In this document: in pieces, positions 1 to 64,000 of the stretch
How positions within the stretch are numbered: position 1 is the first letter of the stretch
How the letters are laid out: each line of letters begins with the position of its first letter
Notes under the pieces: generated by a model
The model's database searches: none
Seen by the model: the letters and a program-made list of their open reading frames with translations, nothing else
What the model was told of the DNA's origin: nothing
Source of the DNA: Cryphonectria parasitica EP155
Taxonomy: Eukaryota; Ascomycota; Sordariomycetes; Diaporthales; Cryphonectriaceae
Direction: 5' to 3'
Assembly (NCBI RefSeq): GCF_011745365.1
Contig: NW_024468909.1
Location: 248,001-312,000, forward strand
DNA: 64,000 bases
Translations under genes and position numbers: made by a program

Positions 1-2475
1 TTCATCTCGAGAGTTCCCAAGAACGGCGCCATTGGTGTCTAGCTGGCGGACAGATTCTAGTCTCCTGAGAGTGTTTCCTTGTTCGAAGAATGAAGTACTC
101 GGCTTGTCTCTCGAGGCCCACCGGCTTGACGTATTTTGGAAGCTGAATCCGGCGTAGACGCTCTCGACGACTTCTTCTAAAAGCGAGTCCAGACTGACTT
201 CCGAGAAAATACTCATCATCCCCGACTCAATGCTCCGCCCAACGGAACCCACGTTGAGGCCACGCGCATGTCCGGCTGATCTTCTCCGTCTTGGAGACTG
301 TAAGAAGTGGTTGACCTTGCTGAAATCAAGCAACTGAGAAGATTATGGTCAGTTATAGAGCACATCCGCTGTATTTGAGGCCGGAGGAGGAAGGGGAAGG
401 AGGAGGGGTGGGGGGGAGGGGAGCAGGCTCACGTGATCCAGTGTGTCGAGAAGTGTACGGCCGCAGGTCTCCACGGTATGCAAGATATCCTCCTGAAAGC
501 TAGTCAAGACAGAATCGTGCATCAGCTCGACCCCCAAGATGACACCGTGAAGCGGAGACCTGATCTCATGTGAGAGCGAGCCGAGGACGTCATCCTTTGC
601 CTTCTTCTCCCGCAAAACGTCGATACGTGCTATCTCAGACATAATAGCAGCACCAAAGGCCTTGAGATAACTTAGCTCGCCCTCGATGGTAAAGACGCGG
701 CCGCGAGATCTCGTCCAGACAAAGCCGCCTGCATACCAAATCTTCTTGTGCGAATCCCAGAGAGGGATGAGGGCAACGCTGCGCGCCCCAGGAAACATCC
801 TGATGAGAAACGCTCCGTCACTTTTTCTAGGACGGTTGGGGACGTTCCTGACTGGCTTTGGCACCTGGTCATCTGCGTCACCCGAGTTTCCAGACTCGTC
901 CGAGTCGCTCACAGCCCAGATCACGACACCGTCGTCGTCGAAATTGAAAACCTGACCGCGTGGGTAACGACGTAGTATCCTCTCGAGAACAGTATCCGGA
1001 ACCGATCCAAACGCGAAGGGCGCCATCTCTCCGTTGATGCTCGAGTAGTCTGACGTAGAAAAGCCCAGGTTCTGACAGGCTTTGGAGGCGGTAGAGCTGT
1101 CATCGGTTCCAACTGATTCATCACCGCTGCTCCCGGGAGACTGACAGTGTTCCTGATCATGATCCGGCGGGGGGGAGTCACTTCCTCGCGGAACGAGACC
1201 TCCAAACGACACGACGGAGGCATCTAGAAACAAGGCGCCTTCGACCTCGATCGACTCTCGGATAATGTTGGCAGCACGTGAGAACAGCGACTTGGTGATG
1301 ACCAGATCATCACTCTCCTTCGGAGGGCTTGTTGTACTGGCGAAAGACTGCATCGACGGATAGGACTCGGTTGCAGTATTTGTTGTTCCCGAGGCGACAG
1401 TCTCTGTGCTCTCGGCTGGGCACGCTACTTCTGGATTTTCGGTAGAACCTGGCTCTGATTGCAGCGGGACTGGATTCGGGCGGGGGAGCTGGGCGGTGGT
1501 GGGGAACTCATCGTTCTGGCCCTGAATGTACTGCTGCTGCGCGTTCAGACCGCCCTCTCTGCCTTCAATGGTAGTAAAGGACTCTGGGTTGGGCATGTCT
1601 CGCCACTTAGACATGGAGCCTGTCCCCTCGACCATAGACCCAAGACCCCGCACCATGCGCTCATGTCGCCGGTAGCTCTCGGTGGAGACCCTCGACTGCA
1701 GGTGCGACATGACAAGCCCGGCAGTTGTTCGCAGAAAGCTCTGCGAGCGCAGGTCGAGGCCCTCCCGCGGCTTGCTGTCGAAGACGGCGCAGACGCCAAT
1801 ATCGATCCCCTGGGGAGTACGGAGGGGCACACCGGCATAAAATCTAAGCGCCGTGTCTGCGCCAAAGTACGGCTTGCGGCAGAAGCGGTCATCTTGGGTG
1901 AGGTCGGGCACCACACACATAGGCAGAACGGTGGCGTTGCTCGATACCTGAACGGCGGGCAAGTCGAGGACGGCCTCGCATGCGCCGTTGGCCCGCGGGA
2001 TGGCTGTATTGGAGAACACAAGCGCGTGGCCCTCGGTGTCAGCAGCTCGAGGGCTGTCGTCTGGACCTAGAGTGATGACAGTGAGCTGAGTTGCCTCTGC
2101 GACGATATGTTGCCGCTTGCTGTCGAAGATGGAAAAGACGGCCCGCTCTACATTGAGCTTCAGGGCGGCCAGCTGGGCAAAGGCAGTCAGAATGGCATCA
2201 GACGAGAGGCGCAGCGACGAAGAGTCCAAGGGCGAGGCGGCGTCGTTGATGACGGACTCAGCCATCAACGAAGCTCCATATCTGATCGCAATAAAGTCAG
2301 CACAGAAGAGGGCTGTGTGTCGTGCGTGCGTGCATACGTGCGGCCCAGGTGCCAGCAGCGAGGGGTGCATCTGAGACTCGATGACATGTGCGATAGCTTA
2401 CCGTAAGGCTTCCTCCTCCCGGGCTGCCTCTGAGATGGCGCCCGCTTTTGCGGTGCCTCGCGCCCCACGAACCAT
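1..2475 (-). CDS. Hybrid-type sensor histidine kinase, N-terminal part (runs off left edge)
   Basis: Partial gene with three exons: 2475-2402, 2281-433 and 333 to the window edge. Introns are 2401-2282 (GTAAGC...CAG) and 432-334 (GTGAGC...CAG). Splicing gives an N-terminus MVRGARGTAK and keeps the frame across both junctions (LDH joined to LLDFSKVNHF); an ATG at 2370 lies inside intron 1. Visible are a GAF-like sensor domain (about residues 55-215), a long low-complexity acidic/Ser-rich linker, and a HisKA dimerisation box SLSHEIRSPLHG with the phospho-acceptor His near residue 596. About 750 residues are inside the window; the ATPase and expected receiver domains lie to the left. By family, it autophosphorylates and feeds a phosphorelay to Ypd1/response regulators. 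The sensed signal cannot be inferred. The HisKA assignment is secure; the N-terminal exon is a splice prediction. Confidence 0.88.
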
Positions 2476-3722
2476 CACCGGAGCTCAGGAGACGAAATTG
2501 ACCACCAGACGACGTCGTATGGGCATGAGGACGTCCTGAAGACTGTGCAAGTTGAGCGCTCTATTGACCCGTCGTGCCTGATGGCCTACGAGACCCCTTG
2601 GCAGGATCTCAACGCAATCGGAGGGTTGAGTGTCGGAGACGTAAACACGCAACGCATGGGATTGCAAAAAATACCATGAAACTAGCCTGTCACTAATCAC
2701 CTACTTGGTACAGTAGGTACATAGTATTGAAGTAGACCCCCACCCCATGGGACCGGTCTTAGCGGTTAGGTTAGCAGCCAGGGCCAATCAAAATAGCTAA
2801 AGAATGCTCACCAAAGCCCCCTCCCCCACCCCTCCTCGCCAGCATTCCAAATATTGACAACGAACAACCCTGTCGTCTCCTGCAAAGGTAAGAAAAAAGA
2901 GATATACCCATAGTATTGAGGTACCGAGGTACGTGGTACTCAAGCTCCAAGCTAGGCCAGGATTCATCCATTGGCTATACAAGCCCCAGATCCTGGCACT
3001 GTTGGTTCGCAGGGGGAAGGAGCGGGGTATATGTGGCCGGCACTGCGATGAAACAGAAAGAGAAAGAAAGGAAGGAAAAGAAGGAGGGAAAAAAAAATCG
3101 AGGGATGGTGTCTGGTGAGCCAAGGAGCCTGGCGTTGCGGTGCGTGCTTAGAACCAGGTAGCCGACTAGAGCCACCTGCTCCTCTAGCTAGACACGGGGA
3201 CCGTTGGTCTGTGCAGGTCACGCAGGTCTAGACCGCAGAAGGCTCAGCGATGCCTGGAGCTTGTGCAGTAGTACGAATGCACTAAGTCCCGGATATCCCT
3301 ATGCTAGACGCTCTACGATAGTAGAGTGCTTAATGAAGGGGGGAAGCTGGGGGGGGGCTTCCCCTAAATAGGCACTACTATGGTAGACCTTATGCCAGTT
3401 ATATCCGTGGTTTCAGAGGGGGCTGCCTTGATTAACTTGGATGGGGCTATCTCAGCATTAAATCTTACCAGCCGCCAATCATTTGTTTACCACAGTAGTT
3501 AGTATATCGAGAACCTAACCCCGTTTTTCTTCTTGATGGTATTTGAATGATAATTACAAGGTAAAAACTAAGAAATTAACTCATTGCTAATCTTACCACG
3601 CTCAAACGTCTTTGATTTCTATCTAGCCCGCTCTGAGGTATCAGAAACTGCGCTCAACCAGCCGCTTCCCTTGTATAAATACACACAATGCAGAAGGCAC
3701 CTACAGCTATGTGACCCATGTC
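2476..3722. other. Intergenic region between divergently transcribed kinase and 2EXR gene
   Basis: No convincing coding sequence. Short open frames here have no domain or composition support. There is a purine-rich stretch (about 3049-3100) and a small hairpin near 3310 (ctctac/gtagag). It presumably holds both 5' regions. Confidence 0.5.
3674..3681 (+). promoter_or_regulatory. TATA-box-like element of the 2EXR gene
   Basis: TATAAATA lies 49 nt before the first in-frame ATG (3723) and 136 nt before the next likely one (3810). Position and sequence fit a core promoter; no transcription start is known. Confidence 0.4.
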
Positions 3723-5261
3723 ATGCTGCTGGACTTTTATCTATTGATTTGTGCCAATGTTGCGCTGAGGACTTGGTCTTATGTTCAGAAGACTCTAGCA
3801 TCTGCGCCTATGTCCCTCGACTTTTTGCCGCCAGATAAATCCGATCAGCCCATTACACCTGCGAATGCCCGCGAGTTTGAATTATTCAACGACAGGCATT
3901 ACTACAATAATTCTCCGGCCGATGGAGGCAGTGAAAGCAGCAGAGACGATGCTTTCCACCTCTTCTGTCGCCTGCCGCTCGAGCTGCGTCTCAAAATCTG
4001 GACCATCAACCTGAAGCGACATCGGTTCCTGCATATCCTTGTTTCCCACAAGCCGGATTCTCTGGGACACAGCGGGCGAGACGAGGCAACTGAGGAACAT
4101 ACTGAGCAGGCTGCCCAAGATGGGAGCTCTGACGAGGAATTCTCCAACTTTGCACATCAGTCCCAGCTGGAGTTCGACAAGACATACGAGGTCTGTCTTC
4201 GAGCTGAACCACTTTTATCTGTCCTTTTCTATACCTGTCGTGAGTCTGCTCGTGCAGCACGCGAATTTTACAGAATACCGCTTCGACTTTCTCCCACGCT
4301 CCCCGGGAGAGTCGCAACACAGCCGGGCCGGAAGAAGGTTGTGTTCTTGAATCCAGAATGGGATATTCTTGATTTCACCTATCATGGACTCGACCCGGAG
4401 GGGCCTAACGAGGTCCAAACAGTCGTAGAGGCATTGCACCTTCTCAAGACAGCGGATGTACGAGGCAAAGGAGACCTGAACCTAAGTCTCGACGGCCTAC
4501 AGATTCTTCGACTTGCAAACTTAGAAAAGGCCAGAGTATCAGCGCCAGTCTGGCATTCATACCGAGATACTATCGCCAACCTTCACCGCCTCTACTGGCG
4601 GGCGACTCCTCCTGACAATGCACGTTTTAGTGTCGGTCATCTTAATTGCCATCAAACCGTTCCTTGGTACAACACATCTATGCCATTGATGGCTGATACT
4701 ACTGCTGTTGACTTCATCGGTCCTGATCCTCGGCCTATCTCGCCTGACTTACACCAGGTCTGGTTCGGTACCGATTCTCGTCAGATTCCCAAATTCTGGT
4801 CTGAACTTGAGAGCAGTCTTGGTGTTCGAGCCGGACAAGACGCGGGAATGCCTGTCGATTGTCGAGTCCTTCTGGCGTCCTGCCCGTGGGATGGTCATGG
4901 CATGACTGATGGCATTGTAACATTCCTGATTTCCAACCGCAAGACGGCAGATATTTATCTGACAAAGGAGACCAGAGACGCCTGCGACTTTCTAGGGTCA
5001 AAATTGGCATTGGGAGGTTGGCGACGCAGTGTGGAAAGGTTCACTCCAGAGATGAACCCCCGTAGCCTCCAAGAGTGGGTGGACGGGCGCGTCCCCAATA
5101 CGGCGGTAGGGTTTTGGCTTATTGATCCAGCTCAATTAGGCCCACCTAGTGAGCCTGATGCCATGGACTTCCCAGACAACGAGCCCGCGGTGCTTAACCT
5201 TGCGGGGCGGGACTCGAAGATGGAATCATGTTTGTTTGGCCTCAGAGGCCTCAGGAATTAA
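3723..5261 (+). CDS. 2EXR-domain (F-box-like) fungal protein
   Basis: Intronless frame. The first ATG at 3723 gives 512 aa; the second at 3810 (MSLDFLPPDKSD) gives 483 aa and is equally plausible, since the residues between them look like a hydrophobic leader without conservation cues. The diagnostic block FHLFCRLPLELRLKIWTINL (roughly residues 80-105) matches the 2EXR family, an F-box-like helical motif common in ascomycete genomes. It is followed by a Cys/Arg block (LFYTCRESARAAREFYR) and strand-rich sequence with NPEWDILDF, also usual for the family. Function is unknown across the family; protein-protein interaction, perhaps in ubiquitin ligases, is only a suggestion. Codon use and length are ordinary. 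Confidence 0.8.
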   Translation: MLLDFYLLICANVALRTWSYVQKTLASAPMSLDFLPPDKSDQPITPANAREFELFNDRHYYNNSPADGGSESSRDDAFHLFCRLPLELRLKIWTINLKRHRFLHILVSHKPDSLGHSGRDEATEEHTEQAAQDGSSDEEFSNFAHQSQLEFDKTYEVCLRAEPLLSVLFYTCRESARAAREFYRIPLRLSPTLPGRVATQPGRKKVVFLNPEWDILDFTYHGLDPEGPNEVQTVVEALHLLKTADVRGKGDLNLSLDGLQILRLANLEKARVSAPVWHSYRDTIANLHRLYWRATPPDNARFSVGHLNCHQTVPWYNTSMPLMADTTAVDFIGPDPRPISPDLHQVWFGTDSRQIPKFWSELESSLGVRAGQDAGMPVDCRVLLASCPWDGHGMTDGIVTFLISNRKTADIYLTKETRDACDFLGSKLALGGWRRSVERFTPEMNPRSLQEWVDGRVPNTAVGFWLIDPAQLGPPSEPDAMDFPDNEPAVLNLAGRDSKMESCLFGLRGLRN

Positions 5262-6048
5262 TGAGGTCGCGATGCTAGGCTTGACAGAGTCATAATCATT
5301 ATCACCCTCTGCACTGTTCCTGAATGTAAACGTTTGACACTCCAAGGATTCACGAGCCCACAAAGTCTGAGGAGCCACATGAAGCATGTCTCAACTCTCT
5401 CCTGTCAGAGGAGCGATCGCTTCATCGCCACAGTCCGGGCAACATAGCAGGGCGAATATCGTGAAGGATGGAGTTATATTTCTGCTCGCATTCCCAGCTT
5501 GGCAATCCAGTCGCGATGTTGATGATAATGATGAAAGTAAATGGGGGCTTAGGAGAAGGGACTGGTCTCTGGTCAAGGCGGGAGATCCGACGCAGTTTTT
5601 CCAACATGGCATCTACCCTTCGATGCACATGGCATGTAGAGGGCGTGGATCTTGACGGAGCGTGTCTCTGAGAAGTACAATCGGCCTTTTGAGGATGGTA
5701 TCTGGACGATTGGGAAGGACGGAGTTGACGGTAGTGTCAAACGATTCCGAGAAGCAGATATTCCGAGATCCAGACATTACTAGATGTCGCTAACATACTG
5801 AAGGGACATGGTGTTTGGAACGAACGATTTGATACTCATGCTGCCAAAGACTCCAAGACTAATTTATCCAGGAAGCCTTTTGCCACAGAAAATGGACGAC
5901 ATCTATCTGAACATCTTCATTCGTCCTCAATCTTCCCAGCTGACACAATTGTTACCCGAGAACCCTCTTGAATTAATATCACTCTAAGCAGCCATTCGGC
6001 CAAGCACAATTCTTCAAGGAAGCAAGAAAGATCATCCCGTTCGCAGCT
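5262..6048. other. Intergenic, no gene recognised
   Basis: Short frames only, none with recognisable motifs. It may contain the 3' end of the hypothetical gene that follows on the minus strand. Confidence 0.4.
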
Positions 6049-6534
6049 TTAAACCTGTCCCTGGCCGAGACGATGCCTCTTGGTCACGGTGCTCAGCCAC
6101 TTTTGGCCCTGCTCATAATGGGCACGGGTGGGATAATCATCCGGACACGCGCCCTTGAGCTCATAACTCAGCCTGGCCCACTCTCGTTCCGTAACAGGCG
6201 CATCAGGAACCCTCGCCGCCGCCACCTGCGCAATGCCTACGGAGAGCGCTGGATCCGCAAAGAGCTCGTCAGGATGGACCACCAACGTAAGCATATATGC
6301 CCAGATATAGCCCGGCACACTCTCCCTCACAAGTCTGCCGGCCGTTTCTCTCTGGAGCCTGTTTTGAATGCCTTGGAGATGATCGCGGTGTTGGAACTGG
6401 TGGAGGGGTAACGATTTGCTTTGCGAGCTGGATGGGAAGAGAATGTGTTGGCAACCCGAGTGGCGAGCTCGTCTGACGAGGCTGTTGAGCCAGGGTTGAA
6501 TGCTATCTGGGCCGGCGAGAATGACCGGCGCCAT
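6049..6534 (-). CDS. Hypothetical protein
   Basis: Open frame of 161 aa from the first ATG at 6534 (MAPVILAGPDSIQPW). The frame is open a little upstream, so an earlier exon is possible; an overlapping frame (6327-6618) beginning MTREFSTEPDP could supply a spliced N-terminus. Codon third positions look biased to G/C, as in neighbouring genes, which is the main reason to keep it. The opening (a 'GP...W' pattern followed by a basic helix) faintly resembles Gag-like N-termini of retroelements, but no zinc knuckle or polymerase follows. There is no signal peptide or membrane segment. Function unknown. Confidence 0.35.
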   Translation of the reverse strand: MAPVILAGPDSIQPWLNSLVRRARHSGCQHILFPSSSQSKSLPLHQFQHRDHLQGIQNRLQRETAGRLVRESVPGYIWAYMLTLVVHPDELFADPALSVGIAQVAAARVPDAPVTEREWARLSYELKGACPDDYPTRAHYEQGQKWLSTVTKRHRLGQGQV

Positions 6535-7564
6535 AACTGTGGTGACGACTTTGAGCAATTGAGTGCAGTTTCCAAAGGGTCTGGTTCAGTTGAGAATTCC
6601 CGAGTCATAGCATTTAGAATGCAGATTCGTGACGAAGTATGTAATGCAAATTGCCGGCTTCTCACACATTGCTGAGCATACCGTCTTCGCAGCAATCTTA
6701 TACTACAATCCTGTCCCCTGGTGCTCTTGTCTACCTCGCCTCTATGCACCCTGTTATTGTGCTTTAAAGCATCACTGAGGACGGGGTCAGGCCTCCCTGA
6801 CCACAAGAAAGCTGCCAAGTGAGATCAAAAGCGGTGTCGTCGGCGGTGAAGCAACTTAAATTGGTTCAGAGGCAAGTTCAGCCGGTCGGGACCTCGGGAA
6901 TGTCCAGGTCTTTTCTTCCGACTGGTCAAGCTCTGAGACCACTGCAGTGCTTTCTCGCAAGGAGCAAATGATGCGGCCATTTGAGGTATTGTATGACCTG
7001 AGGTGCATCATAGGTTGCTACCTCACCTGGTGGATGCTTCGATAAGGGCAACAAGTGGCCCGACACAGAGAGGCGGTCTAAGTCTCACTATGAGCCAGCC
7101 CCGTACATAAGAGGCCTGTATATTTCCTCGGTGGGTAAGTGCGTTAAGGTATCACGACTTCGGTTTTACCAGCGTTGAGGTCGGTTGGAGAGATGAACGT
7201 CGGGGCCATTCGAGTGGAATAGATCACACGGGGCATCGATACATGTACCATGTACTTGATCTCAATATTGTAATGCAAGCTAGACTGGTGACGAAGGCGA
7301 TTTTTTTAGACTGTTTCGCCAGTGATCCAGATGGAATGTTTATGGGCAGAAGAGCTTCTGTTGCTTCGTTCCAAGACCGTCATGAGGGAACATTCGCGTG
7401 TGCGCGCTCATTCTCTACCCAGCCATCCAATGTTCTCACCATATAATGTGTCCATGTGATCCCAGTTAAGCCTATCAAGTCGCCAGTGGAGAATTCAAGA
7501 AAGAATCGTGCCCAATTTCGCAGGTCTGGAGCTCTTCGTACCTCGTTGGGATTCGCGTCGAGGT
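6535..7564. other. Intergenic, no gene recognised
   Basis: Between two minus-strand hypothetical genes. No domain-bearing frame. The in-frame extension 7380-7564 of the next gene is read here as 3' untranslated because a well-formed intron introduces a stop at 7565. Confidence 0.35.
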
Positions 7565-8223
7565 TTAGTTGGGACAAGCCGTGCAGCCAGCGACTGTTGA
7601 CAATGTTAGTTAACACACTGACTTCTGTAGCGACGGTCAGGCAGACGGTAAACTCACGGCAAAAAGGGAAAAGAAAGATTGTGGCAATGCAAGCCATCTC
7701 GCAGGTGCACCAGCAGCCTGAGACATGATAACAACTGTTATCCTCTTGAGCACGCTCCAAGGCAGCTGGTTCACTGAAATTGGACGTGGGACCCAACAGA
7801 GAAGTCACGACGCTCTCGTAGGTGACGTTGCCGTCCAGACACAGTTTGCCATTCACCGAGTCGGTGACGTCGAAGTTGAAAGGGTCGACACAGGGAGTCT
7901 TGCCCTCCTTGGTGAGGCTGAAGGTACCAGGAATCGCATTGGTGTTGATCAGGTCGAGCAGGACGGTGGAGCCCGTGTCGAGGGCCATGGCGCTGATATT
8001 GACGTCGAGATTACCATGGCCAGGGAGAGAAGTCGGCCTTTTCGATGCATTTAGTTATCTGACTCTAGTCACGGACAAACTGACTGACCATGAGAGGCGG
8101 TCTGGTATGAGGAGCTTACCAAGCGAGGACGGTGTTGGTAGTCGCAGAAACAACAACATTGGAAAGGGCTGCAGCAGTGGAAGCCATGTAGGCTACAAAG
8201 ATTTTCTTGGGGCCCATGATCAT
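7565..8223 (-). CDS. Small secreted cysteine-containing protein (hypothetical)
   Basis: Three exons: 8223-8120, 8037-7658 and 7593-7565 (170 aa). Intron 1 is GTAAGC...AAAAG with a CTAAAT branch; intron 2 (64 nt) is GTGAGT...TAACTAACATT...CAACAG, a textbook fungal intron. The start MIMGPKKIFVAYMASTAAAL looks like a signal peptide. The middle is polar with N-glycosylation sequons (NVT, NFS). The last 35 residues are rich in Cys (CYHVSGCWCTC, then CLAGCTACPN) around a hydrophobic stretch. If intron 2 is not spliced, the frame runs on to 7380. No family recognised. A secreted effector-like or cell-wall protein is a guess from the leader and the cysteines. Confidence 0.5.
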
Positions 8224-9268
8224 GGATGAAGGTTATGTGTAGGGGTTGTGTGGGATGTTGTAGAAGTTGTTGACTCTTTAGCAGTCAACTCTAAGAGGTA
8301 GTCCTGGAAGATGGCAAGACTGCAAGTGTCAGGAAGTTTGGAGGCTGGCTGGAAAGGTTGATTTTTAAATCAATCAAGGGACAACTTTCGTTGGCTGGTG
8401 ACGAGGTCTGGACTTCAGTCACAGAAGAGCTTTCCCTGTGGAAGGCTGGACCCGGCACACTTCGCAAATGAATATGTGAAAACAGTCACCGCGGAGAAAC
8501 TCATGAAGACCAATCAGTCATACTACTTGTTGTATTCCAAAGGGCCGGGTTTCTTCGCCAACAAGTGGTCACCTACAGAACTCGCTCTTTACATGACAAG
8601 GAAGGAACCAGAGGCTTATATTCATCCAGTATGCTTGCCAAGCTGCCTTCCCAAGTACAAAGATAATCACTTACTTTCCTTCTAGGACAAAATCTCCACT
8701 GAAGCGGCTTTCAAATGGTCAATGACATCACAAACACAATGCCCCAATTCATTTGTTTACTCAACCATTGCCCGCATTCCTTGCTAATATGACAAGACCA
8801 TCAACATTGAAGGCACTGGCAATAACTATGGGATAATGGAACATGAACTGCAGATCAAGAAGGCATATATCAAGGGGCTCTGAGTTGACCCAGACATTAT
8901 GAGGCGACTGGTGAGGTATAATTATTGGTACTGCATGTTATGAGGATGCCAGATTCATATTAAAATCTGTACCCCTTGTTTGCAAAATCTAGTGATATCC
9001 CTCGCTGAGATCCTCAGGTTTTGGGGCTTTCCAGAAGGTAATGGATGTCTGTGCTTTGCAATGATTTTCAATATTGCTACACCACACCAGTGCCGCTGTT
9101 ATTTGCTGCCTTCCCCACGCAGATAGCTCTCCTTGCATGATGCCACGGCCATCAAATTGTCCCCGGAATAGTGGTCATACTATGAAGGTATTCTCCCTTC
9201 ACTGAGCACCCATAACTGATCACCTTCTCGTGCCTGGAAGGAGCAAACCGGTGAGACCTGTGTTCAAC

Positions 9269-9313
<45 letters not shown>

Positions 9314-10423
9314 ACCTTCCTGCTGAATTGGGTTCAAAATGGCGTTCAAACTTCTGAATAACCTCCTTTGGGTATGGCCAGTCAAAGCCAGGTAGATCCG
9401 GGTATTTGTACCGCTGTATCCACTGCCGCTACCATTGATCATGACAATGTGGAGTGCATCTAGCAGCCTCATTATGTTTTGTCAGCATTGCTGGCATGTG
9501 GGTTGATGTTTGCATAAAGAGTTCACCAAAAAATGTATCCAAGATAGTGATTCGCGGCTGACTCAGAAGAGGCTTCTGCAGTCATGAGACCTTCTGGTGA
9601 TCTTGACAGTAACGGCTAACCACGTCTACAGGCACGAGTTGGACTGTGTTCTGGGTGTCTTTGAGAATTTTGTCCCTGGCCATCAATATACCGAGGACCA
9701 TGGAAGCAATGTTGCACAGAGTTGGCGCCAGAGTGATAACTCTGTAACATTCAGTAACACTTCTTTACCTTAATACGAGATACGTCGTTGCAGGAGTCGA
9801 ACGTGGCAGACCCAGGGTGGGGCCAAGGAGTCCATGGTACGGTGCTGCTTCAGGGCAACCAACCGAGCTGAGAGGTACCACAGTAATCAGATATCGGCGC
9901 TCACGACTTTCTCGTGTTTGGCGCTCGAGCCAATAATGTTTCAAGACGTGTCTGCCTCTTTCTCCTGTCCGGAGCGAGGCGTTTCTAGAAACAAGACTGA
10001 CTAAAATTGGAATCAAAACAACGTACATCCAGCCCGTCCGCAGCGCAGGACAGGACGAAACATCTTGATTTCAGGGGCCCTAGGATCCATCGAGGCCGTG
10101 ACCCACCGTGCTCCGTCGGCAGCGTGGCCAGTGGAGACCCTTAACCTCGGGGCATTCGTGCAGATGGGGGGTGGTCGTTTCTGCCCGGCCGGATTAGACG
10201 GCAGGGACCCGCCAGATAGGGATTGAGATGTTAGAAGAGCCCAGAAGAGCCCAAAGAAAGAAGAGGAACCTCATCTCGTCAAAAATGACCTCCTCTGCCC
10301 TCGTGTGCACATCATCTTCACCCGGAATTGACAGCTCATCAAACTCATACCCACGGCAGGCCTGGAATACCAGGGCGAGTCAGTGCTGCGCAGGTGCCTT
10401 TTTCCCTTCGACCAGTTCACACC
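8224..10423. other. 2.2 kb intergenic region with CA and poly-A tracts
   Basis: No supported gene. It contains a (CA)n run leading into 28 consecutive A (9282-9309). A few 80-100-codon frames lack motifs. It presumably includes the divergent promoters of the secreted protein and the hydratase gene. Confidence 0.45.
9269..9309. repeat. (CA)n microsatellite followed by poly-A
   Basis: Directly visible: alternating CA followed by a 28-nt A homopolymer ending at 9309. Confidence 0.9.
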
Positions 10424-11584
10424 ATGTCTTCTCGGCCGGCGCCTGACCAGCTCAGCTTGTTCCCGGATGCCCCCGCCAGAGGTTACCAACCACCACACAG
10501 CCACAGGATCGTCGACAAGGAACTACCGCCCTCGCCACCAAAGTCGTCAGCGGGCGAGTCTTTCCAACAGGCCTTTCAAAAGCAACAACAACAGTCACCA
10601 CAGAACCAACATGTTGGGCCTGAGATTGCAAAGAAGTCCAGCGCCATGATCGAGTTTATAGATCTCCCTGCACCGCACAGCGGTCACATCCGCGTGCTGC
10701 AGCTCAACCGGCCGGCCGCAGCGAACGCCATCTCCTACGCTCTGCTGTCAGCGCTGCGAAAGGAGATCCAGACGATCCAGTCGCAGTACAGCCATATCTC
10801 GGGGGCAGAGATGCCCTGGACCGAAGGCGACATCAAGGGCCCTACGAGAGCGCTCATCATTGCGAGCTCGGTAGACGCGTGCTTCTGCGCCGGGGCGGAC
10901 CTGAAGGAGCTGGGCAGGCTCAACAGCGAGCAGTGAGTGCCATGCCTTGTGACCCCTCCCCAAAGTTTATATGTGTGTGTCTGGAGGCTCATTTGACAAC
11001 GCAGGATGTCCGCCTTCTTCTCAGCAATGCGAGATACTTTCAAGGCGCTGGCCAACCTCCCAATACCAGTCATCTCAGCCATCGGCTCGGCTGCCCTGGG
11101 GAGCGGCTTCGAGCTCGCGCTGGCGACCCATTTCCGCGTGCTGTCCTCGAACGCGTCGCTGGCGCTCCCAGAGACAGGACTCGGCATCATTCCAGCCGCG
11201 GGCGGCACCTATCGCCTCGCGGCGCTGGTGGGAGATGCACGGGCGCGCGAGATTGTCATGACCAGCCGCAGGGTGGAGGGACCCGAGGCGTACACGTTGG
11301 GGATCGCTAGCAGGCTGGTGGACCTCGAGACTGAGAGTGAGGGGTTGGACAGCGCGACCATGTTGGCCGTGTCGAGGAGAAAGGTTTTGGTCGAGGCGAT
11401 CCGGCTGGCGGAGGAAGTGTGTGAGGGTGCTCCTGTTGCTGTGAGGGCGGCATTAAAGGCTCTCAATGGCCCGAGTGAAGAGTCGGAGAAGGCCATGTGC
11501 GAGAGAGTGTTTGTGAGCGATGACTGGCATGAGGCGTTGAGGGCATTCGGAGAGAAGAGGAAACCTGTGTTCAAAGGGAGGTGA
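10424..11584 (+). CDS. Enoyl-CoA hydratase/isomerase family protein
   Basis: Two exons, 10424-10932 and 11005-11584, with intron GTGAGT...CGCAG (72 nt); 362 aa. The start is the ATG giving MSSRPAPDQLSLF; the frame is open upstream but has no earlier ATG. Crotonase-fold landmarks are present: LQLNRPAAANAIS, the oxyanion-hole segment ACFCAGADLKEL, AALGSGFELALATHFRV and ALPETGLGIIPAAGGTYRL, containing both glutamates expected of active hydratases. By family it hydrates enoyl-CoA in beta-oxidation or leucine breakdown (AUH-like), usually in mitochondria. The first about 75 residues form a Pro/Gln-rich extension that is not a typical amphipathic presequence, so location is uncertain. There is no C-terminal SKL-type peroxisomal signal. 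Confidence 0.9.
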
Positions 11585-12013
11585 TGTCGAAGAGGGTTGA
11601 GCGTCGGATGTGTGTGTGTGTGTGTGTGTGTGTATTTGTGTATGTAGAACACCCTGATAGATCTAACCATACCTACTTACTTGTACCTACTGTAATAATT
11701 AATAATATAGAAATATGTGAAGCATCGGTGAAAGAAACAATAAACAAATAGCGATCACCAAGCATGTCTCGAAGGGGTGTCTTATCCAGGTCTCATCGAA
11801 AAGGGTTAGGGCTGGATGCTCAACCCCACGTCATCTTTAGTGTGTTGTCACGGCACCCAAGCTTCAGGTCCCTCCATCCTCCAAGCACCGCCTAGGAGGG
11901 ACTATTAACCAACCTCCAGACCTCAAGCTTTTGTTCTCTGACCCACGATCTGAATTGGTCACAGTATCCTAAAAATCTTCCTCTATTGTTCTGTTACCCA
12001 AGATAAAAACAAA
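11585..12013. other. Short intergenic region with (TG)n microsatellite
   Basis: 3' region of the hydratase gene and 5' region of twinfilin. A (TG)n run occupies about 11609-11633; nothing else notable. Confidence 0.6.
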
Positions 12014-13200
12014 ATGCAATCAGGAATCTCAGGTATGGTCCAGCTCGTCTCAGGGCCTTCCTCTAGAATACAAGCCTAAACACCTTCTCTCCCTCACTGA
12101 CCTGAGCTGATCTTTGTTTCCCCATACAGCCTCGGAGGAGTTGATTTCGAAGTTCAATGAGCTCCTACAGTCCGACTCCCACTTTGGCCTCCTCGTCACC
12201 ATCGAAAATGAAGCACTCGTGCCGCACTCGCTCCTCACGCCCTCCTCCCCGGCCTCATTCGCCGATAACGTTACATCCCTCCTCCTGCCCGCCCTGACCG
12301 ACACCGACTCGCGATACATCCTTCTCAAGCGCTATGACACTGTTCCCAAGCTCATAGCAGTGTCGTATGTCCCCGACACGGCCAAGGTCCGGCAGAAGAT
12401 GCTCTTCGCTTCGACGCGGCTGACCTTGGTGCGGGAGCTCGGGCGAGAGCACTTCCGGGAGACCATCTTCGCGACTACTAAGGACGAGCTCACGCCCGAG
12501 GGGTTTGAGAAGCACGACAAGCACGAGAAGCTCGAGGCACCCCTGACAGAAGAGGAGAGGAGCCTCGAGGACGTCAAGCGGGCTGAGGCCGAGGAAGGGA
12601 GCAGGGGCACAGGCACGAGGGAGATCCACCTCAGCCAGACGATGCAGATGCCAGTACACGAGGATGCGCTGGCCTCATTGAAGGAGCTGGGCGCCGGGGG
12701 CAGCAAGAACCTAGTGATGCTGGTGGGTTTTCTGACGTGCCGTATTCGGCCGTAAAGCAGGGCTGGCTAATATGATTGATGGCTGACCCCCTCGAGTTGT
12801 ATAGAAAGTCAACCCCGACACAGAGAAGATCGAGCTTGTGCCCGACTCGTCGTCCCCTTCGTCGATACCAGAGCTCGTCCAAGCCATCTCAAGCACCGAG
12901 CCTAGGTTTACCTTCTACCGCTTTGCACACGAGCACCAGGGAGCTCAGTCGGCGCCGCTGCTCTTCTTGTACACATGTCCGGTCACTGGAGGGCGGAAGG
13001 CTATCAAGGACCGCATGCTGTATCCACTGATGAAGCGCGCGGTCCTGGAGATGGCCAACCGTGAGTGTGGTCTGACCGTGGAGAAGAAGTTCGAGGTCGA
13101 AGAGCCGAGCGAGATCACCGAGGAGAGTGTGTTGGCGGATCTGCACCCTCAGGTGGAAGTCAAGAAGGGTTTCAGCAGACCCAAGAGACCTGGCCGGTAG
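12014..13200 (+). CDS. TWF1: Twinfilin, actin-monomer-binding protein with two ADF-H domains
   Basis: Three exons: 12014-12032, 12130-12722 and 12805-13200; 335 aa, the usual twinfilin size. The 19-nt first exon gives MQSGIS, which joins to ASEELISKFNELL, the expected twinfilin N-terminus. Introns are GTATGG...ATACAG and GTGGGT...TATAG. The first ADF-homology domain covers about residues 1-140 (LLVTIENEALVP; KMLFASTRLTLVREL), then a charged linker, then a second ADF-H domain about 180-310 (ELVQAISSTEPRFTFYRF; FLYTCPVTGG; KDRMLYPLMKRAV). The tail FSRPKRPGR resembles the basic capping-protein-binding tail. By family it sequesters ADP-actin monomers and acts at cortical actin patches. High confidence; only the tiny first exon lacks independent support. 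Confidence 0.95.
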
Positions 13201-13470
13201 GTTCATATGCTGAGTTGGCCTACGACAACCATATTGCGCTGAGTAGGAAAGAAGAGGCCATCGCGGCATTGCAGGCAATCCGATGGGATCCAGGAGCAAA
13301 GTGTAGCAAAGCGTTTGAAGGACCAGACCAAAATAGATGATATGATCTAAATTATGCCAATGCTACACATGTTACAGTCTAGTGTACATTCCCAACACCT
13401 GATGCTGTCCCAAAAACCAAGGGTGTATCGGCACGCGACTCTTTACCCCCTCTGCTCAACCCTCCCTCGT

Positions 13471-14624
13471 CTACTCCTCGTACTCTCCGCCTGAAGATGT
13501 CCACGAGCTCCTTTCTATCTTGTCCTTGAGAAACTCGTACACGGTGAAGGTGACAGCCTGGCCAGGGGCGACCCTCATGATCCGTGGTGTTATGCCTTTA
13601 TAGAATGCATGCATACCTTCTTGTCTGTCATGGAGGCAATAAAGTCAGTCACCATCCAAATAGTAGCAGAAGCCCTTTTTGAAAGGGAGAAGAGAAAAGG
13701 GAAGGAGAGGGGGGGGGGGGGGGGGGAAGAAAAACCTACCTGAACATCTCTCCCGCGATCGCAGTAATTCTCTTCAGCGCGCTCACGCCAGGCTCAGCGG
13801 GCGTCTTCTGAAGTCTCGTCTTGATGGTATCGACAGGGGCATTACTCAGAGGGCCCATGGCGCCACTGACAAGGCCTATGAGGGTGGTTTGCCATCCAGG
13901 CAGGGTACCGCCCTCATACTGCGGCTGCCAGCGCATCAGTGCCTCCTTAAAATAGGTGTAGGCGGTGAAGTTGACGGCCTGGTTGCTGCCCTGCCGTAGC
14001 GCAGTCAGGCTCACGCCACGGTACAGGGCGCCCGCACCCTCCTCTCTGACGACAGTGTACAGCGCATGTGCGGCATTACGGTACTTGGGCACGTCGAGAG
14101 GGTCGGCGAGAGAGTGGTGCTGGGCCTGCAGGCGGATCTTGATGACCTCCATCGGCGTGACGACAGCAACGGCCTCGGTGACGCCTGCGGCAAGACCCGC
14201 GAGAAACGTCCCGCGGCCCGTGATAGTGCCTGTTTCCTTATCTGCGAGGGCTTGTTTGTATGCCTCGAAAGAGGTGAAGCGGATAGCCATCTTGGGGACG
14301 ATGCCTGTGAGAACGGCACCGAGGCCCTTGTATAGACCCAGGGGCGTTTCCCTTTTCACGATCTGGGCGCCTGTAGCTAGGAAGCCACGCTTCGGGGAAC
14401 CTGGGGCGCGGCCTCGGCGGGAGAGCTGCATGCGAACCTTGATTGTGTCTGTGGAGGGAGGCAATTGGTCAGAGGAGGAGAGAACAGGAAGAAAAGCTGG
14501 ACGAGAACACACCTAAGGGGTGACATATCATGGCCTCCATCATGCCTGCTCCGCCGCCTGCTATCAGGTTCACTGCTGCGCCTGCTGGGGCCTTGCCATC
14601 TTTTCCCTGTACCTTTGTCGCCAT
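13471..14624 (-). CDS. Mitochondrial carrier, succinate/fumarate (Sfc1/Acr1) type
   Basis: Three exons: 14624-14513, 14448-13740 and 13624-13471; 324 aa (yeast Sfc1 is about this size). It shows the three tandem repeats of the SLC25 family with signatures PLDTIKVRMQ (formed across the exon 1/2 junction), PMEVIKIRLQAQ and PVDTIKTRLQ, and matching EG-type motifs (GLYKGLGAVL, ALYRGVSLTALR, AFYKGITPRIMRV). The start MATKVQGKDGKAPAG and the glycine-rich first helix fit the family. By homology it exchanges cytosolic succinate for mitochondrial fumarate across the inner membrane, linking the glyoxylate cycle to gluconeogenesis on C2 or fatty-acid carbon; substrate identity is inferred from overall resemblance only. 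Intron 2 (13739-13625) contains an 18-nt C run on the coding strand shortly after the donor. Ends TAC GAG GAG TAG. Confidence 0.92.
13709..13726. repeat. 18-nt G homopolymer in an intron of the mitochondrial carrier
   Basis: Reads as poly-C on the coding strand within the second intron, starting about 12 nt after the donor. Confidence 0.9.
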
Positions 14625-16914
14625 TGTGTCCGGTGTTGGCTGTTGGGTAGCTAGGATATCAGGCTGAGGTTTGAGTTGTAAGTACAGTCTGCGCTGCCGC
14701 CCTTCTGCTGCTCCTCCTCCTCTTCAGGTCTACCACTCCGGCAGGACTCTTAGAAAGATACCACCACAAGCAGCACGTCTAACAAAGATGACTGCACAGT
14801 ACTGTCATGTGCTTAAGGGGAAACAGATAAGATGCACGTATATGCACACATTGACTATACCGTCAATCAAGACGAGAGAAACGAAAGAGAGAGAGTGGGG
14901 GAGGGGGAGGAAATAATACCAAACATGACATGCGACAGTCAAGACAAGAGGCACACACGATCCGGTGGAAGGGAACCGAGGTTCAAGTACCTCGTAATTA
15001 TAAGTCTGACACCAGACCCAGGGAAGCGGGCGAGGCGTCCGTCCTCGAGAAGCTAATGGGGACGTGACTCAAAAAAGAAAAGAAGAAGAACAAGGAGATG
15101 AAGAGAGCTATTACTCTAAGGAGCAAGTTGCCCTTGGCCCGCGGCTGTCGAGGAGGGGCCTTGCCGGGAAACACTCGTGACTTTTTGGAGCTGGCACTTG
15201 CACTTGGCAACTGGAGCTCGAGATATGTCACGGCAGACCAGATCAAATCGAGGGGCGGATGCAGGGACCTGTGACTTGACCAGGGTGACATGGAGAACAC
15301 AAGGAGATATGAGATGTGGTTGCTTTCGGTGCAGCGGATGAAGATGCAGTTGCGCTCCTCCAACGCCCAAAAAGAACGGATCCGCCAAGCATCACCCACA
15401 ACCACTGTGGGAGTGTTTGAACTCTCACCTGAAGGTGTCTCTCACACAATGGAATCCAATTGTTATCGAGAAAGAAAACCCCTCCTCACTTGACTTGAGT
15501 GCAAAATGCTGGACCAAATCCATCCTGAAGGCATTGCCCCATGGACGACGGGACGTTCGAAATTCCCATGTGAAAGTCGTCGTCTCCCCTGAGAGCTGAA
15601 AACGTTAATACCCCAGAAGGGACACCAAGAGTGACGTCGACGTTTGGGAGGTTAGCCGACCACAAGCCGAGCTTGTGATTCTGGCCTGGGCTTGGCCTGG
15701 CCATATTGCGGGGATTGAAAGTGGCCCTGAAAGGAAAGACGAACCCACCCCCACCCACTCGAACTGGGAAGGGACAAGGGTCTGGCTGTCAGTCTGTTTC
15801 AAAGGAGAGAGAGGATGACTCGGGTGGATTCGGAATTAGTCCTCTGACTCTGTTGTTTCTCGAGTTCCTCCGACCGGAGCCGAGGTTCTTCTGGTCTCCG
15901 CTCTCCGTTGTCCGTCCTCCGTGGCCCGTGACGGACCTGTTCGTGGTCAAGCCGGAAGAGAGAGTGGAAGCTTTGGGTTTTTTTTTGAAAAAGAAGAGAA
16001 GAAAAATTCATTTCTTTCCTTCCTTTTTCATTTGCGTTGTGTGGCTGTGGAAGGGGCCAGTGTCTCACCAGCCCGTGCGTCTCAGACGCACCCTGCGATT
16101 TCTAGACAGCTTCAGCGAGCAGGCTGGCTCTTTCCTTCCTTCTTTTGGAGCGCAGCTTCCTCAATATAGCCTCTCCCCACAATGTCTCTTTCCCTTCATT
16201 CAAATCTAATCTTGTGACCTTCTTTCCCAGCAGAGTGAAGCATTGGTCATCCTTTTGGCCTTCGTTAGTCACGTCAAAGCATGCCGTAATAACGGACTAG
16301 GAGATGCTCTGCAATTAATCGACTGTGGCCCGTCGAGGCACGATATTCAGCCATCAGCAATCTGTCACGGTACATCCTCCATTGCAGCCCTGGCCACACC
16401 TTTCAAATTTCAGTCGCATTTCAGAGCAGGGACACTGCCCCCTACACCTGATAGAAGAGTTGGTGGTGTTGGAGCCTGTTATTCGCGTGCTCTGGGCGAT
16501 TGTTTGAAGGGGAATCTTTTCTCTGAATCTTTACTCCTAAAAATTCTACGACAGTCAGAAGTATGTACAAATCGACAGGATACAACTCAGCTATTGGGCC
16601 GGCCATCCACGGTCATACCGTCATACGCGATGGTCATGGAAGATCCCTTCATGTGTCACGATCGGGCCAAGACTGACCGAGCATGGCGGGTCGACTGTCG
16701 ACCTGTATTCTTCCCCTCATGCATCTCATAGTGGCCAACTCTCAAGGTGACGTTGTACGGTTTACACGAGTCAAAATCACGGACATACTTATCAACTGTC
16801 TTCCTCGCTTAAATTCAACAGCCAACTCTACAACACATATATCCCCAGAAAGACAAAGAAGAGAAAAAAACACATCTTGAACACAGCTACAGTCACCAAC
16901 TCCAACAAATCAAC
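14625..16914. other. 2.3 kb intergenic region between divergent carrier and SDR genes
   Basis: No gene supported. A 167-codon frame (15706-16209) is dominated by Pro, Lys-rich and Phe-rich low complexity and was rejected. Purine-rich (14880-14920) and pyrimidine-rich stretches precede both genes and are compatible with long 5' leaders. Confidence 0.45.
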
Positions 16915-17745
16915 ATGTCGATGAGCATCGAGGAGGTGGCGGCCCAGCCTCGCCAGCCCAGGCCCGCCCCCGACATCCCGACCAACGTGCTCGAGCAATT
17001 CAGCATGAAGGGTCGCGTCGTGGTCATCACCGGGGCAGCAGACGGCATCGGCTACGCAGTGGCAGAGGGCATGGTAGAGGCTGGCGCCGACGTCGCCCTC
17101 TGGTACAACAGCAACGACGCTGCTATCACCAAGGCTGCATCCCTCTCGAACGAGTTCGGCATCAAGGCTCAAGCCTACAAGGTTGACGTGACGGATGCTG
17201 AAGCGGTGCGCACCACGCTCGAGGCTGTGGTCAACGACTTTGGCGGGAAGGTTGACTGCTTCGTGGCGAACGCGGGTATGGCCATCTCCAAGCCCATCAC
17301 GGAGCAGACGGTCGACGAGTACCGCCGCCAGATGGCCGTCAATGTCGACGGCGTCTTCTATTGCGCAAAATACGCCGGCGAACTGTTCCGCCGCCAAGGG
17401 TTCGGCAACTTGATCCTCACCTCAAGCATCTCGGCGCGCATTGTGAATGTTCCTGTCGACCAGCCCGTATACAACGCCACCAAGGCCTTTGTCACACAAC
17501 TGGGCAAGAGCCTGGCTAGGGAATGGCGCGAGTTTGCCCGCGTCAACATCGTGTCGCCTGGCTTTTTTAATACCAAAATGGGCGCGTCGGAGAGAGTGTT
17601 CAGCGAGGGGTTGAGGATGACGCCGCTGGGCCGGCAGGGAGATGTCAAGGAGATCAAGGCTTTGTATCTTTATCTTGCGAGCGACGCCAGTACTTACATG
17701 ACGGGCAGTGATGTGCTGATCGATGGTGGCTATACCCTTCCTTGA
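16915..17745 (+). CDS. Short-chain dehydrogenase/reductase (xylulose/sorbose reductase-like)
   Basis: Single exon, 276 aa, starting at MSMSIEEVAAQ (the ATG follows CAAC, a good fungal context). Classical SDR landmarks: cofactor loop TGAADGIG (residues 39-46), NAG at about 119-121, the TSSIS serine region at 169-173, and the catalytic YNATK at Y186/K190; it ends TGSDVLIDGGYTLP. The roughly 30-residue N-terminal extension and the motif layout match NADPH-dependent mannitol dehydrogenase / L-xylulose or sorbose reductase-type enzymes of fungi, which interconvert polyols and ketoses in the cytosol. The exact substrate cannot be read from sequence. No targeting signal. Regulation not visible. Confidence 0.92.
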   Translation: MSMSIEEVAAQPRQPRPAPDIPTNVLEQFSMKGRVVVITGAADGIGYAVAEGMVEAGADVALWYNSNDAAITKAASLSNEFGIKAQAYKVDVTDAEAVRTTLEAVVNDFGGKVDCFVANAGMAISKPITEQTVDEYRRQMAVNVDGVFYCAKYAGELFRRQGFGNLILTSSISARIVNVPVDQPVYNATKAFVTQLGKSLAREWREFARVNIVSPGFFNTKMGASERVFSEGLRMTPLGRQGDVKEIKALYLYLASDASTYMTGSDVLIDGGYTLP

Positions 17746-18242
17746 GACAATCATTACTAAGTATGATACAGTAATCATTCTATGCTTGGAAATGAAGACC
17801 AGTCTAGTAAAGGGGAAAGGAGGGGGGGGGGCAGCAAGAGAAGCGGTCAGTCAGCCTGTGTCTCTGTCTCTGTCCCTCTCTCTCTCACACACAAACACAC
17901 GGGTATTTGTAATGTTAGTAGAGGTAGCCCCTCTTTTATTAGACATGCAGTACTACCCTCCAGTGGCTCCTCTACACTTTAGCTGCAAAATTGCTTATAG
18001 TGCAGCAGTGCCGCATTGCTCAGCCGCATTGCTCACCCCGATTGATCTTTTTTCTGGCACATAAGAACATCCCTTATCATGTTGGGGAGGGGGAGGGGAA
18101 AGCGCATTCTGAAACCTCATCCTGGTCCTCATCCTCCTTCTCTAATCCCCATTTCCCTCATGGCGTGTCACTGGCTATCGAGCATCAACCATCCTATTCT
18201 CCTTAGAGTGGGATTAAAATTTACTGCACGTGACAGTACGTT
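17746..18242. other. Intergenic, low-complexity tracts
   Basis: Contains a 10-G run (17822-17831) and a CT/CA-rich microsatellite (about 17865-17905). No frame of interest. Confidence 0.6.
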
Positions 18243-19409
18243 ATGATGGCGAGTCTGAAGGGTCCAGACCCTTACCGGGCGGTTCCCATAGACCCTGGGA
18301 AACGCGCCATAAGGCTTGTAAAGGTTCAACCTGGATCCTCACCACCCATCCGCTGCCAATTCATCTCGTGTCTCCTCGAGGACTGCCCCCCGTATATAGC
18401 ACTGTCTTACACCTGGGGATCCTCAGAACACAAGAGAAATATACAGCTCCAATCGAAAACATGTGCCGTCAGCAAGAACCTGTTCGCATTCCTGTGCCGC
18501 GTGAGCCGAGATGCCAACGACTCGTTCTTTTGGATCGACGCCCTGTGCATCAATCAGAGCTGCAACCGCGAGCGCACCCACCAGGTCCGCCTGATGAAAG
18601 AGATTTATTCGCGCGCCTGTCGCGTCATTGTCTGGCTGGGCGAGGCCGCTTCCGAATCCTACCACAAAACCATCCACCTCATCGAGGCCACCTACCGCGA
18701 GCTGTGCAAGAGCTCACCCGACAGCGCCTGCAGCCTGGACCTGAGCCCGACCGAGCGCGACAACATCATCTCGCTGTATGAGCACGAGTACTGGAGCCGC
18801 GTGTGGATCGTCCAGGAGGTCATGTGCGCCAGGGAGCTGGTCATCTACTGGGGGAAACGGACCATCCGCTGGGAGTGCATCGCGCGCGTCTCGGACCTGC
18901 CGGCCATCGACAGGCTTGCCTCCAGCCCAGCGGCGATTATCATCCGCGCAAAGACACTGTGGGGTGGCTCGGTGTCGCTGGCGCAGCTGGTGTCGACGTA
19001 CATCCACCTGCACAGCTCGGATATCCGGGACAAGGTGTTTGGCCTGCTGGGGCTCGCCTCCGAGGAGGATCCCATGCAGGCCGACTACTCCATGACGGCA
19101 GAGGATGTCTTCGAGGCGACCTGCCGCGTCGCCTTCCGGTCTGGCTCCCTTGCCCGCTTCTATGACAAGGTCCAGTTCGGCAAGAGCCTGCGGGACGCCC
19201 TGGCAGTGCCTTTTACCGACAAGCGCCTGGGGGAGTTGGCCAGGCACACGACACAGAGCTGGAAAGCTAAGCGGCGGAATGAAAAGGTTCATCAGCGCCA
19301 AGTTCAGAACTCCATCAATCGCCACTCGACACTGGGACGGGTCCATGGGCGAGCAATGAAGTCTCATGCCCCCGGTTGGCGAGGAGAAAAGAGTTTCTCG
19401 GACGGATAA
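18243..19409 (+). CDS. HET-domain (heterokaryon incompatibility) protein, short form
   Basis: Intronless, 388 aa, starting MMASLKGPDPYRAVP. HET-domain motifs appear in order: YIALSYTWGSSE (about residues 50-61), NDSFFWIDALCINQ (92-105), the RTHQVRLMKEIYSRACRVIV block, and YWSRVWIVQEV (about 183-193). The family mediates allorecognition and programmed cell death in heterokaryons, often partnered by a NLR or other cue. This copy stops soon after the conserved middle region (SSDIRDKVFGLLGLAS), with a basic, unconserved tail; most relatives are 550-800 aa, so it is either naturally short or C-terminally truncated. Codon use is GC-rich and regular, so it is unlikely to be an old pseudogene. It lies 1.5 kb upstream of the repeat-peptide precursor; no functional tie is shown. 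Confidence 0.88.
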   Translation: MMASLKGPDPYRAVPIDPGKRAIRLVKVQPGSSPPIRCQFISCLLEDCPPYIALSYTWGSSEHKRNIQLQSKTCAVSKNLFAFLCRVSRDANDSFFWIDALCINQSCNRERTHQVRLMKEIYSRACRVIVWLGEAASESYHKTIHLIEATYRELCKSSPDSACSLDLSPTERDNIISLYEHEYWSRVWIVQEVMCARELVIYWGKRTIRWECIARVSDLPAIDRLASSPAAIIIRAKTLWGGSVSLAQLVSTYIHLHSSDIRDKVFGLLGLASEEDPMQADYSMTAEDVFEATCRVAFRSGSLARFYDKVQFGKSLRDALAVPFTDKRLGELARHTTQSWKAKRRNEKVHQRQVQNSINRHSTLGRVHGRAMKSHAPGWRGEKSFSDG

Positions 19410-20948
19410 ATAATTCGTGTTCCGAGAAGAAAAGAGAAAAAGAAATGAGCGTCAATTTCTACACTCATGTTCCAATGCGGAAATCTCCTGTCACGAGGTT
19501 GTCCCCCTTCTTACCACTACGCAGGTTTGAGGCAAATGCAACCTGCTTATATTGACTGATATCCACCCCTACAGGACATATTTGCTGTCTTGTACTTGTT
19601 ACTTCGACGTATGAACTGACTTTCTTTTTGGTTATATAGCGCATGTGTTTTTGGATAAGGAAAATAGGTAGGCTTCGGTGAAAAGCGGTGTATGCAAGGA
19701 TATAAAAAAGGAGGGTGGACACGGAGGCATGCAAGGTTTGTTTGTGTGCTATATTTCTCTACATTGCAACAAATAACATAGCCAACATAGTAGTGATAAT
19801 CAAACTACAACTACAATTAAATGTGTCTAAGTATAGTAGTCTGTCATTCCCCATAAACACTGGCCGTTCATATGTACTACTGAAGATAGCATACGGACGA
19901 ATTCGCTTTCCGACTCGGTTGAACAAGAGTGTTTTGAGGATCTTTTTGCCAGTGCGGACTGAGTCGAGAAGACCGACCCGTCTCAAGCCTTCGATATCGC
20001 CCAGGCTCCATGCGATTTGTTTCGCGATTCCCAGTCGCGTGGGTCGGTCAAGGTGACTTTTACGGCCGTTTAGCATGCACGAAGCGCCATTCATACCGGT
20101 TGAGGCACCATGTGCAGTGTCTGTAGTGCCCCTCTTCGGGTCCAGCCGAGCTGACCAAGTCTAAAGGTAAGCATGCGGCCGTAGTACTATCTTCACAACT
20201 CTCAAGGCTTCCAACAGCTGCTGCCTGAGAAGCAACCCTTCTAGCCCTGAAGACCTCAACGAACTCCGACCAGGCAGCCCGGTTTCCAGGCTCGCATACG
20301 TCACACCTGTCATGCGTCCGAGACAGCATCGTACGTATGTTGTCAGCAATGCCCCCACGTCGCGGCTGTTGAGGTTGGCCGCATGTGGGTCGATTTCGTA
20401 GGATCTTACTTCTCAGTGGTTGGGGTCGTGTTCCCGAGGCCTCAGAGGTTCGAACAGCGTTTGACTTTGGGCCATTGTGCACGACCACGGAAATGCGGAA
20501 ATCCAAGCGGGTGGGAAGCTTTTATCTCCATCAGTACAGCTTAGCTGACAGATCGATCGGATATCGACCGAAGCACGCCAGAGATGCATGCATATACACT
20601 CCTGGGGAGATGTATAGGGGACGATGTTCACAGATATAAGTACATCAGCTCTTCTCGGCCACAACGGCCATCTCTCTCTCCCTTCATCACCATCACCAGC
20701 TTTCCATTCACTCTCTCTTGTCTTCTTTTTGAGATAACTACTCTGGAAGTAGTACTTCACTTTTTTCATTGCAAGATTGAATTACACCTGGCGTGTACAA
20801 CTTGCTGTATTCATTTGACCCTCACTCGTTTTGGCAATAGCACTCATTCACAACCAGTTCAAGTTGATCAATTCATTTATCACCACATCACCTTCAATCC
20901 TACTCATTCCAAACACCCACAGTACCTCCTTTCCGCCATTCAGTCAAG
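19410..20948. other. Intergenic region upstream of the repeat-peptide precursor
   Basis: No gene supported. A TATA-like GATATAAG occurs at 20633-20640 and is followed by CT-rich sequence and an uninterrupted leader of about 250-300 nt before the ATG at 20949, which looks like a promoter plus 5' UTR. Short frames at 20060-20506 (minus) have no motifs. Confidence 0.45.
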
Positions 20949-21578
20949 ATGCGCACTTCCAACGTGATTGGCTCTCTGCTGGCCACCATGGTCATGGCTG
21001 CCGGTGTCCAAGGCGCGCCTGTCAACAACCAGCGCGACCTCGATACTCTTGACGCGCGTGCGCCTCAGCTCACTGGCATCGTGGATGCTCTTGAGGATGC
21101 ATTCAAAGGCGTTTCAAGCGCTTCCAAGGGACTAAAGACATCCAAGACTACAGAGAAGGAGGCTCAGAGTAGCAGTTCAAGCGGATCAGGTGGCGAAACT
21201 GTTTCCATTTCTTCTGTAGATGCCAAGCGTTCACCTCAGCTCACAGGCATTGTGGATGCTCTCGAGGATGCGTTCAAGGGAGTTTCCTCGGCGTCTAAGG
21301 GCCTGAAAACTTCAAAGACTACCGAGAAGGAGGCTCAAAGCAGCTCCTCTAGCAGTTCAGGCGGTGAGACTGTTTCGATCCCTTCTGTAGATGTCAAGCG
21401 TCAATTGTCAGGAATTGTGGATGCTCTGGAGGACGCATTCAAGGGGGTTTCGACAGCTTCCAAGGGCTTGAAGACAGCCAAGACTACAGAGAAGGAGGCT
21501 CAGAGCAGCACCAGCAGCAGCAGCGGCTCTAGCACCTCTGGGAGTGTTACTGCTGTGATTCCATCTGTCGATATCTAG
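20949..21578 (+). CDS. Secreted tandem-repeat precursor with Kex2 sites (KEP/RiPP-like)
   Basis: Intronless, 209 aa. Residues 1-22 form a signal peptide (MRTSNVIGSLLATMVMAAG, cleavage likely after VQG). A short pro-region ends LDAR, and then three units follow at residues 40-92, 97-149 and 152-209, separated by KRSP and KR. Each unit has an amphipathic block (L[TS]GIVDALEDAFKGVS), a Lys/Thr block (ASKGLKT, KTTEKEAQ), a Ser/Gly-rich stretch and SVD plus one small or aliphatic residue. The last unit ends exactly at the stop where KR would occur. Known fungal Kex2-processed repeat proteins include pheromone precursors, KEPs and dikaritin RiPP precursors; no UstYa/DUF3328 or UstYb partner is seen in the window. 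A role as a secreted peptide hormone, effector or structural peptide is open. No Cys is present. Confidence 0.85.
   Translation: MRTSNVIGSLLATMVMAAGVQGAPVNNQRDLDTLDARAPQLTGIVDALEDAFKGVSSASKGLKTSKTTEKEAQSSSSSGSGGETVSISSVDAKRSPQLTGIVDALEDAFKGVSSASKGLKTSKTTEKEAQSSSSSSSGGETVSIPSVDVKRQLSGIVDALEDAFKGVSTASKGLKTAKTTEKEAQSSTSSSSGSSTSGSVTAVIPSVDI
21066..21224 (+). repeat. Precursor repeat unit 1 (53 residues)
   Basis: Begins QLTGIVDALEDAF and ends SVDA followed by KR. It is preceded by DAR-AP, a monobasic version of the KR-SP spacer. Confidence 0.85.
21237..21395 (+). repeat. Precursor repeat unit 2 (53 residues)
   Basis: Begins QLTGIVDALEDAF and ends SVDV followed by KR. It is preceded by KR-SP. The first 34 residues after Gln are identical to unit 1 although about half the codons differ. 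Confidence 0.85.
21402..21575 (+). repeat. Precursor repeat unit 3 (58 residues)
   Basis: Begins QLSGIVDALEDAF directly after KR, has an expanded Ser/Thr/Gly linker, and ends SVDI at the stop codon. Confidence 0.85.
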
Positions 21579-22246
21579 ATGGTGTGTGGTCAAGCAAGTA
21601 AGCGTGGGACAATGTTTAGTCTATTATTTTCAAACAAGGAAACTTTTCCAAGAACACAAGTGAATAATTTCAGCAAGAAATGAAGTGGCACAACAATTAT
21701 CAAGCATTGGGTCTGACAGCATCTTATTTACACGTCTGAAGGACCAAAGGCTCACTCCAAACATTCCATCTTAGTACTCAAAAATTACACTCTCCCCCCC
21801 CCCCCCCCCCAAACCAGTGAATATAAGCCTCCAGTGTTTTGGTCCTTCTCTCATCACTTGATCTCATGTTACAATAAGGTTTTGAAGACTTGGAGCAAGT
21901 GAATGCCTGCAGTTCACCAAGGATATTATTGCATGCTGCTGATAATGTGAATTGCAGAAATATCTAGTATTGAATGCTATTTGATAAAATTAATTGATGA
22001 ACATGATTTGCTATATAAACATAATTCGCAACCATTGTTGCCTCCTCCTTCCTCCCATCAACTCGGCTTGTCAGGCATCAAAAAACATTCACAACCCAAC
22101 CCACATCCAGTCTCATCAATTCTCAACACCAAGACATTGCCTTTCGATAAGGTCGTATTCTCCAGCCTCAGCAGCTATCTCGTCATCATCGATGTTGAAT
22201 TTCTCGTCGCCATCCTTCTTGAGATTCCTTGGCAAAAGGTTTCGAT
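21579..22246. other. Intergenic region with 17-nt C run
   Basis: 3' region of the precursor gene and 5' region of the tail-anchored protein gene. A poly-C tract occupies 21794-21810. No gene. Confidence 0.6.
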
Positions 22247-23182
22247 ATGCCCAACAGTGTCCTTCGTAACAGCGGCTTCTCCCGTTACGATTTTGAAACC
22301 TCTCGTCCCAACCAAGTCCGTTCCTTTTCGCGACGAGTGCACTTCGAAGACGACGAATCTCGCCACAACGAAGAGGGGGGTGACTTTTACTACTCTAGCA
22401 CAACCTGGTTTGCGAGAGAGCAAGACAGCCCGAGTCGCCACAACGACAAGTCCGACGATATCACCAACAAAATGTCCACCTCGCCTCCCTCGTTCGAGGT
22501 TCCCGAGCCGTGGCGCAAGACCATGGCCATGATCAGCATCAACGCGGGCTTCACCCCCCACCTCATCCTCCACGAGTACTACAAGTGGCAACCCATCCAG
22601 GCCGCCACGCAAACCTGCTTCACAATGCTCAACTTCGACCACGACGTTATGGCCATTGAGCGCGGCATCAGGTACATCCACATCTGCTACCGCGACAACG
22701 ACCCCAGCAAGATCTACCAGATCGTTCTCACCCTCAGAGAGCGGGACCCCGTGACGAAACACGACGCCCTCAACCTCGTCACCCACACCTCGATCCGACA
22801 CGTCCTAGAGGAGCCTTGTGCCAACTGTCCACTCTGGCTGCTCGCGCGACCGGACGAGCACGACCCGTCGGACGACAGGTTCCACATCCTCCCGTGTTGT
22901 GATACCTGGTTCGACTCGATGGATTTCGAGAAGCCCCTTTCCGATACGGAGAAGCGATTTCCTGGCGTTGTGGACCGACTCATCAACGAGCTCCACAGAC
23001 AGACCAGCCTGCTGGCGGAGAAGGAGGAAGAGCTGGCCATGCTCAAGGGTGCGAATATGGGTGGTGAGAACGGTCTCGCCCGTGTGCGTCAGCCTGGTCA
23101 GTTGGGTGCGGAGTCGCTTCTGCAGTGCTGGTGGCTTGGTGCCGTGCTGTTGGGTTTCTTGATCGTGGTCATCCTCAAGTGA
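22247..23182 (+). CDS. Tail-anchored membrane protein (hypothetical)
   Basis: Intronless, 311 aa from ATG 22247 (MPNSVLRNSGFSRYDF). The N-terminal 80 residues are polar and probably disordered. The middle (about 85-240) is a compact, strand-rich region with several Cys and His (EEPCANCPLWLL, HILPCCDTWFD) that could bind metal. A coiled-coil segment follows (ELHRQTSLLAEKEEELAML), and a single hydrophobic segment at the very C-terminus (WWLGAVLLGFLIVVILK) fits a tail anchor facing the cytosol (ER, mitochondrial outer membrane or similar). No signal peptide, and no family recognised. It sits between the repeat-peptide gene and a convergent reductase gene. Codon use is GC-rich like confident genes nearby, so I consider it real. 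Confidence 0.75.
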   Translation: MPNSVLRNSGFSRYDFETSRPNQVRSFSRRVHFEDDESRHNEEGGDFYYSSTTWFAREQDSPSRHNDKSDDITNKMSTSPPSFEVPEPWRKTMAMISINAGFTPHLILHEYYKWQPIQAATQTCFTMLNFDHDVMAIERGIRYIHICYRDNDPSKIYQIVLTLRERDPVTKHDALNLVTHTSIRHVLEEPCANCPLWLLARPDEHDPSDDRFHILPCCDTWFDSMDFEKPLSDTEKRFPGVVDRLINELHRQTSLLAEKEEELAMLKGANMGGENGLARVRQPGQLGAESLLQCWWLGAVLLGFLIVVILK

Positions 23183-23418
23183 CCACACAAGACATTGCGT
23201 TGCATGGACGAGAGTTATGGCCAGCCAAAAATTTGAGAGTGCCCTTGAATCTTGATCAGACCGAATAGAACATGCCCGCAACAAAATGCATGCAAGGTTT
23301 TTCTATTGTAGAATCACGAGAGAGCTGTCGTTCTAAAAGGACGAGTATCAGAACAAGACAATATTGAAATTAAATACAGGCTCTGTAAAACCAGATGGAC
23401 ATATGAAAAAAAAAAAAA

Positions 23419-24720
23419 TCACACAATGGGATCCTCCTCACCTATGCTTGGCCTCCTTTCCGCCTCAATTCTGTATACAAGCTTCTCACCACTGATAGGT
23501 CTCATGTGCTCTTCGGTTCTGTCGTTATTCCGACGCGAGACTGCCGTGCCCAACAAACTGAACCCATCTTCCACGATCCTATCTAGGCCGCCTGGCATGA
23601 TGCGCACCGGGTTTGGCTGCAGAGAACCCAAATCAGACAACCATTTGTAGAAGGCCATCGCAAATGATCTTTTCGCAGGCGATGTCTTGACCACAAAGCC
23701 CTGATAAGAAATATCCACGCCAAGACCTTCCCACACTGCGCCATAGAGAGGTTCCGTCGTCACGCCCTCTGTTTCCCACGCACCTGCTGCCCTCGACCTG
23801 ACGACCGCCATCTTGCCACCTTGCTTGAGGGTGCTGCTGACATCTCTCACCGTCGAGCCCTCCGAGATGGCATCATACGCAAAGTGCACACCACCACCTG
23901 AAGCTGTTCGCACCTTCTCAGGCCAGTCTTTGTCGCGATAGTCCACCAGCACATCATACGCATATGGTTCCGCCTTGAGCATTTCCCAGTTGCGCGGGCT
24001 GGCAGCCCCAATCAGCCGTACCTTGCGACCACTGACTTCTGCGCTCCTTCGCACCAGCTGGGCGGCATACAGGCCAACGGAGGTCGACGCACCAGCAACG
24101 AAGAAAGAAAACTCATCGTCATCGTTGGCACCAGCAGCGTCGACCCTGCTACCTATCTCGCTCTCGACGCGGCGCAGCACACCCTCGTCGCTCTCATCCT
24201 CCCATTGGAACGGCGCGTCCAAGCCCAGGCGGAAGAACAAACCCTGCGCGGCCGTCAGGCCACATAAGCTCACAGCTGCCGCTTCCTCAAACGTCACACT
24301 GGCGGGGATTCGCCAGACCAGGTCCACTGGACAGACCAGGTACTCGGCAAACGCCCCCGGCCGCTCGTTGACACTGCTCGCTCCCTGCAGAAAGCCAGCA
24401 ACGCGGTCCCCACGATTGATGCTGGTCGTCAAGGCAGTGCTGGACCTGCGCAGGCGACTGGGCCCGCCGCCTCCGTTGGTGGTGGTGTCGTCATTGTTGG
24501 GGGCCGCAGGTGGGCCGCGGGCGACAACGATGCCAGCAAAATCGGAGCCTATGACGCGGCCGGTGCTTCCGAGAGGATGCAAGGTGTACAGTGCGTCGAC
24601 GGGATTGAGGGCGACGGCTTTGACGGCGATGAGCACCTCGTCTGGGCCAGGGACGGGCATGGGATGGGAGGTGGTCACGGTGCCAGTGGCATTTTCTGCG
24701 TCGAGGATGAGGGCTTTCAT
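23419..24720 (-). CDS. Medium-chain (zinc-type) dehydrogenase/enoyl reductase family, toxD/LovC-like
   Basis: Intronless, 433 aa from ATG 24720. The N-terminal GroES-like domain (MKALILDAENATG; PGPDEVLIAVKAVALNPVDA; GSDFAGIVV) and a Rossmann domain (FFVAGASTSVGLYAAQLVRR; IGAASPRNWEMLKA; VDYRDKDWPEKVR) match the quinone-oxidoreductase-like/trans-enoyl reductase branch of MDR enzymes. No structural or catalytic zinc cysteine cluster is visible, as expected for this branch. Members reduce activated double bonds with NADPH; some act in trans with polyketide synthases, but no PKS is in the window. An unusual Asn/Asp/Thr/Gly-rich insertion interrupts the GroES domain (around residues 74-95). The gene converges on the tail-anchored protein gene, with 236 nt between stops. 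Confidence 0.88.
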   Translation of the reverse strand: MKALILDAENATGTVTTSHPMPVPGPDEVLIAVKAVALNPVDALYTLHPLGSTGRVIGSDFAGIVVARGPPAAPNNDDTTTNGGGGPSRLRRSSTALTTSINRGDRVAGFLQGASSVNERPGAFAEYLVCPVDLVWRIPASVTFEEAAAVSLCGLTAAQGLFFRLGLDAPFQWEDESDEGVLRRVESEIGSRVDAAGANDDDEFSFFVAGASTSVGLYAAQLVRRSAEVSGRKVRLIGAASPRNWEMLKAEPYAYDVLVDYRDKDWPEKVRTASGGGVHFAYDAISEGSTVRDVSSTLKQGGKMAVVRSRAAGAWETEGVTTEPLYGAVWEGLGVDISYQGFVVKTSPAKRSFAMAFYKWLSDLGSLQPNPVRIMPGGLDRIVEDGFSLLGTAVSRRNNDRTEEHMRPISGEKLVYRIEAERRPSIGEEDPIV

Positions 24721-25436
24721 TTTGGAATGGAGACGGTTATGTTGCTATTCACGTATTGTCCAAGTAGCTAACTGATATTGATCAAGTATCCTGTGACAGA
24801 TTCCTGAGATATATAGTTTGAAGGTTTAAGAGGCATAAGCAATAGGTGCTGTCATGGTCAATAAACTATTAATCATGAGCACACGTGAAAGATTGACGAA
24901 ACCTCTGTCTGTGAAACTTCACAAGAATTTACTCTGACATGATCTATAATCATGGACGACAAAGCAAAAGAATGAGGAGAATCGACATTGGCTTTATAAG
25001 AATCATCCTTACGTAATGTGGCTGGTTGTTGGGGTCAGTCTTTGGAGGACGGACTAAAGATGATACTGTGGACCTCTAGAGCTTTCCATTAAAGTCTATG
25101 GAATATTAGTAAAGTTAGGTAGTATGATGATTTCATACTCCTCTTTTGGCCAGCAAAAACCCTTTCTCGAATCACGTAGAATTCTCTCCACGAGCAACGA
25201 ACGAATGCATGGGGCAGATGTCATATTGTGTGTAATTATAGAGGTGTTGTTATTATGTTGTGTCGGATCGTGGCAGGAGAGCGCTGTTGGACCCTCTCAC
25301 CAAATCGATCTCATCCTCGCTATCTTGCTTTCCAGTCTCCAGATGAGTTTGCTTCGCCTGCGAATGCTTCTCTGACGGAACCACCTTTGCCTCTCAAAAT
25401 GCCTTGAGGTATTGTCTGGACCAGCAGAGCGCATCA
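24721..25436. other. Intergenic, A/T-richer, no gene recognised
   Basis: 5' region of the reductase and 3' region of the next minus-strand gene. No supported frames. Confidence 0.5.
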
Positions 25437-26114
25437 TCAAAAGGCCTCGATCCGGACAAAATTGGGACATGTCGTAGCCCGAATTGCCGAGTCCCATGCA
25501 ATATCCACCACCTTGTTCTTGAGAGTACTCCTCCGCTTCTGATACTCCTGCATCATTTCCCACCTAAGCTCTTCATCAGCAGGTGAGATCTCGCGGATGA
25601 CGACCTGAGGCCATGCTGCTGTCTTGAGGCCTATCCCATCTCCCTGCGCCTCGATCTCAGGCTCATCGTCGATATCCTCAGGGTACTCGGGCAGCGCAGC
25701 CGGTTCACGAGCCGACAGGAATTTCAGATGAAAGTAACCCCGTGTCTGGTCCAGGGTTGAGAGCTTGGACCTGTACGTGTGCAGCTCCCTGGCGAATTGG
25801 CGGACCTGACCGGCCGTGGGCACCGTCTGGTACTCGGGCCTGGCGACCAGCACCGCGAGGAGGAGGTCTTCCATGTCGCCGTCGCACTCATACGGCTCGT
25901 CGATCAGCTGCTCGCTGGTGCTGCTCTCCGCAGTCGCTCGTGCCCTCTCGCAGTCCTCCACCCATCTGCTGACGCGATCGATCTTGTCTTGGTGGAGGGT
26001 CCTGGTCTCCTCGCGAATGTCGTTCACCTTTTGCCGGTGGCGCTGGGAGAACTTGAGTTTTGGGGCCGCCTGCGGCAGGTCTGCGGTTGACTGGACAAAT
26101 GGGTTGACAGTCAT
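25437..26114 (-). CDS. Hypothetical protein, charged, helix-rich
   Basis: Intronless, 225 aa from ATG 26114 (MTVNPFVQSTADLPQ). Predominantly charged and helical: LKFSQRHRQKVNDIREE, then an acidic stretch, an Arg/Leu-rich middle (QVRQFARELHTYRSKL), and an acidic segment (EYPEDIDDEPEIEAQGDG) before WEMMQEYQKRRSTLKNKV. No signal peptide, membrane segment or catalytic motif. Good codon bias and a clean full-length frame support it as a real gene. No family recognised; a cytosolic or nuclear scaffold-type protein is only a guess. Confidence 0.65.
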   Translation of the reverse strand: MTVNPFVQSTADLPQAAPKLKFSQRHRQKVNDIREETRTLHQDKIDRVSRWVEDCERARATAESSTSEQLIDEPYECDGDMEDLLLAVLVARPEYQTVPTAGQVRQFARELHTYRSKLSTLDQTRGYFHLKFLSAREPAALPEYPEDIDDEPEIEAQGDGIGLKTAAWPQVVIREISPADEELRWEMMQEYQKRRSTLKNKVVDIAWDSAIRATTCPNFVRIEAF

Positions 26115-29100
26115 GGCGTCTCTGGAAGGGTGTGGGGAAGAGGATGAAATTAACTAAGTGTTGATAATGTTTGGTGGGTATCTTGTGGTAGTTTGATTGA
26201 TATGTTGCTTGAAATTTTGAAGTATAATTGTCTTGCGACGATTTGATGAAGTCGTGGGAATATTAGAGAAATAAATACAAGGCGCAAGCAAATGAGGAAC
26301 ATGATCGACAGGATCGGGGCCTTCTTCCTCTTCTTTTCTATTCATCCTAGGATTCATTATCATATTGAGGGAAATTTGGATGAGGCACGACTTTCCTTAC
26401 AACCAGTCGGGCCCACCGTTGAGCAGAACAGCGGTGAATCCATGGGAGCAGGCCCACGTGTCAAGGCAGGGCGGACAACGCACTGCCAGCAAGTACCCAA
26501 CTCAAAACAGTCACCCGAGATGAAGCTCAGCCCGTGATCCATGGGCACCCCCAGTATGTAATAATCTGAAACGGGATCCACTCCCGAAAACGTTGTGCCA
26601 CCAAAACAATCTCCGCCTCGTCCTACAGTGGCCGTGGTGGTAGTGGAAGCAACAGAAGAAGCAGAAAAACCGCAGGAAAATTCTGGAAGGACGATAACTC
26701 GGCCATGAACCAACCAGGGGGGTGGTCCCACCAGTTGGGATGGGAAATTCTCCACAAAAAGCCACGATGGAGTGGACACTGGAGAAACAATTGTGAACGG
26801 ACTTCATACTTCATCCAACCTGCCCGGGTACTTCCGCGGTGTAAGATTTGTCTATCTCTCTACAGGGGAACGAAATCTGCCGTGGGTGCGTGCACACGAG
26901 TGCAACTTGGCCATGCAGCTCTTTGATTAATGCTCTTGACCCCTGCCGGGAAGGAGACGAGATTTCTGCCAAAATCACAAATTGCTTTCCGAGGTTCCCG
27001 TGGCGGTGGTCTTGCGGCTAGGGCGGTCACCGACCAAAAGAATTGCCAACATCACTCCACAGCACACAGAAACAGCTTGGAGCCTTCTTATCAAAGTCGC
27101 TTGTGGAGATGGACACGTTGGCCCTTGACCCGTATGGCATGTACTACAATGGAGATCAAAATAGCATCACAAAGCCACCGATGTTGGCCAAGAAAGAGCA
27201 CGCCACCGGATGCGAACGTCACCCAATGGAAATTTGGGAGGCAAGTAAATGCGAAAACAGAGGCGGTCACGAAGAAGTCGGGGGTGTCTGGAAGGAGAGG
27301 ATTCCTGGCACTGGCTGGCAGCATGTACATAGCCACGGCTCAACGGAAAAGCGCAAACCGAGGTTAAAGTCATTCACTGAAGCCAATGGCGACGTGGACG
27401 AGCTTTGAACAGGGTCAACTGACTTGGCGACTTCCATAGGTTCCTTATCTCTTTGTGTTCCCCTCTCACCGTCGAACGAGACAAGCTGTTACTTACCCAT
27501 CCCGTTGTCGAGTGCCAAAGTCAGCTCATGCTTATCCATGTTGTGTACTTGCACGCAATCAGTGTCCTACGTGGCCATGCCCCCATAGAAGGTCCGTGGC
27601 ACTCTATTATTAGCACACCCCCCTCAGGTCTTGATTGTCTGTATGAGACCGCTCATCACACGCATGTAAGGATGATCTCGTGGGTAGTTGAGGCACAAGT
27701 AAGCTAAGCCTGTGTGATCGTTTCGGAGGATAGTTCGGATATAATGCTGTGACTCAATATTGACAATTTTGCGGCCCTTGAGAGGAACAATGAACCGTTG
27801 CCTTGGATCAAAAAACATCCTTGGTCTGAAATTATTGACTGCGATGCAGGTTGACCCCGGGTAACAGCTTTGAGCCTTTGAATGCGAATGTAATGTGGAG
27901 CTAGAAGAGGCAATTAAGTTGCAAGAAGAGCCTTATATTACAAACTTGTATAATACGTCCCAGTCCAAGGCTGCCTGTTAAGTAGGTGGGATGCAGTATA
28001 AGAACTGGGAAAGACGCTGCTTTTCTCTGGTTTTCAATTAGTTATCGTATTCACAAACAGGGATTCCGCGGGTTATAGCTTGAGCCTTAAAACTGTTGCT
28101 ATAGTGGGCTTCTATTAATCCTATCCTCATCTGTCCGTTAAAAGTCAGACGCGAGGCTGTCGGCTTTGGATCAACCGTATTCATTTCATAATCACAGACT
28201 TCAAGCGTGGCTATATGTGAACCTATCAGCCACATGCATCGAGGACTTAAAGACGTCCATCTCATCACAAAGACGTCGTGATCTAATAGACTATGTTAAT
28301 CAATAGGCTGGTGTATCACACATTTCCTGATCTCAGAGGCGAGTCATAGGGGACCAATCATATAGCCAGCTGTACTATCTTCAAAGTGGTTTTTGCGCCT
28401 TCTCGTCCACATGAGAGTCTCATACAGAGTTCTGTCAGTCTATCGATAGACAAGGGCAATATGCTTGGGGCTTACAAACACATGGTCGAATCACGAACAA
28501 GAATACCGAGTACAAAAGCGCCAAGGTCTGAGTGGCGCTGCATGCTTGATAATCCGCTTTTCCCATCCAGCCTAGTCTGGCCAGCATTCATCCTGGCTGG
28601 CAAGAAGCCTTCACCGCATCCAGTCTGTCAGAACCAGGAAAAGTGAGCCAGAGCCTAGAGCTCGTATCGGCCCTTTCGGTCCTCGACGATATACCATGTG
28701 AATCTAGTTGCAGTGCCCACCCTGTGTAATATTTTTTTTTTTTGCCTCCTACAGACCGTATCAAGTATAGAGATTGTGATAGTGCCGGCGAGCTTACACA
28801 CCAGACACACCACGTGAGGAATACTATGTGCTGTGATGGGATAGCTGCCTCGACATCATACCGTCGGGACGTCCTCTCTTACAGTGCTGCTTACTCACGT
28901 CCTCCAGGACGAGTTAGACTAAGCATATCGCGTGCCTATACAGTCCAGTAAAAGGCGATCGATAGTCGCATAAACATCACAAATGTGCACTATGGCTTTA
29001 TGGATTCTTGATTAGAATACGAGGCTGACTGTGCATGGATATTCCAGACAGTATAGATCGAGGCAATTACCAATGTCTACATGAATGTCTAAGGACAGAG

Positions 29101-29190
29101 AAGTATATAATGACACCAGGTCTTCAGACTTTCCGTATCTCAGATAGCTCGACATGCCTCATGTTCTTCTCTGAATTGTTTAATTCCAAG
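26115..29190. other. 3 kb gene-poor region
   Basis: Several 60-145-codon frames on both strands (for example 26360-26779 minus, 26930-27367 plus, 27091-27336 minus) lack an ATG, motifs or both. None is called. It may hold eroded sequence or untranslated regions. A TATATAA at 29104-29110 near its right end belongs to the next gene. Confidence 0.4.
29104..29110 (+). promoter_or_regulatory. TATA-box-like element of the PL7 gene
   Basis: TATATAA 81 nt before the ATG at 29191. It also argues that the in-frame ATG at 29035, upstream of the box, is not the start. Confidence 0.45.
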
Positions 29191-30267
29191 ATGGGTCTTT
29201 CTTCCTACTTCCTCTACGCTGGCCTATTGGCTGGCCTCGCGTCCCCGCGACATGTCACCGCTTTGAATCCGGCATGCGCACCAGGAGGCAATTTCGACTT
29301 GAGCATCTTCAACCTCCAGCTTCCCATCGCGGACTCATCCGGCGGCGTCACTACGATCCCAGCCTCAGAGCTCGAGGGCTGCGACGGGTTCCAGGATCAG
29401 TACTTTTTCACCAACACAGCCGACGGATCGCTTGGAATGAAAGTGCCCGGAACTCCTGCGGCCACGGGCTGCGTGACGACGTCCGGCAGCTCACACTGCC
29501 GCACAGAGCTGCGCGAGGATAGCCCGTCGAGCTGGTCGCCGTATGATTCCGTCAACAGACTTAGTGCCTCGCTCACGGTCTTCGACGCTGGGGGCTCAAC
29601 GTGCGTTGGACAGATCCATATCGACGACAGCATCTCTTCGAAACCGGTCTGTGAGCTGTATTACTATGACAGCGGAGCGATTGTGATGGGCGTCGAGCAG
29701 ACCACGGCAGGAGGGAATCAGGTCACGACCACTGTCGGGAGCGTTCCAGTCGGCACAGCGTTTTCCTACGAGATCCGATATGAGAACAACGAGTTGTCGG
29801 TGCAGATCAATGACGATGGCTTCCAAGTATTGTCGACCTATGAGCTTGACGGTCCAGACTCATACTTCAAAGTTGGGAATTATTTGCAGGGCGACTCAGC
29901 GTCGGACGTTCACTTCTACTCGATTGACATCACGCATTCAGACAGCGGGTCGTGCACTATAACCCAGCCGAGCAACACAGATGACAACACGGTCACCCTG
30001 AATTTGTACTCTAGTTCCTGCTGTGACAGCGCTTTCGAGACCATCACAATAGGCAACCTGAGCGTCTGCCACCAGGCGAACGAGGCGTTCAGCGCGCTGA
30101 CGCAGGCGGTTGGGCAGGATCTGTTCGGAAGAAGCATTCACATTCTGGTGTATGAGGATGTTGCATGTCAAGATGCCGTTGCTGAGACAATCAATTTGAC
30201 CAACACAAATGAATGTTGGGAGGATAGTGGTGCTTCTTGGAATAGCTTTCAGGTTGCAGTGTCTTAA
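29191..30267 (+). CDS. Secreted polysaccharide lyase family 7 (alginate lyase-type) with extra C-terminal domain
   Basis: Intronless, 358 aa from ATG 29191. The frame extends to an ATG at 29035, but only the internal ATG gives a signal peptide (MGLSSYFLYAGLLAGLASP). Family PL7 signatures: RTELRE (residues 104-109), QIHID (141-145) and YFKVGNYLQ (225-233), which line the catalytic cleft; the Gln and His of QIH and the Tyr of the third block are the expected catalytic set. Substrates in the family are alginate or other uronate polymers, cleaved by beta-elimination; in a land fungus, glucuronan-like polymers are possible. A further about 105 residues with around seven Cys (SGSCTITQ, SSSCCDSAF, SVCHQA, DVACQ, NECWED) follow the lyase domain and resemble a small secreted beta-domain, perhaps for binding. 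Confidence 0.88.
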   Translation: MGLSSYFLYAGLLAGLASPRHVTALNPACAPGGNFDLSIFNLQLPIADSSGGVTTIPASELEGCDGFQDQYFFTNTADGSLGMKVPGTPAATGCVTTSGSSHCRTELREDSPSSWSPYDSVNRLSASLTVFDAGGSTCVGQIHIDDSISSKPVCELYYYDSGAIVMGVEQTTAGGNQVTTTVGSVPVGTAFSYEIRYENNELSVQINDDGFQVLSTYELDGPDSYFKVGNYLQGDSASDVHFYSIDITHSDSGSCTITQPSNTDDNTVTLNLYSSSCCDSAFETITIGNLSVCHQANEAFSALTQAVGQDLFGRSIHILVYEDVACQDAVAETINLTNTNECWEDSGASWNSFQVAVS

Positions 30268-31899
30268 GCGGCCACTCGTTTGCAAGCCATGATGATTGCA
30301 ATCATGCTAAGAAATGAATAACTATTTATACTTACTATCCATATTGAATTATGAAATACTTTGAAAGCCACGCTCTGCTTGTAAAGTGAGCATACATTTA
30401 TTTCTGTGCTGTGGTGCCTGCCTAGAGTGCCAGGTCATTCTGATACCAAGGCAAAAACAGGCAATCCATGGGAGCACAATAGTATTTGGTCGTGATTGAG
30501 CGTAGGATTGCTGATCAAAAATTAGTAATATGTACTGATGGTTGTTTGTGGCTTGATGGCTGGCAGGCTGGCAAGTTCTCAGAACCGTATTCCTCGTTCT
30601 GATGGGCGTCAGTGTTGCCGACTACAAAGAGTGGTTAGAGGATAAAGTACATGCTGCTCTGTACTATTTACCCGACCAAAGATTGTCACAACTCCTCTGG
30701 AAGATGCAGATTTCGTTGCAGATTTTAGACGAATCAACGTGTGCTATGCGAGCTGGGCTTCCAACGTGTACTCCAATGTAAATCTGACATTTCCAAGTAC
30801 GCAGGGATTGAGGATACTGAGAACAAGCCTTGCTCCTCGATCATACGATATTTAGAGAATATGTAGTCGACATTGAAGTAACATAGCCGAGAATCGATCT
30901 CGTAACGAGGCGTAAATGGACAGGTGCTAATAATAAATAGAGCACAGTCCCTATCTCGGGTGATCTACGAGACTACGACACAGCCTAACCATTTTATGAG
31001 ATTGAAAACTGACGTGTCACCACGCTCCAAACCCTATCACTGAGCATATATCAAGCATGAAGATTCCTGCTGTCACCCACAGCATCCCGAGCCTTCCTGC
31101 CACCCTAGGTCGAGTGTGATATAGGCTCATTGGGACTCAGTACCATGCACCCTGTCACATGCCTGTTTCTCAAATGGCCGCTTGCAGCAGCTGCATTGGA
31201 TCAACAACGGTTCCCAGAGAGTCACCAACATATGTGAAGAAAGGTCTGCATGTTAGGATCATAGGGGATTCTTTGCTTCATCGGACGGGATTTCGGCACC
31301 ACCTCTTAGAAGACCACCAAATTTAAAAAAATATCGCCCAGCAGATTCGCCGCGAGTTTTTTCTTTTCAGTCCATGCCTCGGAGAAACCCTTCAACCTTG
31401 GCATGGCCATAATATCCACACCACAGCACGGCGACAGGACTGGGGCGGAGCATGGTAATGGGCTCTTCCAGACGTGTCCAACCTCAGCTGGCTCCAAGAA
31501 GACTATCGGCGGGTCAGACTTCAGCTTGGTGGGCTCCTTGGGCGGGAGTAGTGGATCCACATACAGTGGTATATCATTGGCTTGTTAGGCAGGACTTCAA
31601 ATTTAGCGACCGACTCAAGATAAATTAACCTCACTAGTCCACGTGTATACCCCCAATTGCAGTCCAGACCAGCAGGGTAGGGAAGCAACTAAGGTTTCAC
31701 AGGAGCCGGTTTACCGCGACGAATTCACGATCCGCACCTGAAGGCGTGAGCGGCTACGCTGTACGATGCAGAATACATAGTGGAACATTCCATGGCTGGC
31801 CACAGGAGCCATCTATCCTATATTGCCCTATCCTATATTGCCAGTAACTAATTCCAAAAGTCAAGAAGATAATACCTGATAATTCTCAAGTCCGTTGCC
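30268..31899. other. 1.6 kb intergenic region with one possible coding fragment
   Basis: Mostly no coding signal. On the minus strand 31306-31590 reads as a protein-like fragment (VDPLLPPKEPTKLKSDPPIV) with no start codon; it is not assigned. Confidence 0.4.
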
Positions 31900-32859
31900 T
31901 CAAAGCAGCCCGACCATTGTAGATGCATTTGGGGACAGCGAGTAGTCCACTTGATGAGACTGTACCCAGGGTGCTGCTCCTCCGATGCGAGTAGGGAGCA
32001 GAAACAAACCAAGCAACCAAAGCGGGAACAACTTCCACGACAGAGAGTCTCCCTTTTGCGTCCTGTCTCTGAAGAAATTCCCAACCATTGCAAGCCCAGC
32101 AGCCCAGGCGGCGAGACTTTCGCGAGGCCCTGCCTCCCAGAACCAGCAGGCAATTGCAGTCCAGGTTGCGACACCGACTGCCAAAACCACCCTGGCATTC
32201 ATATCACCAATCAGGAGCGGTATAGTTTTGCGATTGGCAGCTTTATCTCCCACCATGTCCCGGAAGTCCTGAGCGTGGCTCATGGTGGTGATGGCCGAGG
32301 CGAGAATTAAGAGCCAGGTAGCTGCCTTCATATCGCCAGAAAAGATGGAGTGTCCTGTGACCACTTCGAGAGGCCCTGCAAAGAAGCAGGAGAATCCAAA
32401 GGCGTTGAGGACGTTCTTGAGGAAGGGATTGTTTGATCCTCCTAACTCGTTGTACCACAGGCATAACGTCGTTTCCACAAGACATGGGACCAGTCCTCCA
32501 GCGTTCAACGAGACGAGGAAGACGACTGGATACATGCAGTACATCATCCAAGTTGCTTGTTGGGAGGTCAGGCGCCCTGATGGGAGAGGCCGCCAGGGCT
32601 TGTTGATGGCGTCTTCGGCGATGGAAGAAGCATGCCGCTGGTTGTGAAGGTTGAAGAGAAATAGATGGCTCCAGGACCACAGGAGCATCGAAGGTGCAGA
32701 CGCTAATATTTGTTGGAGGGAGAGAGATGGTCCCATGGCGAACGCAGAAGCGACAGAGGCGTTCAGCGCGCCGAAGAGGAAGCCCATATAAATGGCGACT
32801 TTGATGTCATTACGGCTGAAGAGATAGATGGTTTCAAGGTGATATAGTAAGGATTCCAT
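31900..32859 (-). CDS. UbiA-superfamily membrane prenyltransferase / terpene cyclase (Fma-TC-like)
   Basis: Intronless, 319 aa from ATG 32859 (MESLLYHLETIYLFSRNDIK). Strongly hydrophobic with about 7-9 membrane helices. The first motif region is NLHNQRHASSIAEDAINKPW followed by RPLPSGRLT (residues 70-97) and the second is HAQDFRDMVGDKAANRKTIP (195-214); these are the two Asp-rich, Mg-diphosphate-binding sites of UbiA enzymes. The INKPWRPLPSGR signature and the lack of the canonical NDxxD first motif resemble the fungal UbiA-type terpene cyclases typified by the fumagillin bergamotene synthase, rather than ubiquinone or heme prenyltransferases. By analogy it ionises farnesyl or a related diphosphate in the ER membrane. 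A classical prenyl transfer to an aromatic acceptor remains possible. A broken oxidoreductase lies 1.5 kb away. Confidence 0.85.
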   Translation of the reverse strand: MESLLYHLETIYLFSRNDIKVAIYMGFLFGALNASVASAFAMGPSLSLQQILASAPSMLLWSWSHLFLFNLHNQRHASSIAEDAINKPWRPLPSGRLTSQQATWMMYCMYPVVFLVSLNAGGLVPCLVETTLCLWYNELGGSNNPFLKNVLNAFGFSCFFAGPLEVVTGHSIFSGDMKAATWLLILASAITTMSHAQDFRDMVGDKAANRKTIPLLIGDMNARVVLAVGVATWTAIACWFWEAGPRESLAAWAAGLAMVGNFFRDRTQKGDSLSWKLFPLWLLGLFLLPTRIGGAAPWVQSHQVDYSLSPNASTMVGLL

Positions 32860-34349
32860 GGTGTCATGCCGTAGCAATCAAGCAAGGTAATAGTAGACAC
32901 TTGAACGACGGATGGCTTCTCAGAATTAGGACAACCAGCACGTCCATCGTCCTGGCTTCTGGATACGATACCTGATATAAATATTGTCAAGACCTTGGGC
33001 TAAGCCCCTCCCCCTCCCCCTCCCCCTTTCAACGGAACCTACCGCCTAAGAATAGATCTCGTCAGGTAGCGTATCATTCAGCATACAAGCGCCTAATGAA
33101 ATTTTTGGAGGCCTATTCTTTTATCATTGTGTCCCCTCTCTCGAGCCTCGACCGCTCACTAAGAGAAGAGACGAGACCCACCACAGCGGTCTCGCCCAAG
33201 CCGCGTTATTGATGAAACTCGGTTGCTGCGGAGCCCTATCAAGACGCCTGACAAAGTATGTAGTACCGTAATTATCTGCATTGCAGAATACTTAGCATGT
33301 CATGATGATGTTTTGTGTCCTCCTATGTTCAGATTCATCGTCTTTTCTGAGTTGGCAGGCCCCAAGCTGGAGGAGCACGATGAGAAAGGTCTGAGTGGAT
33401 CAAGCCGAGTACGGTTCTCAGAACGTCAGGAATTGATGATTTGACCAACCCTGCTTTTCTCTTAGCTGTACAAAATCACCGTGCATCCAAATGTCTGCCA
33501 AACCAGATGAAGCTTCCCACGAGAGCAAAATCTAGTCCCTGGTCAGTATCGAATAGGTCAGAGCACATGCATGTGCCTCACAAAAAGCAAACCCTGCAAG
33601 AACCAGTCCGAATACGTGGGGGCTGAAACCCCTAGAGGAAGAGAAGCCCTATGCACAGCTGCTGAGGTGTGGATCAGCACGAGTTAGCCACCTCGTGGCA
33701 GTGATAGGTACCCAGTAAATAGGGTAGCACTGGTTGTTGTGATTGGCTACGCATGCATGATTGAGTGCTGTCCAGCGATACTTGTGGAGTTGCCCCCACT
33801 CTCCACACTACCGACGCGCTGGTTCTCTCCCTATAATGGAGAATCGAACGAGTGTCTATCGTGGTGGTTGCCTAAGTATTTTAGTTAACCTCCTTTTTCT
33901 CTCTCAATTCGAAGGACTTTTCCTCATGAGTCGAGAAGTATGCACAGCCCAAAGAAGTGTGCGTCTATAACCACCCAATGATGCACAGTGCTTCGCAGTC
34001 GCAGGCAGAAGCATACCATTCACCGCCCCATTGCTATGCACGGACGGACAAATCTATTATCGGGTGGGATCAAAACCCTGCAGTGTGCTCAAATCTGGGC
34101 CGACGACCAAGCACATTTTGGCTGAGGACAACTGTGTCATAGTATGTAGTACTAAGTAGTATCTCGAGATCAACGGCCAAAGGGTGCCAAATAATTAGAT
34201 CCAGCAGGACGTCCGGAAATCCCGACATAGCACCATCGCTTCTTCATTTGATTATCTGGTGCATCCTTACAGCCGATTTACCCGCTTTTTATATTCGCCC
34301 ACTCGTAGTCAAGAGTCCTTACACGTGAGAAACGATATCATCGTATATG
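32860..34349. other. Intergenic region upstream of the UbiA gene
   Basis: A (CCCCCT)n-type tract at 33005-33029 lies about 150 nt upstream of the UbiA ATG. The remainder has no recognisable gene. Confidence 0.5.
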
Positions 34350-35967
34350 TATGAATTCACTATTGTCGGAGGCGGTTCAGCTGACTGGCGATTTCGGACT
34401 GAGCCTCAAGTAGTTCCGCCCTCTCATATGAGCTATTCTCTCTCTCTCTCTCTCTGTCTCTCTCACTCACTCTCTTTCTTCTTGTCGAGGGGCAAGAAAG
34501 ATGCTCAAAATCCTAACAGGTGAACCACAACACATGACTGTGTGTCTTGGACTAGGACAAAGCGCTGGGCAAAACGAGCGCCACCAATGCTCAAGACTTC
34601 AGCCATTCTACCAAGGGAGTCATCAAGTTCTGGGAGGCATTCGGTAACCAGGCCTGGAACTGGAACACCCTCAAGACGTATTTGTCCAAGCCTCTCGGTA
34701 TTCAAAGGTGGTTCTGTGCGAGGGCTAGTGAGTCACTGGCCCAGGGCCGTGCACGGCCCCGCCAGCCAGCCAACAAGCCCGAACTGCTGATAGCCTCAAT
34801 TAGCTGCTCTCGTGGCTTTCTCTTTTTCTCTTTTCTCCTCAGCGCATAGCAATATGAGCCCTTTTGCCCTCGCATGGGTCCTCCAAGAACGATGCCGCAA
34901 AGAACCATATCCAAACCTCATTCTCCGGCAACGCCGAGCATCCCATAAGCCAGGCCTGGGCAGACGCTTCCAGGAACGGTGGACAATGCATGTCTGACAA
35001 TCCGTTTCTCTCCAAGTCAAAAGATATCAGGGCATTTTCCTGCTTGTCTAACATTGACCCGGTGACCAAGGAGAGAAGCTATGCTGTCCTCTGCCTCCTA
35101 CTACCTTGACAAGGATTGCGAGAACGTTCACATGACCACCAATGCATATGTTGGAAAGATTCTTCTCGATCAGGGTACTAATGCAGCTAGTACTACTGAT
35201 GCTGAAGCTAATGGCATCCAGGACACGCACGAGGGTGAGCCCAGGCCCGTCAAAGCCACCAAGGAGGCCATCCTGTCTGGAGACGTCTTCCAGTCCCCCA
35301 AAGTCCTCGAATTATCTGGCATCGGTAATGCAGACTTGCTCAAGAAGCACAGCATTGCCAGTGTTGAGGATCTGCATGGAGTAGTAAGTCATGGTGACAT
35401 TTGAAACCAAGCCAGATGTCCTCGCGTCTTTTATTAGTATTGACTGATAATAAAGGTTTATTAATTATCCTCATTTTATAGGGAAAGAACTTGCAGGATC
35501 ATTTGGTCTGTTATATCAGTTTCGAAGCCGAGGGCGATGTTGCGTCTGTCGATGCCCTGGTTAGGTAAGAGCCCGAGGCCCTTGGCCAAGCCATGCAAGG
35601 GTACGGAATAATCGAACGCGGCCTCCTTAGTTCAATTACAAGCAATACCTACACACATCTTTCTACCGAGGGAGAAAGTGGTTGTTGTAGATCATGAGTT
35701 AATGGTGTTAGTAAGTGAACCTCTCTTCTTCTTTTCATTTCTTTACTGGCCTCACGCTCCTTGAATAGTGGGACTAAGAATCTGCGAATGAGGGACGCAA
35801 GTGTGATTCCCACTGATGCCCGCAGCGATGTGCAGGCTACCGGGTACGCTATTGCGGAAAAGGCGGCCGAGTTGAGCAAAGGTGCCTCCGGGGCAGCGAC
35901 CGAGACAATTAGGACAAGTGACTACTCTTTCCTTGTCAAGTTGCTCGAGGCTCGACCATCCACATGA
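34350..35967 (+). pseudogene. Decayed GMC oxidoreductase
   Basis: Fragments in the correct order of a glucose-methanol-choline oxidoreductase: the FAD-site start YEFTIVGGGSA (34350-34382) runs straight into DWRFRTEPQ (34383-34409), skipping the roughly 80 residues normally between them; then ALGKTSATNAQDFSHS and WEAFGNQAWNWNTLKTYL (about 34550-34695); HIQTSFSGNAEHPISQAW to DPVTKERSYA (about 34910-35085); after a frameshift, SSASYYLDKDCENV; then VFQSPKVLELSGIGN with an intron-like break (GTAAGT...TATAG) to GKNLQDHL (about 35280-35510); finally GTKNLRMRDASVIP and GYAIAEKAAELSKG (about 35768-35880). About 180 codons are missing between the last two blocks. A CT microsatellite (about 34438-34475) sits in the gap after DWRF. 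Internal deletions plus a frameshift make a functional enzyme very unlikely. Confidence 0.85.
34438..34475 (+). repeat. (CT)n microsatellite inside the GMC pseudogene
   Basis: Imperfect TC repeats interrupted by TCTG and ACTC, directly visible. Confidence 0.85.
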
Positions 35968-36799
35968 GATCCCACACCTTCTTATCTGAGTTACGAGAAT
36001 TTGAAAAATGTTTGCAATGTCATGACAAAGTTTGCCTTGGATCAAAGCATTGGTATCCCGTCGTTGCAGCGGGAAATGTGTGGTCCAATTATATAGGACG
36101 TCGTAATTAGCCTTCGAGAGTCTCGCACATATTCTCGGCCCATCAATGGATAAGGCATTCTTATCTAATGAACTTGGACTTTATACTATGGCACTATCAC
36201 CTTCTTTTTTTCCCTTCTTTTCTTCTATTTTCGTCTTTTTTTATTGGGGCAGACATCATCGACAGGGTTGTCAAGCCTTCTCGGTGCCAAAGGTGACGTT
36301 TGAGGTCGGCACACTGAGTTACATTTGGTCTTCTTACTCCGGGCGGCTCGTCATGATCGCCCCGGGCAGCTCCACCAGGTCCGCTATCATGACTTGTGAT
36401 TTCAACTACGTAGTGCAACGGAGGGACTCCGAACCTCGTGCCGTGCAGTGAAAAACAGCCTGGAAACAACATCGAGATGTGGAAAAGACAGGGCTAGGTG
36501 ACGGTCTTGTCCCGACTGATGAGATCGCAAAGATTCTTCAAGCAGGCAGGGAACGAGCGTGTGATGATAGAATTATATCATATCGCAATTGAGGACAGGA
36601 ATAAATGCCATGATACCAAATTGATTTCTGCCATTGCCAAACTCTCAAGTCTATTCTGCCTGTTGAATGAAGTAAATCTGTCTCATCAGAACCCCCTCAA
36701 GCCTTCTTCAAATCGTCACAATTTCCTCGTTGCCTCAACACTCGTCCACCATCATCATCGTCATCATCAAGCCCAACCCTTCCCTCGATCCACAAAACC
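35968..36799. other. Intergenic, no gene recognised
   Basis: T-rich around 36200-36245. It presumably contains the promoter of the YWTD protein gene; a CATCATC-rich leader precedes its ATG. Confidence 0.5.
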
Positions 36800-37741
36800 A
36801 TGGGCTCCCAACCACCACCCACACAACGCCTATACTTCCTCGACACAGACCTCTCTCACCCGCACCCAAGACAAGGCCGCATCCTCTCCTGCCACCCAGA
36901 CGGCACCAACCTCCAAACCATCATCGACAACCTGCCCGGCCTCCCCGACAGCATCACCCTCGACCGCGACGCAGGCCACATGTACTGGACCAACATGGGC
37001 GGAGGCCACACGCCGCGGCTCCCCACCGGCTCCATCGAGCGCGCCAACCTCGACGGCTCGGGGCGCAAGGTGGTCGTCCCGCCCGGCACACGGGGCGTCT
37101 TCACGCCCCAGCAGATCACAGCCAGGGGCGGGACGCTGTACTGGTGCGACAGGGAGGGGATGAAGGTGATGCGGTGCAGCAAGCCCGACGGCGCCGACCT
37201 CGAGACGCTCGTCTCGACGGGCGACACGGACGAGGAGAGGGGCGATCCGAGGAGGTGGTGCGTCGGCGTCGCGGTCGACGAGCCGAGGGGGGTTTTCTAC
37301 TGGACACAAAAGGGCGGATCTGCGGCGGCGGCGGCGGCGGCGGACGGTAGCACGAGTAACGGCAAGATCTGCCGGGCGCGCATTCAAGGCCCGCAGGGTG
37401 CTTATCCAGAGAAGAGGTGGGATGTGGAGGTTGTGTTTGACGGCCTGCCTGAGCCGCTTCACCTCGATATGGACGAGGAGAGCCAGTCGCTGTACTGGAC
37501 GGATCGTGGAGGCCCCAAGGGCGAGAGCAGGCTGAACAGGGCGGCTGTGGGAATGGGAGGCGTGCCGCAGGTGCTGGCGACTGGGCTGCGCAAAATCATC
37601 GGCCTGGCGGTTGATAGAGAGGCAGACATGGCTTATGTCACTGATCTGGCGGGCGGTGTGTACGCCATCGACATCAAGACGAGAAGGAAGACAGCCTTGT
37701 TCAACAGGGTAGGAGATATCACAGGTATTGCGCTGGGATGA
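36800..37741 (+). CDS. YWTD/LDL-receptor-B-type beta-propeller protein
   Basis: Intronless, 313 aa from ATG 36800 (MGSQPPPTQRLYFLD). Six blades can be traced by recurring strands: RLYFLDTDLS, GHMYWTNMGG with SIERANLDGSG, GTLYWCDREG with KVMRCSKPDG, GVFYWTQKGG, QSLYWTDRGG and DMAYVTDLAGGVYAIDI. These are YWTD-type repeats otherwise known from LDL-receptor domains. In ascomycetes such stand-alone propellers are common, cytosolic-looking proteins of unknown role, sometimes annotated as SMP-30/gluconolactonase-like. There is no signal peptide. A poly-Ala (GCG)n stretch lies between blades. Strong GC-rich codon bias. A four-copy heptamer repeat starts 5 nt after the stop codon. Confidence 0.85.
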   Translation: MGSQPPPTQRLYFLDTDLSHPHPRQGRILSCHPDGTNLQTIIDNLPGLPDSITLDRDAGHMYWTNMGGGHTPRLPTGSIERANLDGSGRKVVVPPGTRGVFTPQQITARGGTLYWCDREGMKVMRCSKPDGADLETLVSTGDTDEERGDPRRWCVGVAVDEPRGVFYWTQKGGSAAAAAAADGSTSNGKICRARIQGPQGAYPEKRWDVEVVFDGLPEPLHLDMDEESQSLYWTDRGGPKGESRLNRAAVGMGGVPQVLATGLRKIIGLAVDREADMAYVTDLAGGVYAIDIKTRRKTALFNRVGDITGIALG

Positions 37742-38306
37742 TGATACAGGTCACAGGTCACAGGTCACAGGTCACACCAGACATAGCAGAGAGAAGAAAA
37801 CATCTCTAGTGTGTATGTTGTGTAAAATCCATTTGGTTTTTCATATCCAGTCGCGGCGGGAACCAATTGCGGCTCTAGCTATAGGGGTGGCATTTCCCTT
37901 GCCAATACCCTCCCAGTTCCAATCCTCTAAACACCTTGATATGCAAATGTACCACTTATTGTGGTTTTCTGTATGCCGTCACCCTGTTTGTTGATCCCGA
38001 AAGAACCTCCCAACGATAAAAGCCCTGTTCCCAAACCCTTTTTCCCAAAGGAGGAAGAGAAACGAAAGAAGAAGAAAAGAAGAAACCCAACAAATAAAAA
38101 GAAGAAACAAGTAATTCCCAAAACGCCGGCGATCCTGAGATCGATGCTACCAACCTATCCCGGTTCCTAAAGATCAAAAGTGGTATAGGCGCGCTCTCCC
38201 CAAGATAAAAAGGAAAAGAAAAGATCTGAAAAGGATCCCAAAATGTGTAAAAAAAAAAATAAAAAATAAAAAAACCCAAAAAAAAAACCCCCCCCCCAGA
38301 TTACTC
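37742..38306. other. Intergenic between convergent genes, homopolymer-rich
   Basis: Contains the ACAGGTC tandem repeat and a purine-rich stretch ending in A runs and a 10-C tract (38288-38297) immediately downstream of the F-box/WD40 stop codon. Confidence 0.6.
37746..37773. repeat. Four tandem copies of ACAGGTC
   Basis: Perfect 7-nt direct repeats, four copies, beginning five bases after the TGA of the YWTD gene. Confidence 0.95.
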
Positions 38307-40672
38307 TCAAGACGCCGACGGCGTGCTAGGGCTGGTTGACCGCCTACACCCATCACTCAACTTGAAATTATACAATCTCACTTCTCCATCCTCGCTTCCA
38401 GATGCCATGAGGGCGTCAGATACAGCGACGGATGTCACAGGGCCGGTGTGGCCTGCAAAGGTTCCCGTGCATCGACCGGAGCGTGGGTCCCAGGTCTTGA
38501 CCAGGCTGTCGTTGGCACCGGTGACCATCCTCAGGCTGTCGGATTCGACAGACCAGATGCCCTCCAGATGACCCCACTGGTCGCGCACGACGTTGCCGGT
38601 GGAGGTATCCCACAGCTTCAGGCCGGCGTCGAGCCCACCAGAGAGGATGTAGCGGGCAGGCAGGGGCCGATCCGGGTTGTCCACAAAGCCGGGTCCATAC
38701 GTCGCCCGCAGTTCCAGGTCGGTGACCTGTCCACCGATCGGAGAGGAGCTCTTGCCGCTGGCAACGGACATGGTGTCGGTGGAATCGTGAGCGGCGGCTG
38801 CGGCGGCTGGGTCCTCATCAGGCTCGAAGTCGTGAGGCAGGCCGAGGACCTGCTGCACGTGGCCGACGTGGCCTACGAACTCTCGGATGATCTCACGCGT
38901 GTCGAGGTCCCAGAGCACGATGGTGCAGTCGTCGGACGCGGAGAGCAGGGTCCGGCTGACCATGTCGACCTTGACGTTGTTGACCCAGTCGTCGTGATGC
39001 TTCAGGCAAAACGTGGTGCCCGTCTTGAAGTTGTACACCCGGATGGTGTGGTCAATGCTCCCGCTGGCCATCACATCGCCCTGGAAATGCGCCGATATGA
39101 CACCGTCGGAATGGGGCGAAAGGGTTCGGACACACTGGCCCGTGCGCCAGTTCCAGATCTTGACCGTCCCGTCCAGGCTGGCACTGAGCAGCTTGTGGTT
39201 GTCCATCTGCAGGGACCGGATGCCGCGGGTGTGGCCGGTCAGGGTCCTGACCTCCTCGCCAGTCTCGAGATTCCAGATCTTGATGGTATTGTCGTAGGAC
39301 CCAGTGGCCAGGGTAGTATCGTCCCAGATTTGCAGGCAAGTCACGCCATTCGTGTGACCCTTGAACGTCTTGAGCGAATAGCGCATGAGCTTCCAGTTGA
39401 CACCGATCTGCCACCGGTCACGGTAGATATCCTTCCAAGGCCGCTTCTGACGAACGGCATCCTCGGCTGTCGAGTCGCTACGAGACACGCACCTGCGCTT
39501 AGAGGCAAAGTCATCCTCGTCGTCGTCTAGGCTGCGCTTTGGTGAGCTCGGCACCTTTGGTGAGTTCGGTCGGGGTAGTGTTGGTGGCGAGAGGGGGATG
39601 AGGCTCAGAGAGGCCGACTCTGTCGACTTCTGGGCAGCCGCAAGCTGTCGCCGCCGTGTCCAGTTGCGCAGCCTGTTCCTCTCGAGGAGCGGCAGGCCCC
39701 AGCCACACTTGGTGCACTGCCTGTCGATGTGCTGCTCGCACATTCTGTGCCAGACATCGTCATCATCGGCCAGCTGACGCCACTGCCTTGAGACCTGGGC
39801 GGCCTTGCACAGCGACACGGTGTCGAGGTGGGACAGGATCTTGAAGGAGATCTCGACAGGGAGGGCAGAGATGAAGTCAATCTTGAGCTGGGCCTGGACC
39901 TCTCGGGACACGAGGCTCAGCTGGGGAAAGCAGGACGACGACAGGATCCCCTGGATCATCAGCTCCCTGTGCTTGCCGGGTGCGGCGGAGAAGAGACTCC
40001 AGACGTGAGTAATGGCTTGTTGGTCGGCTGAGGGGAGTTTCTCAAGTTCCTATTGCGGCGGCATCCATGTCAGCGACGACTACTTTTATACAACCAACCC
40101 CAAACATGAGGTCGTGATGTGGAGGTAAGGTTTTTTTTTTTAAAAAAAAAAGGGGGGGGGGGGAAACGTACGGTCTGAATCATAGCCATCTTGTCCTCGT
40201 CGGCGGCCTTGCGACACTTGGAGTCGGGGCGGTGACGGTAGCAGTACTTGCTGTTCCAGTTCTGGGAGAGCGGTTGCTCATGGTCGTGGGTGTGGGAGGC
40301 ATCGATCTTGGAGACGGGTGCATAGAGGCTGGGAACATGTTCCTTGAGGAAAGGGGTGACCGTCTGGCCAACCAAAGCAGAGGGCATGTTGGAGAGACGG
40401 GACTTGTCCTCAAGCTCGTCACCCGGTCGTCTCCTCTCGCAGTTGAGCTCCTTAAGCCTGGCCCTGTCAACTGCAGCGCTGGGTTCTATCTCGCCGTCAT
40501 CGGTTACTGGAGGGCTGGCGGGGTACTGCAGGCGAGCTTGGAGGATGCGATCGTGGTGATAATGTTGCTTGGCCTTCAAAGGGGTGCCATCGGTGGTGAG
40601 AGAGCTACGGCGCGGAATGGCCATGGAATAAGAAGATGGGCGGTCCATGGCGTAGTTCTGGTCGGCTGGCAT
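38307..40672 (-). CDS. scon-2: F-box/WD40 protein, Met30/sulfur-controller (scon-2/sconB) type
   Basis: Two exons, 40672-40172 and 40049-38307; 747 aa. The intron is GTACGT...ATAG (122 nt). Start MPADQNYAMDRPS. The junction yields MAMIQT-ELEKLPSADQQAI, followed by THVWSLFSAAPGKHRELMIQG, the conserved N-terminal dimer region of this family; upstream lies KYCYRHRPDSKCRKAADE. The F-box is ISALPVEISFKILSHL (just beyond residue 200). Seven to eight WD repeats follow (FKGHTNGVTCLQIWD, LTGHTRGIRSLQMD, FAGHTGPVTSVAVS). By homology it is the substrate receptor of an SCF ubiquitin ligase that controls the sulfur-regulatory bZIP (CYS3/MetR). It carries an acidic insert before WD1 and a poly-Ala/Ser insert between WD repeats, making it longer than Neurospora scon-2. 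Long pyrimidine-rich sequence upstream suggests a large 5' leader. Confidence 0.93.
40131..40163. repeat. T11-A10-G12 composite homopolymer in the scon-2 intron
   Basis: Three abutting homopolymers within the single intron of the F-box/WD40 gene; reads as C12-T10-A11 on the coding strand, shortly after the donor. Confidence 0.9.
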
Positions 40673-43600
40673 GGTGTGTGGGGGGAGGTAAACGGGTATT
40701 TCGAGAAAATGGTTGCGCGGTAGGCGTTGGGCGGGACAGGGGCCAGCTCGATGCTGGTCCAATGTCTTTGGTGAAATATTGCGCCAGATGTCAGATTAAA
40801 CTGCCATTGGGGGAGGATCTGGGTAGTGATGCAGCCAGGGCTTGCAGCAGGGTTCCGATGTTTTAGGCGACAAACCGCCTGCTGAACGAGTCGGTCAGGA
40901 TGAGGTTGAGACAGCTCAGGATGGCGTGCTGCCACTTCACACTTGCCCACACACTGGCGACGGTTGTGCTGGGAAAGACGCGAGCAGGCGGGGCGCACTG
41001 GACTTCCCCTGGGAGGGAGCAGGAGAGGTGGTAGGCGTGAGGTCTGGGCACAGAAGAGGTGTCCAAGTTGGCCGGGCACGCAATGGCAGAGGATCGATTT
41101 CGCAATTGGATGAGGCGCTCGCGTAGGCAGGCTCGCAATATTACGGTTATCTTGTTTCACCCTGGGGCTGTATTCGAAAGATGGTTGTGCAGGCCTCTTC
41201 GGACGAATGGCCTGCAGGACGTCTGGCTTGGCTTGGGGTTTTCGGTTCGTGATGGAGGAGGTGGTGGTTGTGGTTGTGGTGTGGTGATCTGGAGGGGCGA
41301 CTGGAGTATATGGAGATCGATCTTTTGGTGGGATGGCGGATGGGTGACCAGTTTTAAGAAAATAGATGGACGGGGCCCTTGTTCGGCGGTCGGTGGTCGG
41401 GACGAAGAAAAGAACAAGAGAGGGAAGTTGATGAAGATGCCAGCAGTCCCAGGGGGGGGGGGGTTGTATCGACCTCGTCTAGGGTGTGTTACGTCCAACC
41501 CAACAGGTGCAGGGCAGGGCAGGGCACGGTAAGGAAGGCAATGCGGCGGTCTGGGGAAGGAGATGATGGCTGTTGAAAGTGAGGCATAGGAAGACGCAAG
41601 AGGCAGAGACGAGAGCGACAGTGAGCCGTCAAGTTCTGTCATGCAGCGGCAAAATGGCGAAATCGCTCTAGTCTTTGCGCCTATGTTGTGGGGTACTTGG
41701 GACGAAAGGACCTTGGTCTCTAGGTGTCCCGGTACTCGTCAACCCTGCAGAGTGACAGCGACAGGACAAGTACACTGGCTCAACTATGTACTTCTCAGCA
41801 GGGGGACCGGCCCCCACTGAACCCACCTGTCCTCTCACTCCCACAATGTGTCTGCACCTCTACCTGCAGCCCGCCTACGCTATCCACCCGTCACTGCGTG
41901 ACAGAAATCCTGATGATGATAGTGATGATGAGTTTGTTGCGATAGTTCTTGTTGTTGTTGCTGGTGATGATGCGAATTGATGAGTGTATGACACGATGTC
42001 TCGAAATGTCTCTCACCCTGACCTCTTCGCAAGGCCTGAGTTCCTCAAGGCTTATGTCCAAGATTATTCATGTGGTGCTTGAGACAATGGATTGCACCAT
42101 CGCTCTTGCCCGTTTCGACCTGGGCCAACCATCTTCGCGCTGAAATAGTGACTCCCAGCATGTACCCAGGTGCTGTAGCAGTGTATTCTTGGTACCCCTG
42201 TAAATCCAGTGGATAGTGGAAGGTTTCTGCGGGAGCACACCATCTTCAGGCCCGCTTACCTTATTTTTACCCTGCAAGGTACCCTCTACCCTTGAGCTGC
42301 GCTCATCAGCCTCGTCTCAAATTCGAACCTCATTTCTCGATGTTCTCACTAGCAACAGTGAGCTGATGAAGACAAAGTCCAAAACTTAGCATGTTGCTAT
42401 ATCTAGCATCATATATCACCCTCTATATTCGTTCTTCACAGTAAAGCCACAATCTATCCATGGTTTGTATACCCAGTGTTCAGGTCCAACCTCCAAGCCG
42501 GGCACAAGTCACTTCTACCCGTGAAAGGGACTCGATCCAGTGGGTTTCCCCCGCAAAGCCGTCCAGCCGCACCGACAGCCGCAGGAAGCTAGCCGCGAGC
42601 CGCCCGAGACCCACTGGAAACCGACCGACCGGTACTGAGCTGCAGGCCATCTTCTGCCGCGAGCCGCCAGCACACCCTGTTCGTTGTACGTGTGTGTGTG
42701 TGTGTGTGTACCCCCATGAAAATTCGCGGTTGAGAAGATACACGCAGCCCTCTGATGGGATGCAACAGCTGTCCAGATACGGCAGCTCGAACAACCAGCC
42801 AGACCTAATCAGATCTCACCAGCAGCAGCCATGTGTGTACAGGCACGAGAGCCTGCATGCAGCTCGTTTGGACGCACTCTCATCTAATTGTCAAGGCAAC
42901 TCTTTCTTCTTGCAGACGCAACAAAGACCTTGAAGCTAATGAGGAGGAATTACGAGAGAGAATACATGGCACATGTCAAAATCTGAAGAAAAGACCCCAC
43001 CTCTTACCTTCTTTTTCTTTTTTTGCCCCTTCTTCAATCATCATCGCATCGCTCGACTGGCGAACGCGGGTATCGGTTGCGCTTCCTGAAAAAATCAAGC
43101 GTCGTGCCTACCATGTCCAATTCAAGGAGAAAAAATCCCCTTTCGCTGGTGTCGGCACCTGTCCTGGTTGAAAATCTGGGGGAGAGGAGGATCACTACCA
43201 AGTAAAATACGATAATGGAACCCCCCCTCCCTTCCCTTTCCCCCCAATCGCACGATCTGGATGGGCGAAAATGGAGTACCATAGTAGCTGTGATGCGACA
43301 TGGAACCTCGGCACCCCGGCCGCGTCAACTTCCGCTGCTCTTGTTTCGAGCGTCGCATTCATCTCGACTCCTCCCCAGCCTGGCTCTCATACCAACCCTG
43401 GTGTGCCATCTGCGTCTAGCATGATGACATCTGCGTCGAAGGCTTCGAGAGCCCCCTCCCCCTCGATTCGACCCGCCTTCCCACCCCTTATTCGATGGAG
43501 AACCAGGGTCGATGGCGTGATGTCCTCAATTTACGAGGGCTCCTATGCTCCTCCTCCTCCTCCTCCTTCTTCTTGTCCTCCTTGATCCAATTCTCGCGTA

Positions 43601-45599
43601 TCTCCTGGAAGGTTTCTTACGAGAAGGTGGCACCAGGATTTACACAAAGAAGGTGAAGAAGTGAATGTGGACACGTTGACGTGCCCGGGCACGCAATCCG
43701 GGCTTGCGGTCCCACGGCGTTCACAACATTCGACTTCCTTCCTCCGGCCCGACCGACAACCGCCAACCGTCCTCCCGGCCGTCCTCCCGGCCGAGCAAGG
43801 CCGCAAGCCTGTCCATCCACAGTGGAGACGACCTGAACGCATTGAGGCATTGAGCACCTGTCTCTCACAACTGATCATCTCTCCCTGATCCTCTTCTCAG
43901 TCGCGCGGCTGCGGTCTGCCGCGAACCTTGGCGAACATACGTCTTGATGCGCGGTTGGCCCGTGCTTGATGGCGACATTTTGCACCATCGTCCTGGAAGA
44001 AGGATGAGGTGACGGCTTCAGCGAAAAGCGATTTCTCACGCGACGTCGCAAAAAGGGGCCGCTTATGAAGAACCATCGACAGATTGAATTCTATGCATCT
44101 GTACGCACCCGAGCCATGCCCTCCACTGACTCGTAACCTGGGGCTCGTCCGATCCAGATGCAGCCTCCAGGGAGAGCGTGTTGCAGGGTTGCATTGAGGA
44201 GTCGATCCCCCTTGACCAATTCGGCTCAGAGCACCATCGCATCTTTTGTCTACGTTCGCAATAGGAGACATGGTCGGCTCAGGCGACACAACTCCTACGT
44301 TGACAGGACCAACTATCGAGGAGGCTCCGATGTCCGTCTTTGCAGAGAATAGCAAGCACGTGGCAATGTAGGTTCAAGCACTGCATTGGGCTTCCTGCAG
44401 TAATCGTCAAGGAACCGGTCTACATAGTGCAATGGTACACACGACGTGTCCCATCGGTGCTCGGCCGGATATCATATTCTCTTCAAGATATAAGGAAGCG
44501 TGAACCAGATCGCAAACCTCGAGTAAATCTGGTTAAATCCCCACCGGCCTTATGCAGACTTGTAGATGGTCTAATCGTTTTCTGTTGTGGCAACCTGATG
44601 GTCGTCCTCGCAACAAGTCTACTCCGATATCGCTGCTACTATCCAACCCACGGATAACGGGATGCCATCTCTCACCTCACCGAGTAGGCCTGCTGCTTGC
44701 TCTTTCTCTACCACATTGATCGAAAAAGGTACATCGTATAGATGTATTCCGAGTTGAGGTCGAATAACGATGTCGTCAAGTGAAGAAATGCCAAACCCAC
44801 GCAGGAGCTACAACTTGTGGATGATTTTCGTCGTCAAGTTCACACGTGACAGGATACCCGCTATCGGTATTCATATGTAAACAAGGCGTTTGTTGTTGTT
44901 GCTGCTGCCCAGAGCCAAGACCTTGACTACAATAGCTAGCAACCACCACCACAACATGTCTTCAGACCTCACATCAACTCTCGCGACCAATCGAATAACT
45001 TCCAGCAATATTACCCACAATTTGTAGGTCACGCATCCAGTCTGCATATGTGCGAACTCGGGGTCTTTGCAGCCACATAAGATTAAGGCGCTACTGCTCA
45101 ACTTATCCCAATCGCGCTCACAAGTCCGTGCGATGGCACCCAACTTCACTTCCCATGATTGGTTGCCATACCCTCCATCAGCCACAAAAGATGCATTACG
45201 CATGACATCACTAAGGTTGGCGATGTAGAAAAGACCGAGTGATGATTTGATGGGATGCCCTCCAGAATTATGATCATTAATGGCGTTGAAATATGCCGAT
45301 GTCTGTAGGAAGCTGATGATGTGTTTTTGTCTTTTTGGTGGTTTTCTTCTCTCTCTCTTATTCTTCTGCAGTCATAATTAATTAATAGTTGGCACATCAC
45401 TATTATCGCCTTTCGTTTCCATCTTCTGTTGTTCAGTGTCGAAGCCTACTATAAACTATACTGGCCGTCATTCGATCACGCAAATCATCCGCAGCACGCA
45501 CATCAAAGAACAACAAGAAAGGAAGGTGAAGGGCGGGTGAAAGGGAGGGAAGAAACAGACAAACCATCATAACATCGCCAGTAATCACACCCACACACA
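40673..45599. other. 4.9 kb gene-poor region
   Basis: No supported genes. Features seen: a G run at 41452-41463, (TG)n at about 42690-42710, and several Pro/Ser-rich or Cys-poor frames of 65-160 codons on both strands (41157-41642 minus, 43271-43585 plus, 43897-44355 minus, 44871-45203 minus) without motifs. The part next to 40672 is probably the scon-2 promoter and leader. Confidence 0.45.
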
Positions 45600-46010
45600 A
45601 TGGGCATCCCCTACTCCAAGCAGATCAACGGCGCCTTCACCCAGGTGACCCCCCTCGTCGCCGCCGGCTTCGAGGTCCTCCAGACCACCAAAAACATTTC
45701 CATCCTCCTCGCTTCCATCCAGGTCCTCACCTGCGTCTTCCTCGGCCTCATCCTGCTCGCACTTCTGGGGATCATCTGCACCCTCAGTCCGCACCTCGAG
45801 ACCGAGACACAGACCCTCGTCATCCCCGTTGTGCGGTGGCTCGCGAGCTGGCTGTTGGTGTACGGAACCGCGGTCGGATGGACTCTGCGGGTCGCCGTGG
45901 TTGCTACGACGGCTGGGCTGGGGGTCTTCTTTTGGCAGGGGAGTCTGGCGGGGAACAGTGTGCCGGGCACGCCAGCGACTGGAGAGGTGGAGGGTGAGGG
46001 TCCAGGTTAG
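45600..46010 (+). CDS. Small double-membrane-segment protein with N-myristoylation motif
   Basis: Intronless, 136 aa from ATG 45600. The N-terminus MGIPYSKQ fits the N-myristoylation consensus (Gly2, Ser6). Two hydrophobic segments: about residues 33-62 (ILLASIQVLTCVFLGLILLA) and about 80-112 (WLASWLLVYGTAVGW onward to GVFFW). The tail is acidic/Gly-rich. I recall similar conserved uncharacterised proteins in ascomycetes, but cannot name a family. Likely a membrane protein of the endomembrane system or plasma membrane; the role is unknown. A purine-rich leader precedes the ATG and a good GC-rich codon bias supports the call. Confidence 0.75.
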   Translation: MGIPYSKQINGAFTQVTPLVAAGFEVLQTTKNISILLASIQVLTCVFLGLILLALLGIICTLSPHLETETQTLVIPVVRWLASWLLVYGTAVGWTLRVAVVATTAGLGVFFWQGSLAGNSVPGTPATGEVEGEGPG

Positions 46011-47898
46011 AGTACGTCGACGTAAGAGAGAGAGGGAGAGGGAGAAGGAGAGAGAGTAAGAGAAACAATTTTGGTCATGTCTCGCACAGGAAGGATAGTT
46101 GAGTGGGTGGAAAGCATAGCTACTGTACATATCGTCTGCCGGATTAGGCTAAGATGATGCTTTTTTTGTTTACTGAGGAACTTTTTCCTTTCTTTCACCC
46201 TTTTCTTTTTCTTTTCACATAATACCCTACTTCAAATATTGAACTTTTCCGATAATCTTGAGGAGAACACGATGCCTCTCCACATCAGCCAATTCTCAAA
46301 CACGCCGCATGGACAACGCATTAGAAGTGGAAAAGAATTAGCGTTATGTGTACCTTCTGTCGGTCTCAATGGTTAGGACCCATTCAAATGGGGGCTCTTG
46401 TGTAACTTTTGGTCTTTGGGTAGAAGTCACGGAAGTGGTCGTCCAAGTGGACTCGGATGATCGCGACTCGTAGGAAGGTAAGCCGCAACTGAGACATTCC
46501 ATGTGCTTTGCGGTTATAACATGGTGGGTGAGTACAAATTCTTCTAAACACCAGGGGAACTCGTTGCAAAAGCCATAGCATGTGATCAGCATTTCGACAT
46601 ATTTTTCGACATAGGTAATGTTGTTTACGTTATCATCCAGCAAGTGAGCTAGCAATTGCTGTGTACTATGATACCAACAGAATACATAAAGCCTCATATG
46701 TTTGTAGACATTGTATTACTACGATTCGCCTGGTTCGCTACTGTTGTGCTTGTCAGTCATCTACTATTTCCAAATTCGGCATCTTGCATGATCAACTTGG
46801 CATTCCAGTGCCTGAGAAGGCATTACTTATGCAGCTGGACACTTCCCTATTAATTATCGTCGAGCAATAGTAATATATCAGTACACATTATCCATGGCAA
46901 AAGACCGTTCAAGCGAGAAGAGAGCCAAAGGAACGACTTCCTTTGTGGATTAACGATCGTATCATAAAGGAAGAAGTTGACTGGGAAGAAAGGTTTGATT
47001 GGTTGCCACATATTGAGGAACAAAATGACCAGAGCGCGTCTATACATTCCACCATGGCGATCCCCCTTTTCCTTGTTTCGCATCCACAAATTATGCGATC
47101 TCTGGCGTTACTGAGTTGACTGGTAGGTTCTCCTATGCCCGTCCTCTCTCAACCATCATAGAGTGAGTCTCGGTAACCCTTTCATACCCTGAAGATCAAT
47201 TTCGAGGATATATTTTTGGGTTAACACAACATAGATGCATGCAAGTCAGCTTCATATCAAGACTGACGTGAACTAATATGAACGGTGATTGGCCTGCAGG
47301 GGGGTTAGGCCCACCGGGTACGTGCCAGCTCACAGCAAGGGTTGTGTTTGGCTTCGGCAAAAATGAGGATCCACCTCACTCACCGACTTCGAGAGTTCAT
47401 GCGATTTGGTCTGTTTGTGACCGCCCCTCTCATTCAGTGCCAACAGGAGCAGATGCTGGACATCAGGACCGTTCGACTGGATCTACACAACAGGGCAATG
47501 ACTTACTCACCTGATCAGACTCTGGAGCACCAGCCATGTCTCCTCAGTGAGCTCGAGGACCGCCAGTGGTTCAAACAAGGCACGGATGTTGAGGTCGTGC
47601 AAATAGGGGGTCACAGGACACTTAGTGAGTTGAGACGTCTAGACGCATGAGCCTGCGGTGCCGGAGCGCGGAACTGAGACAAGGACATAGCGACATACCG
47701 AGATTCCTGTGCGACACGGCGTCGGCCTTACCATGACTCGCAGGACCTGCATGGCGACAGCACGCTTTCATTTGGCGAAGGGCTTCTGGTGTCCAGACCT
47801 CTTTCATTAAAGCTCTTGTAAGTAGACACCATTGTACAACATCACTTGGCAACGAAGAGTGTGAGTAGGCATCCTTGGAATAACAGCGGCTTACATGT
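46011..47898. other. Intergenic, possible 5' exons of the CorA-like gene at its right end
   Basis: AT-rich from about 46140 to 47250 with no supported gene. The open frame 47342-47622 (for example YSPDQTLEHQPCLLSELEDR), ending at a GTGAGT, and a short open stretch ending at GTAAGT (47819) may be upstream exons of the next gene, but I could not join them in frame. Confidence 0.4.
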
Positions 47899-49569
47899 AT
47901 GAGCAGCTTCCTCCCGGCATGTAATAATGAGTCCAGCACAGCATCGCCCAACTTCAGCACGCCACTGGACATTCTCAGCATCGGACAAGAGAGATTGGGG
48001 TTGAAAATTAGTTCCGCCGCTGTAAAGAACCACGACAATGATGAAGACTCGGTCTCGCCCACAGCCTCTCCACGTCGATCTAAGAGGATCACACCACCGA
48101 GCAGGCAGGGTAAACCTTTGACCTCGGTTGATGAGCATGGCATCATTAAGAAGCAGTCACAACAAGGTATGCATCACTCGAGAGAAGAAAAAAAGACAAA
48201 ATGAGTTGTTCCCCTCGGCCTTACTTGATCCTGACGTTGTTGCCCAATCTGCAGGCCGATCCCTCAAGAGTTGGACGTGGGAGGCACGATACATCCGTTC
48301 AAGCACACAGATATTAGCTGATGCCCAAACAACTGTTTATTTCCTCGTGAACTTCCCATCGAAACTCCAAAAACGAATCACAGACATCATACGGAGCATG
48401 GAAGCTCTTGCCAAGAACCCACTGTTCATGGATACACTCATAATCGACGAGGTCATCGCCTACTATAGGGATGCAATCAAATCGCATAGGAGTCAGCTCC
48501 TCGCATTGGTAGGTCTCGTTCCATCCGCAACCCTGCCGGCCGCCTCTCGTTCACCCTACACGCAGTAAGAGTACCGTTGCTGACTGACAGTTGCTGTAGA
48601 ACGATGACGACTCCAAAGGCACCGAGATGTCCATCAAGCTAGAAGAGCTTGCCGCAAACTGGCGCACGATTCTGCAAGATGTACACGGCATCCGAGCTCA
48701 CATACACCAGCTTCAAGATCTAGTCAGATCCAGAGAGGGTCAATCCCAAGCACGAGCATCATCGGTCTCCGGGCGCAGCAGTTTTAATCAACACACTCGC
48801 CAGAAGAGCAGTGAGGTATTCGGCCCCCAGGCTGCCGAGATCCTCGAGTTGCAACATTCAACCTGCGAGTTCTGGACGCGGTGCGTGACAATGTAGTAAG
48901 TCGACCTGTGCGATGTACTTTTCTTGGCAGATACTCCTGCTGTGGTACAGCCAATCTCTTGTCTCTTCCTGTACATACTCATGGCGCCGATCATTAACAC
49001 TCGTTGGCCAGCCTCGAACGTACAACGGACCGCGCCAAAAACTCGGTAAGTCTAAATGCCAGGCACTACAGTAATATCCGCACAACCTTATGACAACCCA
49101 GCACTGACCAGATATTCAAAACGTCTCAGACATATCGCATCCGCAAAACGATACCTTTACGACGACGCGGTTCTCTACCCGAGATAAATCGACGGCTAAG
49201 CAATTTCACCATTGACATTGCTGTCCAGGTCCAGCGCAACAGCGCCTCCGTGTCTACGCTTGCACTGGTGAGCAAATCTCTTACCAGCTCACAACCTCGT
49301 AAAGGGCTGCTTCCACGATCACTACCGATTCTAATGTGAAATATTCTCGTGTCTAGTCATTCCTGAGCACCATCTTCTTTAGTCCCGACGGGCTTTTCCT
49401 CGCAATCACCTACTGGTGGTGGATCCTGGCAACCCTCATAGTGCCGTTGACCTTCATCGTCATGCATCTGTGGTTCGAAACGCTCGCTAAGAACACCCGT
49501 CTCCTGCGGCGGCGGAAGACGCAGCAGCCGCAGCAGCTTGAAGATTTGGTGGAGACCGAGATGGACTAA
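47899..49569 (+). CDS. CorA-like membrane protein (fungal Mg2+ transporter-type fold)
   Basis: Six exons in consistent phase: 47899-48166, 48255-48508, 48600-48895, 49012-49045, 49112-49267 and 49357-49569 (406 aa). Every intron has a GTATG/GTAGG/GTAAG/GTGAG donor and an AG acceptor. The 34-nt exon 4 encodes LERTTDRAKNS. An N-terminal Ser/Arg-rich part leads to a long helical soluble region (RSLKSWTWEARYIR; TEMSIKLEELAANWRTILQD), then RNSASVSTLAL and two C-terminal membrane helices (SFLSTIFFSP; YWWWILATLIVPLTFIVMHL), the layout of the divergent CorA-like proteins frequent in ascomycetes. The canonical GMN motif of CorA is not visible, so ion transport is uncertain. An earlier start (47342 onward) is possible. 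Confidence 0.65.
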
Positions 49570-51180
49570 GGCTCGGAAGAATTCTTCAGTCGACCCAGAA
49601 AGAGAGGACCGTTCATCTGCAGCGAGCACCACCTCCCCTCCCCCCGGTCTGCTTTATTTCTCATGCATAAATAACAAGCGCGTCTTACGAAAAAGCATCA
49701 TACGGAGTCTTTTTGTCATATTCATTGCCTCATAGCTATCTACCTGCATCAAGCCTTCCCGACAATCCTTTTGCATTTTTTCTTCTTCCTCCTTTGGTTT
49801 TTTTTTTTTTCCCCTTTTCTTTTTTATGACTATGTCTCACCCTCCGTGCTGCCAAGAAGTTGAGCAGGTATTGCATTCTCTTTTGTTTGGGACGACAGGA
49901 GTCTTAGGCGGAATGAAATAGAATTGAAAAAATAAGTGAATATGAGATTGCTCCCAAATGTACTCCATGAATATTTACTGAGTCAACAATACAAATCAAA
50001 GCAAATAAATGGCATGGTCATGCAACTGCAGCTGGACCGAGCCTGATGCTGATGTGCTGTTGCAAAGGTGATTATTGTAGACGACCTGAACAGTATACAG
50101 GAGGTCAAGCTAATGGGTCCGTCCTCCCTCAAACACTGCATGGGGGCGAGTCCTCGCGTCAGTGTCGCGCTTGGACCTCCACAATGGCGATGTTTGCCAT
50201 CGTTGCCTTGCAGCATGAGAATAGTCCTTGGCCCTTACTTCTGTCTTGTGAACTCTTTGAGCAGCTCATATGGTGATCCGAGCAGGAGTTGTGCAATTGT
50301 GACTTCTGCGCATAATCAGGGGGAAATTGGACTGACTCAAAATTTTTTTGGAATCCTCCAAGAACCTGTTCAGCCTCAAAATCGCTGTCCCAAGGCACGA
50401 CGCTATCGCTGATCATGAGCATACAACAGCTTGCTAGTCGAAGTTCATGTGGTATTGGTTGGCTTGGACAGCCCGAAGACAATGCAGGAAGCTCTGCTGA
50501 AAGCTAGCTGGCAAGCTCAATGATTTCTTGTCAAGGTGAACAATGCCCATAATCTCTAGTGCACCCACTAAAGGGAATATGCTAAGTGCCCCTTGTGGCT
50601 TGTGACTTGTGACCTGTTGCATGACCTGCATATCTAGAGCGGAAAAGATGAACGTCTTCACTGCGACACTGGCTTACCTTTATATCTCTGAAACACCGCC
50701 CCTCAGTTTTCGAAGATCACTTTCGGAAAATGAAATGAGTCACAAAAATGTATTCCTACAACGTACTGTGTATGCCCCTCTGCCGTCTTTGGGCGGTGCA
50801 GAAACTCAATGAACTCGCGGCCTCTATAATAGGTATGGAGTTGGTGTGATCGTAGCATACAAGGGTAGCAGGCACAAATGCAGCTACTGCCCACTGTCTT
50901 ATTTGACACTGGCTGTATCTTTCATCTCCACAATATTGAATGGGTCATCAGAGCTATCTGTAGTCATGTTGTGTGACTGTTTCACTAGGAGGAGCTGCAA
51001 GTAATATTTTGGCCTCTTTGGGCAGGGAGCGTATGATATGGGCGACTGTCACCCACGCTGTCCGCACTTGTGGTCATTGTCTATTAAAGGTTGCCTTCCT
51101 CTTCCTTTCGAAATGTGCACAACTCTAAGCTTCTGCATGGTTCTTCCCGTACCCCGTCATTCTAGTCTCGTCTTGTCACC
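49570..51180. other. 1.6 kb region without a supported gene
   Basis: Homopolymer T tract at about 49799-49810. Minus-strand frames at 50159-50482 and 50434-50661 lack an ATG and motifs. It contains the promoter of the terpene synthase gene. Confidence 0.4.
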
Positions 51181-52352
51181 ATGTGGCAATCCATTGCTGG
51201 AGCGATACGACGTGCCATCGCCGTCGATGGGTATAATATGAGACGCCAACTTGATCCGGAACAACTCGGATCCTTCCTACGACCAATCTATAAGTCCTTG
51301 GTTCAGGAAATCGGTTATACTGCCGCTGTTCCAGTGCCAGCAGAAACCATTGCTCAGCTTCATCAGGCGATGAAGGAAAAGGCAGACCAGGTTAAAGTGG
51401 ACTACATGGACGATCGTGTTTCGGCCAAGGCCTTTTTCCTTGGGTTATCTCTAGCTTGTGTGAGCAATTTAAACTTAATGTAATGCTTCATGATGACTTA
51501 TGTACTAACGTTCCTGTCCCACTCTTCCTATGTAGTCGTGCTGTTACGGCCTTCGAATCGATGTCCAGGTTTATGTAGGCATCTACACTTGGCTTGTCAT
51601 TCTTATCGAGGACAAGATAGGCGAGTGTGCAGCAGAAGTTGAAGGCTTCGAGCGGCGCTTTCTTACAGGCGAGGAGCAGCCAACACCACTTCTCCGCGCT
51701 ACCGCCGCCCTGATGAAAGAGACATGGGACTTCTGGGACCCCATTCTGGCCAACTTGATCGTAACCTCGACAATGGATTTCGTGACGAGCAACATCATAG
51801 ACACCCGGCGGGAATTCAAAAATATGCCTGTCACAAAGGCGGGCAAGTCGTTCCCTTATTTTTTCCGCAATATGTCAGGCATAAGTATCGCCTATGCCTG
51901 CTTCATTTACTCCAAGGAAGAGTATCCTGATATCGGCTTATTCCTCGAAGCCCTGCCTGATATGGCTTTCTATATTGCCAACATTAATGATGTCTTGTCG
52001 TAAGTGTTAAGAGGATCTCATGCCAGAGGAGTGATGGCTAATAATGGAACAAAGCTTTTATAAGGAGGAAATTGGGGGTGAAACGCACAATTACATTCAC
52101 AATAGAGCCAGGTGTGAACAGCAGAATCCTTTGGTCATCCTCAAGAAGGTCAAGGCTGAGACCGCGGCTTCTGTGGAACGTGTTCGTGCTATTCTTGAGG
52201 GCAGGACGAAGTACTTTGAAGCATGGGAAAGACAGTTGATGGGGATGATAACGATGCACACAGTCAACCCGAGATACCGCCTGGCAGATCTAGGACTCGG
52301 GGAGGCCCATCCAGTCCAAATTCCGGTATCAGCAGTAGACTCAAAGGACTGA
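51181..52352 (+). CDS. Class I terpene synthase, TRI5 (trichodiene synthase)-like family
   Basis: Three exons: 51181-51459, 51536-51999 and 52055-52352; 346 aa, near the family size. Introns are GTGAGC...TGTAG and GTAAGT...AAAG with a GGCTAAT branch. The all-helical TRI5 family is recognised from YVGIYTWLVILIEDKIGE (Asp-rich position), YFFRNMSGISIAYACFIY, and the NSE metal site NDVLSFYKEE, formed across the exon 2/3 junction, followed by ETHNYI. The family cyclises farnesyl diphosphate with Mg; products in relatives include trichodiene and other sesquiterpenes. Here the first site reads EDKIGE rather than DDxxD, so the product is unknown and activity is not assured. The C-terminus has RYRLADL. 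No other trichothecene-type genes are nearby. Cytosolic. Confidence 0.87.
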
Positions 52353-55300
52353 AAACTTCACCACGAAGGTATTCGCATACACCTTGGGCTTGTTGAGGAT
52401 CGTCGTGGTTGAGTCCTAGCGCAGTGTTTTCAGTCCTGAAAATAGGTTGATGAATCAAGGCATAAGAGTTGCGTTCATTTTATCAAGTTGTGGCGATCAT
52501 CGTATACTGTAAAACGACTTACCATGCCTTTCTATTCTCGTGGCCGTACTCTGTATGCATGCATTTCAGTCAAAACTTCTACTCGATACACATCCTACGT
52601 ATACAACTCACTTGGTCCTTGTATCGGACTACGGTATTCATTCGAAGCTGAGAAAATGTCGGGGCGTGGAAACGATCACCTTGATCGTTCAGCACCCCAT
52701 TCTTGAAAGGAAAACCAACTAGCAGAATTAATAACACGCCCATTATGTGCATAAAAGACAGCATCTCTCGTCAAGAGTGGACTCGAAGCCCGATTCAAAC
52801 TGTTGTCGATCATTTTGAAGCACCCGAAGGACAAATATTCAGAGTATCCACAGTCATGTCACCATATGGGAACCTTGATGTGATCGTCACACCAAGAACG
52901 AGATCAAGCCTTTCTTACTACCCTACGTGGAGGACTCTGAAAACAGTCAGATCGCCCTCCTTCTCGTTGATCACATCCAGCTAGCTCAATCTACAGTGTT
53001 ACCAAATCAAAAATGTCGAATGGTGGCAGCGTTCATCTCTTACTATCTGGCCCTAGTGTAGTTCTTGTCTTACATTCTCGATGTCGATATCTTCTTACCT
53101 TTTCCCTTGCCAAGGTATTGTATGAATCGTACTCATATGGCTGCCCTTCCGACCACGGTAGCCAGGGACGCACCCGGCCGAAATACTACTCCCGGATCCG
53201 AAATAGAGGACCTCGGACGAATGGAACTAGGTCATGGCTGAGGCACGACTCAAGTCGATGAGGCGGTGTGTGGCCCACCACACTGGTCTTCAAGCCACAG
53301 CTGTTGATGGCTTCTCTGCCTAACGGATCAAGATCCAATGGCGAATTGCACACGATATATCATCCAGCCCTCTATGGCAAATTCCGATTGGCTCTCAGAT
53401 GATGCCATTCGATTTCCGACGCCTGTCGGACTGGGGTAGTGGTAAACGACGTCAAAGCAAAGTTCAACCCCCTTCCCCCCTTCCTTATATCTCCTCTGGG
53501 CATTTCTCATTTTTGGACACGAGGAATACAGGTTATGTTATTGTCAGGGTTCTCGCTCTTAGGGATTTGGAGGGCTGGCAGGACGTAGCCGTTGCATCAT
53601 CATTTCTGTTCAGTGACGGCTGTGGCATGCCACAAAAGGCCGGGAAAAGGAAATCCTTGTAGTTCTAGACCTTGTGTACTTGGAAGCGCAACTTTGCTTC
53701 TGCCGGAAAATTGTGTGTGTGACCAAGACCAAGTAATCCGCCGCGGCTGAATTCCCAGAGAGTCGGGATGAGACCCACTGTTCATGCATTCTTTTTTCTT
53801 TCTTTCTTTCTAGAACGGCCAAGCCGATGGATGAAGGATCACGTTTCGGTGCATAGAGCAGATCCAGGGAGAGAGAGTTCCCTGATTGATAGAACCCAAC
53901 GGTGTTCAGTGTAACTGTTCTTTTGTACCACGCGACGGTAACGTTTGGTATCGAACAAGGGGGTGAGGTGGGACATGCGGGCCATACATATGGGCGAGAT
54001 CCAGCCCGAGACACGGATCTCAAATATAGACATAAGAAAGCTCGATCTTCGGGAATTTCGATGCACGACAGAGATCGCCAGGGTCCTTAGGCAGTTGGTG
54101 AGATCGAGGCCAGCCAAAATATTACATGTCATATGAGGCTTGCGGTGGATCCCAGGCATCAGATCTAATCACGCTTGGTCATTGTGATATAGCACTGGCA
54201 CATGCAGACAGACCCCTTGGGCTCTGATGACCAAGCCCACTTTTGCTTCACAGGCCACCTTTGCCCTTATATTGGATCGCAATCCATGAGCTCTCGCCCC
54301 GGAAGTTCGCCTTGTCCAGCATTGCTTCTTTTTTCTGTATCTTCCCGCAGGCTTCGGTGGACGAATGTAAACTATTAATACAGAACCGGAAGGAAGACCC
54401 GCTGCGTTCCGCGACCAGGTACTCAAGCCTGTGTAACTGTGCCCAACTGTAGGATGCAGAATGGATTTAGGAGAATAGATGCTTACTCATGCAGTGTGAA
54501 GACAAAGGAATGAGTTATGCGGATAGCACATTATCACGTTAACAACCCGCCCAAACCCGCCTCACATTTTCGCGCATGGATGTTGTAATATCGATGTCGC
54601 GAAGCACCGAGCATCGCATGATCTGAGATGCGTCAAGCCATCAGGAGATTCAAGCAAGTACTCGTCGTCTCACAGAGATGAAAACAATTCCGGATCTTCT
54701 TCCGCTGTATCATGACCAGCCTGACCAGCATAAGGACTATCTTGATGACACCTTGGAATGTCCTAAGCCAATGCCTCCTTATTTGACTTTTCCATACGCC
54801 TCAGCTGTGTATGGATGGTTGTACCATGGTCTCTTTGTGTGACGACTTACAGATTTTTATGAAGCAGGCTGACTCGATAACTGTCGTTGATATATACGCC
54901 CGTGACTATGAATATACCCTCTTCTTACGTCAGAGCCACCGTCGGGGTGAAAAATCCAGGTCATGGTTTCCAATAAGTAGGAACATTGTTCAAGAAGTTG
55001 AAAATAACCAGCATAATTGAAGCCTGATTCGTATTTACGGGGTATAATTTTTCTTTTCTTGTCTTTCTTTTTCTCTTAGCCATGAGTGGACCCGGGGTTG
55101 CCGGAAGTATACGCGTGGAATGCCACACATTTCACACTAATACGGCACGAGAGCCGGAGCCACCTTGCCTCGTGTGCACACCATGGTCTGGGGCCAACAG
55201 CCTTGCCACCCAGAAAGGAGAACTCCATGACACTTTCCAGTCTTTAGCAAGGATGTCCCGACAGGTTTCGGGATGATCTAACTGCCATGGCTTCGTAGAA

Positions 55301-55900
55301 AGTCCTTGCAGAGCCTCCCGAGGCCATCATTGGACTGATGCATGGCGCAGGCGGCGCCTGTGCTCTCAAGACGACTTGTCAGGCCGAAAGCTCGTGCCAC
55401 TACTTATCCACATGAAGACCTGAATCATGTCCAAACACGCAGATAGCCACATGTAGGCATCCAGGGATCTCCAGAAAGATTCCTATGGCTGATTCAGATC
55501 TTACTCATGACATAGACTGGGAGAGATGCACACGCCACCTGAAGCCCCTACAGAGATGGTTTTCCCAAAGTATCGTCAACCTAGACCCAGCCTCATGGTA
55601 TCTCAACCTTGTCGAAAAGATGAAGGAATGCCACACACTCTCACGAGATGGAGTCAATGCTTCGAAATGCCCTCTGAATGTAGTAGACCAGGTGAATATA
55701 AATATGTGTATTGTCCTCCTGTGAAGGGAAAACTCTCTGACTGTCTCTCGACAGAATTCACCAAGAACTCAGAACTCACATTAAAAGACTGAAAGGAGGG
55801 TGAATCTCGAAGTGACAAGAAGTCAGGTAATATATGCCCGAGAATTATCGACAGCATATAAAAACAAATCAAAGACTTTCCTTGTTTCTTCTACCACAAG
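52353..55900. other. 3.5 kb gene-poor region
   Basis: No frame with motifs. Several 60-137-codon frames on both strands (for example 53610-54023 minus, 55526-55792 plus) are not supported. It may include degenerate sequence; no repeats longer than microsatellites were noticed by eye. Confidence 0.4.
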
Positions 55901-55951
55901 GTAACGCCTGTTCATCAACAAACGCATAGGATGTTAACTAACACACGCTAG
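55901..55951 (+). other. Probable intron in the 5' UTR of the velvet gene
   Basis: GTAACG...TTAACTAACACACGCTAG, 51 nt, with an ideal branch site, ending 41 nt before the ATG at 55993. Confidence 0.5.
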
Positions 55952-55992
55952 TGGGGAAAAAAAAGAAAAAAAGAAACGTCCAAAACGCCAAC

Positions 55993-56590
55993 ATGTCATC
56001 TCGCCGCGTTGACTTCGAGATCGTGGTTCAGCCACCGCAGACCGTCACCATATGCTCATCCATAGAACCGCCCGTCGTGGCCCGAACTCGAGATCGTCGG
56101 CTTCTAGAGGCCGCCTCAAACCAGGGGAACCACGTCTTCGCCGTTGCAGTGCTATACGCCTCGAACATGGACCCTGGCGACGGGACCAACATCTCCTGGA
56201 GTGCCTCCGCCGCCCCGTACACAGAAAACACCAGCAGCAGTGGAAGCAGCAGCAGCTCGGGCCGTCGGCGCTGGCTGTACTTTATCTTTAGCGGCATGAC
56301 GATCAACACGCTCGGCGTCTTTTCTCTGCAAATTGTCGTACACGTCCTGCGCTACTCGCACAATGAATGGGACCAGGCGGATCAGGTTGTTTCCGCCAAC
56401 ACGAGGCACTTCACCGTCCTGACCCAGGCTTCTTCAGCCGACCGACCTTGTAAGCGTCAAAATGTTCTCCCTTATGATTTGTGTGCCAACAAACGATGCC
56501 CCGGTGCTAATCTTCCATCAAGCTTCCTCGGAGAGGCGCATCTTGCGCCAGCTGGAAGCGGCTCAGCTCTACATACGTGACGCATACTAG
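55993..56590 (+). CDS. Compact velvet-domain protein
   Basis: Two coding exons, 55993-56449 and 56523-56590, with intron GTAAGC...ATCAAG; 174 aa. The start is MSSRRVDFEIVVQPP; the in-frame sequence before it has no ATG. Velvet-fold landmarks: the first strand DFEIVVQPPQTVTIC, the IEPPVVARTR segment, FAVAVLYASNMDPGDGTNI, and the hallmark YFIFSGMTINTLGVFSLQIV strand pair. It ends FTVLTQASSADRP-SSSERRILRQ and LYIRDAY after splicing, as velvet domains do (RPSxSER..L). Velvet proteins are NF-kB-like dimeric transcription factors that join LaeA to coordinate sporulation and secondary metabolism. This one is essentially the domain alone, with a Ser-rich loop replacing the usual longer insert, and is shorter and more divergent than VeA, VelB or VosA. 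Confidence 0.85.
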
Positions 56591-57422
56591 GTTATGAGCA
56601 CATAACATTTCTCTGGGATGGTGTCAGCCTTATCAGGATCAGGGGCTCTTCTTGAGAGCCACTGAATGATGCCATGTAGTAGGATTTGAGAGAGGAATGC
56701 GAATAGTGGATTTCATGTTTATGTGGAGCGTTGAGTTAGCAAGTCAGGCCAGAGTGCAAAGCACTTTTAGGGGCTCAGGAGCGGCAAATGGTCCAGGCAG
56801 GACGATGAATGCCTCTCTTTTGTGCAACCAGGATGTCTGCCGCCCGGCAGGCACGTGGTTCAACAACTCACACTTAATATAATTGATGTTACACAGACTA
56901 ACATCAGCTCACGTGGAGCTACGAGGGTGTCTTTAAAGATGTGATGTAATTGATAAATCCTGGAAAGGTGCCAACAATGAGCAGGGCAATCTATCACCAG
57001 ACAAGTGCTTATGTCATTCGCCTGTTATTCTTTTCGGAGGCTGAAAATATCTGAGACACAAGGAGGAACATGAATTCCTCTATCAAAATTTGTTCGTGCC
57101 CAGTCTCCTTGTTCCAATGGCATATTGGGCAATGACAAATGCTTACAGCCTCCGTTGTGGAACGCATATTACAAGGCGGGTGTGCATACAGCATAATCAT
57201 TTGCATATAGAGCTTTCACTGTGGGTGGTATCCGACACGGTCAGAAGTCAGAAGCTCCCTGCGAATGAATGAATTATGTGAGCCCTCCTTGGAAAACAAG
57301 TAGGAACCTCAAATCATGAGCAAAACGAGCATCTTCTTCTATTAATTCTGCATTGCTAGCGCAAACTCGATCACACATACTTCAATCCACTCTCCAATAT
57401 CATCATTTATGGCCTTGACATC
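56591..57422. other. Intergenic between convergent velvet and transporter genes
   Basis: No gene recognised; moderately A/T-rich. Confidence 0.5.
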
Positions 57423-59131
57423 TCAAGCACCACCGCTCACCAGCGCCTGTCGATCCGCCTTTGCCTTCTCCTTCTTGGCCTTGCTGATCTTCTTACTCAG
57501 TTTGACGGGATGCGTGCCAGGGGTCTCAAAGATGGTATCGATCTCCTCGAGCGACAGCTTGCTGGTCTCGGGGAAGATGAAGTACGCTGCGATGAGCTGC
57601 AGCGTGTTGTACACAATATACACGACCCAGATCTTGTACCCGACCTTCTCGATACCCACGCTGATGCCGTAGTTCTGCACCACGCCGGCCGCGCCCTGTA
57701 CCATGTTGTAGAAGCCCATGCCCTTGGCTCGGAGCGGGAGGGAGAGGATCTCCACTGGGTAGAGGTTGTGCATGGTTGCGATGAGGGCGGCCGAGCACAT
57801 CTGGTAGATGAACACCCAGACGATGGTCAGCACGGCAGTGGCATGGGATTGGTACAGGGAGTATTGCCAGCTGGTAATGGTGACGAGAGTCTGCGTGACA
57901 ATGAAGGTAATCAGTCCGGTGATGATCAGCGTGCGCCGTCGGAAGATGTCGACGAGGAAGGACCCGATGAACTCGAAGAGGAAGTAGGTACAGGTCGAGC
58001 CGAGGTTGATGCCGAGCTGCGGGAGGGAGGCGGTGATGCCGATGGTGTCGAGCGCGGGAGACAGGTAGTAGGAGATGATGGCGCCGCCGTTCCACTGCTG
58101 GAAGATGGAGTAGAGCACGAGCACAAGTGTCCGGTACCGTACAGCCTTGGTGAAGAAGACGCGGAAGTCATAAGCTGACCGCACACCTGTCTGGCTGGAC
58201 TCGATTGACTCTTCCATCTGCTGCAGCACAAGCGGCACGATGGGCGCATCGACGTCGTTGTTCGTGGTCATGTATTTGGCAATGACGCGACGGGCCTCCT
58301 CGCGACGGCCCTTGAGGATGAGGAAACGAGGGGACTCGGGGCACCACCAGTAGATGGTAATGCAAGTCAGGAGCGGAAAGAAAGCCTCAAAGAGGAGAGG
58401 CGTGCGCCACTGGTAGTTGCTGTTCCACTTGGCAAAGCCGACCATGGCACCGCTGATGATGAGCGAGCCTACCTGGAACCAGGTGCCGAAAAATCCAACC
58501 AGGCGGCCACGAAGATGCAGCGGGGCGATCTCAGCCATATACTGCGGAGCCGAGGCCATGGAGCTGCCAAACCCGAGGAGGAAACGGCCGACCATGAGAG
58601 CGGGCAGGTTCGGCGCCAGGCCCTGAACGAGAGCCGCAACGACCACGATGAAGTTGCCCAGAAAGTTGATGCCTCTGCGGCCGATGACATCTCCGAGCGC
58701 GAGGAAGGGGGCGCCAACGAAGTTGCCGATAGTCATGAGACCGTTGATGGTACCGATAATCACACCAGAATTTGGGAAGCCAAAGTAGTCGTGGAAGGTC
58801 GTGTAGGAGTTGATGCCCGAGATGACACCCCAGTCAACGCCGTAACTAGCATGATCGTCAGCGTCGTCGGCAATATAAGCTTTTGGGAACGAGAATCGGT
58901 CAGCACCTACCCAGCCATATTGAAACCCATGACCAGAGTGATCAAGACGATATGAAATCCGGTCCGGGAGTGCATGTCCAGGCACTCCTTGGAGATACGC
59001 ATCAGGTCTTCTTCCGATATGCGCGTGACGACCACCTCCTCGACCTCGACGCCCAGCTTCTCGGCCTCGCGGACATCTTGGTGGTGGACGTCGGCCTCCG
59101 TCTTTGTTGTTGAGTCGACGCGTGCAGCCAT
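57423..59131 (-). CDS. MFS sugar transporter
   Basis: Two exons, 59131-58911 and 58845-57423 (intron GTAGGT...GCTAG, 65 nt); 547 aa. Start MAARVDSTTKTEADV. The junction joins ITLVMGFNMAG to YGVDWGVISGINSY. The twelve-helix sugar-porter pattern is clear: GDVIGRRGINFLGN (loop 2-3), LPALMVGRFLLGFG, PQYMAEIAPLHLRGRLVG (loop 4-5), YWWCPESPRFLILKGR (loop 6), IFQQWNGGAIISYY, IYQMCSAALIATMHNLYP and YFIFPETSKLSLEEID after helix 12. The long charged cytosolic N-terminus is typical of fungal oligosaccharide/lactose/hexose permeases. Substrate is not deducible. The gene is transcribed divergently from the GH95 glycosidase gene 1.05 kb away, suggesting uptake of the sugar or oligosaccharide that enzyme handles. 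Confidence 0.93.
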
Positions 59132-60182
59132 GTTGGGCGAACGTTGTTCTGCTGCTTTCCAGGCAGAGGAGACTACAGATGTATACTCGCGCTGGCCCCA
59201 GCCCAGGTGAAGAAGGAAGAGGGGGGGAAGGGCTGCAGCTGAGGTGACATTGTCGAGGTCGGCTCACATATATAGGATGGGAGCCGCCTTATCAGTCCCA
59301 GACTGCTGGGACTTGTATCAGTCCAGTGACCCCGAGACAACCTGGTCCAGGCTCTGAAGGTGCAGCTGCAAGATGCTTCGAGGTGGTGGCGTGTCTGACC
59401 TTCCCAGGCCGATTGCTTACCCTGTGCCTGCATCCTGATCCCCAGAGACTTGAGCCCAGAACGTGCTTGGATCGACTTGCCTCAGACCGCTCGGCCAGGT
59501 CCGGACCATACGGCACGCTGCCTCGGCTGGGGATTCCGTGGTGAGGGCATCCACAATAGCATCCCATCTGGGGCGACGAGTTGCCATTGGACAACATTCC
59601 CCAGCTTTCCTCGTGATGTGTGGGGATTCTGGGGTTCTTCCTCGAGGGGGGAAAAGCGAGGTCATTGAAGCGGCTGGGATTCGACCCCACACGCTGCAGC
59701 AGTCGCCCGTTGGGATCGGATTTTCCATCCACTTGATGACCCTTGTCTCACGAGTTTGGTGTTAGCTCGTCAATAGACGAGGCACCCAAAGCGCGGGGAA
59801 GTGCAGGCAGTACCGCTGTCCTTGCTGACCAACGAGCCGACGGGTAGTATTTTATGCGGCCAGGTGCTCACGCCATAAGAGACTGGTAATAAACATTGTC
59901 CTTCTGTCGCTGTCGGCCGAGCCACAGTGGTGATCACGTACCATATGCAGACGACTTAGTCAAAGGCCTGACCCGGCTCTTTCGGGATTGCGGCGCGAAC
60001 TTCCTAGGCTCTCGACCTTGTACTGTAGTAGAATGTGACTTGGTCCCTGCACCTTTTGACCGAGGCAACGTGCATTGGGATCGCTCATAGAGAGCTTTGG
60101 ATACAGCCCAGTCGCTCTGGTTCGCGTCTCACCACGGGTTGTTGTTTCTCAGACTGAGTTCGAGAGACTTGCCAAAGCCAAC
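59132..60182. other. 1 kb divergent intergenic region (MFS / GH95)
   Basis: Shared promoter region of the two genes. Frames of 60-146 codons on both strands (59292-59732 minus, 59463-59765 plus) have no motifs. A tRNA T-arm-like GGGATTCGACCCC near 59688 was examined and rejected. Confidence 0.5.
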
Positions 60183-62543
60183 ATGGTTTTGGACACGCCC
60201 AGGAACCTCGACACATCCCAGGCGTCCTCCCTCTTGTACCACAAGCCATCCACAGAATGGTCTCAGGCACTTCCTATCGGCAACGGGCGCCTTGGAGCCA
60301 TGGTGCATGGCCGAACCGACACAGAACTTCTACAGCTAAATGAGGACTCGGTTTGGTACGGCGGACCGCAAGACCGTAAGCCACGCGATGCTCTCCAAAA
60401 GCTGCCACTTCTCCGGCAGCTTATCCGTGAGGAACGGCATGCCGAAGCCGAAGAGCTCATTCGGACAGCCTTCTTCGCAACACCGGCGAGTATGAGGCAT
60501 TATGAGCCCCTGGGATCCTGTTCTTTGGAGTTCGGCCATGGAAACGTGGTGGACTACGTGAGGAGTCTGGACATATCACGATCAGTGTGCAAGACCTCGT
60601 ATACGTTCCACGTTGCTGATGGCGCTGCTGGTTCTGTCGGAGAGCCGGTGAAGGTCAGGCGAGATGTCATCGCAAGTTTTCCAGACCAGGTTCTGTTGAT
60701 GAGGGTGGAGACGAGCCAAAAGATTCGCTTCATCGTACGTCTCAACCGCGGAAGCGAGATCGAGTGGGAGACCAATGAATTTCTTGACTCCATCGATGCG
60801 ACAGAGAACCGTATCGTGTTGCAAGCCACGCCCGGGGGCAGGAACAGCAACAGACTGGCTCTGGTTCTAGGCATCCGGTGCGATGACAGCCACGAGGGGG
60901 GCTCTGTCGAGGCCGTAGGCAACTGCCTGCTTGTGAATTCTGCTGCATGCATGATCGCAGTTGGCGCCCAGACCACGTACCGGACAGAAGCCCCCGAAAA
61001 GGATGCGGTGGAAGATGTGAACAAGGCTCTTCGGCAGGGCTGGGATGACCTCCTCGCGAGGCACGTCGCAGACTATCGCTCTCTTTACGACCGCGTCAGC
61101 CTGCAGATGTGGCCGGACAGCCCGCATATCCCTACCGACGAGCGCATTGCGAGGCACCGCAACCCGGGGCTTGTTGCACTCTATCACAATTTTGGCCGAT
61201 ACCTGCTGATTTCGTGCAGCCGGGACGGTCACAAGGCTCTCCCGGCCAACCTCCAAGGGATATGGAATCCCTCCTTTGCCCCGCCGTGGGGTTCCAAGTA
61301 CACTATCAACATCAATATCCAGATGAACTACTGGCCTGTGGCTGCAAGCAACCTCTTGGAGTGTGCTCTACCGCTCGTAGATCTGCTAGAACGAATGGCG
61401 CAGAGGGGCCGCGAAACAGCACAAACAATGTATGGCTGCAAGGGCTGGTGTGCTCACCACAACACTGACATATGGGCCGACACAGATCCTCAGGACCGGT
61501 GGATGCCAGCGACGCTGTGGCCTCTGGGCGGTGTGTGGATCTGCATCGACATGATGAAATTGGTGCGAGAGCGGTATGATCGAGCCCTGCACGAGCGTCT
61601 TGCGCCTGTTCTCGAGGGCTGTGTTGAGTTCCTGTTGGACTTCTTGATCACATCAGAGTGTGGCAGATACCTCGTCACAAACCCATCTTTGTCGCCAGAA
61701 AACACCTTTCTATCCAACGGCAAACCTGGTATCCTCTGTGAGGGGTCCACCATAGATATAAGCATCGTGGATATGGCCTTCGAGTACTTCCTTTGGACGG
61801 TGGCCAAGCTGTACGGGGGTGAGCACCCACTGGCCGAGAGGGTCCAAGAGGCAAGGCTGCCCCCAGTACAGATCAACGAGCAAGGCCTCATCCAGGAGTG
61901 GGGCTTGAAGGACCACGATGAATATGAACCAGGTCACAGACACGTGTCTCACCTTTTCGGCCTCTATCCAGGAAACAGCATCCGCTCACCCCAGGAGTTG
62001 GAAGGAGCAAGGAAAGTGCTCGCGAGAAGGGCAGCACATGGTGGAGGCCACACCGGGTGGAGTCGAGCCTGGCTGCTGTGCATGCATGCCCGGCTGAGAG
62101 ATGCTGAGGGATGTGGCAAGCACATGGACCTTTTGCTTCGAGACTCGACTCTCCCGAACATGCTCGACAACCATCCCCCCTTCCAGATCGATGGTAACCT
62201 TGGAGGCTGTGCCGGCATTCTGGAATGTCTTGCGCGGCGATGGGAGCCAAGCTTGTACGAGACAGGCGTCACTCTGCTGCCGTCTCGCCCCAAGGAGTGG
62301 TCCCGAGGTAGGCTGACGGGACTTCATGTTCGCGATGGCTGGACAATATCATTCGAATGGAGCGATGGCGAGATTGTCGATCCTGTCATTGTCAACAATA
62401 CCACATCAAACAGTGACCCATCCATATCGATGGCAGTCAAATACCCTAACGGAAGGGTGGTTTCTGTGCAAGGATCAGGAGAGCACCGCATTACACAAGC
62501 TGATGCCAATTTCAAGCATGGAAAATGCGGTGATTTCAGGTGA
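60183..62543 (+). CDS. Glycoside hydrolase family 95 (alpha-L-fucosidase type)
   Basis: Intronless, 786 aa from the first ATG at 60183 (MVLDTPRNLDTS); the frame is open to 60075 with no ATG. GH95 landmarks: the N-terminal beta domain WSQALPIGNGRLGAMVHG and LQLNEDSVWYGGPQDR, then the (alpha/alpha)6 barrel with LPANLQGIWNP, KYTININIQMNYWP (the two catalytic-site Asn), GWCAHHNTDIW, NPSLSPENTF (general acid Glu), GHRHVSHLFGLYPG, and GWSRAWLLCMHARL with FQIDGNLGGCAGI (catalytic Asp). All expected catalytic residues appear present. The family inverts alpha-1,2-fucosyl or related alpha-galactosyl linkages of xyloglucan and glycans. No signal peptide is seen, unlike secreted homologues, implying intracellular action or a missed upstream exon. 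Divergent from a sugar transporter gene. Confidence 0.93.
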   Translation: MVLDTPRNLDTSQASSLLYHKPSTEWSQALPIGNGRLGAMVHGRTDTELLQLNEDSVWYGGPQDRKPRDALQKLPLLRQLIREERHAEAEELIRTAFFATPASMRHYEPLGSCSLEFGHGNVVDYVRSLDISRSVCKTSYTFHVADGAAGSVGEPVKVRRDVIASFPDQVLLMRVETSQKIRFIVRLNRGSEIEWETNEFLDSIDATENRIVLQATPGGRNSNRLALVLGIRCDDSHEGGSVEAVGNCLLVNSAACMIAVGAQTTYRTEAPEKDAVEDVNKALRQGWDDLLARHVADYRSLYDRVSLQMWPDSPHIPTDERIARHRNPGLVALYHNFGRYLLISCSRDGHKALPANLQGIWNPSFAPPWGSKYTININIQMNYWPVAASNLLECALPLVDLLERMAQRGRETAQTMYGCKGWCAHHNTDIWADTDPQDRWMPATLWPLGGVWICIDMMKLVRERYDRALHERLAPVLEGCVEFLLDFLITSECGRYLVTNPSLSPENTFLSNGKPGILCEGSTIDISIVDMAFEYFLWTVAKLYGGEHPLAERVQEARLPPVQINEQGLIQEWGLKDHDEYEPGHRHVSHLFGLYPGNSIRSPQELEGARKVLARRAAHGGGHTGWSRAWLLCMHARLRDAEGCGKHMDLLLRDSTLPNMLDNHPPFQIDGNLGGCAGILECLARRWEPSLYETGVTLLPSRPKEWSRGRLTGLHVRDGWTISFEWSDGEIVDPVIVNNTTSNSDPSISMAVKYPNGRVVSVQGSGEHRITQADANFKHGKCGDFR

Positions 62544-64000
62544 ATATGTGGATTGTGCATGTCGAATAACGGCACCCGCTCTCTGAACCGGCAAATGCTA
62601 CATTACAGCGAAAGAAAGAATTGAAAGTCAGTCAGAAAGAAAAAGAATGAAAAAAGTATATGCAAAGCTCATGATACTTAGGCTTGCCGTCAATCCGGTG
62701 GAGTAAACATTGCTCTTCTTTCTGTTCTGGCTCCCACTCTCCTGAGGTCACTGGGTCTGACCACGACCAGATAGTCTACTGCCATAGAGAGACTCATGGC
62801 AGCAACAGTAGCAGCAGAATAGGAGTCGCATTTAGATTTAACACGTGGCTCAGCTCTTGCGCATCTTTGCCATCTAAACAACGATCCATCGTCCTGCTGT
62901 GTGGATGTTTAGTGCGCAGTCGCGCGGACTAAGAAAGCAAGAGAGAATACCAAGAACAGGAACATGATGCATCGACAATAGGGCAAGTTGCAGATGGGAT
63001 CGAGGATGAAGTGTTGTAGGTGAGAGAGTATAAGAAAGCACCATGTGACATAGAAGGGTGCACCCGATGGCCATCAGCCAGTTAGAAAGCAGCTGGACGA
63101 TGACTCAGCACTCATAGGAGTCTACTTCCTGCCTTGTTGCCTTGACAGCGGCAGTAACGGTGCATCGCATTAAGCGAAGCAGTGAGCTAACCATATAGAG
63201 TTAGCTTCATCTTCCATCCCAGGAGAGTCAATAGGGGAGGAAGGAACAGAAACAAATGAGACCCAAGAGACGCTTGGACGCTATTCCCCAGGGCCGTCAT
63301 CCCTCATCTGCTTCTGTAGGCTGCGACAACCGCGACCAACCCAACACTCGCCCACTATACATAGTAATCCGACCTTTAACCCTTTACGCGACAGGGTTCA
63401 ACGACAGCCTCGTGAGTTGCGACGAGACGCCAGCTGAGGTAAGTTTGCACCAGCCAGACGACACGACCGAGGGACGACGCTACACGCACCGGCGATCGTT
63501 GCAGCCCAGCCCAACCCCTCGGTTTCTGCGGGCGCGACGCATGAAGCGAGGTACCGCCCCCCCCCCCCCCCCCTCCAAAACCCAACCTCCTGAGAGGTTC
63601 AGCGTGACTCCTCCAGGGCCTGTCGGCCTGGCACCATGCGCATGATCCGCAACACGAGTCCTTGGTCCTGACTGAAACAGGTCAACTACTTGCAGACCAC
63701 CTCATCGCCGCATCGCTGAGTGCTGTCAAACGTCCTTTTCATTGCTTCCAGTCTTTGTCTTCCTCTTTTGTAACGTCCTCGCATCCTCAACACTGTGTTG
63801 ACGGCCCGCGATCCTGGTTATCGCCAGTCGGACCCCTTTTCTCTCAACTCGTTATCGACGCAACAGAACGCATTGCGACCTTGCGATCTTTTACCGACAG
63901 TTTCCATTCTTCCACGCTCGCGCGACCTCGCTAGCAGAATCCACATGCGACGCTCTCGCGAGTGACGACCTCGTCACCGCATACGAATTTCCTTTTACTC
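62544..64000. other. Right-edge intergenic region, possible 5' region of the next gene
   Basis: No supported gene. The frame 63256-63645 begins MRPKRRLDAIPQGR but is basic and Pro-rich and includes a 17-nt C run (63557-63573). CT-rich sequence near 63750-63790 and beyond could be the leader of a gene to the right. Confidence 0.4.

Follow-up and report, generated by a model that had tools for sequence, protein, structure and literature searches.

A predicted Kex2-processed precursor with three strongly constrained peptide units in Cryphonectria parasitica

Introduction

Fungal KEX2-processed repeat proteins (KEPs) combine a signal-like leader with near-identical units, Kex2 sites between these units and X-Pro spacers (Le Marquer et al., 2019; Umemura et al., 2020). 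In the 2019 survey, which covered 250 species, KEP motifs ranged from 3 to 352 aa, with one class above 51 aa, and the pipeline retained precursors for which cutting at KR/RR yields four fragments or more, a cut-off that is no biological definition (PMC6339444). The 2020 survey required that at least three tandem repeats, each 8-100 aa long, lie between Kex2 sites and classed 2560 of 7878 KEPs, about a third, as stand-alone types (PMC7329392), so that orphan status is not unusual by itself. Peptidomics of KEPs in C. cinerea documented pyro-Gln, trimming of the STE13 type and products that fit cleavage at a single Arg (PMC9769878). The same source describes function as unassigned for most KEP peptides and reports six C. 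cinerea KEP knockouts without apparent phenotype, and a strong function can thus not be presumed for a newly found member.

Several other systems share parts of this layout. Alpha-type pheromone precursors of ascomycetes carry a short repeated W..C core, and Mf1/1 of Cryphonectria parasitica is named in PMC7329392. From the Rep1 protein of U. maydis, Kex2 releases amphipathic peptides, 10 with a length of 35-53 aa and one with 228 aa, which form surface-active, amyloid-like fibrils (PMC4617103). Candidalysin, one of the eight moieties of the multi-peptide precursor Ece1 of Candida albicans, is a linear, membrane-damaging peptide released by Kex2 and Kex1 (PMC9769878, PMC7329392). Dikaritins such as ustiloxin and phomopsin also derive from Kex2 repeat precursors, in their case with short Tyr-containing cores and adjoining UstYa genes. 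Here we describe a three-unit precursor from C. parasitica, a fungus for which a kex2-silencing study has already been published, and compare it with these systems.

Results and Discussion

Organisation of the precursor gene

We analysed a window of 64,000 nucleotides, corresponding to C1:248001-312000 in the 43.8 Mb assembly of C. parasitica EP155. At window positions 20949-21578 of the forward strand, on which all features of the gene given below are located, a single open exon encodes a protein of 209 aa, starting with the ATG at 20949 and ending with a TAG at 21576-21578. A possible TATA element (TATAAG, 20635-20640) lies about 310 bases 5' of the ATG, with a CT-rich stretch after it; over the 348 bases examined 5' of the gene, the only ATGs are those at 20610 and 20624, both located 5' of TATAAG. 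The protein begins with a signal-like leader (residues 1-22, 20949-21014) containing a hydrophobic stretch, residues 6-16 having a calculated mean Kyte-Doolittle value of 2.2. Its predicted cleavage point after residue 22, between VQG and AP, obeys the -3/-1 rule, and alternative sites compatible with this rule follow residues 17 and 19. The leader is followed by a pro-region, APVNNQRDLDTLDAR (residues 23-37, 21015-21059), which ends in LDAR, an LxxR type of Kex2 site, and by an AP dipeptide (21060-21065).

The remainder of the protein consists of three units. Unit 1 (residues 40-92, 53 aa, 21066-21224) is followed by KR (residues 93-94, 21225-21230) and an SP dipeptide (21231-21236), unit 2 (residues 97-149, 53 aa, 21237-21395) by a second KR (residues 150-151, 21396-21401), and unit 3 (residues 152-209, 58 aa, 21402-21575), in which the Ser-rich tail is longer, by the stop codon. 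The two KR pairs, both predicted Kex2 sites, are the only dibasic sites of the precursor, unit 1 being preceded by the single Arg of LDAR rather than by a dibasic site. Every unit starts with QL and ends with SVD(A/V/I), and the units are preceded by AP, SP and nothing, respectively. The TAG occupies the same codon position as the AAG encoding the Lys of KR in units 1 and 2. Between residues 40 and 209 there are 17 Lys and two Arg, both of the latter within the KR pairs, and Cys, Tyr and Trp are absent from all 209 residues. The unit peptides are acidic, with computed pI values of 4.7-5.0. At the DNA level TRF describes a 171-base array of 2.7 copies. The other two units share 94% and 79% identity with unit 1, and 31 of the first 34 residues are identical across all three.

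A first-pass annotation made from the letters of the window had already proposed a Cys-free secreted precursor with this leader, these three units and spacers, KR after units 1 and 2 and a stop codon in place of the third Lys, and the present analysis recovers each of these elements at the same positions, the leader by hydropathy and the -3/-1 rule. Beyond the stop codon (window 21576-21605) the frame stays open for 34 codons with a Lys-Arg at codons 8-9, probably by chance, and this stretch shows no resemblance to a further unit. A run of 17 C residues is located at 21794-21810, about 215 bases 3' of the stop codon.

Silent divergence and amino-acid conservation of the units

In order to assess the constraint on the units, their first 34 codons (102 bases) were compared pairwise. 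Base differences number 19 between units 1 and 2, 18 between units 1 and 3 and 21 between units 2 and 3, and the corresponding amino-acid differences are 0, 3 and 3; the third codon position accounts for 17 of the 19, 13 of the 18 and 16 of the 21 changes. When the same number of base changes was placed at random, keeping the frame stop-free, in 20000 trials per unit pair, the mean number of amino-acid changes was 12.5 (1/2), 11.9 (1/3) and 13.5 (2/3), and for each pair none of the 20000 trials was as conservative as the observed sequences. Nei-Gojobori estimates for the pairs 1/2, 1/3 and 2/3 are 1.59, 0.98 and 1.78 for dS and 0.033, 0.061 and 0.054 for dN. The Ser-rich tail is looser (residues 35-53 of units 1 and 2, dN 0.14, dS 1.1).

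The large excess of dS over dN between the units indicates that the frame represents a genuine protein-coding gene, and the combination of heavy silent change with near-zero amino-acid change points to strong selection on the peptide sequence, which is direct evidence that the peptide matters. The units are no recent duplication; judging from the silent divergence, either the array dates back a long time or its silent positions were driven apart. Uniform constraint alone cannot tell a ligand from a structural element. The initial proposal that the agreement of the units at both ends is hard to explain by chance turned out to be overstated, since tandem copies are largely expected to agree there through duplication. 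Informative beyond duplication are the constraint despite silent change, the stop at the Lys codon and the spacers, which resemble those of the pheromone precursor.

Predicted maturation and shape of the units

For the spacers, the genome itself provides a yardstick. On contig C7, a pheromone precursor gene (C7:2021745-2022896, minus strand) encodes nine copies of WCLFHGEGCW, which we take to be the core of the C. parasitica Mf1/1 pheromone, with several long non-core fragments between the cores. Seven of the nine cores follow KR and X-Ala/X-Pro runs of varying length, one follows RR directly and one follows a single Arg (VEAR). The arrangements in the three-unit precursor, KR with SP, KR with nothing and LDAR with AP, closely match these styles, and by analogy the precursor would apparently mature by the mating-pheromone route. 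Genes of the respective enzyme families are present. The genome encodes a kexin (PDB matches 2id4, 1r64 and 1ot5, E 3e-160 to 6e-160), a DPP-IV protein with an apparent N-terminal membrane segment as judged by eye (C7:2000462, the sole DPPIV_N match of the genome search) and S10 carboxypeptidases (27 exon matches) as candidates for Kex1. The DPPIV_N match lies about 20 kb from the pheromone precursor gene. While Glu_cyclase_2 had no match in the genome search, an M28 protein (387-aa frame) matched a 'peptide hydrolase' best in the PDB (1.5e-84), followed by glutaminyl-peptide cyclotransferases (5e-54); a second M28 frame was rejected as a glutaminyl cyclase, as it matched glutamate carboxypeptidase II instead.

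The subsites are less favourable. The LxxR motif is known from the pro-domains of Kex2-processed effectors, with Asp being unfavourable at P3 and Ala lying outside the five best alternatives at P2 (PMC8528282). LDAR has Asp at P3 and Ala at P2, and both KR sites have Asp at P4, which counts against efficient cutting by Kex2; excerpts of PMC2515848 yielded no rule for P3 or P4.

All in all, the precursor is most likely cut into three linear peptides, a fate that we consider probable. The signal peptide would be taken off after residue 22, a kexin would cut after LDAR and after both KR pairs, and the dipeptides AP and SP would be stripped by a DPP-IV/STE13-type enzyme and the KR on units 1 and 2 by a Kex1-type carboxypeptidase, whereas unit 3, with the stop codon at its end, would need no such trimming. 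The secreted products would be three linear, Cys-free peptides of the form QL(T/S)GIVDALEDAFKGVS...SVD(A/V/I), probably pyroglutamyl and with an O-mannosylated Ser-rich tail. Their calculated monoisotopic masses for units 1, 2 and 3 are 5218.59, 5286.65 and 5701.89 Da when unmodified and 5201.56, 5269.62 and 5684.86 Da as pyroglutamyl forms. Release by this set of enzymes had been put forward in the first-pass annotation; the layout, the pheromone-like spacers, the candidate enzymes and the KEP peptidomics (PMC9769878) speak for it, the individual cuts being predicted ones.

An AlphaFold2 model of unit 1, computed with the three units as alignment, predicts a helix at residues 3-16 and an unstructured remainder (mean pLDDT 64.9 for the model; residues 1-10, 83; residues 11-20, 72). 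The segment GIVDALEDAFKGVSSASK (residues 4-21), which was picked by eye, has a hydrophobic moment of 0.53, a value matched by 4 of 10000 shuffles. A model of the leaderless precursor, built without an alignment, is of low confidence (mean pLDDT 52.8) and places helices at 91-131 and 149-186, which span both KR sites. The unit most likely forms a short amphipathic helix followed by a Ser-rich tail, in agreement with the helix-like block and tail noted at the outset.

Relatives and classification

A search of the whole precursor against 5.8 billion proteins, in which the 7985 candidates with the most shared words were scored, returned the protein itself only at E values up to 10, and so did an uncapped search with residues 23-84 alone (18 candidates, E up to 10). 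The alcohol dehydrogenase encoded nearby served as a control and had 826 hits; amongst the best 120 of the 826 all except the EP155 protein itself (95%) had at most 76% identity. Gnomoniopsis, Diaporthe and Cytospora are named amongst these best 120 of 826, demonstrating that other Diaporthales are in the database; no named protein from other Cryphonectriaceae occurs amongst them, many of the entries being nameless. The control hits therefore test the absence of relatives outside the Cryphonectriaceae and hardly inside the family, for which the genomes of eight species are described in PMC7565894. The array (21056-21562) shows heavy silent divergence, yet no relative was found in sister families, a puzzling combination that may be explained by loss elsewhere, by lineage-specific constraint, by transfer from an unsampled source or by selection for silent differences that block recombination within the array.

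Within the genome, unit 1 matched the three units only at E up to 10, and neither the precursor nor unit 1 matched a PDB sequence at E up to 10. Pfam searches with the whole precursor gave Antimicrobial_3 (0.0045), DUF7760 (0.0065), Inhibitor_I34 (0.019) and six weaker families, of which DUF7760 alone was left when the three units were searched singly (E 0.13, unit 3), and NCBIfam gave four unrelated bacterial families at 0.018-0.39. All Pfam leads were rejected as composition, because the unrelated bacterial families score alike. The genome searches with DUF7760 and I34 had no match in EP155 or in the control genomes and are uninformative. Exact fragments of the units did not occur in the paper texts searched, and the titles and abstract openings of the papers listed on Cryphonectria with Kex2, effectors or secreted peptides contained no description of the gene. 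From these sequence comparisons the units probably represent an orphan outside any described family, as had been suspected when no family was recognised by eye.

By its layout the precursor would be a KEP, a new orphan of a kind already known. It contains three near-identical internal repeats with KR between them (93-94 and 150-151), where at least three repeats and KR, RR or KK are expected for a KEP, and it shares with these proteins a signal-like leader and the X-Pro spacers; compared with them, it has as few as three units and two dibasic sites, and no homologue was found. Its two sites give three fragments, one below the four of the 2019 pipeline, so that this survey should not contain it, and long, low-copy precursors below that cut-off may be under-counted there. 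Under the 2020 rule the three units with two dibasic sites might have been included, depending on how the ends of the protein are counted. What the pheromone precursor has in common with it are KR with variable X-Ala/X-Pro spacers and a core after a single Arg, in the same genome. The pheromone cores, however, are 10 residues long, contain Cys and occur in nine copies, whereas the units are Cys-free, 53-58 residues long and unrelated in sequence, and the short repeated W..C core is absent. The units are indeed far longer than dikaritin and pheromone cores, as had been pointed out, but this length has precedents in the Rep1 peptides of 35-53 aa and in the KEP class above 51 aa (PMC4617103, PMC6339444). 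With Candidalysin the units would share release as linear peptides from a multi-peptide precursor; unlike the Ece1 moieties they are all alike, and they are acidic. The evidence for constraint and the yardstick from the same genome raise the standing of this predicted KEP.

Possible functions of the peptides

Taken as a whole, we lean towards a KEP that releases linear, separately acting peptides. The helix (about residues 3-16) would be the working part, its conserved hydrophobic face docking on a single specific partner located on the surface of the hypha or close to it, while the tail would serve as a soluble spacer. Because the first 34 residues are almost completely constrained, a single specific partner is favoured over coating in bulk; such ligand-like docking is a tentative possibility. 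It appears rather unlikely that the peptides act on one exacting partner as a non-sexual hormone or inhibitor that is restricted to the lineage and owes its maturation to the route of the mating pheromone.

A coating role is the doubtful but most serious competitor: like repellents, the peptides could be cut by Kex2 and act in bulk, self-assembling at the interface of air and water or on the hyphae, alongside the hydrophobin of the fungus. Rep1, compared here by description only, resembles the three-unit precursor in peptide size and Kex2 layout, and the head of the units is amphipathic. The near-identity of the three constrained heads contrasts, however, with the twelve imperfect repeats of the fibril-forming Rep1, the best 19-residue hydropathy past residue 30 is just 0.63, the head is predicted as a helix and not as a strand, and the sequence matches no solved structure; in excerpts of PMC3032640 no repellent-type protein is described for an ascomycete. 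It is also unlikely that the chain stays uncut as a repetitive secreted or wall protein, in which KR would belong to the linkers and three helices would be strung on Ser-rich linkers. The presence of two dibasic sites only, the Asp at P4 and the helices that run through the junctions in the low-confidence precursor model would fit such a protein. Against it stand the fact that the repeat region has just two Arg, both of which belong to KR pairs at the unit borders, the pheromone-like spacers after the KR sites and the stop at the Lys codon of the third border; as judged by eye, a strong hydrophobic GPI-type tail is lacking at the C-terminus, where the best 11-residue hydropathy is 1.45.

Peptides aimed at other organisms, as host-directed effectors or antimicrobial helices, seem similarly improbable. 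In Pfam, the weak hit on a spider antimicrobial peptide (E 0.0045) is gone on single units and probably reflects composition, and lytic helices are typically cationic, whereas the peptides have the acidic pI given above. Silencing of Kex2 is reported to diminish the virulence of C. parasitica (Jacob-Wilk 2009, cited in PMC5048421 and PMC8528282), which would suit an effector, but growth defects of kex2 mutants blur this link (PMC8528282). The precursor of a cyclised, dikaritin-type RiPP is very improbable in spite of the Kex2 repeat layout and the many UstYa genes of the genome (36 exon matches): the closest UstYa found on the contig is about 638 kb away, the Pfam scan of 20 neighbouring frames revealed neither UstYa nor a peptide-modifying cluster, and the units, devoid of Tyr, Trp and Cys, far exceed the core length of ustiloxin and phomopsin (PMC7329392). 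Hardly any weight falls on an IA3-like helix inhibiting an aspartic protease (Pfam Inhibitor_I34). C. parasitica is the source of endothiapepsin, and the whole protein reaches E 0.019 with 16 bits; this score lies below the 25-bit cut-off, the match is lost on single units, the genome has no I34 match (nor has the control), the PDB search up to E 10 was empty, bacterial families give similar noise, and a literature search for IA3 found nothing.

Genomic surroundings

The precursor gene is flanked upstream by a gene for a HET-domain protein and downstream by a 311-aa frame and the alcohol dehydrogenase used as a control. The Pfam scan covered 20 of the 48 window frames of at least 170 aa, 8 of the 20 having no match. 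Amongst the further genes of the window, 29029-30267 encodes a protein of the alginate-lyase family (PF08787) and 60060-62543 a protein of glycoside hydrolase family 95. Elsewhere in the genome, UstYa (DUF3328) matches are grouped at C4:107844-114432, C7:2271991-2278233, C3:2287026-2292248 and C8:2081218-2086176, possibly marking dikaritin-type clusters. The best hits of the alcohol dehydrogenase (23419-24720, minus strand) include proteins labelled as Mycena, a basidiomycete, with 69-76% identity, which may reflect transfer or mislabelled contigs.
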